This document shows, piece after piece, positions 1-34,770 of a stretch of 34,770 nt of DNA. Position 1 is the stretch's first letter, and every line of letters begins with the position of its first letter. The position numbers and the translations under genes are program-made. Source of the DNA: an uncultured bacterium (lineage in GTDB: Bacteria > Vulcanimicrobiota > CADAWZ01); assembly GCA_949288455.1 (NCBI GenBank), contig CASEKF010000009.1:1-34770 (forward strand), read 5' to 3'. Under the pieces are notes generated by a model. It was not told the origin of the DNA and did no database searches. It saw only the letters and a program-made list of their open reading frames with translations.

Positions 1-80
1 TTTTCTAGTAATTAGCGAAGAGAATAAAAAACCTCCCGAATTCGGGAGGTTTTTTATTCTCTTCGCTAATTACTAGAAAA
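1..80. repeat. Perfect 80-bp palindrome at the window edge
   Basis: Bases 1-40 are the exact reverse complement of bases 41-80, with no mismatch and no spacer. The centre is a normal-looking terminator, but the symmetry continues through about 25 further bases on each side that have no reason to be symmetric. The symmetry runs exactly to base 1, so it may continue past the edge. This could be a real large inverted repeat downstream of the pilin gene, or a fold-back assembly artefact seeded by the terminator hairpin at a contig end. I think the artefact is at least as likely. Confidence 0.95.
26..55. terminator. Bidirectional Rho-independent terminator downstream of the prepilin gene
   Basis: A GC-rich stem (CCTCCCGAA at 32-40 against TTCGGGAGG at 41-49) is flanked by six A on the left and six T on the right, so it would work in both directions. 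It lies about 110 bases past the stop codon of the leftward prepilin gene and is the natural end of that transcript. It forms the core of the larger 80-bp palindrome. Confidence 0.8.
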
Positions 81-93
81 ATCGCATTACTTA

Positions 94-256
94 ATTAGCC
101 AGGTCTTGAGAAGGCGCCGTAATTGTCAATCCTCCGTAAAATTATCCTGTTTTGCAGCTGTTCTAGTTGGCATTAGACAGATCCTCCTTAGGCTCCGTAA
201 TTGTCAAATCCTCCGTAAAATTAGTCTCTTCATCAGATGTTCTAGGAGCCATAAGA
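94..256 (-). repeat. Degenerate tandem duplication of the prepilin 3' end (two copies, about 78 bp offset)
   Basis: Positions 172-256 (coding for the acidic C-terminus of the pilin) and 94-177 (after its stop codon) align at an offset of 78-79 bases. The shared core is CCGTAATTGTCAA followed by TCCTCCGTAAAATTA. Read leftwards, the copy after the stop still resembles the pilin tail: its first half reads MPTRTAAKQDNFTED against MAPRTSDEETNFTED. A one-base deletion then shifts the frame, and the rest reads LTITAPSQDLAN against LTITEPKEDLSNAN. The second copy is now non-coding. Confidence 0.85.
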
Positions 257-672
257 CCTACCTGAGAATCAAAACGAGGCCAACCAACCTTAGTAATACC
301 AGCTTGTCTATGATCGCCAGTAGCACACTGAATTATATAATAATCAGGATTATTTGTAGCATCGTATTTATAAGCAACATTATCTTGTGTCGGACATGTT
401 GGGAAACGCTTCAAATAAGCACTTCCTCCAGATCCTTCAGCGCCTGTATCAGTAAAATTATTACCATTTATAGGATATCTGCCGTTATGATCAGCGGCAT
501 ACATTTCAGCGGCAGTTCCAATATTCTTTAAATTGGAAGAACACGCTGTAAGCTGACCCTGAGCGCGGGCTTTAACAAAGTTAGGAACGAGAATGGCCGC
601 CAAAATAGCGATAATCGCGATAACAATCATGAGCTCGATAAGGGTAAAACCTTTTCTTCCGAGTTTCTTCAT
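163..672 (-). CDS. Type IV prepilin / type II pseudopilin-like protein
   Basis: Major-pilin-like or pseudopilin-like structural subunit of a type IV pilus/type II secretion family machine. The class III leader is short (MKKLGRKG), with expected cleavage between Gly8 and Phe9, Glu at +5 and a hydrophobic helix from about 9 to 31. Then comes the common N-domain pattern with CSSNLKNIGTA and MYAADHNGRYP at about 44-67. Cysteines at 44, 93 and 116 may form a disulphide. The 25-residue acidic tail (about 145-169) corresponds to a duplicated DNA segment. The start is set by AGGAGA nine bases upstream. It lies 105 bases after pilC and has its own strong promoter, as expected for a highly expressed subunit. 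No prepilin peptidase is present in the window. It could be a minor pseudopilin rather than the main pilin. Confidence 0.9.
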   Translation of the reverse strand: MKKLGRKGFTLIELMIVIAIIAILAAILVPNFVKARAQGQLTACSSNLKNIGTAAEMYAADHNGRYPINGNNFTDTGAEGSGGSAYLKRFPTCPTQDNVAYKYDATNNPDYYIIQCATGDHRQAGITKVGWPRFDSQVGLMAPRTSDEETNFTEDLTITEPKEDLSNAN

Positions 673-716
673 TGATTCTTATCTCCTTTCGTAAAAATTT
701 TAAAATAATAATTTCA

Positions 717-732
717 TCGATTTTTCAATCGA
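717..732 (-). other. Stem-loop at the 5' end of the prepilin transcript
   Basis: TCGATT at 717-722 and AATCGA at 727-732 form a 6-bp stem with a 4-base loop. The predicted transcription start of the prepilin promoter is near 734, so the hairpin would begin within a few bases of the mRNA 5' end. 5' hairpins at that place are known to stabilise abundant bacterial mRNAs; applying that here is inference. It could also be a DNA operator site. Confidence 0.45.
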
Positions 733-740
733 CATTATGA

Positions 741-769
741 ATTATAGCACATAAAAATACTAAAATCAA
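741..769 (-). promoter_or_regulatory. Sigma-70 promoter for the prepilin gene
   Basis: On the minus strand, TTGATT (764-769) and a perfect TATAAT (741-746) are separated by exactly 17 bases. The TGC just before the -10 also gives an extended -10 element. The predicted start near 734 leaves a leader of about 60 bases before the prepilin start. It is one of the two best promoters in the window. Confidence 0.7.
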
Positions 770-777
770 GCTTATTT

Positions 778-1995
778 TTACATTTGACCGACGAGCTGAT
801 ACAGAGGCAAAAAGACGGATACCACGATAAAGCCGACTATTCCGCCCATGCCGACTATCATTATAGGCTCAAGCATGGAAGTAAGAGAAGAAAGCATATA
901 ATCTACTTCCGTATCATAGAAATCGGCGATTTTGCCTAGCATGGCGTCCAAATTACCGGTTTCCTCTCCGACCGCGACCATCTGAGTGACCATGGGCGGA
1001 AACATTCCGCTGGCTCCAAGAGGCGCGGCGATGCTTTCGCCTTCCCTAATGCTGTCTCTGACTTTAGCGACGGTATCGGCTATAACCTCGTTGCCGGAAG
1101 CCTTGCCGACTATTTCAAGAGACTGCATAATAGGCACGCCTGAGCTTAAAAGAGTGCCGAGAGTTCTGCAGAACCTGGAAATAGCGACTTTTTTATTGAG
1201 AAGCCCAAATATCGGAACATTGAGCTTCAAGCTGTCGTACTGACGTCTTCCGGTAGGCATCTGAACATATCTGTTAAGCAAAAATGAAAGAACCAGGAAT
1301 AAGATTATAATGGTAATTATAACGCCGACGTTCTGACAGGCTTTGGTTATGCTCATAAGAATTTGAGTTGGCAAAGGCAACGTAAGAGACATTCCCTCAA
1401 ACAAAGTGACGAAAGTGGGAAGAATATAAGTGACAAGGAAAACAACGATACAGATAGCCATGATCAAAATTACGACGGGATAAGTAAGAGCGGCTTTAAC
1501 TTTCTTTTTCAGGCTGTAATCTTTTTCCATAAAGCCGGCCAGACGATCTAAAACCTCGTCTAACACTCCTCCCATTTCTCCCGCTTTGACCATGCTTATG
1601 TATAAAGGAGAAAAAACCGTCTGATGTTTAGCCAAAGCGTTAGAAAGAGTAGAGCCTCCTTCTACGTCTTGCCTCACCTGAATGAGAACCTGCTGCAGCC
1701 TTCTGTCTTCAGTCTGTTCTCCCAAAATATCAAGACAGCGAACCATGGCTAAACCGGCGTTGATCATAGTAGAGAACTGACGGCTAAAAACGGTTAACGC
1801 CTGTTCGTCCACCTTGTTGAAAATAGAAAGAGCCCCTCCTTTAGATTTGGCTACGTCTTTCTTTTCAGTAATGTTAATAACGATGTAACGGTTGTCCTGA
1901 AGTTTCTGGGTAGCCACCTTTAGATTTGGAGCCTCAATTCTGTCTCTCTTCAAATTACCGTTAGCGTCTTTTGCTTCATATACAAAAATTGGCAT
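778..1995 (-). CDS. pilC: Type IV pilus inner-membrane platform protein PilC (GspF family)
   Basis: Polytopic platform protein that couples the PilB/PilT motors to pilin addition and removal. It has 405 residues, normal for the family. The N-terminal segment MPIFVYEAKDANG is typical, followed by two GspF domains: about residues 66-190, with FSRQFSTMINAGLAM, and about 270-395, with FCRTLGTLLSSGVPI. Hydrophobic segments lie near 170-230 and at the C-terminus, which ends GFIVVSVFLPLYQLV. The start is the ATG after GGAGG with 8-base spacing. A longer reading of 419 residues beginning MRGRLNYW has no ribosome site and is rejected. It follows pilB and pilT in the same direction. Confidence 0.95.
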   Translation of the reverse strand: MPIFVYEAKDANGNLKRDRIEAPNLKVATQKLQDNRYIVINITEKKDVAKSKGGALSIFNKVDEQALTVFSRQFSTMINAGLAMVRCLDILGEQTEDRRLQQVLIQVRQDVEGGSTLSNALAKHQTVFSPLYISMVKAGEMGGVLDEVLDRLAGFMEKDYSLKKKVKAALTYPVVILIMAICIVVFLVTYILPTFVTLFEGMSLTLPLPTQILMSITKACQNVGVIITIIILFLVLSFLLNRYVQMPTGRRQYDSLKLNVPIFGLLNKKVAISRFCRTLGTLLSSGVPIMQSLEIVGKASGNEVIADTVAKVRDSIREGESIAAPLGASGMFPPMVTQMVAVGEETGNLDAMLGKIADFYDTEVDYMLSSLTSMLEPIMIVGMGGIVGFIVVSVFLPLYQLVGQM

Positions 1996-2054
1996 ACCTA
2001 AAACCTCCGTTAGCCAATAATTTAACCGGCCACGCACACCGGACCGAAAGATAA

Positions 2055-2079
2055 TAGAGCGGCTAAAAAAACCGCTCTA
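2055..2079 (-). other. Stem-loop with U-rich loop upstream of pilC
   Basis: TAGAGCGG and CCGCTCTA form a perfect 8-bp stem around a 9-base loop. Read leftwards the loop contains seven T. It sits between the 26-residue peptide gene and pilC, about 60 bases before the pilC start. It is not a standard terminator, because the T-run is in the loop rather than after the stem. An RNA processing, stability or attenuation element is possible. Confidence 0.5.
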
Positions 2080-2148
2080 ATGAAGCTGCCGGAATAAATT
2101 GATCAGGCAAAACACTCCGGCGGCTTTCAAAAGAACAGTCGCAGTCTT

Positions 2149-2229
2149 TTATATTTTTGTCAGCTGGGCAACTACTAGAATTCCAAACGGAACAAGCCAC
2201 CACCACATAGATCCAACGAGTTCTACCAT
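2149..2229 (-). CDS. 26-residue single-pass membrane peptide between pilT and pilC
   Basis: I do not recognise this peptide. It reads MVELVGSMWWWLVPFGILVV then AQLTKI: a short N-terminus, a Trp-rich run (WWW at 9-11), a helix long enough for one membrane pass, and a Lys near the end. GGAGGTG lies seven bases before the ATG, one of the best ribosome sites in the window, which is the main reason to call it. A longer reading in another frame over the same stretch (2063-2245) starts inside or next to that ribosome site and has no membrane or other pattern. Its place inside the pilus locus suggests a pilus-motor or platform accessory peptide, but nothing in the sequence proves that. Confidence 0.6.
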   Translation of the reverse strand: MVELVGSMWWWLVPFGILVVAQLTKI

Positions 2230-2338
2230 AGAAGCGCACCTCCATTCTGTATTATGATTAAGACATATGAATTAAAAGTTTATTTACCCGTTTTGAGTAA
2301 AAACCCTAAAGGATTTATCCGTTAAACTTCGCCTTTGC

Positions 2339-3460
2339 TCAGCGTTTTTTGACTCCGCCTCTTGAAACGGCTCCGGAACTTATAGCGTTATCGATCATAC
2401 GGCGCAAATCTTCCGGATGAGACGTACGAGCAATAGCTTCTTCGTCGGTTATCTGTTTAGACGTAAATAAATCCAACAGAGACTGCTCCATAGTTTTCAT
2501 ACCGTATTTTGAACCCGTTTGAATCGTGTTGTATATCTGATGCGTCTTGCCTTCCCTAATAAGAGACTTAACGGCCGGAGTCGCAAGCATTATCTCGACC
2601 GCCGGAACTCTGCCTATGCCGCTTGCATGAGGCACAAGCTGCTGACAAAAAACGGCCTCTAAAACTCCGGCAAGCTGAACTCTGGCCTGTTGCTGCTGGT
2701 AAGGAGGAAATACGTCGACGATTCTGTCGACCGTCTGGGGAGCGTCGGAAGTATGGAGAGTCGCAAAGACAAGATGCCCGGTCTCGGCGGCCACAAGAGC
2801 TCCGCTGATGGTTTCAACGTCTCTCATCTCGCCTACCAAAATAACGTCCGGATCCTCTCTTAAAGTGCCTTTAAGAGCGTTGCTCCAACTTTGCGTATCC
2901 TGCCATAATTCTCTCTGATTAATCATAGCTTTTTTATGAGGATGCACATATTCGATAGGATCCTCTATTGTAATTATATGTACGCACCTTTCGCTGTTTA
3001 TAAGATCCAACATGCAAGCTATGGTGGTAGATTTTCCCGCTCCGGTAGCGCCGGTAACCAAAATCAAACCGTTAGGCTTAGTCACTACGCTTTCCACGAT
3101 TTCCGGAAGGTTAAGCTCGTCTCTGGTAGGAACGTTGCTTGAAATAGCTCTTAGAGAAGCGCCTACGAAACCGCGCTGCCGGAACACGTTGACCCTAAAA
3201 CGTCCAAAACCTCTCACTCCATGAGAACAGTCCAGCTCCCAGGTTTTTTCAAATTTTTCTTTCTGTTTATCATTTAGAATACTGTAAACTAAACGCTTAG
3301 TATCGTCAGGCATCAAACGCGGGAATTCCGTATGAATTAATTTGCCCGACAATCTCAAAACAGGAGGAAGACCGACCGTAAGATGAAGATCCGAAGCTTT
3401 TCTCTCAACCGTAATTCTAAGAAGCTCCTCCATTGTGACTTTTAATGTTGATTCAGCCAT
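2339..3460 (-). CDS. pilT: Type IV pilus retraction ATPase PilT
   Basis: Hexameric cytoplasmic ATPase that powers pilus retraction. 373 residues. The N-terminal PAS-like half starts with the family pattern ASDLHLTVGLPP (22-33). Walker A is GATGAGKS (137-144). The Asp-box region is IITIEDPIEYVH, Walker B is VILVGEMRD with Glu211, and the His-box region is ATLHTSDA (233-240). The C-terminal SLIREGKTHQI (299-309) matches the AIRNLIRE-type motif needed for retraction. The start is supported by AGAGGAA seven bases upstream. It lies 142 bases after pilB. A weak hairpin (2301-2316) just past its stop could reduce readthrough toward pilC. Confidence 0.95.
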   Translation of the reverse strand: MAESTLKVTMEELLRITVERKASDLHLTVGLPPVLRLSGKLIHTEFPRLMPDDTKRLVYSILNDKQKEKFEKTWELDCSHGVRGFGRFRVNVFRQRGFVGASLRAISSNVPTRDELNLPEIVESVVTKPNGLILVTGATGAGKSTTIACMLDLINSERCVHIITIEDPIEYVHPHKKAMINQRELWQDTQSWSNALKGTLREDPDVILVGEMRDVETISGALVAAETGHLVFATLHTSDAPQTVDRIVDVFPPYQQQQARVQLAGVLEAVFCQQLVPHASGIGRVPAVEIMLATPAVKSLIREGKTHQIYNTIQTGSKYGMKTMEQSLLDLFTSKQITDEEAIARTSHPEDLRRMIDNAISSGAVSRGGVKKR

Positions 3461-3602
3461 TATAAAATTCCTCTCTTTATATGTTTAGAACATGAGTTAG
3501 ACGAATTTGGACTATATACGAAAGCCGGACCGCCAATCTGAAGCGAAAAAGCACAACTCGCATACGGCCGGTTTAATAATCAAAATCGCAATATGCCCGC
3601 CG

Positions 3603-5333
3603 CTAAATTTCCTGACCTTCGATAAATACGACTCTAAGACATTCTTCTATGGTGGTAATACCGTCAAGCACTTTTCTTAAGCCGTCGTCAGGCATGGTTT
3701 TCATTCCTTCCTCAATAGCGCACTGGCGGATTTCCGCAGTCGAACATCTCTGAAGAATCAAAGAGCGTATTCTGTCCGAAACGGTAAGAAGTTCATGAAT
3801 TCCGGTTCTGCCTTTATATCCTGACATTTTGCAATTATCGCAGCCGCGCCCTTTATAGAAAGTAATTTCCGAATCGGTATAAGCCGCTAAACCGAATTTT
3901 CTGACCGATTCCATCGGAGGAATATACGCTTCCTTGCAGCTTGGACATATACATCTGGCAAGTCGCTGAGCAAGCACGCATATAACGGACGAGGAGCACA
4001 AGAAAGGCTCTATACCCATTTCAGTAAGACGAGTTATAGCTCCAGGAGCGTCGTTAGTATGCAGCGTAGACAATACGAGGTGTCCCGTAAGAGCCGCCTC
4101 TACCGCGATTTGAGCAGTCTCTCCGTCGCGGATCTCTCCGACCATTATAATATCGGGGTCCTGACGCAGAAAGCTTCTGAGAGCCGCAGCGAAAGTAAGA
4201 CCTGCCTTAACATTCTGCTGAACCTGGTTTATTCCCTGAATCTGGTATTCTACCGGGTCTTCGACAGTCATAATATTAACGCCCTCTTTATTAAGCCTGT
4301 TCAAGATAGAATAAAGGCTGGTAGATTTTCCGCTTCCCGTAGGACCGGTAACGAGAACCATACCGTAAGGCTTATCGACCATATTTTCAAGCTGAGTTTG
4401 AATTTCAGGATAGAATCCCAATTTCCCAAGACCGATCATGACCGAGCCTCTGTCAAGAATTCTCATAACCACTTTTTCGCCATGTACGCATGGAATCGTA
4501 GATACGCGAAGGTCATATTCTTTGCCGTCATGCTTTAAATGAATTTTTCCGTCCTGAGGAACTCTACGCTCGGCAATGTCAAGGTTAGACATAATCTTAA
4601 TACGCGAAACCATAGGAGCCTGAATATGTTTTGGAGGCTGCATAACTTCATGAAGAACTCCGTCGACCCTATATCTGACGCGAACTGATTTTGCGTCCGG
4701 CTCTATATGTATATCGGAAGATTTATCGTTTATAGCCTGAGAAATAATAAGATTGACAACGCGCACGATAGGAGCCTCGTCGACAAGCTGCTTAAGTTCG
4801 TCGAGAGAAACTTCCTCGTCTCTGGCGTCGTCAACCTCCATATCGCCGAAATCAGCCGCGCTTATATCTTTTACCGTTTCTTCCACTTCGGCAAGATCAG
4901 TGGATCCGAACTGCCTGGCGATAGCTTTGGCTATAGACTCTTCCGTAGCTATAAGCGGCTCCACGTCGAATCCCGTGATAAGCCGTATATCGTCTAAGGC
5001 CAAAACGTCCTGAGGATCTACCATGGCAAGCTTAATCTTGTTATCAGACATGCCCACGGGGATAACGTTATATCTCTTAGCCAGATGTTCGGGAACGGAT
5101 CGGGCAAGCTCGACGTCGATCTCCGTTTCGTCGAGATCGATAAAAGGCACGTTAATTTGCATTCCTATTATTTCAGTAATATCCTTATTTGAAACGAACC
5201 CCATATTAACTAAAATCTTTTGAACAGTCTCGCCTGCTTTTGCGGCTTGATCTACGGCTCTCTGAAGCTGACGCTCAGTCACGAAACCGTTTTCTACAAG
5301 AAGCTCCCCTAATTCTTTTCTGCGAAAACTCAT
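3603..5333 (-). CDS. pilB: Type IV pilus assembly ATPase PilB (GspE family)
   Basis: Extension motor of the pilus. 576 residues. The N-terminal GspE/MshEN-type domain (about 1-145) is followed by an acidic linker (150-185). The ATPase core has SSDIHIEP (205-212), Walker A GPTGSGKST (330-338), the Asp box MTVEDPVEYQI, Walker B DIIMVGEIRD (394-403), and the His box STLHTNDAP. A zinc-binding tetracysteine is present (C463/C466 and C498/C501). MshEN domains in this family often bind cyclic di-GMP, so second-messenger control is possible, but I did not verify the binding motif. First gene of the leftward pilus locus; its ribosome site (GGTGA) is weak. Confidence 0.95.
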   Translation of the reverse strand: MSFRRKELGELLVENGFVTERQLQRAVDQAAKAGETVQKILVNMGFVSNKDITEIIGMQINVPFIDLDETEIDVELARSVPEHLAKRYNVIPVGMSDNKIKLAMVDPQDVLALDDIRLITGFDVEPLIATEESIAKAIARQFGSTDLAEVEETVKDISAADFGDMEVDDARDEEVSLDELKQLVDEAPIVRVVNLIISQAINDKSSDIHIEPDAKSVRVRYRVDGVLHEVMQPPKHIQAPMVSRIKIMSNLDIAERRVPQDGKIHLKHDGKEYDLRVSTIPCVHGEKVVMRILDRGSVMIGLGKLGFYPEIQTQLENMVDKPYGMVLVTGPTGSGKSTSLYSILNRLNKEGVNIMTVEDPVEYQIQGINQVQQNVKAGLTFAAALRSFLRQDPDIIMVGEIRDGETAQIAVEAALTGHLVLSTLHTNDAPGAITRLTEMGIEPFLCSSSVICVLAQRLARCICPSCKEAYIPPMESVRKFGLAAYTDSEITFYKGRGCDNCKMSGYKGRTGIHELLTVSDRIRSLILQRCSTAEIRQCAIEEGMKTMPDDGLRKVLDGITTIEECLRVVFIEGQEI

Positions 5334-5700
5334 ACTTTCACCAACTTAATAATTTATTTTTCATAAGCGCGTCAGGCGACGGCTCGACGTACCTTAAACA
5401 AACGGCTTTAAACTCGACAAAGATTGAAAATCGGAATAAAGACGCTTAAAGACGTCAATCTCCCGGAACTTCAAACCGCTCGATTATAAGAGAACAAAAA
5501 ACCAACAAGTCGGCAAGAATAAAATTTTATTTTGCCATATAAAAAACTATAACTCAAAGACATGGAAACGCGTATGATAAGCATTCTATAAATATTTATT
5601 TTTTTCCTTCGTCCGATAAATTTGTTTTAACGCAAGAAAGCGAGCTATAATAAAGACGTCATAACTATCTTTAAACGGCGCGAAGGCGATCGAGGTCTTC
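5334..5700 (-). promoter_or_regulatory. Non-coding region upstream of pilB with candidate promoter and palindrome
   Basis: There is no gene in these 367 bases. On the minus strand a TATAAT (5483-5488) lies 17 bases from a weak -35, GACTTG (5506-5511). Directly upstream of that -35 is an inverted repeat, GGCAA at 5512-5516 and TTGCC at 5532-5536, around the 14-bp perfect palindrome AATAAAATTTTATT (5518-5531). This resembles an operator next to the pilB promoter. A perfect TATAAT also occurs on the plus strand (5646-5651) with TTGTTT 18 bases upstream, but it would read only antisense to yqeG. Confidence 0.4.
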
Positions 5701-6282
5701 TTAATCGCTCTGCAAATCTAATTTAGGACGCTTTGACAGACGACACTCCGACGTTTCGCTAAGCTTTTGTAGAAGGCCTTGCTTCCTGAAGCCGGAAAGC
5801 AAAATTTTTTCAGCCGTTCTCTGAAGTATAGTGGCGTAAAATTCACGTTTGTCCAAAGGGGGAACTAAAATAGTAAGAAAACCCATCCTATTGCCTCCGA
5901 AAACGTCCGTAAAAACTTGATCTCCCACAACAACTACTTTATCGTTAGTTACGTTTAAAATTTTCACGGCGTCGCAAAACGCCTTTCTGCGAGGCTTTAT
6001 AGCCTTAAAAACAAAAGGTATTCCAAGCATATCGCTAAAAAAGCGCACTCGGCCTCTAAGCAGACAATTTGATACGATACAAAGCTTAAATTCTAATTTT
6101 TGAGCGTTCTTTATCCAACGTTTGACAGATTCGCTCATATTTTTAGATCTCCAGCCGACAAGAGTATTGTCTAAATCTAAAATAATAGCTTTAAACCCTA
6201 AAGCCTTAAGGCGCTCTAAATGAATATCCTCGACCTTCTCCATAAAAAAGTCGGGCAAAAACATCTTCAAATCAAGAAACAT
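5701..6282 (-). CDS. yqeG: YqeG-family HAD phosphatase (phosphatidylglycerophosphatase-like)
   Basis: HAD superfamily IIIA hydrolase. Motif I is ILDLDNTLVGW (about 34-44), motif II is the serine in VSNCL, and there is a downstream Lys in KPRRKAF and motif IV VVVGDQVFTDVFGGN. The family includes yeast Gep4, which dephosphorylates phosphatidylglycerophosphate. A lipid phosphatase role is plausible but not proven for YqeG proteins. 193 residues; about 25 charged C-terminal residues extend past the usual end. It starts two bases after udk and is the last gene of the recO-ruvX-udk-yqeG operon. I see no convincing terminator after it. Confidence 0.85.
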   Translation of the reverse strand: MFLDLKMFLPDFFMEKVEDIHLERLKALGFKAIILDLDNTLVGWRSKNMSESVKRWIKNAQKLEFKLCIVSNCLLRGRVRFFSDMLGIPFVFKAIKPRRKAFCDAVKILNVTNDKVVVVGDQVFTDVFGGNRMGFLTILVPPLDKREFYATILQRTAEKILLSGFRKQGLLQKLSETSECRLSKRPKLDLQSD

Positions 6283-6284
6283 TT

Positions 6285-6905
6285 CTATATCCCCATAAGC
6301 AAAGAACGAATTTTAGTAGTGATCAAATCTATTGCCACTTCATTCTGTCCACCCTCGGGAACAATTACGTCGGCATATCTCTTGGAAGGCTCTACAAACT
6401 GCATATGCATAGGCCGCACCACGTTCATATATTGATCTATAACGCTCTCGACGGAACGGCCTCGTTCCATGATATCCCTTTTTAAACGCCGTATAAATCT
6501 CTCGTCGGCATGCGTATCGACAAAAATTTTTATATCCAGCAAATCCCTTAACTCAGCGTCTTCCAATACGAGAATTCCCTCGACGATTATTATCTCACCC
6601 GGCTCAATATGTATGGAATCTTTCTGTCGGGTATAAGTTATATAGGAATAAACCGGAAGTTCGACAGGCTGACCGGCAGAAAGTCTTCTGATATGTTCCT
6701 TTAGCAGCTCGTTGTCAAAAGCGAAAGGATGATCGTAATTAACCAGCCTGCGCTCTTGAATGGGAAGATGTCCCTGATCTTTATAATATGCGTCTTGAGG
6801 AAGCATAATAACTTTATCGTTGGGAAAAGAGCCGATGATTTTTTTGACGACCGTAGTTTTTCCTGAGCCTGTGCCGCCTGCTATTCCTATAACGGTATTT
6901 TTCAA
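6285..6905 (-). CDS. udk: Uridine kinase
   Basis: Phosphorylates uridine and cytidine for pyrimidine salvage. 206 residues from the chosen TTG start, which reads [20 protein letters not shown]. An AGGAGGT lies about five bases before the TTG. An in-frame upstream start would add 16 residues ([16 protein letters not shown]) that cover the ribosome site and do not belong to the family. P-loop GGTGSGKTT is near 10-18. Further family signatures are [28 protein letters not shown] and [16 protein letters not shown]. It lies 88 bases after ruvX and two bases before yqeG. Confidence 0.92.
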
Positions 6906-6993
6906 ACCTACCTCCTGAAAAGTCTGTCGCCGGACTAACATAATGTTCTGCAAAATCCATAATTAATCCTACAAATTTACAAATAAGTCGCCG

Positions 6994-7416
6994 CTAAACG
7001 CCGGATTGAGAATCAAGATAACTTCTTAAAATAATCGCCGCGGCTATCTGATCGTTGACGTTTTTCCTCTTAGTTCTGGACATGCCCGCGTCTATCAACA
7101 GCCTCTCAGCCTCTTTTGTCGAAAGTCTTTCGTCGACTTCCTTGACCGAAACGTTAAACGAAGAAGCTATCTCCGCGCCTATTTCCCTACATCTCAAAGC
7201 CCACTCGTTCAAAGAACCGTCCATTATTTTTGGTATCCCAATAACGACTTCGGAAGCTTCATATTCCCGTATTAATCCGCCGATTTTTTCTAACGCTTTT
7301 TTGGTGTTGGAAGCGTCTATAAAACCTAAAGGATTGGAAGAAATCCTTAATGCGTCGCTAACTGCGACTCCAATTTTCTTTCTTCCGATATCTAAAGCTA
7401 AAACGCGTCCTTTCAT
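6994..7416 (-). CDS. ruvX: Holliday junction resolvase-like protein RuvX (YqgF)
   Basis: RNase H-fold nuclease family implicated in 16S pre-rRNA 5' end maturation and, in some bacteria, Holliday junction resolution. 140 residues from the ATG after GAGAGG (MKGRVLALDIGRKKIGVAVS). Acidic catalytic candidates are Asp9 in LALDIG, the Glu in VVIGIP...EVDERLST and the Asp in VNDQIAAAIIL. A nine-residue longer reading starts before the ribosome site and is not favoured. It begins 17 bases after recO, consistent with a single transcript. Confidence 0.92.
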   Translation of the reverse strand: MKGRVLALDIGRKKIGVAVSDALRISSNPLGFIDASNTKKALEKIGGLIREYEASEVVIGIPKIMDGSLNEWALRCREIGAEIASSFNVSVKEVDERLSTKEAERLLIDAGMSRTKRKNVNDQIAAAIILRSYLDSQSGV

Positions 7417-7433
7417 AAATATAACCTCTCGAT

Positions 7434-8144
7434 TTACAGCCAATTTATTAATTTAAACGTATTTAACGAAACGGACGTTCTATATTCCGTCCAAGTTCTC
7501 AAAACATATTCAGCTTCCTTAAAAACTTCTGCGGTAAAACTCCGTTTTAAAGGCTCAATCTTGACATAAGGAAGAGCTCTAAAAAATCTAGAAGTCTCAA
7601 GGGTTAGCTCTAAATAGTCTTCGCCGAAACAAGATCGGCATTTTCCTCCTCCTTCGAAGTCAAAACGCCGAATATCCTCGCGACTCCCGCAAACCCAACA
7701 TCTATCTACGACGGGAGCTACTCCGGCGTTCTTTAAAATAAAATAAAATCCCGAAGGAATAAGGCGAATTCGCTCTCCATTCTCGATAGCCATAAAAAGA
7801 CGACTCAAAATCCTATAAATACCTTCGTCCGGATAGAAAAAAGGAAAAACGCAGTAAACTATTTCGCAAAAATACAACGCGCAAACAATAGCGTCGTAAT
7901 CGTCCGTTATTCTATAAGTCCTTATGATTCCGGCCTCCAGGCATTTTTCAAAACTACGGCCCGGAGACAGCAAAAACTCAAATTCAGAAAAAGAATCGAA
8001 CATGCCGCGCAAAGGACTCTTCTTCTTTCTTCCGCCTTTTACAAATACTTTAATTTTTCCAAAATCAGGCGTCAAAACATATAGAATTTCATCATGCTCA
8101 GAAAACGGCTGTTTTTTTAATACGAAGCCTTTCGTTTTATTCAT
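7434..8144 (-). CDS. recO: DNA repair protein RecO
   Basis: RecF-pathway mediator that binds ssDNA and SSB and helps load RecA. 236 residues. The N-terminal OB-fold is seen in TKGFVLKKQPFSEHDEILYV and FGKIKVFVKGGRKKKSPLRG. The helical domain follows, with a zinc site: CWVCG near 172-176 and CRSC near 192-195. The start is the ATG giving MNKTKGF; the two preceding codons (TTG CTT) are also in frame, and no clear ribosome site separates them. It is first in the recO-ruvX-udk-yqeG operon. A TATAAT (8199-8204, minus) about 55 bases upstream is the likely -10, with no good -35. Confidence 0.92.
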   Translation of the reverse strand: MNKTKGFVLKKQPFSEHDEILYVLTPDFGKIKVFVKGGRKKKSPLRGMFDSFSEFEFLLSPGRSFEKCLEAGIIRTYRITDDYDAIVCALYFCEIVYCVFPFFYPDEGIYRILSRLFMAIENGERIRLIPSGFYFILKNAGVAPVVDRCWVCGSREDIRRFDFEGGGKCRSCFGEDYLELTLETSRFFRALPYVKIEPLKRSFTAEVFKEAEYVLRTWTEYRTSVSLNTFKLINWL

Positions 8145-8244
8145 AAGCAACTACGCCAAAAGGATACGTAACAAGACGAATCCAAACCGTTATAAATAAT
8201 TATATCGCAAAAGAAACTTATGACTGCGAAAATGCCTTTCAATC

Positions 8245-8267
8245 AAAAAAGGGCTGCGTAACAGCCC
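8245..8267 (-). terminator. Rho-independent terminator after the PduL-DeoC fusion gene
   Basis: Read leftwards: GGGCTG, loop TTACG, CAGCCC, then six T (8245-8250). It is a perfect 6-bp GC-rich stem and lies 17 bases past the stop codon. It separates the fusion gene from the recO operon. Confidence 0.88.
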
Positions 8268-8284
8268 TGAAAAGCTAAAAATTA

Positions 8285-9541
8285 TCAAACTCCGGACAAA
8301 GATTCCCTAACTATAGCGACTCCGGCGCTGGCTCCAATCCTAGAAGCTCCGGCTTCTATCATTTCCTTTGCTTTCCGGTAATCCCTTATGCCTCCGGACG
8401 CTTTAACGCCCATAGAATCTCCGACTGCCTTTCTCATAAGAGCGACGTCCGCTGCTTCCGCTCCTCCGGAAGAAAAACCGGTTGAAGTTTTTACGTAATC
8501 GGCTCCGGCTTCTTTACTCAGCTCGCAAGCTTTTACTTTTTCGTCGTCCGTAAGCAAACAAGTCTCGATAATAACTTTTACGAGATGTCCGCCTGCGGCT
8601 AAAACTACGGCCTCTATATCCTTTTTAACGACGTCGTAATCCTTAGCTTTTAAAGCCCCTATATTTATAACCATATCTATTTCGCTTGCTCCGTCGGCTA
8701 CGGCGTCCCTGGTTTCGGCAGCCTTCGTAAAGGAAGAAGAAGCTCCCAGAGGAAATCCGACTACGGAACATACCTTTACCGGAGAACCAAGCAGTTCTTT
8801 ATAAGCGGTTTTAACGTTAAAAGGATTTACGCACACCGAGGCGAATCCATATTCCCTGGCCTCAGCACACAATTTTATAATCTGTTCTTTAGACGCGTCG
8901 GGCTTAAGGAGAGTATGATCTATATAAGAAGCGATAGGAGCAAAATTCTTATCCGACTCCGCGCAGTCCGACTTCTCGACTATGCCGTAAGTATCCGCTC
9001 CAACTCCGGCCGAATTAGCTTCGTCGGCGTCTATATGCATTTCCAAAGCGAAAGTTTTTCTAACTCTTACGTAGCATCGGTCAAAAACTAATTTTCTCGC
9101 GCCTTCTATGGCGACTTTTGCCCAGTCCCCGTTTTTGAATCCCCAAAGATCGGCTATTTCTTCGGTAAGATGAATATGACGCTGAGCTATGATCAACCCG
9201 TTTACCGTGACAGAACCGCATGGCCCTACGAGAGTAACGGAAGCCGCTCCCTCTAAGTCGCCCGAATCGCGTAAAGGAACGTCTTTAAGGCCTAACACAA
9301 AGGTGTCGGATTTAGAGACTTCTATCTGAGTATATCTGCGCAAAGGCCCGATAATCCTTACTTTAGGAAATTTACCCTTTGGACCTACGACTTCTACGGT
9401 CTGTTCCGAAGCGAACTCTCCGGGCTGAATCAAATCGGCTTTCTTCGTAAGCTCAGATCCTTTGCCGAACAGAATGTCCATATGTTCTCTCGTAAGATGA
9501 AGATGACGGGCTGAAGAATTAATTTTTACTTTTCTGACCAC
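8285..9541 (-). CDS. PduL-DeoC fusion: phosphate propanoyl/acetyltransferase joined to deoxyribose-phosphate aldolase
   Basis: Two enzymes in one 418-residue reading frame. Residues 1-190 are a PduL-type phosphotransacylase (acyl-CoA + Pi to acyl-phosphate + CoA). Its histidine pairs are both present, SARHLHL (His13, His15) and QRHIHL (His122, His124), plus the His in [10 protein letters not shown] (His169), matching the metal ligands of PduL. A linker follows (191-203), then DeoC (204-418): [18 protein letters not shown] (Asp289), [12 protein letters not shown] (Schiff-base Lys351) and VKASGGIRD (Lys380). DeoC splits deoxyribose 5-phosphate into acetaldehyde and glyceraldehyde 3-phosphate. 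The GTG start is set by AGAGGTG six bases upstream. It starts directly at the PduL core, so no N-terminal microcompartment targeting peptide is seen, and no shell genes are nearby. Confidence 0.9.
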
Positions 9542-9615
9542 AGAAAACACCTCTTTATTAAATTATTGCGCTCCTAATAATAAAGATCAGGAGTATTGAA
9601 GGTCTTATGTCAAAA

Positions 9616-10827
9616 TTAAATACATCTCGGAGGAGTTTGTCCTCTTTCAAGCCAATACATCAATTTAGCTCCATGAAGCCTAACCGACTGAACCGGATCT
9701 TGAAGCATAGCCTTTATATAAGGAACTACTCGAGCGTCTTGAAAATGAGCCAACGCATAAGCCGCAAGAGTTCGTATTTTATACGATTTGTCAGACATTA
9801 CAAAAGTCAGAGGTTTGAAAGCTCTCTCGTCGGTTATCGTCTGAAAAGCTCTAATAGCCGCTTCTTTTACGTTCTCATTTTTTGAAAATAAAGCCTCTAC
9901 CAAAGCCGGAACGGCTCTCTTGGAGCCTATTTCCTCAAGCACAAAAATAGCGTAAGAACTTCGCTCCGGATCCAAAAAAGCTTTAGACTCCAGAATTTTA
10001 TCGACCACATAGTCGCACTTCATTTTAGCGAGGGCCATCGAAGCGTAATGAGCTACTATTTCGTTGGAATCTTCGAGTAAAGAGATTAAATCGTTCACGG
10101 CCTCAAGCTTCCCTATAGCCCCTAAAGCGAGAGCAGCCTGCATTTTCAAAAAAGGAGAACGCGTTTTACGAACAATTCTCATAAGCGGAGCGAAAGCTCT
10201 TTCGTCAGGGATTCCCTGTAAAGCAATAGCCGCAAAATAAGCCCGCTTAGGACTTTTCAAAGCTTCGATCAACTCCGGAGCGATTGAAGAACAGCCTATC
10301 CTTCCTAAAATATCGGCCGATTCCTCCCTGACGTATTTCTTTTCAGAAATATCCATCAGTCTGTCAAAAGCGTTCCTATCCCATCCGCCCTCTCTCATCT
10401 TAGAATAAAAAGCTGAAATTTTTTCTTTATCTTCGGCAAAAGACGTATCTTGACTCATACTCAGCTTGAGAGATCTATAATAGTAATCCAAAGAATCCTG
10501 TTTGCCGTTTGCCAAACGTCTGCGAGCCCTCAGCAAAGGATTAGCCGTTCCCTTAATCTTGCCGATTTTTTCAACTGAAAAATCTTTTCCCCATCTGCCG
10601 CCGATATTCTCTATTATTACGTTGCCAAGATATGACCCTATTACTCCGGCCGCAATAAAATAATGGTTCCTTCTCAATTTAAAAAACAAAGAAAGAAGAT
10701 CGTCCGAAACAACAAGCGACTCCTCCGAATAATCGATATTAATCCCAAACTTTCTTTCCACCATCATTAAAAAACGTTCGGAAGAATGATTTAAAGAAGC
10801 CAGGGTTTCAGCGTCTGCCCGCGCCAT
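9616..10827 (-). CDS. HEAT/PBS-lyase-type repeat protein with an N-terminal DUF3806-like domain
   Basis: 403 residues, function unknown. The C-terminal half (about 165-395) is a run of roughly seven HEAT/armadillo-type helical repeats, for example EESADILGRIGCSSIAPELI, AAIALQGIPDERAFAPLMRI, MQAALALGAIGKLEAVNDLI and EEIGSKRAVPALVEALFS. Such scaffolds usually bind other proteins. The N-terminal 120 residues are different: AAGVIGSYLGNVIIENIGGRW (about 79-99, one residue trimmed here) resembles the GxYLGE...GGxW pattern of DUF3806-type domains. No signal peptide or membrane segment, so cytoplasmic. GGGAGGA precedes the ATG. It stands alone, 74 bases upstream of the PduL-DeoC gene. Confidence 0.75.
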   Translation of the reverse strand: MARADAETLASLNHSSERFLMMVERKFGINIDYSEESLVVSDDLLSLFFKLRRNHYFIAAGVIGSYLGNVIIENIGGRWGKDFSVEKIGKIKGTANPLLRARRRLANGKQDSLDYYYRSLKLSMSQDTSFAEDKEKISAFYSKMREGGWDRNAFDRLMDISEKKYVREESADILGRIGCSSIAPELIEALKSPKRAYFAAIALQGIPDERAFAPLMRIVRKTRSPFLKMQAALALGAIGKLEAVNDLISLLEDSNEIVAHYASMALAKMKCDYVVDKILESKAFLDPERSSYAIFVLEEIGSKRAVPALVEALFSKNENVKEAAIRAFQTITDERAFKPLTFVMSDKSYKIRTLAAYALAHFQDARVVPYIKAMLQDPVQSVRLHGAKLMYWLERGQTPPRCI

Positions 10828-11178
10828 ATGAGTCCTCCCAATTATTTATTCGGTTTAACCTTCGTACAAAAACGAAGGCATCCGGTTCAGCGAGCAAGAT
10901 AAACGCGAATCTCGGCATGTCAAAAAGACTTTGACTATAAACGCAAATTAAACGCGCGTTTATAATCCGGCCAAAGAAAATTATACGCAAATATATAAAC
11001 GCCGGACTACTCGAGAGCCGGTAACCCCTTTAAAAACGTAAAATTCACGCCGAATACCAAGCGGCCGAACGTTTAATATTTTCGCTAATACGACTTCCCG
11101 ATCCTTTAAAAGAAAACGCCAGGATTTTCAAAATAAAAATATTCAGGAAAAGTCTTGTACTCTAAATAAAAAGAAAGT
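10828..11178 (-). promoter_or_regulatory. Non-coding region upstream of the HEAT gene with candidate promoter and leader hairpin
   Basis: There is no gene in these 351 bases. On the minus strand a perfect TTGACA (10918-10923) and TATCTT (10896-10901), spaced 16 bases, form a plausible promoter for the HEAT-repeat gene, with a leader of about 60 bases. Inside that leader, CCTTCGT (10859-10865) and ACGAAGG (10872-10878) form a 7-bp stem with a 6-base loop and no T-run after it. There is no recognisable terminator for the hydrolase gene that ends at 11179. Confidence 0.4.
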
Positions 11179-11964
11179 CTAAACCGTAAAATCGTCAAAA
11201 ATAAGCTTGGAAATCTCAGATATAAAATCGTCGGCGTCATTTACGTCCTCGGCGTCCCATACAAGAACGCATAACGAGTAAGCCGCGGTTCCATAAACGA
11301 TCAAAGCTCCGTCATGCCGCGTATTCGAAACTTCGCCCGTCTTATTGGCTATAAAAGCGGACAAAGGAAGCCTTCTTGGAATTTTTTCCCTAAACATCTG
11401 GCGCGAAAGAATAGATTTCATCTCCCTATCGGCCTCAGGAGAAACAAGGTCTTCAAAATAAAGCCTATTAAAAAACAGCGATACGTCGTCGGCGGACGTT
11501 CTATTAAAAAGGCCCGGCTCAGAAGGCGGAAGCATCAGTTTTTTTACGAGAGAAGTGTTCTTCATTCCTATATCGGAAATATGCTCGTTTAAGGCGTCAA
11601 TTCCCAATATGTCCGTCAAAATATTAGACGCGGTATTGTCGCTGACAACGATCATGAGCCGAGCTAAATCCATAAGCTCCAGCTCTAAACCGTCATGCAT
11701 CTCGCTAAGAACTCCCCCGTCTACCATATCCTTCTCAGAAAGCTTAATTTTATCAGAAGGCGATAGCTTGCCTTCCTTTAAAAATTTGAAAAAGCAACTT
11801 AAAATAGGAAGCTTGATCATACTGGCTGCATGGCATGGAATTCCGCCGTTATAACTAAAAGAATATCCCGTTTTAAGATTCCGAACGGAAAAACCCGTTT
11901 TTGCTCGTAATCTTTCGGCGGCAAACCTTAATTTTGTCTCTAATAAATTATTCGTCTTCTTCAT
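11179..11964 (-). CDS. Class A beta-lactamase-fold serine hydrolase lacking a signal peptide
   Basis: 261 residues of the penicillin-binding/serine-lactamase fold. The three fold motifs are present in order: SMIK (Ser48, Lys51), SDN (108-110) and KTG (208-210). The omega-loop region reads LPPSEPGLFNRTSADD and does not show the clean ExxLN of true class A enzymes. The N-terminus is MKKTNNLLETKLRFAAERLR, a charged helix and not an export signal, which is unusual because known relatives act in the periplasm. The gene overlaps the preceding zinc-ribbon gene by 17 bases, and its ATG has no good ribosome site, so translation is probably coupled. A resistance role is doubtful; a peptidase or esterase is more likely. 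Confidence 0.8.
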   Translation of the reverse strand: MKKTNNLLETKLRFAAERLRAKTGFSVRNLKTGYSFSYNGGIPCHAASMIKLPILSCFFKFLKEGKLSPSDKIKLSEKDMVDGGVLSEMHDGLELELMDLARLMIVVSDNTASNILTDILGIDALNEHISDIGMKNTSLVKKLMLPPSEPGLFNRTSADDVSLFFNRLYFEDLVSPEADREMKSILSRQMFREKIPRRLPLSAFIANKTGEVSNTRHDGALIVYGTAAYSLCVLVWDAEDVNDADDFISEISKLIFDDFTV

Positions 11965-12340
11965 ATGAGTCTTCGTCTATGTCGTCGTCGGAAGGAACTT
12001 CCTGACAAGGAGGTCTGGAAGAGGAAGCCATATAAGCCGACACTATTTTATCGGCAAACGTAAGAGCGCTTTCGGAAACTATTATCTCTCCCCATTCGTC
12101 GGATTCGGTCAAAAAAGAAGAAGAATTTTTCCCGTAAGGAGAAATTCTTGCCTGTATGCCTTGATTTTCAAGAAGATCTCTTATACAGAAAGCTTCATGT
12201 TCGTCGCAAACCGTCACAAGGGTAACAAAATTCCGATCGTTATCAGAGTCTACGTCCATCAAGGCGCCTAGATCGGCGCCGCAGTAAGGACAATCGGCAT
12301 CTCCAAGAACAATTTCCTCAAAACACTCCGGACATCTCAT
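11948..12340 (-). CDS. Zinc-ribbon plus DUF2007-type protein
   Basis: 130 residues. The N-terminus is a zinc ribbon (MRCPECFEEI ... CPYCGADLG, four Cys in two CxxC pairs, about 3-22). The middle (about 40-108) resembles DUF2007, a small alpha/beta domain named as a putative signal-transducing protein: FVTLVTVCDEHEAFCIRDLL, then GEIIVSESALTFADKIV. The tail is strongly acidic (SDDDIDEDSYEEDE). The start is the ATG seven bases after GGAGG; a nine-residue longer reading lacks a ribosome site. Its 3' end overlaps the beta-lactamase-fold gene, suggesting the two products are made together. Function unknown. Confidence 0.75.
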   Translation of the reverse strand: MRCPECFEEIVLGDADCPYCGADLGALMDVDSDNDRNFVTLVTVCDEHEAFCIRDLLENQGIQARISPYGKNSSSFLTESDEWGEIIVSESALTFADKIVSAYMASSSRPPCQEVPSDDDIDEDSYEEDE

Positions 12341-12411
12341 ATAAAAACCTCCACAAAAGCGCTGCAAATCGGCGGTAAAACCGGCGATTGGATAATATAA
12401 GAATTAAATGA

Positions 12412-12457
12412 AACGATAATCGAAAAGCGCTCAAAAATCAACGCTATAATTATCGTT
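12412..12457 (-). other. Nested inverted repeat downstream of lysS
   Basis: AACGATAAT (12412-12420) and ATTATCGTT (12449-12457) are perfect 9-base arms, with inner arms AGCG (12426-12429) and CGCT (12442-12445). It lies about 90 bases past lysS and 70 bases before the zinc-ribbon gene. There is no T-run, so it is not a standard terminator. It may be an operator for the zinc-ribbon/hydrolase pair. Confidence 0.4.
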
Positions 12458-12548
12458 AATCTAAAAAATTAAGATAAAAATAATTTAAACCAAAGATAAT
12501 CAATAATCCCAAATATCAAAAAGCGCATATTTTAGCAAGCGAACCGCG

Positions 12549-14042
12549 CTATCTAAGTTTTAAAGTCGGGAAAAGTATAACGTCTCTAATAGAAGGAGAA
12601 TCGGTTAAAAGCATAACCAGTCGATCTATGCCTATTCCCATTCCTCCGGCAGGAGGCATTCCATATTCCAGAGCGCAAAGAAAATCTTCGTCCAACACAT
12701 GAGCCTCTTCGTCGCCGGAAGCCTTTAAAGCGGCCTGAGCCTCAAATCTTTCCCTTTGATCCAAGGGATCGTTTATCTCGGAAAAGGCGTTTGCAAATTC
12801 CATGTTGCAGATAAAAAGTTCAAATCTGTACGTAAGAGTCGGATCGTCGACTCGTTTTTTGGCCAGAGGCGAAATCTCAACGGGATAATCCGTTATAAAC
12901 GTAGGATTAACAAGATGGGGCTCTACGGCGGCGTCAAAAACTTTTTCAATTAAATGACCGCATGGCTCGCCTTTTTTATAAGGTATTCCAAATTTTTCAG
13001 CGGCCTGAGAAGCTATTTCAGGATTTCTTAAATCGTTAATAGAATATCCGGCTAGGCGCATCAAAGCGTCGTTCATAGAAATCCGCTCAAAAGGAGTTTT
13101 AAGAGAAATCTCCCTTCCCTGATACATAATCGTCTGATCGCATCCCGCAGCCGCGGCAGTCGTTTTGAAGATATCCTCGGCCAATTTCATCATGCCTTCG
13201 TAATCAGAATAAGCTTCGTATATTTCTATAGTAGTAAACTCAGGATTATGACGGGTATCAATACCCTCGTTTCTAAATAGTCTCCCTATTTCGTAAACTT
13301 TTTCAAGTCCTCCTACGAGACACCTTTTTAAATGCAGCTCCGTCGCGATTCTCAAATACATATCCATATCCAAAGAATTATGGTGAGTAATAAAAGGCCT
13401 TGCGGCGGCTCCGCCCGCTAACGACGACATACAGGGAGTTTCCATCTCATAAAACCCCCTGGCGTCCAAAAGATTCCTGATAGACGAGACAATTTTGCTT
13501 CTGGCGATAAAAGTAGCGCGCGATTTTTCGTCCGCAATAAGATCAACGTAACGCCTGCGATATTTTAACTCGACGTCCTTTAAACCGTGCCATTTTTCAG
13601 GCATAGGATGCAATGATTTTGAAAGAAGTTCAAAAGCGGAAGCAAAAACGGTCAATTCTCCGGTTCTCGTGCGGAACATTTTCCCGGATACGCCTATAAT
13701 ATCTCCTATATCCAACAATTTTAAAACGGCGAAAGAATCTTCGCCGAGCACATCTTTTCTAAAATACAGCTGAATATTGCCATATACGTCCGAAATAGTA
13801 AGAAAAGCGGTTTTGCCATGCGAACGTACAGCTAAAATTCTGCCTGCAAGAGAAACTTGAGAATCGCTCTCCTCGCCTGTGGAAAGATATGAAAATTTAT
13901 CTTTTGCCGAGGCCGTGTTGTCTGAACGAGAAAATTTTCTGCCGTAAGGATCCACGCCTAATTTTCTCACGGCGTCCATTTTGTTCAGCCTCTCTCTCTC
14001 CTGTTCGCCCCGTAATGATTGCGGGAGATTTTCCATATCCAT
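12549..14042 (-). CDS. lysS: Lysyl-tRNA synthetase, class II
   Basis: Charges tRNA-Lys. 497 residues, normal length. The N-terminal OB-fold anticodon-binding domain runs about 62-145. The class II core has motif 1 around FYEMETPCMS (197-206), motif 2 RLFRNEGIDTRHNPEFT (254-270) and motif 3 GMGIGIDRLVMLL (467-479), ending in IRDVILFPTLKLR. The start is supported by GGAGGT six bases before the ATG. It follows greA by 39 bases; a greA-lysS pair is common in bacteria. The upstream genes in the same direction are the acyl-reductase cluster, with only 35 bases between it and greA. Confidence 0.96.
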   Translation of the reverse strand: MDMENLPQSLRGEQERERLNKMDAVRKLGVDPYGRKFSRSDNTASAKDKFSYLSTGEESDSQVSLAGRILAVRSHGKTAFLTISDVYGNIQLYFRKDVLGEDSFAVLKLLDIGDIIGVSGKMFRTRTGELTVFASAFELLSKSLHPMPEKWHGLKDVELKYRRRYVDLIADEKSRATFIARSKIVSSIRNLLDARGFYEMETPCMSSLAGGAAARPFITHHNSLDMDMYLRIATELHLKRCLVGGLEKVYEIGRLFRNEGIDTRHNPEFTTIEIYEAYSDYEGMMKLAEDIFKTTAAAAGCDQTIMYQGREISLKTPFERISMNDALMRLAGYSINDLRNPEIASQAAEKFGIPYKKGEPCGHLIEKVFDAAVEPHLVNPTFITDYPVEISPLAKKRVDDPTLTYRFELFICNMEFANAFSEINDPLDQRERFEAQAALKASGDEEAHVLDEDFLCALEYGMPPAGGMGIGIDRLVMLLTDSPSIRDVILFPTLKLR

Positions 14043-14081
14043 AAATCTACCTCCAAAAATTTCGGCTCCAATCCGTCTGCG

Positions 14082-14600
14082 TCAAGACTCGGCTTCCGCC
14101 GAATCATATTGCTTCTCTTTTTGATAAATTTTAACTATTTCATAGACTACTTTCCCTTTAGGAACGTCTATCTCAACCTTTGAACCAAGCTCGCATCCTA
14201 AAATGCCTTTTCCTACCGGAGATTCGTTAGAGATAAAACCGTTTGAAGGATCCGCTTCCAAAGAGCCTACTATAGTATATTCGAAAGTCGAAGAGTCAGA
14301 CTCGTCTCGTATAAGAACGGTAGATCCTAAACTGGCTCTGTCCTTAAGAATTTCCCGCTCGTCTAGGACTTTAGCGTAACGAAGAATATTTTCCAAGTTC
14401 ATTATCTCGCCTTCAATAAACGCCTGTTCGCTCTTAGCGTCCTCATACTCGGCATTTTCAGAAATATCTCCAAATTCCTTAGCCTGCTTGATCCTATCGG
14501 CCACAACTTTTCTGTGATGCGTCTTGAAATAATCGAGTTTCTTCTGATATTTGGCGTACGCGTCTCTTGTCAGAATAATTTCTTTCGAAGGGGCAGTCAT
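14082..14600 (-). CDS. greA: Transcription elongation factor GreA
   Basis: Stimulates RNA cleavage by backtracked RNA polymerase. 172 residues. The N-terminal coiled coil carries the family signature IKQAKEFGDISENAEYEDAK, with the acidic tip residues. The C-terminal FKBP-like domain ends near VDVPKGKVVYEIVKI, where GreA proteins usually read PxGxxxYEI. About 12 extra residues follow. GGAG lies eight bases before the ATG. It sits between the acyl-reductase cluster and lysS, probably on a shared transcript. Confidence 0.95.
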   Translation of the reverse strand: MTAPSKEIILTRDAYAKYQKKLDYFKTHHRKVVADRIKQAKEFGDISENAEYEDAKSEQAFIEGEIMNLENILRYAKVLDEREILKDRASLGSTVLIRDESDSSTFEYTIVGSLEADPSNGFISNESPVGKGILGCELGSKVEIDVPKGKVVYEIVKIYQKEKQYDSAEAES

Positions 14601-14635
14601 AATAAAATCTCCTTAACTCAAACTAAATTTCCAAA

Positions 14636-15541
14636 TCAATTAAGCTTCTCTATGCGAGGCTTTAAATTTAATCGTTTTATAAGCGAAAGATAATCTTCGG
14701 GCTTTATGTCCGTCCAAGGTTTGCCAAGCAAAGCGACAAACACGGCTTCAAGAACGTTGGTGCCAAACGATCTTCCGGCTAAATCGGGGGTAGTCGCAAT
14801 TAAATATTCCGCTCCTCGTGATTTTAAGTCCTCTACGTTTGCCGGAGTAACAGTATTAGTAACTATGATCTTACCCGGTATTCTCGGTGGAAGATATTTT
14901 CTTATATAATGAAAATCTCCTGCTATATAATCGGCCCATTCATAATATTGCGGAAATTTATTTTTGGAAGGCTCGTCTTGACGCTTTCCCATCGGATAAA
15001 TAAAAGCCAAAGGAAGTTTTGATATTTCAGGAAGAAGCCTATCCGCCCAAACGGCAAGTTCTTCAAGAGAATATATAGGCGAATCCTTGCCCATAGAAAA
15101 TATCAAATCTCCAAACATAGTCTCCGCGCCCTCGTTAACAAAGGCTTCAGCCATTCCAAACCTATCCATAGCGCAGACCATCATAACCTTCTTGCCCTTC
15201 AAGGAAAACCTGGGATCTTTGGCGATAAAGCTAACGACTTCCGCCTCAAGAGTATTTTTCAGTCCGCTTCCGTCGACGGCGGGAGTTTCTTTCAAAGTTT
15301 CCAGAAGTTCGAGACCTTCGCGCAGCGCGAACCGACCATGCTTGGAATAAATATATACGTCCAAGCCTCCTAATCCTATAACGTCGACTTTGCCGTCAAG
15401 TTCTCTCAACAAACTCTTAGCTTTTCTTAGGTCGCCGTTGACTCCTCTTCTCTCAATTAAGAATTTTTCGCCGGCAAATTCGGCTTCCGCTTTATGATCG
15501 CGCCTCGAAGTACCCAAACTTACGCTTACAATATGTTTCAA
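14636..15541 (-). CDS. Partner protein of the acyl-reductase-like enzyme (often auto-annotated as quinate 5-dehydrogenase)
   Basis: 301 residues, no proven function. It begins KHIVSVSLGTSRRDHKAEAEF, one residue trimmed here as the start codon is TTG, with AAGGAG nine bases upstream inside the end of the previous gene. Two Rossmann-like strand-loop stretches are visible, VDVIGLGGLDVYIY (about 50-63) and GKKVMMVCAMDRFGMAEAF (about 116-134), without a clean GxGxxG. The region TNTVTPANVEDLKSRGAEYL then DLAGRSFGTNVLEAVF looks conserved and may form an active site. The gene starts two bases after the AAR-like reductase, so the products very likely act together. The quinate label, which I recall from automatic annotation, has no support here: no shikimate or quinate genes are nearby. 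Confidence 0.6.
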   Translation of the reverse strand: MKHIVSVSLGTSRRDHKAEAEFAGEKFLIERRGVNGDLRKAKSLLRELDGKVDVIGLGGLDVYIYSKHGRFALREGLELLETLKETPAVDGSGLKNTLEAEVVSFIAKDPRFSLKGKKVMMVCAMDRFGMAEAFVNEGAETMFGDLIFSMGKDSPIYSLEELAVWADRLLPEISKLPLAFIYPMGKRQDEPSKNKFPQYYEWADYIAGDFHYIRKYLPPRIPGKIIVTNTVTPANVEDLKSRGAEYLIATTPDLAGRSFGTNVLEAVFVALLGKPWTDIKPEDYLSLIKRLNLKPRIEKLN

Positions 15542-15543
15542 AA

Positions 15544-16629
15544 CTAACAGCTCCTTTGCTTTTTTGCCTTTATAACGCTATCTATCATTTCGTCCGTAAC
15601 AAGTCTCTCAAAACTTCTAAAACCGGCGAGAGTAAATCCCTGCCGTTCCGCCAGTTTATAAATTTCCCTAACCTTGTCAATTTGAAGCCCTCGTCCTATC
15701 GAATAAGGTTCAAATCTGCCTTCCATACATAAAACCATAGTTTCCGTCATACAAGCTAACGCTATGCCGGGATCAAAACCGAAATTATAATTCAGATCGA
15801 CTCCTTCGGGGATCTGCATCAAGCCGCCTTCTATAACGAGAACGTCCGGCCGCAGAGAAGCTACCTCTCGGCATACGTCATGAGGAAGAGAAACGTCGCA
15901 TATCAAAGCTCCGGACTTCATATAATCCGCTTTAATAATATCTCCTGAAGAACTTGTCGCGGATATCACGATATCCGCGTCTTTTATGCCGTCTTTCACG
16001 CTATTGCAAGTCGTAACTTTCTTTCCGGTCTCGGCATGTATATCGTCCGCGACTTTTTCAAGACGCCTTTGATTTCTTGCGATAAGAACTATTTCCGCTG
16101 CCGGCTCGTTAGCGGCGAAAATTTTAGCGCAAACGGAACCGATTGATCCGCTTCCACCTACTACGGCTACCTTAGCTTCCGAAATCCGTATCCCGATTCT
16201 TTCGGCAGCTCTCGCCGTAGCGTCCAAAGCGGCGGCCGTAGTACAGCTATTGCCGCTGGTCATCGGCAAATCCGGCATCAACGCCTGCAGTTCTACTCCG
16301 CCTTTGCCGATAACCGAGGAATATCCGCCCAAACCAAGTATCTGAGCGCCCTTTTCTTTAGCTATAAGAGCGCCCTCGTAAATTCTCTGAAAAACAAAGT
16401 CCTTAGGAAGTTCCAAAAACTGATGAGGGAAAAGGGTTATCCCGATAAACCAACCTTCCGCTTCCTCTCCGTCCGCGCATTTCAAACCGGTAATATGAGC
16501 CACTTCATGGGGCGGAGTCCACTCCAAAATTTTTTCTACCAGCGGCTTCCTCTTGCCTTCGGCTTGCGGAGCTATCCTGACGACATCTCTCATATCGAGA
16601 GGATGCACAAAAAAACCAAATCTGCGCAT
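15544..16629 (-). CDS. Acyl-ACP/acyl-CoA reductase-like dehydrogenase (cyanobacterial AAR family)
   Basis: 361 residues. By motif it aligns over its whole length with cyanobacterial long-chain acyl-ACP reductase, which makes fatty aldehydes with NADPH. The start FGFFVHPLDMRDVVRI parallels FGLIGHLTSLEQARDV. LGLGGYSSVIGKGG (98-111) parallels the AAR ALGGFTSIIFEN. TSGNSCTTA (124-132) parallels TTGNTHTAY. The nucleotide-binding loop is VAVVGGSGSIGSVCAKIF (154-171), followed by LIARNQRRLEKV (182-193). Cys293 in LACMTETM aligns with the acylated active-site Cys of AAR in FACFAEAM. That comparison uses remembered sequence. The substrate could be acyl-ACP, acyl-CoA or another thioester. It starts 24 bases after the SRPBCC gene and ends two bases before its partner gene. 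Automatic annotation tends to call such proteins shikimate/quinate dehydrogenase. Confidence 0.75.
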   Translation of the reverse strand: MRRFGFFVHPLDMRDVVRIAPQAEGKRKPLVEKILEWTPPHEVAHITGLKCADGEEAEGWFIGITLFPHQFLELPKDFVFQRIYEGALIAKEKGAQILGLGGYSSVIGKGGVELQALMPDLPMTSGNSCTTAAALDATARAAERIGIRISEAKVAVVGGSGSIGSVCAKIFAANEPAAEIVLIARNQRRLEKVADDIHAETGKKVTTCNSVKDGIKDADIVISATSSSGDIIKADYMKSGALICDVSLPHDVCREVASLRPDVLVIEGGLMQIPEGVDLNYNFGFDPGIALACMTETMVLCMEGRFEPYSIGRGLQIDKVREIYKLAERQGFTLAGFRSFERLVTDEMIDSVIKAKKQRSC

Positions 16630-16653
16630 AATCGATAATCTCCATTAATAAAT

Positions 16654-17091
16654 TTATTGATTCTCGCAAAGGGCTTTCAAGCCGGCAAGCATCATATCCG
16701 AATTGTCTCGAACTTTCGCAAGGAGAGTCGGCCCGATAAGTTCTTCAAGATGAGGGATTCCAAAATCAAAATCGACGCCCAAGGTAACTGTTGATCCGGA
16801 AGAATGCTTTTCAAACTTCCACGTTCCTTCAAATTTATCAAGATCGCCCTCTATAAGCTTATATGAAATAGTCAAATTATCTTTATCAAAAACGTCTCTT
16901 TCCGTCCAGTAAATAGGAGTGCCTTCTATATCCGACACCCATTCGGACACGGTCGTATTATCTTTTCTTTCAATAACTTTAACGCTCTCGACGTCCTTCA
17001 TAAACTGAGGATACCTCTCCATGTCGCAAGCCGCGGCATAAACGTTTTCCGGTTTATCGTCGATAAAAATTGAAGTTTCTACATAAGGCAT
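16654..17091 (-). CDS. SRPBCC (START/Bet v1-fold) polyketide cyclase-like protein
   Basis: 145 residues forming one helix-grip domain, a fold with a deep hydrophobic pocket for lipids, polyketides or quinones. Typical features: N-terminal strand VETSIFIDDKPENVYAAACD, then MERYPQFMKDVESVKVIE, central strands with YWTERDVFD and LIEGDLDKFEGTWKFE, and a long C-terminal helix from about 118 to 143. The ATG giving MPYVETS is chosen because GAGGAG lies seven bases upstream; a five-residue longer reading overlaps that site. It has a good candidate promoter and starts the SRPBCC-reductase-partner-(greA-lysS) string. Holding a long-chain aldehyde or acyl substrate is an attractive but unproven role. 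Confidence 0.8.
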   Translation of the reverse strand: MPYVETSIFIDDKPENVYAAACDMERYPQFMKDVESVKVIERKDNTTVSEWVSDIEGTPIYWTERDVFDKDNLTISYKLIEGDLDKFEGTWKFEKHSSGSTVTLGVDFDFGIPHLEELIGPTLLAKVRDNSDMMLAGLKALCENQ

Positions 17092-17124
17092 AAAATATCT
17101 CCTCAATTTTTAATTATTCTGTTG

Positions 17125-17153
17125 ATTTCATCATATATTTTTTATTTTGTCAA
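17125..17153 (-). promoter_or_regulatory. Candidate promoter for the SRPBCC-acyl reductase operon
   Basis: On the minus strand a perfect TTGACA (17148-17153) is followed after 17 bases by TGAAAT (17125-17130, 4 of 6 matches), with TGA immediately before the -10. The predicted start is about 25-30 bases before the SRPBCC start codon. It lies in a 211-base gap after the aminotransferase gene, so the aminotransferase may form a separate unit. Confidence 0.5.
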
Positions 17154-17302
17154 GCCGTACAAGAAGCCGGAATAAAGTCAACGGCAAAAAGAAGAAAAAC
17201 TAAAACATTTTTAACGGAACTTTCTTTAAATAACTTCGAAAAAACTACCTTCCGTATCCTAAAGTAAACTCATTTTAACTTACTATGAAGTTACCTCGGC
17301 AT

Positions 17303-18544
17303 TTATTTAAGAAAAGTTTTTTCGGCCGTAGCTACGGCTTTCTCAAAAACGTCCAAAGCTTCGTTAATTTGCTCCTCGGTTATAATCAAAGCGGGCTCGA
17401 ACCTTATAACTTTTTGGTTATTCAACGTATATACCGCCGTTACGTTTGACTTCGCCATCTCATACATAATAGATCCGCCGTAGGCTTCTTTACGCATCTC
17501 TACTCCCATCATCAAACCTATCCCTCTGACGTCGGCTATTATCTGTTCATGACGAGCTTTAACGTCTCTAAGCCCATCGATAAAATATTTTCCCATAATC
17601 TTAGCCCGTTCTATAACCCCTTCTTCTTCAAGAATTTTTAAGGTCGCTATAGCGGCGCTGCATGCGAGTTGATTCCCGCCGAACGTCGAAGTATGAATGG
17701 TAGGATTGTCAAAGAAAGGACGCCAAACTTCCTCCGTGGCTACGATGGCTCCTATAGGGACTACGCCTCCTCCTAAGCCTTTCGCAAGCAAGACTATATC
17801 CGGCTTTACGTTCCAGTGATTGATCGCAAGAAAACTTCCGGTTCTTCCCATTCCGCTCTGTACTTCGTCGGCTATGAAAAGCACGCCTTTATCGGAACAT
17901 ATTTTACGCACTTTGCTAAAATGATCCATATCCGGAACTATAATTCCTCCCTCGCCCTGGATAGGTTCGGAAATAAAAGCGGCGGTATGTTCGTCGATAG
18001 CGCGTTCCAAAGCTTCCGAATCGTTAAAAGGAATATGTACGGTGTCCGGCAAAAGAGGACCGCATCCGTTTTTATACATTTCTCTTCCCGAAACCGAAAG
18101 AGAGCCCATCGTCTTTCCATGAAAAGAGTTCACGGTTGAAATAATAGTAGTCTTTCCGGTCGTAAGACGAGCAATCTTAATAGCGCCTTCCACTGCTTCG
18201 GTTCCGCTGCTGCAAAAAAAACAATAATCCAGCCCGCCGCCGCACATAACGGACAAGCGTTCCGCAAGTTCAGCCATAACAGGATTAAAAAATACATGCG
18301 AAGAAATGGGCATTAAATCTATCTGGCGTTTTACGGCTTCGACTACGTCAGGATACCTGTGTCCCAAAATAAAAACTCCGTAACCTCCGGAACAGTCTAA
18401 ATACTTCCTTCCCTTATCGTCATAAATATAAACTCCCTCGGCTTTAACCTCCTGAGCGTAATAACCGCTGAACTTTAAAAGCCTGGCCATAGACGGGGAT
18501 ATATGTTCTTTATAACTTTTTTCAGTTTGTCTTAAATCATACAT
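17303..18544 (-). CDS. Class III PLP-dependent aminotransferase
   Basis: 413 residues, class III (ornithine/putrescine/acetylornithine type). PLP-binding Lys255 is in LLAKGLGGGVVPIGA, Asp226 is in LFIADEVQSGMGRTG, the phosphate-binding SSGTEA is at 112-117, and EPIQGEGG at 193-200. Members move amino groups from omega-amino acids or diamines, or aminate aldehydes. The family alone cannot give the substrate. It is followed 211 bases later by the SRPBCC and acyl-reductase genes on the same strand. That context suggests an aldehyde substrate made by the reductase. The ATG used here is 12 bases after GAGGAG, rather far. A six-codon ORF overlapping it is better placed, so initiation may be by coupling. 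Confidence 0.88.
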   Translation of the reverse strand: MYDLRQTEKSYKEHISPSMARLLKFSGYYAQEVKAEGVYIYDDKGRKYLDCSGGYGVFILGHRYPDVVEAVKRQIDLMPISSHVFFNPVMAELAERLSVMCGGGLDYCFFCSSGTEAVEGAIKIARLTTGKTTIISTVNSFHGKTMGSLSVSGREMYKNGCGPLLPDTVHIPFNDSEALERAIDEHTAAFISEPIQGEGGIIVPDMDHFSKVRKICSDKGVLFIADEVQSGMGRTGSFLAINHWNVKPDIVLLAKGLGGGVVPIGAIVATEEVWRPFFDNPTIHTSTFGGNQLACSAAIATLKILEEEGVIERAKIMGKYFIDGLRDVKARHEQIIADVRGIGLMMGVEMRKEAYGGSIMYEMAKSNVTAVYTLNNQKVIRFEPALIITEEQINEALDVFEKAVATAEKTFLK

Positions 18545-18552
18545 AACGACAT
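18532..18552 (-). other. Six-codon mini-ORF overlapping the aminotransferase start
   Basis: Read leftwards from 18552: ATG TCG TTA TGT ATG ATT TAA (MSLCMI). Its ATG is four bases after GAGGAGA, the optimal distance, while the aminotransferase ATG at 18544 is too far from that site. The stop lies just inside the aminotransferase gene in another frame. Translational coupling or attenuation is possible; it could also be coincidence. Confidence 0.35.
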
Positions 18553-18609
18553 TTTTCTCCTCTAAAAAGAACGACAAATCGTTTAACGTTCACAAATTAA
18601 CAAAAATAA

Positions 18610-18623
18610 CAGAAAATTTTCTG
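18610..18623. promoter_or_regulatory. 14-bp perfect palindrome in the divergent intergenic region
   Basis: CAGAAAATTTTCTG is a perfect palindrome, 66 bases upstream of the aminotransferase start and 112 bases upstream of the M16 peptidase gene on the other strand. The 190 bases between the two divergent genes must hold both promoters; I see no convincing -35/-10 pair for either. A repressor site is possible. Confidence 0.35.
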
Positions 18624-18734
18624 CATTGCGATTCGATATTCCTTTTTTAAAAGCGATAGAAAAGGGTTTTTAAAAAAAAGCGAAGAAAAAGCTTTATGAA
18701 TAAAAAATATTAAAATCGTTCAAGAGATATATTT

Positions 18735-20039
18735 ATGACGCATTTGACCGAGATAAAAATAAATCTGGCATTCGCGCTGCTGTTTTTTCTATGTCTACAA
18801 ACGGCTTTCTGCCGAACTGTCAACGAAACAAATCTTCCTTCCGGAATAAAAATTCTTACTTATTCCGACGAAGAATCAAAAACCTCCTCGGTAAATATAT
18901 GGGTAAAAGCCGGATCTGCCGACGAATCTCAGGGCGAAGAAGGAATATCTCACTTTCTGGAACACCTTTTTTTCAGAGGAACAGACAATCAAGCGGGCAA
19001 TGAATTTAAAGCCAGGATAGAAAAGCTTGGAGGAGAAGCTAACGCCGAAACGTCAAAAGATTATACCAGATACTTTATAAACGTTCCCAGCGAAAATACT
19101 TTAAAAGCTCTAAATTTACTAATTGAGACGATAAAAAACGCGGCGTTCAAAAAAGAAGAGCTGGACATAGAAAGAAAAGTAATATTAGAAGAATATAATC
19201 TTACTAACAACAATCCCGAGCGAGCGATTTACGACGAATTGATGAAGTCGGCCTATCCAAATCATCCTTACTCTAAGCCGGTAATAGGATATAAAGAAAA
19301 TATCGAAAAATTTCAAAGAAACGATTTTTTATCATACAGAGAAAAATTTTACAAACCTTCCAATCTTATTTTTATAATAACCGGTTCGTTTCACGAACAA
19401 GACGCGATAAATTTGATATCTAAGGCGTATTCTAATTCTTCCGGACACGACAGCGTGAAACGCCAAAGCGTAGTCAAGCTAACTAAACCCGATAGAAAGA
19501 TAATAAAATATAAAGGCCCTTCAATAACAGCTATGGGATTCTACGCACCTTCGGCGGAACAAAAACGAGAATTATGCGCAACCGACGCGCTTTGTTTTAT
19601 GTTGGGAATGGGCAAAAGCTCATTTTTCAACAAACTCCAAAAAAGCCGCAAGGAAAACATAGAAAATATTAGCCTGGATTTTCAAACGATGAAAGAGCCC
19701 GGTCTTATTGTAATAACGGCGACTTACAAAAATATCGGCGAGGACGAAATAAAAAAATTGATAATGGGCGAAATTAACAAAATATCTTCCGGCGAATTTA
19801 CTCAAGCAGATTTATCCAGAGCGAAAAATATGCTTGTAAACTCCTATATTTTTTCAAACGAAACGAACGCGGGATTTGCGGAGAGCCTGGGGATTTACTC
19901 CGTATTAAACGATTATAAATTCGCGTTAAATTACGTCGAATCGATACGCAAACTGTCCAAAGAAGATATAATCAAAGCCGCCGAAACGCTAAAACAAGGA
20001 CCTATATGCGAAATTATCTACGCGTCCGATAAAAAATAG
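18735..20039 (+). CDS. Exported M16 zinc metallopeptidase, catalytic subunit
   Basis: 434 residues with an N-terminal signal-like segment (LAFALLFFLCLQTAFC, about 11-26). The inverted zinc motif is intact: HFLEH (His73, Glu76, His77), with the third ligand Glu in ERKVILEEYN (Glu152/153). The C-terminal M16 domain is present but lacks the Arg/Tyr pair that M16 enzymes use for substrate binding, reading FFNKLQKSRKENIENI instead. The next gene has that pair and lacks the zinc site. Two-gene M16B peptidases split this way work as heterodimers. The ribosome site (AGAGA) is weak. Predicted location is outside the cytoplasmic membrane. Confidence 0.88.
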   Translation: MTHLTEIKINLAFALLFFLCLQTAFCRTVNETNLPSGIKILTYSDEESKTSSVNIWVKAGSADESQGEEGISHFLEHLFFRGTDNQAGNEFKARIEKLGGEANAETSKDYTRYFINVPSENTLKALNLLIETIKNAAFKKEELDIERKVILEEYNLTNNNPERAIYDELMKSAYPNHPYSKPVIGYKENIEKFQRNDFLSYREKFYKPSNLIFIITGSFHEQDAINLISKAYSNSSGHDSVKRQSVVKLTKPDRKIIKYKGPSITAMGFYAPSAEQKRELCATDALCFMLGMGKSSFFNKLQKSRKENIENISLDFQTMKEPGLIVITATYKNIGEDEIKKLIMGEINKISSGEFTQADLSRAKNMLVNSYIFSNETNAGFAESLGIYSVLNDYKFALNYVESIRKLSKEDIIKAAETLKQGPICEIIYASDKK

Positions 20040-20047
20040 AGAATAAT

Positions 20048-21367
20048 ATGACTAAAAACGCAGTAAAAATACTTCTTGCAATTTTCATTTTTTTTATATT
20101 GCCCCTTCGGTCTACGGCTTCGTCGTATGAATTCAGCGATTCTATAGACGGGATAAAAACGTCTTATAATATAAATACGAAAACTAATATCTGCGCTTTT
20201 ACAATATTGCTTAAATGGGGAGTCCATGACGAAGAATCGTATGTCTCCGGCATAAGATCGTTTATATCGGAATTACTCTTAACGTCTATAGACGGAATAA
20301 AAGACGAAAACGGAATAACGTTTTTCGAATCCGCGGGCATAGCTTCAAAAAACACGACGTCTCCCGACTATATAGAACTTTCGGTTACATGCCTGGCCAA
20401 AGATTTTCCAAAAGCTTTTAAACGAGTAAATGAAATTATAGCGGCCCCGTATGAAGACGAGGCTATTTTTGAAGAAGCCAAGAAAAGTTATCTGGAAAAA
20501 TATAAAGATAAAAACGGCGTGATAGATAATATATATTCTTTATTTTTAAATGAATTTTATAAATATCACCCGTATAGGCTTATAAACCAATACAGTTTGA
20601 ACGCCATTGAAAAGCTGTCTTGGGACGAGGCTTCGGATTTCATAAAAAAAGTATTGAAAAAAGAAAAGATATGCATATCGATAAGCGGAAACTTCGACTC
20701 CGATCTAGCTCGAAATATAATATCAGACAGCTATAGCCGTTTAGAAAACGCCGAAGAATCTTCCGTGATAAATATACAATGGGAACCGAAAGCGTCCGAA
20801 AAACAAAGTTTTTTATTTTCGTCTTCTCAAAGCGGATGGATTCTAATCGGATATTCCGCTCCGTCATATAATTCTCAAGATTATCCTGCCATGCAGATAA
20901 TCTCAAAGCTTGTAGGACAAGGATTTTCATCTCGACTATGGCTGGAGATAAGAGAAAAAGCAGGCTTAGCTTATACCGTCGGAACGTTATATCCTTCTCT
21001 AGAGGGGCCCGGGCACATAATGTTTTTTATGGCTATTAACCCTAAAAACGCGATGAAAACGCGCAAATTAGCTCTCGACGCGATAGAAAATTTGAAAACG
21101 AAAGGGCCTAATCAAGAAGAAATAGAAATTGCCAAGGCAAAAGTATTAGGCGAGCATCTGTTAAGAACCGAATCGTCCTCAGGATATTCTATTGAAAAAG
21201 CTTCCCAACAGGCCATAGGAGATAAATTTTCCCACATTGACATAGAAAAAGAGATAAAACAGATAACAAAAGAAGACATTTTAAAGACCATAAATAAATA
21301 TTTCAACAATCCTACCGTAATTATAATACGGCCTCCCGGACTGTATCTAAACGATACTTGGATGTGA
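20048..21367 (+). CDS. Exported M16 peptidase, non-catalytic subunit
   Basis: 439 residues; signal peptide at the N-terminus (VKILLAIFIFFILPLRSTAS, about 6-25). The position equal to HxxEH reads FISEL, so both zinc histidines are gone. The C-terminal domain keeps IREKAGLAYTV with Arg302 and Tyr309, spaced seven apart like the conserved R/Y pair of M16 enzymes. It starts eight bases after the catalytic subunit gene. The pair probably forms a heterodimer with one complete active site shared between chains. Likely substrate: short or unfolded exported peptides. Confidence 0.88.
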   Translation: MTKNAVKILLAIFIFFILPLRSTASSYEFSDSIDGIKTSYNINTKTNICAFTILLKWGVHDEESYVSGIRSFISELLLTSIDGIKDENGITFFESAGIASKNTTSPDYIELSVTCLAKDFPKAFKRVNEIIAAPYEDEAIFEEAKKSYLEKYKDKNGVIDNIYSLFLNEFYKYHPYRLINQYSLNAIEKLSWDEASDFIKKVLKKEKICISISGNFDSDLARNIISDSYSRLENAEESSVINIQWEPKASEKQSFLFSSSQSGWILIGYSAPSYNSQDYPAMQIISKLVGQGFSSRLWLEIREKAGLAYTVGTLYPSLEGPGHIMFFMAINPKNAMKTRKLALDAIENLKTKGPNQEEIEIAKAKVLGEHLLRTESSSGYSIEKASQQAIGDKFSHIDIEKEIKQITKEDILKTINKYFNNPTVIIIRPPGLYLNDTWM

Positions 21368-21394
21368 TAAAATGGAGAAAAGGGGCTTGCTACA

Positions 21395-22084
21395 ATGACT
21401 AAAAAAATAAATATCGCTTTTGACGGTCCCGCGGCTAGCGGCAAAAGCGCGGTCTCTAAGGCCGTCGCTAAAAGACTCGGCTATCTTTATATAGACACCG
21501 GCGCAATGTATAGAGCCGCGGCTTATCTTGCCGTCAAGCACAGAACGGACTGTAACGATAAAAAAGCGATGGAGGAACTTGTTAAAACTCATTCCATCGA
21601 GTTAATTCCGGACGAATCGACAGAAAAAGGTTATAGAATCACCGCGGACGGAGAAGATATTATAGACAAGATTACCTCAGCCGAAGTAAACAATATAGTT
21701 TCGCAAGTCGCGTCGATAGGAGAAGTAAGAAAACTCCTAACCGCCAAACTAAAAGCAATGGCAAAGCGAAAAGGCATTATAATGAACGGAAGAGATATAG
21801 CCACCGTCGTAATGCCGGATGCGGAATTAAAAATATATCTTGACGCTTCGCTTGAAGAAAGAGCGAAAAGAAGATATAAAGAAATAAATGCGTCAGGGAA
21901 AAATATTACGTTTGAAGAGGCAAAACGAAATCTTATATTGAGAGACAAAACTGACTCTCAAAGGGAAGATTCTCCGCTTATGGCAGCCGCAGACTCCGTA
22001 GCGATAGATTCCACGAATTTGACGGAACAGGAAACGATAGATAAAATAACGGAATTGGCAGAAAGGATTATAATGGAAAGATGA
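21395..22084 (+). CDS. cmk: Cytidylate kinase
   Basis: Converts CMP and dCMP to the diphosphates. 229 residues. The P-loop is FDGPAASGKSAVSKAVAKRL (about 9-28), followed by GYLYIDTGAMYRAAAY, the NMP-binding pattern, GRDIATVVMPDAELKIYLDA and the LID-like RRYKEI. It is typical bacterial Cmk. The stop codon overlaps the plsC start (ATGA), giving coupled translation. The cmk-plsC-DUF512-der-plsY order resembles that seen in Firmicutes and Synergistota. Confidence 0.95.
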   Translation: MTKKINIAFDGPAASGKSAVSKAVAKRLGYLYIDTGAMYRAAAYLAVKHRTDCNDKKAMEELVKTHSIELIPDESTEKGYRITADGEDIIDKITSAEVNNIVSQVASIGEVRKLLTAKLKAMAKRKGIIMNGRDIATVVMPDAELKIYLDASLEERAKRRYKEINASGKNITFEEAKRNLILRDKTDSQREDSPLMAAADSVAIDSTNLTEQETIDKITELAERIIMER

Positions 22085-22725
22085 TAGGCCATATATGGTA
22101 TTATATAACTCATCTTTTTCTTTTTGTTTTTTTTAAGATATTCTGTCATATTCAAATTGAAGGCCAAGAAAATCTGCCGGCAAAAGGAGCTTTTATAATG
22201 GCCGGCAACCATACCAGCTATATGGATCCGCCTCTTTTCGGAGCTATCTCAACCAGGCGCGTAAACTGCATGGCTCAAAATAATCTCTTTAAAATTCCTT
22301 TTTTAGGCTGGCTGATAAAAACTCTCGGAGCCTTTCCCGTCGACAGGGAAAACCCTGACTCACGCGTTCTAAAAACGGCCTTGGCTATATTGAAAAGAGG
22401 AGAAATAGTAGGGATTTATCCTGAAGGCAGGCGAATACTTCAAGAAGAAAAAGAAGGCAAAAAAAATGAAAAAGGCGTCGCTTTCCTAGCAAAAAACAGC
22501 GGAGCTCCGGTGGTCCCGGTATCGCTTATAGGCAGCAAGGAATGCGTAAGCTTCGGCAACGGGTTTCCGCGTTTTAAAAAAGTGAAGGTAATTATAGGCA
22601 AACCTATATATTACAAAAAAGCGGAAAACCCCAAAGAAGAAAAAGATAATATGTCAAAATTTTCAAACGAAATTATGAGAATCATATTGGAGCCTGTAAA
22701 GCTGGAAAGAGAAAAGGCAGGTTAA
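22081..22725 (+). CDS. plsC: 1-acyl-sn-glycerol-3-phosphate acyltransferase
   Basis: Adds the second acyl chain to lysophosphatidic acid at the inner membrane. 214 residues. The catalytic HTSYMD (His44-Asp49, the HX4D motif) and the substrate motif YPEGR (113-117) are present, and an N-terminal hydrophobic segment (about 5-24) anchors it. It overlaps cmk by four bases and is followed by the DUF512 gene after three bases. The acyltransferase for the first acylation step is represented by plsY further along the same strand. Confidence 0.93.
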   Translation: MIGHIWYYITHLFLFVFFKIFCHIQIEGQENLPAKGAFIMAGNHTSYMDPPLFGAISTRRVNCMAQNNLFKIPFLGWLIKTLGAFPVDRENPDSRVLKTALAILKRGEIVGIYPEGRRILQEEKEGKKNEKGVAFLAKNSGAPVVPVSLIGSKECVSFGNGFPRFKKVKVIIGKPIYYKKAENPKEEKDNMSKFSNEIMRIILEPVKLEREKAG

Positions 22726-22728
22726 ATT

Positions 22729-24027
22729 ATGGGCGGAAAAATAGCGGAGCTGGAAAGAGGATCTATCGCCGAGGCGGCAGGTTTAGCCAAAGGAGACGAA
22801 ATAATATCAATAAATAGCAAACCCGTAAACGATATTTTGGATTTCATATTTTTCTCATCGTCCGACTCGTTAAATTTGGAATATATGACAAATGGCGAAA
22901 GAAAAACCATGAAAATAGAAAAAGAAGAAGAAGAACCGCTGGGCATAACCTTTGAAAATATTATCTTTGACAAAATAAAAGTTTGCCGGAATAAATGCGA
23001 CTTCTGCTTTGTCGATCAAGATCCAAGAGACGTAAGAAAAACCATGCAGATAAAAGACGACGATTATCGTCTTTCTTTTCTGTCGGGAAATTTTATAACG
23101 CTGACAAATTTAAACGAAAAGGACTGGCAAAAAATAGAGGAAATGAAGTTAAGTCCTTTATACGTTTCCGTTCATTCTACCGAGCCTGATATACGCCGAG
23201 GATTAATGAATAATCAAAAAGCGGAAAAAATTTTAGAATATATAGAACGCCTCGTTTCTATGCGTATAAATATACATGCGCAAATTGTTCTATGCCCGGG
23301 AATAAACGACGGGAAACGCCTTGAAAAAACATTGGCCGATCTGGGACAATTCTACCCTTCCGTGGAATCGATAGCCGTAGTGCCGGTAGGACTGACTAAA
23401 TACAGACAACCCAACGGAATAAGAAGTTTTACGAGAGAAGAAATGCTCTCTACTATAAAAACGGTATCGAAAGTCTCTAAAGAATACATGAGAAAATACG
23501 GAGATCCATTCGCGTATTTAGCGGATGAATTTTTTATCAAAACCGACCTTCCGATTCCTCCCGCAAAATATTACGGTTCTTTTCCTCAACTTGAAAATGG
23601 AATAGGTCTAACGAGGCTTTTTCTAACCGAAGCAGCCAGAGGGAAAAGATATATTCCTTCAAAAATAGCGAAAAAAAGACAAGTAGGAGTAATAACCGGC
23701 AAACTGGCATATAAAACTATGACAAACGTAGTAGAACTATTTAGTCAAGTCGAAAATCTGGAAATAAAACTACATATGGCTAAAAGCGTTTTTTGGGGAG
23801 ATTCCGTAGACGTATGCGGACTGTTGACGGGAATGGATATAATAGAGGCGATAAAACAAAGCGACTCATTTTCAGAAGTTATCATTCCCGGAATCTGCTT
23901 AAAAGAAGGAAACGTTTTTTTAGACGGAATGACTCTTGAAGAAGTTATGAAAATAACAAACAGAAATATCATTCCTACCGACGGCAGCTTTAAAAGTTTT
24001 AGGAACGCCGTTTTAGGAACAAAATAA
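22729..24027 (+). CDS. DUF512 PDZ/radical-SAM-like protein
   Basis: 432 residues, function unknown. The N-terminal PDZ-like domain (about 3-62) contains GSIAEAAGLAKGDEIISING-type sequence. Then CRNKCDFC (C86, C90, C93) forms a CxxxCxxC iron-sulphur motif of the radical SAM type, with FCFVDQDPRDVRKTM. The C-terminal DUF512 region includes VGVITGKLAYKTM and GDSVDVCGLLTG. This family is widespread in anaerobic Firmicutes and relatives, often next to der. It starts three bases after plsC and is followed by der after 42 bases. Confidence 0.88.
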   Translation: MGGKIAELERGSIAEAAGLAKGDEIISINSKPVNDILDFIFFSSSDSLNLEYMTNGERKTMKIEKEEEEPLGITFENIIFDKIKVCRNKCDFCFVDQDPRDVRKTMQIKDDDYRLSFLSGNFITLTNLNEKDWQKIEEMKLSPLYVSVHSTEPDIRRGLMNNQKAEKILEYIERLVSMRINIHAQIVLCPGINDGKRLEKTLADLGQFYPSVESIAVVPVGLTKYRQPNGIRSFTREEMLSTIKTVSKVSKEYMRKYGDPFAYLADEFFIKTDLPIPPAKYYGSFPQLENGIGLTRLFLTEAARGKRYIPSKIAKKRQVGVITGKLAYKTMTNVVELFSQVENLEIKLHMAKSVFWGDSVDVCGLLTGMDIIEAIKQSDSFSEVIIPGICLKEGNVFLDGMTLEEVMKITNRNIIPTDGSFKSFRNAVLGTK

Positions 24028-24069
24028 AAAGATTTACATAAAACTTAAATTTCTATTCGGAGAACAAAT

Positions 24070-25413
24070 ATGACGCCAATAATAGCAATAGCGGGAAGAC
24101 CTAACGTAGGTAAATCGCAATTATTTAATAAAATGATAGGGAAACAAGTGTCCATCGTACAAGACGAACCCGGAATAACAAGAGACAGAATTTATTATAA
24201 ATGCGAATGGAACGGAAAAAACTGCATACTTGTAGACACCGGAGGAATAGATGACGACGCAGACGATCCTATTAAAACCATGGCTCAAATTCAAGTCAAA
24301 AAAGCTCTTGAAGAAGCCGATTTAATCCTGTTTGTCGTAGACGCTCAAGCCGGACTTACTCCTTACGATCAAGAAATAGCTAATATTTTAAGAAAGTATC
24401 AAAAACCAATTTTATTAGCCGCTAATAAATCGGACAATCAAAAAATAGAAAACGCGTCGTATGAGTTTTCTACGCTGGGATTTGGAAATCCATTCTGTAT
24501 TTCAGCTCTTCATGGAAGAAACGTAGCCGACTTAATGGATGTAATGTACGAAAAACTAAAAATAGAAAAAACAAACGAAAAAACTGAAGCCTTTCCAAAA
24601 ATATCTCTAGTAGGCAGAAGAAACGTCGGAAAATCCTCCATACTAAACGCTCTTTGCGAAGAAGAAAGAAGTATCGTTCATAATACGGCGGGCACTACCA
24701 GAGACAACGTAGAAAGCGTAGTAAAAATTGGAGACCGCAATTTTCTAGTAACCGATACTTCAGGCTTAAGAAGAAAAGGCAAAATAAACGAAAAAGTAGA
24801 GTATTACAGCGCTATCAGAACTTTGCAAGCTATAGAAGATTCAGAATGCGTAATTCTGGCTCTAAACGCTGCGGAGGGAATTTTAAATCAAGATTTAAAA
24901 GTGGCCGAACAAATACAAAAAGCCGGAAAAGCCTCTTTAATAATTGTTAACAAATGGGATTTAATAGAAGAAGAACTGAAAAAAAAACAGCTTATTCTTG
25001 AAAGAAAGAAAAAATGGATAGAAGAAATAAAAAGTATAATATACTTTCTAAATTATTCTCCCATTTTATTTACTTCGGCTAAAAATAAATCAGGATTTGG
25101 AAGCCTTTATAAAACGGTAAACGAAATATTGACCGAGTATCATAAAAGAATTGACACCTCTATAGTTAATAAAGTAATGAGGGAGGCCCAACGGCTTCGT
25201 CCGGCTCCTTCTTACAAAGGCAGGCAGCTAAATATAACATACGCCTGCCAAACCGGAGAGGCTCCTCCTAAGTTCACGATAAAAGTTAATTCCACGAATC
25301 TGATTCATTTTTCATATGAAAGATATTTAGAAAATTATTTAAGAAAAACGTTTGAATTTAAAGGGTCTCCCATTATTTTAAATTTTAAAAACAATAGAAA
25401 AAACGAACAATAG
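24070..25413 (+). CDS. der: Ribosome biogenesis GTPase Der (EngA)
   Basis: Tandem-GTPase protein needed for 50S subunit assembly. 447 residues. The first G domain has GRPNVGKS (9-16), DTGG (56-59) and NKSD (119-122); the second has GRRNVGKSS (182-190), DTSG (229-232) and NKWD (about 302). The C-terminal KH-like domain is seen in RLRPAPSYKGRQLNITYACQ. The start is supported by GGAG seven bases upstream of the ATG. plsY follows after 15 bases. Confidence 0.96.
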   Translation: MTPIIAIAGRPNVGKSQLFNKMIGKQVSIVQDEPGITRDRIYYKCEWNGKNCILVDTGGIDDDADDPIKTMAQIQVKKALEEADLILFVVDAQAGLTPYDQEIANILRKYQKPILLAANKSDNQKIENASYEFSTLGFGNPFCISALHGRNVADLMDVMYEKLKIEKTNEKTEAFPKISLVGRRNVGKSSILNALCEEERSIVHNTAGTTRDNVESVVKIGDRNFLVTDTSGLRRKGKINEKVEYYSAIRTLQAIEDSECVILALNAAEGILNQDLKVAEQIQKAGKASLIIVNKWDLIEEELKKKQLILERKKKWIEEIKSIIYFLNYSPILFTSAKNKSGFGSLYKTVNEILTEYHKRIDTSIVNKVMREAQRLRPAPSYKGRQLNITYACQTGEAPPKFTIKVNSTNLIHFSYERYLENYLRKTFEFKGSPIILNFKNNRKNEQ

Positions 25414-25428
25414 ACTGGAGCCGACAAA

Positions 25429-26073
25429 ATGACAATAGCAACAGCGATAGCAGCGATCGCGCTCTCTTACTTATTAGGCTCTATTCCATTTGGAGTAATC
25501 ATAGGAAAAACTTTTAAAGGAATAGACATAAGAACCACCGGAAGCGGCAACATAGGAACAAGCAACGCGTTTAGAGCTCTCGGTCCGGCTGGAGGAAGCC
25601 TGGTTTTTTTAGCCGACACGCTAAAAGGGACGCTCCCGGCCATAGCCGCAGGTTTTTTCTGGACTTCTTCTCCTGACATACAGACTCTCTTGCAAATTGC
25701 CGCCGGAATAGGAGCTATCTTAGGACATAATTTTTCAATTTTTCTAAAATTTAAAGGAGGTAAAGGCATAGCTACGTCTTTTGGAGTATTTTTAGCTCTC
25801 AATTGGCAGATAGCTTTAATCTGCTTAGCTATCTGGTTAATAATAGTCGGCGTTACCAAAATAAGCTCTCTCGCTTCAATAACGGCCGCGATAGCGCTGC
25901 CTACGCTAGCTTTTTGCATGAATGAAAACGTCGCTTTTAAAACCTTTGCGATTATAGCCGCTTTGCTTGGAATCTGGATGCACAGAGAAAATATTAAGCG
26001 GCTTTTAAACGGCTCGGAATTAAAAATGTCTACAAAAGAAACGAAAAACGTAACCGTAAAAGATAATAAATAA
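25429..26073 (+). CDS. plsY: Acyl-phosphate glycerol-3-phosphate acyltransferase
   Basis: Integral membrane enzyme that transfers an acyl group from acyl-phosphate to glycerol 3-phosphate, the first step of phospholipid synthesis. 214 residues with several hydrophobic segments and the three conserved loops: GSIPFGVIIGK (about 17-27), GSGNIGTSNAFRALG (about 38-52) and GHNFSIFLKFKGGKGIAT (about 103-120). TGGAG precedes the ATG. It is the last gene of the plus block. It converges with hslU across only 14 bases, with only A/T-rich sequence there and no clear GC terminator. Confidence 0.95.
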   Translation: MTIATAIAAIALSYLLGSIPFGVIIGKTFKGIDIRTTGSGNIGTSNAFRALGPAGGSLVFLADTLKGTLPAIAAGFFWTSSPDIQTLLQIAAGIGAILGHNFSIFLKFKGGKGIATSFGVFLALNWQIALICLAIWLIIVGVTKISSLASITAAIALPTLAFCMNENVAFKTFAIIAALLGIWMHRENIKRLLNGSELKMSTKETKNVTVKDNK

Positions 26074-26087
26074 AAATTTTTAAAAAC

Positions 26088-27488
26088 TTATAAAATATAT
26101 CTGCTCAAATCTTTATCTTCCACAATATCGGACAATTCGTTTCTAACAAAATCTCCGTCTATAATTATTGTCTCGCCTTTATGTTCAGGAGCCGTAAAAC
26201 TCAAATTTTCAAGAACTTTCTCCATAATAGTATGAAGTCTTCTGGCTCCTATATTTTCAGTTTGATTATTTACGTCTTCTGACATAGAAGCTATCTCTCT
26301 TATGCCGTCTTCCGTAAATTTTAACTCTACTCCCTCGGTAGCCATCAGCTCGGAATACTGCTTCACAAGAGCGTTCCTAGGCTCGGTCAGAATCTTGATA
26401 AAATCGTCGGAGCCCAGATTTTCCAGCTCAACTCTAATAGGAAATCTCCCCTGCAGTTCGGGAATAAGATCGGAGGGCTTACTTACATGAAACGCGCCCG
26501 CCGCTATAAAAAGGACATGATCGGTCTTAATCGGTCCATACTTCGTATTGACGGTAGCTCCTTCCACAATCGGCAAAATATCCCTCTGAACGCCTTCCCT
26601 TGATACGTCCGGACCATGTCCGGATTCTTTTCCGGCTATTTTATCAAGTTCGTCAAGAAAAATAATACCATGCTGCTCGGCTGTTTCAATAGCTTGTTTT
26701 TTGACCTCGTCCATATCTATAAGCTTCAATGATTCTTCGTTCGCAAGAAGTTTTTTCGCGTCTTTAATAGTCAATTTTCTTTTCTTCTTTTTCTTCGGGA
26801 TAAGACCTCCGAGCATATCCTGAAAATTAACTCCCATTTCGTCTAAACCTGCTCCGGAAAAGACCTCTATCATAGAAGAAGAATTATCCTCCACCTCAAT
26901 TTCGACCATCTGTTCGTCAATCTCGCCGTTCAAAATCAGCGTCAGCAAAGATTCGGAAGAAACGTCTTCGTCTTCCTTTGGAGCCTCGGACTGTACGGAA
27001 GCTCCGGCAGCTCCTACGGTAGCCTGCATAATATCCAAAAGAGGAGAAAGAGGAGAATTCGTCTTAGGGGCATTAGGACGCTTCAGTATCCGTACGATAC
27101 GCTCGCAAGCCAGCTTCTTAGCTTTTTCCTCGACTTCTTTAAGCTTCTTCTTTTCTTCCATTCTTACGGCGGTTTCAGCAAGTTCTCTCACCATGGATTC
27201 TACGTCTCTGCCGACATAACCGACTTCCGTATACTTAGTAGCTTCCACTTTAATAAAAGGAGCTCCGGTAAGCTTTGCTAACCTTCTAGCAATCTCAGTT
27301 TTGCCAACTCCGGTAGGCCCGATCATTAAAATATTTTTAGGGATAATTTCATCTTTTATATATTCGGGCAAAAACTCTCTTCTATATCTATTTCTTAACG
27401 CAACGGCGACCGCTTTTTTAGCCTTAGTCTGACCAATAATAAATTTATCTAACTCTTCTACTATCTGCTTTGGCGTCAATGAATTCAT
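26088..27488 (-). CDS. hslU: ATP-dependent protease ATPase subunit HslU
   Basis: AAA+ unfoldase that feeds substrates to the HslV peptidase. 466 residues. Walker A is GPTGVGKT (57-64), the pore motif is in [11 protein letters not shown] (about 87-97), and Walker B is [12 protein letters not shown]. The I-domain (about 110-260) is highly charged. The C-terminus DLSRYIL matches the HslU tail that docks into HslV, so a working HslV is expected, yet hslV is not next to it as in most genomes. AAGGAG lies just before the ATG, at the end of the previous gene, and the two genes abut. Confidence 0.95.
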
Positions 27489-28556
27489 TTATTTCTCCTT
27501 GCTTGTGTCAAAAATCATCTTTTTAATTTCTTTTTTACTCAAACGTACCGTTTTGCCGCTTGGAGTTTTAAAAACAATACCGTTAATATTTAAGGATAAA
27601 AGTCCCTTTTCAACCTTTTTATTTTTAAGAGTCACAATATCCAAACCGCTGCCCTTCTCATAAAAAACGACGCTTGAAATATCTTCTTTTTTTAATTCTT
27701 TACCTATTGATATCCCCTCAAAAATAAATCTATCGGTTTGCACTTCTCCCCACACAATTCTACCGTCGTATAATTCTATCAAGTCTATCTTTTCGGACCC
27801 TTTCCAACTCTTTGAAGGAACTAACATTTCGTCTGTAATCGGAGAATCTTTTAACGTTACGATAGGAACGGGAAATCCGGCTGAATATTCCATAATGTTT
27901 GTCTGAAATCTGAGTCCGTCAAGTTGATTGGGCCACAAAAGAGGCTTCAAAACGACCTTGCCTTTACCCGTAGTCTTTATAGCGGATACGGCTTCGTCCG
28001 AAGTAAGATCATATTTTAAAAGGGCAATAGTCCCCGATCCGCATTTAACTGCGCTAAATTTATCTTCATCCGTTTTAAGAATAAAAACGACCGCTCCGTT
28101 AACTCCCGATAAAACGGGATGACTTCCAAAAGACGAAGCCACTATAGCCTTTCCCTGATTCTTTCTGCGGCCGTACTCTCCTACGATATCCTTGCTCAAG
28201 AGTCCTTCAGGAGTAATATCTTTGCGTTCCATGCCAAAATAACTCGCTAATCTCGAATCGTAAAACCACAAGGAAGTTCCATATTCGCTAACCCAATTCA
28301 TGACAACCGAAGCCATATCTTGGGTAAATTTCTCCGGAGAGACCTGAATCACAAGAATTTTCGCATATTTCGGATCGTCTCTCAATTTATATATGTCATC
28401 CATATTAAAATCGGTAATAACCCTGACTCCGCATTCTTTTTCAGAATGAGCCTGCTTTTTTATGTAATCCGGCAAATCTCCTCCTTCGACGGCTCCCATA
28501 ATAAAAACTGCGAGAATAAATAAAGCGTATATTTTCGACAATTTTTTTAATTTCAT
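27489..28556 (-). CDS. Exported protein of unknown function with C-terminal tandem beta modules
   Basis: 355 residues; not recognised. An N-terminal signal peptide is visible (KIYALFILAVFIMGAVEGG, about 8-26). The first half (about 65-110) has KILVIQVSPEKFTQDMASVV and WFYDSRLASYFG, recalling glutamine-amidotransferase-like DUF4350/DUF4159 domains. The C-terminus holds two similar modules, about 257-299 (DLIELYDGRIVWGEV, then KKEDISSVVF) and 305-350 (DIVTLKNKKVEKGLL, then SKKEIKKMIF), each a strand-turn-strand unit ending in a charged turn and VVF/MIF. The ATG is used rather than an upstream TTG because AAGGGA fits it. It lies between miaB (19 bases) and hslU (0 bases). Confidence 0.65.
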   Translation of the reverse strand: MKLKKLSKIYALFILAVFIMGAVEGGDLPDYIKKQAHSEKECGVRVITDFNMDDIYKLRDDPKYAKILVIQVSPEKFTQDMASVVMNWVSEYGTSLWFYDSRLASYFGMERKDITPEGLLSKDIVGEYGRRKNQGKAIVASSFGSHPVLSGVNGAVVFILKTDEDKFSAVKCGSGTIALLKYDLTSDEAVSAIKTTGKGKVVLKPLLWPNQLDGLRFQTNIMEYSAGFPVPIVTLKDSPITDEMLVPSKSWKGSEKIDLIELYDGRIVWGEVQTDRFIFEGISIGKELKKEDISSVVFYEKGSGLDIVTLKNKKVEKGLLSLNINGIVFKTPSGKTVRLSKKEIKKMIFDTSKEK

Positions 28557-28575
28557 TTCATATTTTCCCTTCGTC

Positions 28576-29886
28576 TTATTCAAGTTCGCCCATAAATCCC
28601 CATGTAAAAGCTTTAACTAATTTTACGTTGATAATTTGACCTACAAGCTCTTTTCTTCCTCTAAAATTAACCACGGATTTCCTTGAAGTTTTTCCCGTAA
28701 GAAATTCGGGATCCTTTTTAGAAACTGTTTCTACCAAAACTTCCGCGCTGACTCCTTCATATCGTTTATGTTTTTCAAGCGTAACGGAATTCTGAGTTTC
28801 AATAAGCGAACGCAATCTTATAAGTCTCTCTTCAGGAGGAACGGAAGGAGTAATTTTTACTGCCGGAGTGCCTTCGCGTTCCGAATAAGCGAACATAAAC
28901 GCGCCGTCAAAATTCATTTCGCGAACAAAATCCATGGTATTTTCAAATTGGGATTCGGTTTCTCCCGGAAAACCGACTATTATATCGGTAGTAATGGCGA
29001 TATCGGCAATCTCTTTTCTCAATTTAGCGACTACAGCGGCGTAATCTTCCACCGAATATCTTCTGTTCATTCTTCTCAAAATGACATTATCCCCGGACTG
29101 CAAAGGCAAATGAACATGTTTGGCTACTTTATCAAGAGAAGCCATAGTCTCTATAAATTCATTGGAGAAGTTAGAAGGATGAGGGGACATAAATCTAATT
29201 CTTCTTATTCCGGGTATATCGTTTATCTTTTGCAAAAGAGTTCCAAAATTTCCGTACGATTCGCAGTCTTTGCCATAGGCGTTTACATTTTGGCCCAGCA
29301 AAGTAATTTCAAGCCCTCCAGAAGCGGCGAAATCCTCGGCTTCTTTAATTATGCTTTCAGGTTTTCTGCTTATCATGCTTCCTCGTACGTAAGGAACTAT
29401 ACAATAAGTACACCTGCAATCGCATCCCTCGGCAATGGGAATCCATCCGGAGAAGACACGATCTCTAACCGGAGATATTATATCGAAATTCATTTCCGAT
29501 AAATCGCAAACGGCTCTTCGTTTCCCCGTCCTTTGATAAAAATCTATCAACTCGGGGAGCCTGCCTATATTTCTCGGACCGACGACAAGATTAACGTTTT
29601 TAAATCTTGAAAGCAGTTTTTTGCCATCTTTTTGAGCTAGACAGCCTGCAACTATAGTAATCAAATCAGGGTTAGATTCGTTTAATGTCCTATACTGTCC
29701 AAGCCTTCCATATGCCTTAACGTCCGCTTTATTCCTGATGCAACAAGTATTTATCACAAGCGTCGAAGATTCTTCCGGTTTGTCCGTTCTTTCATATCCC
29801 ATAGAAGTCAACAGAGACGCTATAAGTTGAGAATCATATTCGTTTTTCTGACATCCTAAAGTTACTATATGAAATTTTTTACACAT
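28576..29886 (-). CDS. miaB: tRNA-2-methylthio-N6-dimethylallyladenosine synthase MiaB
   Basis: Radical SAM methylthiotransferase that modifies A37 of tRNAs reading UNN codons. 436 residues. The N-terminal UPF0004 domain has cluster cysteines Cys12, Cys48/49 and Cys82 (TLGCQKNEYDS, NTCCI, AGCLAQ). The radical SAM motif is GCDCRCTYC (C155, C159, C162). The C-terminal TRAM domain runs from about 370, ending VKLVKAFTWGFMGELE. Family members differ in substrate; overall length and motif spacing fit MiaB better than MtaB or RimO. It begins four bases after ctpA. Confidence 0.9.
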   Translation of the reverse strand: MCKKFHIVTLGCQKNEYDSQLIASLLTSMGYERTDKPEESSTLVINTCCIRNKADVKAYGRLGQYRTLNESNPDLITIVAGCLAQKDGKKLLSRFKNVNLVVGPRNIGRLPELIDFYQRTGKRRAVCDLSEMNFDIISPVRDRVFSGWIPIAEGCDCRCTYCIVPYVRGSMISRKPESIIKEAEDFAASGGLEITLLGQNVNAYGKDCESYGNFGTLLQKINDIPGIRRIRFMSPHPSNFSNEFIETMASLDKVAKHVHLPLQSGDNVILRRMNRRYSVEDYAAVVAKLRKEIADIAITTDIIVGFPGETESQFENTMDFVREMNFDGAFMFAYSEREGTPAVKITPSVPPEERLIRLRSLIETQNSVTLEKHKRYEGVSAEVLVETVSKKDPEFLTGKTSRKSVVNFRGRKELVGQIINVKLVKAFTWGFMGELE

Positions 29887-29890
29887 TTTC

Positions 29891-31246
29891 TCACTTCTTT
29901 TTTAAATAATTTACCGCGGCTTCAAGCTGTATATCTCCGGGTCTCCCCGCTTTCGTAACGTCCATTTCCTTTTTAATATCCGGAGTTATTCCTATTTTAT
30001 TTATATTTCTGTTTTTAGGAGTAAAATAGTGAGCTACGGTTATTTTAAAAGCTCCGCCGTTTCTAAGAGGAATCAATTCCTGAACAGATCCTTTACCGTA
30101 AGTTTTTCCGCCCATAAGCTCTGCCAAGCCGTAATCCTGAAGAGCTCCAGCAGTTATTTCCGAAGCGCTCGCGGAATATTTATTAACCAAAACTACGCAA
30201 GGGACCGGTAAAGTTCCGCCTCCTTTTGAACGGGCGTATTCCTTCTGCCCGGATCTTCCGGCCACTGAAACTATAACGTTGCCGGCCGGGATCATTTGGC
30301 TGCATAAATCTACGGCCGCGTTTATAAGACCTCCGCCGTTATTTCTTAAATCAATTATCAAACCTTTAATATTTTTAGCTTCTAAAAGTTTTAAAGCTTT
30401 CTTAAATTCTTCTGCGGTCTCATCGCCAAAAGTCCTTATTTTGACATAACCGACAGTCTTATTTATTAATTTGCAGCTTACGGAATGCACCTTAATATTT
30501 TCTCTCACTATATTAAAATTAAGCAATTTAGAAACGTTTTTCCTTTTAATAAGCAAACTTACTTTAGTGCCGGGCTCGCCTCTCATTTTACCCATAGCGA
30601 CGTCTATAGGCATATTTTTAGTAGGCTCGCCGTTTATTTTCACAATTACGTCCTCAGGCAAAATACCAGCGTCATATGCGGGAGTACCTTCTATAGGCTC
30701 GAAGACGGTAAGCAAATTGCCGTTATCTTTATCCTGTTGAATAAAGACCCCTATGCCTCCGAACGTACCGGCCTGCATCTGTTCCATAAGGGATCTATAA
30801 TCTTTTGGAGTCAGCAAAAGGGTATACGGATCGTCCATAGCCAGCAAAAGGCCTTCTATAGCCGCAAACCATAGCAAAGATTCTGACAAGCTTGAAGAAA
30901 GAGCAAGAGATTTAATCTGAGAATCAAGAGAGTTAAAAGACTCTATACGAACGTTTGAATTTTTCTTAGCGGTCCGTAAAAGCCTATTGATTTCTTTTTG
31001 TACTCCCTTAGCCAGAACGGCGTCGTCCGTATTTTCTATAAATTTTTGCTTTATGAGTATGTAAGCCGACTTAAATAAATTAAAATCCGGATTAAATCCT
31101 AACTTAGACGAATTATTCAAAAATATCGAATAATCTATCTCATCGCCTTCCGCGGAGTCTTTATCGCTATTTTGAGCAAAAGAAACGCCTAACGACAAAT
31201 AAAAAATAAATAAAATAAATAAGAATAATCTAATTTTTTTTGCCAT
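29891..31246 (-). CDS. ctpA: Carboxy-terminal processing peptidase, S41 family (CtpA)
   Basis: Exported serine protease. 451 residues with a signal peptide (IRLFLFILFIFYLSLGVSFA, about 5-24). A helical region (45-135) precedes a PDZ domain (about 162-235, GGIGVFIQQDKD ... GILPEDVIVKINGEP). The peptidase core has IIDLRNNGGGLINAAVDL (297-314), the Ser-bearing SASASE (358-363) and the Lys of KTYGKGSVQ (Lys385). Such proteases trim exported proteins or degrade cell-wall enzymes and their regulators. It lies 58 bases after the zinc-finger gene. Confidence 0.94.
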   Translation of the reverse strand: MAKKIRLFLFILFIFYLSLGVSFAQNSDKDSAEGDEIDYSIFLNNSSKLGFNPDFNLFKSAYILIKQKFIENTDDAVLAKGVQKEINRLLRTAKKNSNVRIESFNSLDSQIKSLALSSSLSESLLWFAAIEGLLLAMDDPYTLLLTPKDYRSLMEQMQAGTFGGIGVFIQQDKDNGNLLTVFEPIEGTPAYDAGILPEDVIVKINGEPTKNMPIDVAMGKMRGEPGTKVSLLIKRKNVSKLLNFNIVRENIKVHSVSCKLINKTVGYVKIRTFGDETAEEFKKALKLLEAKNIKGLIIDLRNNGGGLINAAVDLCSQMIPAGNVIVSVAGRSGQKEYARSKGGGTLPVPCVVLVNKYSASASEITAGALQDYGLAELMGGKTYGKGSVQELIPLRNGGAFKITVAHYFTPKNRNINKIGITPDIKKEMDVTKAGRPGDIQLEAAVNYLKKK

Positions 31247-31304
31247 AACCTACAAAGTTCCTTAAATAAAATTGATTTAAAATCAGTTTGCCTTAAAATT
31301 TTTC

Positions 31305-31478
31305 TCAGGCGTAAGCGTTAGTGTCAATTAAACCGCCTCCCATGCAGGCTAAGCATAAAGTAAAGCCGGTTCCCGAACATACGGCGCAATTTTTCCGCTC
31401 ATCTTTTTCCATGTTTTGACAAGCCTGACATTTTACCTGACCTTTGCCCCTGCATTCCGGACAGATTATCTGGATCAT
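31305..31478 (-). CDS. 57-residue DnaJ-type zinc-finger protein
   Basis: MIQIICPECRGKGQVKCQAC begins a 57-residue protein with four CxxC pairs at 6-9, 17-20, 31-34 and 42-45. The glycines around them (CPECRGKG, CAVCSGTG, CLACMGGG) match the DnaJ CxxCxGxG zinc finger, enough for two zinc sites and little else. AGGAGG precedes the ATG by about ten bases. The first 80 bases lie inside the 3' end of the preceding gene in another frame, which is why it is easily missed. It may be a small chaperone-like or thiol-related adaptor; no partner is proven. Confidence 0.75.
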   Translation of the reverse strand: MIQIICPECRGKGQVKCQACQNMEKDERKNCAVCSGTGFTLCLACMGGGLIDTNAYA

Positions 31479-32580
31479 CGAAATTGTTCCTCCTTATTAT
31501 TTCCGATAAAGCCATGATCCCTCCGTTTACAAGAGAATGGCCTCCAAACAAAACAGGATTATCTGACGCGCAAGCGCGATAAGTAAATTCTCTGATAAAA
31601 GGCTCTTCTATATTTTTCCATAGAAGCAAATCGGAAAAATATATTTCGTCAAATCTTCCCGATCCGGCAAACAATGAGAAAATAACTCTCGTGTCAAATA
31701 TACCGCAACTAAACACTTTTTCAAAATTATGCCAAAAAGCGTCAAAAACATACTTATCTCGTAAACTTCCCAGAACGGTATAAGAAGCGCAGCCTTTTGA
31801 TTTAAGTCCGCGTTCTTCCGAAACGAAACGCTTTCGACATTTAAAAAGCTTATCTACAAAAGCGGCCGCAAAAGGATTAATCCTGCCGTACAAAAAAAGC
31901 TCCCCGTCATTCTCGATCAATCTTTGTAAAATCCCGTCTACGTCAATCGAGCAAAATATACTTTTCTGAAAAAACTTCTTAAAATAACAATCCCAATCTA
32001 TATATTTGGCCATAATGGCAAAATCTGCGGGAGAATCGGCGTCAAATACGGTCCCTAAAGAAAAAGGCATAATGCAAGCCTCAAGTCCGCAATATTTAGA
32101 AAGGCAATGCGAAAAACCGTTGTCTTTAGACGGGAAAAAATCTAAATAATAAGCCGCGTCAGAGACGTTAAAGCAGACAAAATCCGAAGAATACAAATTA
32201 TTAGAAATAAAACGCCCTTTTTTCAGACGCTCATATATGAAAAGCAGTTCGTCGTAAGATAGAAAAAAGCAGCTTCCGCCGCTAAAAAACATAGCCTTAT
32301 CAAATTTATACTTTTTTGCTAATCTGGCAAGACACTTGCCTGCATGCTCATCGGAATACTCGGCAGACTCAGCTAAGATCTCTACGCAAGAAGCGGCGTC
32401 TCTAAGCAACGATTCGTCGGCGCAAACTATTGGAACGTTAAAAAAATCTAAAGTCGATAATTTGCAAAGAGTATCCAAAGTCATTGCATGACGCGCCGCT
32501 TTTATTGAACTCAATATAATATTTTCCTCAACGGAAGGCCAAGGCTCCATTATAACCGGAGTTATTTTATCATTGTCCAT
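31399..32580 (-). CDS. Unknown protein with a nucleotidyltransferase-like first half
   Basis: 393 residues; not confidently recognised. The region 30-195 follows a GT-A/nucleotidyltransferase pattern: a DTLCKL start, AMFFSGGSCFFLS (97-109), SNNLYSSDFVCFN (126-138), SKDNGF (151-156) and FDADSPADFAIMAKY (179-193), where related enzymes read D-x-DTPxDL. The second half (215-360) has YGRINPFAAAFVDKL, RFVSEERGLKSKG (251-263) and DTRVIFSLF (296-304). I recall no name for this combination. The last 30 residues, which overlap the zinc-finger gene, are low in hydrophobics and may be a neutral extension. It starts three bases after ansA without a clear ribosome site, so translation is probably coupled. 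Confidence 0.6.
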   Translation of the reverse strand: MDNDKITPVIMEPWPSVEENIILSSIKAARHAMTLDTLCKLSTLDFFNVPIVCADESLLRDAASCVEILAESAEYSDEHAGKCLARLAKKYKFDKAMFFSGGSCFFLSYDELLFIYERLKKGRFISNNLYSSDFVCFNVSDAAYYLDFFPSKDNGFSHCLSKYCGLEACIMPFSLGTVFDADSPADFAIMAKYIDWDCYFKKFFQKSIFCSIDVDGILQRLIENDGELFLYGRINPFAAAFVDKLFKCRKRFVSEERGLKSKGCASYTVLGSLRDKYVFDAFWHNFEKVFSCGIFDTRVIFSLFAGSGRFDEIYFSDLLLWKNIEEPFIREFTYRACASDNPVLFGGHSLVNGGIMALSEIIRRNNFDDPDNLSGMQGQRSGKMSGLSKHGKR

Positions 32581-32583
32581 ATT

Positions 32584-33579
32584 TTAGTAAAACGAAGAGA
32601 ACTCGTTTGCGATCAACGTATACATTAAATCTTTTATTTCCCTCGGCGTATGAGCGTTTCCAAGAACCCACATCAATTTTACAAGAGCGGCTTCAACAGT
32701 CATATCATAAGCTAACACGGCTCCCATTTTTTTTAACAGCCTGCCGGAGGGATAAATATCCTCGGTATAGCCGTATTCGCATTGCGAGGTTACGACTATC
32801 GCAACGCCTTTCTCTATAGCGCGCTTTATTGGAGGAATCAAAGATTTTTCGCCAATCGGAATATTTCCGGTGCCAAAACTCTCAAGAACAATTCCCTTAT
32901 AGCCCATATCGACAATTCTATCTATAATTTCCGGAGACATACCCGGGTAAATCTTTAAAAGATAAACTTCCGTAACTATATTTTTTCGCAAAACTGGTCT
33001 AGCGTTGCTTCTCCTAACGCCTTCTTTGGTAAGATTCAAGCGAACGCCGGCATGACCTAAAGGATCTTGAGAAAAAGTGCCAAAAGCGTTAATGTCAAAT
33101 CCGCTTATCTTTTTTGTCCTATTAGCCCTCAACAAAGAAGTTCCAAAGAAAATGCAAACCTCGGCTATATCCATTAAGGCGTATCTAAAAGAATATATTA
33201 AATTATTTCTGGCGTCGCTTCCCAACGGACTTGACAAAGGGATCTGAGAACCGGTAAATATTACGGGTTTACCGAGATTTGTCAGAAGAAAAGACAGAGC
33301 GGACGCCGTGTACACCATCGTATCTGTGCCATGCACAACGACAAAACCTTCGTATTCATCGTAAAGATCATATATTTTTTCAGCTATAGCTATCCAATTT
33401 TCAGGCTTCATCTCCACGCTGTCAAGATTAGTTAACTGAAAAGCGTCTATATCGGCGATCTGCTGAAGTTCCGGAACAGCCGCTAAAAGCTCTTCGGCTA
33501 AGGCAAGATCAGATAAAGTCTCGCTATCCATAGCTATTGTGCCGCCGGTACAAATACAAAGAATTTTTTTCTTCGTCAT
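32584..33579 (-). CDS. ansA: L-asparaginase, type I (cytoplasmic)
   Basis: Hydrolyses asparagine to aspartate and ammonia. 331 residues with no signal peptide. The first catalytic Thr is in CTGGTIAM (Thr14), the second in VVHGTDTM (Thr85-Asp86). The conserved GSQIPLSSPLGSDARNNL region follows. Two related possibilities are GatD of the archaeal tRNA amidotransferase, which has an extra N-terminal domain absent here, and glutaminase-asparaginases. Its ATG overlaps the bfn stop codon by four bases. Confidence 0.92.
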   Translation of the reverse strand: MTKKKILCICTGGTIAMDSETLSDLALAEELLAAVPELQQIADIDAFQLTNLDSVEMKPENWIAIAEKIYDLYDEYEGFVVVHGTDTMVYTASALSFLLTNLGKPVIFTGSQIPLSSPLGSDARNNLIYSFRYALMDIAEVCIFFGTSLLRANRTKKISGFDINAFGTFSQDPLGHAGVRLNLTKEGVRRSNARPVLRKNIVTEVYLLKIYPGMSPEIIDRIVDMGYKGIVLESFGTGNIPIGEKSLIPPIKRAIEKGVAIVVTSQCEYGYTEDIYPSGRLLKKMGAVLAYDMTVEAALVKLMWVLGNAHTPREIKDLMYTLIANEFSSFY

Positions 33580-34133
33580 TTCTCATTATCGTCCTGTGAT
33601 ATTTTTTCCGGACCTCCGTTGTCAAATCCTTTTAGAAAATCGCTAGGCTTAAGATTATCTATATATTTTCTAAGCATTTGCTTATCATGACCTTCTATAT
33701 CAATATCTCTGCCTTCCTGCTGTCCCGAAGCCTTTTTTGCAATTACGCTCTCTTCCATTATTATTCTATCTTCTACGTATATAGGAGCCTTTGTTCTTAA
33801 AGCGAGAGCTATGCTATCGCTAGGCCGAGCGTCTATCTCAGATGTTTTTCCGTCTTTTTCAATGATAATTTTCGCATAAAAAGTATTGTTCTGTATATCA
33901 TGTATCTGCACGCTTTGGACTTTCGCTCCTAAAGCGGAAATAATAGAAACCATAAGATCATGAGATAAAGGACGCGGAACTGAAGCTCCTTCAAGAGCCA
34001 AAGCTATAGCCGTCGCTTCAAAAGGCCCTATAAGGATAGGAAGATATTTACGCCCTTCAAGATCCCGAAGAATCACTACCGGATCATGCGTTAAAAGATC
34101 TATTCCAAGTTTATCTACAGACATTTTTTTCAT
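33576..34133 (-). CDS. Bifunctional nuclease domain protein (BFN, DUF151)
   Basis: 185 residues. The BFN/DUF151 domain (about 10-135) shows the family pattern VVILRDLEGRKYLPILIGPF, EATAIALALEG, RPLSHDLMVSIISALGA, FYAKIIIE, and EIDARPSDSIALALRTKAPI. Some members have RNase and DNase activity in vitro, but the true role in bacteria is unclear. The C-terminal 45 residues are charged and end in an acidic tail. AAGGTGGT precedes the ATG. It is first in the leftward operon and has a promoter 178 bases upstream. Confidence 0.9.
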   Translation of the reverse strand: MKKMSVDKLGIDLLTHDPVVILRDLEGRKYLPILIGPFEATAIALALEGASVPRPLSHDLMVSIISALGAKVQSVQIHDIQNNTFYAKIIIEKDGKTSEIDARPSDSIALALRTKAPIYVEDRIIMEESVIAKKASGQQEGRDIDIEGHDKQMLRKYIDNLKPSDFLKGFDNGGPEKISQDDNEK

Positions 34134-34317
34134 ATTTTTACCACCTTGTTATAAAATAAATATGAATTGAACGACTTCCAGAATCTACTTAAGAGGCTAA
34201 CTAACAAAAATAATATAACGAAAAAACTTATGATATAAACACATAAAAACTTAACGAAATAAATTCAAGACGCTTAAATTAAACTGCCGTATTATTAATA
34301 AATTAGAAGTTTATATG

Positions 34318-34346
34318 ATTGTATCATATATTTAATAAGAAGGCAA
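34318..34346 (-). promoter_or_regulatory. Sigma-70 promoter for the bfn-ansA-ctpA-hslU operon
   Basis: On the minus strand TTGCCT (34341-34346) and TACAAT (34318-34323) are exactly 17 bases apart, with TGA just before the -10 giving an extended -10 element. The start near 34311 leaves an A/T-rich leader of about 178 bases before bfn, in which I see no riboswitch or terminator pattern. It lies just past the rRNA terminator, so the operon is separate from the rRNA transcript. Confidence 0.65.
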
Positions 34347-34372
34347 ATTATACGACTTCTAAACTCTAAAAC

Positions 34373-34403
34373 AAAAAAGAGAGACCTTTTAAAAAGGCCT
34401 CTC
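34373..34403 (-). terminator. Rho-independent terminator of the rRNA operon
   Basis: Read leftwards: GAGAGGCC, loop TTTTTAAAA, GGTCTCTC, then six T (34373-34378). The 8-bp stem has one G-T pair. It begins about ten bases past the 3' end of 5S rRNA. Confidence 0.9.
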
Positions 34404-34413
34404 AAATTTTAAA

Positions 34414-34531
34414 TCCCGGCAGTTCTCTACTCTCCCAAATCGCTGCCGATTCAGTACCATCGAAGATGAAAAGCTTAACTGCTGTGTTCGGTATGGGAAC
34501 AGGTGGAACCTTTTCGCTAAAGCCGCCGAGA
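34414..34531 (-). rRNA. rrf: 5S ribosomal RNA
   Basis: About 118 bases. Read leftwards it contains GGTTCCACCTGTTCCCATAC and GAACACAGCAGTTAAGC, the universal 5S core, and ends GAGAGTAGAGAACTGCCGGG. The ends UCUCGGC and GCCGGGA pair to form the terminal helix, which sets the boundaries. The 95-base spacer between it and 23S rRNA (34532-34626) holds no tRNA. Confidence 0.95.
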
Positions 34532-34626
34532 TATATATAACATCACAATTAATAAATCAATAAGAATAAGACAAAACTAAATATACAAATAAGCCATGAA
34601 TACATCGTTAAAGAATGAGATACATA

Positions 34627-34770
34627 AATTCAATAATTATACGACTATTAGTATTAATACGCTCAACGTATCTCTACGATTACACGATTAACCTATATAC
34701 CTCGTAGTCTGCGAGGAGTCTTTACCTGATTTAACAGGAATCGATACCTTATCTTGGGGAAGGCTTCGCA
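34627..34770 (-). rRNA. rrl: 23S ribosomal RNA, 3' end only
   Basis: Only about the last 144 bases are in the window. Read leftwards: CTTCCCCAAGATAAGGTATC, ACTACGAGGTATATAGGTTAATCGTGTAATCG (trimmed in part), and GTATTAATACTAATAGTCG near the end, matching the 3' domain of bacterial 23S rRNA. The 3' end is estimated from the distance to ACTAATAG. The gene runs off the right edge, as is common where a contig breaks in an rRNA operon. Confidence 0.9.

What the first reader, a model, noticed from the sequence alone, without database searches (positions are those of the whole stretch)
2149..2229. 26-residue Trp-rich membrane peptide inside the pilus locus
An excellent ribosome site (GGAGGTG, seven bases) precedes a peptide with one membrane segment and a WWW run, lying between pilT and pilC. 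It is too short for standard gene callers. Single-pass micropeptides often regulate membrane machines, so a role with the PilC platform or the motors is a reasonable guess.
Basis: partly seen in the sequence, partly recalled or inferred. Interest (0 to 1): 0.52.

Follow-up and report, generated by a model that had tools for sequence, protein, structure and literature searches.

The report
Conserved tiny partner of pilus platform
Just upstream of the gene for the membrane base of a bacterial grappling-hook machine (the type IV pilus) sits a gene for a 26-amino-acid membrane peptide, which is kept at that place across much of one bacterial phylum and is therefore probably an overlooked small part of the machine.

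Summary
The peptide is real. It is encoded at 2149-2229, minus strand (ATG, GGAGGTG seven bases upstream). An ungapped peptide family with one invariant Trp and a fixed 16-residue tail after it occurs in 40 of 149 genomes searched in the phylum. In all 40 it is encoded directly upstream, same strand, of one PilC type (PilC1); 40 of the 41 genomes in which I found PilC1 have it. The link is to pilC, not pilT: in three genomes a second pilC lies between pilT and the peptide, which still directly precedes pilC1; in one no pilT lies there. PilC2 paralogues and other PilC-family loci carry none. Substitutions are those of a translated gene: pN/pS 0.31 in frame against 0.73 and 3.5 out of frame, while the 30 nt downstream are at chance. 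It was not found beside pilC in the sampled genomes of other phyla. Best reading: a single-pass accessory subunit of the PilC1 platform. Binding and function are inferred; AlphaFold gave no confident placement, and distance comparison did not separate PilC from PilT. Main rival: a cis-acting leader peptide for pilC.

The parts
2149..2229 (-). micropeptide gene, 26 codons, MVELVGSMWWWLVPFGILVVAQLTKI, stop TAA
   Evidence: conserved, coding-type substitution, one hydrophobic segment
2237..2243 (-). Shine-Dalgarno GGAGGTG, 7-nt spacer to ATG
   Evidence: GGAGG-containing site before 20 of 41 copies, weaker purine-rich site before 19, none scored before 2
778..1995 (-). pilC1, platform protein (ATG 1995; 405 aa), the constant downstream neighbour
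   Evidence: PF00482, E 4.3e-69; own SD AACGGAGG conserved in the 4 family members aligned
1996..2148 (-). 153-nt spacer between peptide stop and pilC1 start; not conserved except for the pilC SD region
2055..2079 (-). weak terminator-like hairpin in the spacer (10 pairs, poor T tail)
   Evidence: 3 such sites found in 1-6000 against 6.2 expected by shuffling, so probably nothing
2339..3460 (-). pilT, retraction-type ATPase, upstream neighbour
   Evidence: PF00437
3603..5333 (-). pilB, assembly ATPase with MshEN domain
   Evidence: PF00437 and PF05157
163..672 (-). type IV pilin-like protein with N-methylation motif
   Evidence: PF07963

Best explanation
The gene makes a 19-26-residue single-pass inner-membrane peptide that is an accessory subunit of the type IV pilus platform protein PilC1. 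Shown: it is translated in this frame over evolutionary time, it has one short hydrophobic segment opening with Trp and a short polar tail, and it is always encoded immediately upstream of pilC1 on the same strand. Inferred: it is inserted in the membrane just before PilC1 is made from the same transcript, packs against the membrane segments of the PilC1 oligomer, and stabilises or tunes it, as CydX does for cytochrome bd or AcrZ for AcrB. The orientation (short N-terminus outside, Thr-Lys-Ile end inside) is a guess from charge: the N-tail carries net 0 or -1 in all 41 copies, the C-tail net +1 or +2 in 25 of 41.
For: 40 genomes of 14 families, 41 copies, ungapped, one Trp invariant, C-terminus at fixed distance. 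The A1 profile was built from peptides of 26 of these genomes; it found 13 more, each just upstream of a PilC1, and G013 was found by reading its locus. 40 of 41 genomes with PilC1 have it. It follows pilC1 and not pilT. It is specific to PilC1: the window's genome has six PF00482 proteins but a single peptide match at E <= 1, and the 14 PilC2 sequences, none with the peptide, form one clade (support 99). The peptide sequence itself is selected: pN/pS 0.31, codon-position identity 0.52/0.75/0.36. G043 and G060 encode the same core with 16 of 57 bases different.
Against: No direct evidence of binding. AlphaFold on a peptide-spacer-PilC1 read-through chain of L043 gave the peptide a helix at pLDDT about 38-40 and no trusted placement. 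Mirror-tree partial correlations are equal for PilC and PilT (0.24 and 0.24). One PilC1-like gene, G046:C501 (64% identical, long branch), has no peptide upstream. PilC of other phyla works without it. Its constant place upstream of pilC is also what a cis-acting leader would show.
Confidence: 0.6

Rival explanations
1. Cis-acting leader: translating the short ORF controls pilC1 translation (coupling or ribosome arrest sensing membrane insertion), and the released peptide does nothing.
For: Always directly upstream of pilC1; gap of 20 nt or less in many copies (for example 13, 15, 16, 17, 18, 19 nt), enough for translational coupling. Conserved Trp, often Pro, and a fixed distance to the stop recall arrest peptides such as TnaC and SecM (recalled resemblance only).
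Against: Spacer length runs from 13 to 239 nt and its first 30 nt are at chance identity (0.259 against 0.261), so there is no conserved attenuator; the shortest gaps leave no room for one. Simple coupling would not need a conserved amino-acid sequence. Conservative Ile/Leu/Val/Met exchanges along the whole segment look like membrane packing. G062 carries two tandem copies.
Confidence: 0.2
2. A membrane peptide that serves another partner (pilin, PilB, PilT or the lipid environment) and merely sits in the pilus operon.
For: Short hydrophobic segment with Trp at one end, faintly TatA-like (best E 0.093 in 19 members scanned).
Against: Stays with pilC1 where pilT is separated or not adjacent; no other gene was as constant a neighbour in the loci read.
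Confidence: 0.13
3. Independent small hydrophobic toxin or antimicrobial peptide.
For: Size and hydrophobicity.
Against: Strict linkage to one housekeeping gene in 40 of 40 genomes, one locus per genome (tandem only in G062), purifying selection.
Confidence: 0.03
4. Chance ORF.
For: 43 of 3000 shuffles give something similar.
Against: Conservation and codon pattern.
Confidence: 0.01

Closest known systems
CydX (37 aa, cytochrome bd oxidase subunit)
   Same: Small membrane protein encoded beside its partner and coupled to one allele of it (cydA Q-long); few conserved residues; many homologues unannotated (abstract and outline of PMC4325964).
   Different: Different partner and sequence; CydX function was shown by complementation, here there is no experiment; lineage differs.
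AcrZ (small protein on AcrB)
   Same: Transmembrane small protein proposed to tune a large inner-membrane machine together with lipid (abstract of PMC7267776).
   Different: Longer (recalled), other partner, no sequence link tested.
KdpF and SpoVM
   Same: Single-segment membrane micropeptides of about this size (recalled).
   Different: Partners and sequences differ (recalled, not tested).
TatA N-terminal helix
   Same: Short segment starting near Trp and ending with Gly then Lys (recalled); weak profile score, E 0.093 at best.
   Different: No amphipathic helix or tail follows; the score is at chance level; not a TatA.
GspF/PilC platform as known (PulF trimer)
   Same: The presumed partner family; TMS1 and TMS3 form a central bundle with TMS2 peripheral (passages of PMC10790770).
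   Different: No micropeptide subunit is mentioned in the passages seen.

Membership tests
Operon-encoded single-pass small-protein subunit (CydX/AcrZ kind) | under 50 residues, one membrane segment | tested here: met
   19-26 aa in 41 copies; mean hydropathy of the 14-residue core 1.55-3.35
Operon-encoded single-pass small-protein subunit (CydX/AcrZ kind) | conserved together with one partner gene | tested here: met
   40 of 41 PilC1 genomes; always directly upstream
Operon-encoded single-pass small-protein subunit (CydX/AcrZ kind) | physical contact with the partner | tested here: inconclusive
   read-through AlphaFold chain, peptide pLDDT about 40
Operon-encoded single-pass small-protein subunit (CydX/AcrZ kind) | partner function impaired without it | not testable with these tools
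   needs a mutant
Cis-acting leader peptide or attenuator | conserved RNA structure or spacer to the regulated gene | tested here: not met
   downstream 30 nt at chance identity, gap 13-239 nt; no Rfam match overlaps it
Cis-acting leader peptide or attenuator | programmed ribosome arrest | not testable with these tools
   needs ribosome profiling or toeprinting
TatA/TatE | significant match to TatA profiles | tested here: not met
   best E 0.093 in 19 members scanned; no Pfam TatA match listed
Any Pfam, NCBIfam or PDB family | significant sequence match | tested here: not met
   best Pfam E 0.14 (FixQ, 1 of 19 members); no PDB match at E <= 10

The most novel reading that the evidence does not exclude
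The peptide is a constitutive transmembrane subunit of the PilC1 platform, arisen once in the Eremiobacterota lineage, that sets the oligomer, ion leak or motor response of PilC1 and marks it off from its paralogue PilC2: the first micropeptide subunit of a type IV pilus machine.
Probability: 0.35. Interest if true: 0.75.

Novelty: new variant of a known kind. Interest (0 to 1): 0.6.

Why it matters
Type IV pilus machines are treated as having a settled parts list. A conserved 19-26-residue membrane peptide tied to one platform paralogue over 14 families would add a part that gene callers are likely to miss. It would also give a handle on an open question, how the PilC platform couples the motor to the filament. 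It shows that very short genes can be established by synteny plus codon statistics.

Tried and rejected
Kept as null or contrary results: mirror-tree comparison over 37 genomes gave partial rank correlations of 0.24 (peptide with PilC given PilT) and 0.24 (peptide with PilT given PilC), so it does not favour PilC. The AlphaFold read-through fold (446 residues, 28 rows, 3 of them with the peptide) gave no trusted peptide placement. PilC1-specific residues cluster in TM1 (for example 175, 176, 178, 182, 183 in the G003 sequence), but TM1 lies in the central bundle of the related PulF trimer, so this is not evidence of a peptide site.

Rejected: a TatA relation; a Trp attenuator (no conserved spacer, and family f14 has only one or two Trp); the overlapping 60-aa frame 2063-2245, which the conserved frame excludes. 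Wider search outside the phylum: 8 of 41 genomes of other lineages had only E 0.118-0.89. One of them, G154, sits in a 33-aa frame; I printed part of one strand of its locus, did not see the frame there and did not pursue it. Further: 3 of 43 with E 0.002-0.006, all inside frames of 501-727 aa; 0 of 198; 1 of 246 at 0.008 in a 374-aa frame; 1 of 299 at 8.4e-4 in a 50-aa frame whose 3-kb locus shows a MetK-like frame (recalled motif) and no pilC that I recognised; 0 of 188. Some genomes recur between these calls. The tool warns that an empty answer without a positive control shows little; a near-identical profile (A1) does ring in the home phylum.

Literature: the listings of seven searches were seen; none listed a micropeptide of the type IV pilus platform. 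That is absence from those searches of open-licence papers only. The weak terminator and the promoter scan were not informative.

Full report
Observation. The minus-strand ORF 2149-2229 encodes MVELVGSMWWWLVPFGILVVAQLTKI, with GGAGGTG seven bases before its ATG. Around it on the same strand lie pilB (3603-5333), pilT (2339-3460), pilC (ATG 1995) and a pilin-like gene (163-672). Among 3000 dinucleotide shuffles of the 343-nt pilT-pilC interval, 43 gave an SD-preceded hydrophobic ORF of 18-60 aa, so one genome alone would be only suggestive.

Conservation. The phylum is Eremiobacterota by the record titles of several relatives (for example the contig of same-phylum genome G018 has the same length as one titled Candidatus Eremiobacterota ACE_ERE1). 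Among the 30 pilT loci (L001-L030, the window's own included), 26 carry the peptide between pilT and pilC. The four without it there (L022, L023, L024, L026) have a 10-30-nt interval. A profile from 23 peptides (A1, from 26 genomes) was run over 149 genomes of the phylum. It matched 39 genomes at E <= 0.01. Thirteen more had only E 0.14-0.87, mostly inside long frames, and were dropped. G013 was missed by the profile and found by reading its locus. Total: 40 genomes, 14 families, 41 copies. The 13 profile finds that were not in the building set are a fair test: each lies directly upstream of pilC.

Linkage. In the 41 copies the next gene downstream on the same strand is PilC1 (59% or more identical to the window's PilC, except 53% for the 121-residue stub at a contig end in G059); the gap is 13-239 nt, and 114 nt for the first tandem copy of G062, which has the second copy in between. 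For G009 the PilC start lay before the aligned part and the extrapolated start does not read cleanly, so its gap of 32 nt is unsure. In G006, G010 and G013 the order is pilT, a divergent pilC (43-52%), peptide, pilC1 (65-68%); in G009 it is pilB, peptide, pilC1 without pilT between. So the peptide follows pilC1. PilC1 was found in 40 genomes, plus the G059 stub: 41. Forty have the peptide. The exception is G046, whose 64% PilC stands downstream of what looks like another gene's end and has a long branch. G016 has only a contig-end divergent pilC there and was not counted.

Paralogues. The tree of 104 PilC sequences puts the 14 PilC2-type sequences, peptide-free and including the divergent pilC of G006, G010 and G013, in one clade (support 99), and the f9 and f16 PilCs outside. 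Whether PilC1 is one clade is open: the peptide label needs two changes on the drawn tree. A scan of 260 nt upstream of 67 peptide-free pilC genes, in and outside the phylum and including G046, printed no SD-preceded hydrophobic small ORF (inputs; the filter was not run on peptide-bearing loci as a control). The window's genome has six PF00482 proteins but one peptide match.

Coding. Over within-family pairs of the 19-codon core, pN/pS is 0.31 in frame, 0.73 and 3.5 in the two shifted frames. Identity by codon position is 0.52, 0.75, 0.36. The 30 nt after the stop have 0.259 against 0.261 by composition. All three stop codons are used (18 TAA, 13 TAG, 10 TGA). Pairs are not independent, so no p-value is claimed. 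In the four genomes of the window's family the peptide with its SD and the pilC SD with its start form the conserved blocks. An SD holding GGAGG precedes 20 of 41 copies, a weaker one 19, none scored 2.

Nature. The core is hydrophobic in all 41 copies, opens with one to three Trp, often has Pro, and mostly ends Gly-x-x-Thr/Ser-Lys-Ile-like. No significant Pfam, NCBIfam or PDB match (the two family scans covered the 19 of 25 members that have at least 20 aa). No Rfam match overlaps it in window 1-6000.

Mechanism. The best-supported reading is an accessory membrane subunit of PilC1, made just before it. Shown: translation in this frame over evolution, membrane-type sequence, exclusive linkage to pilC1. 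Inferred: insertion, orientation, contact, effect. AlphaFold did not place it, and co-divergence does not separate PilC from PilT. The leader-peptide rival keeps a fifth of the weight because position alone cannot exclude it; the lack of any conserved spacer, the conserved product and the tandem copies in G062 speak against it.

Range. Not found beside pilC outside the phylum. Of the 88 loci with pilT and pilC adjacent, the 44 that lie outside the phylum by title have intervals of -46 to 94 nt, and the profile's best score in the outside loci was 8.8 bits. Genome-wide searches of other phyla gave only isolated weak matches, and many phyla were not sampled.

Known relatives. By kind it resembles CydX and AcrZ (abstracts and outlines seen); by sequence it belongs to no family tested. 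In the literature searches listed under Tried and rejected I saw no micropeptide of the type IV pilus platform; the PulF paper was seen in passages only.

Noticed in passing
window 1-80: Perfect 80-nt palindrome (two 40-nt arms, no loop) exactly at the contig's first base: a bidirectional terminator beyond the pilin gene or an assembly end artefact.
   Followed up: no
L141 1271-3791; L142 2384-5127; L143 2095-4752: In families f4 and f8 a PilC2-type gene sits between pilT and the peptide-pilC1 pair; in the other genomes whose PilC2 was fetched it lies on a different contig from this locus.
   Followed up: partly
L144 2120-2281: G062 carries two tandem copies of the peptide gene; 13 of 57 core bases differ, 12 of them counted as synonymous.
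   Followed up: partly
L190 369-1586: G046 has a PilC1-like gene (64%) on a long branch without peptide; upstream is the end of another frame.
   Followed up: partly
L167 4417-5656: pilC1 of G005 is split in two overlapping pieces in different frames: broken gene or assembly error.
   Followed up: no
window 8285-9550: One 421-aa frame joins a phosphate propanoyltransferase (PTAC) domain to a DeoC-type aldolase domain: a fusion worth a second look.
   Followed up: no
window 9616-10827: 403-aa protein with HEAT repeats.
   Followed up: no
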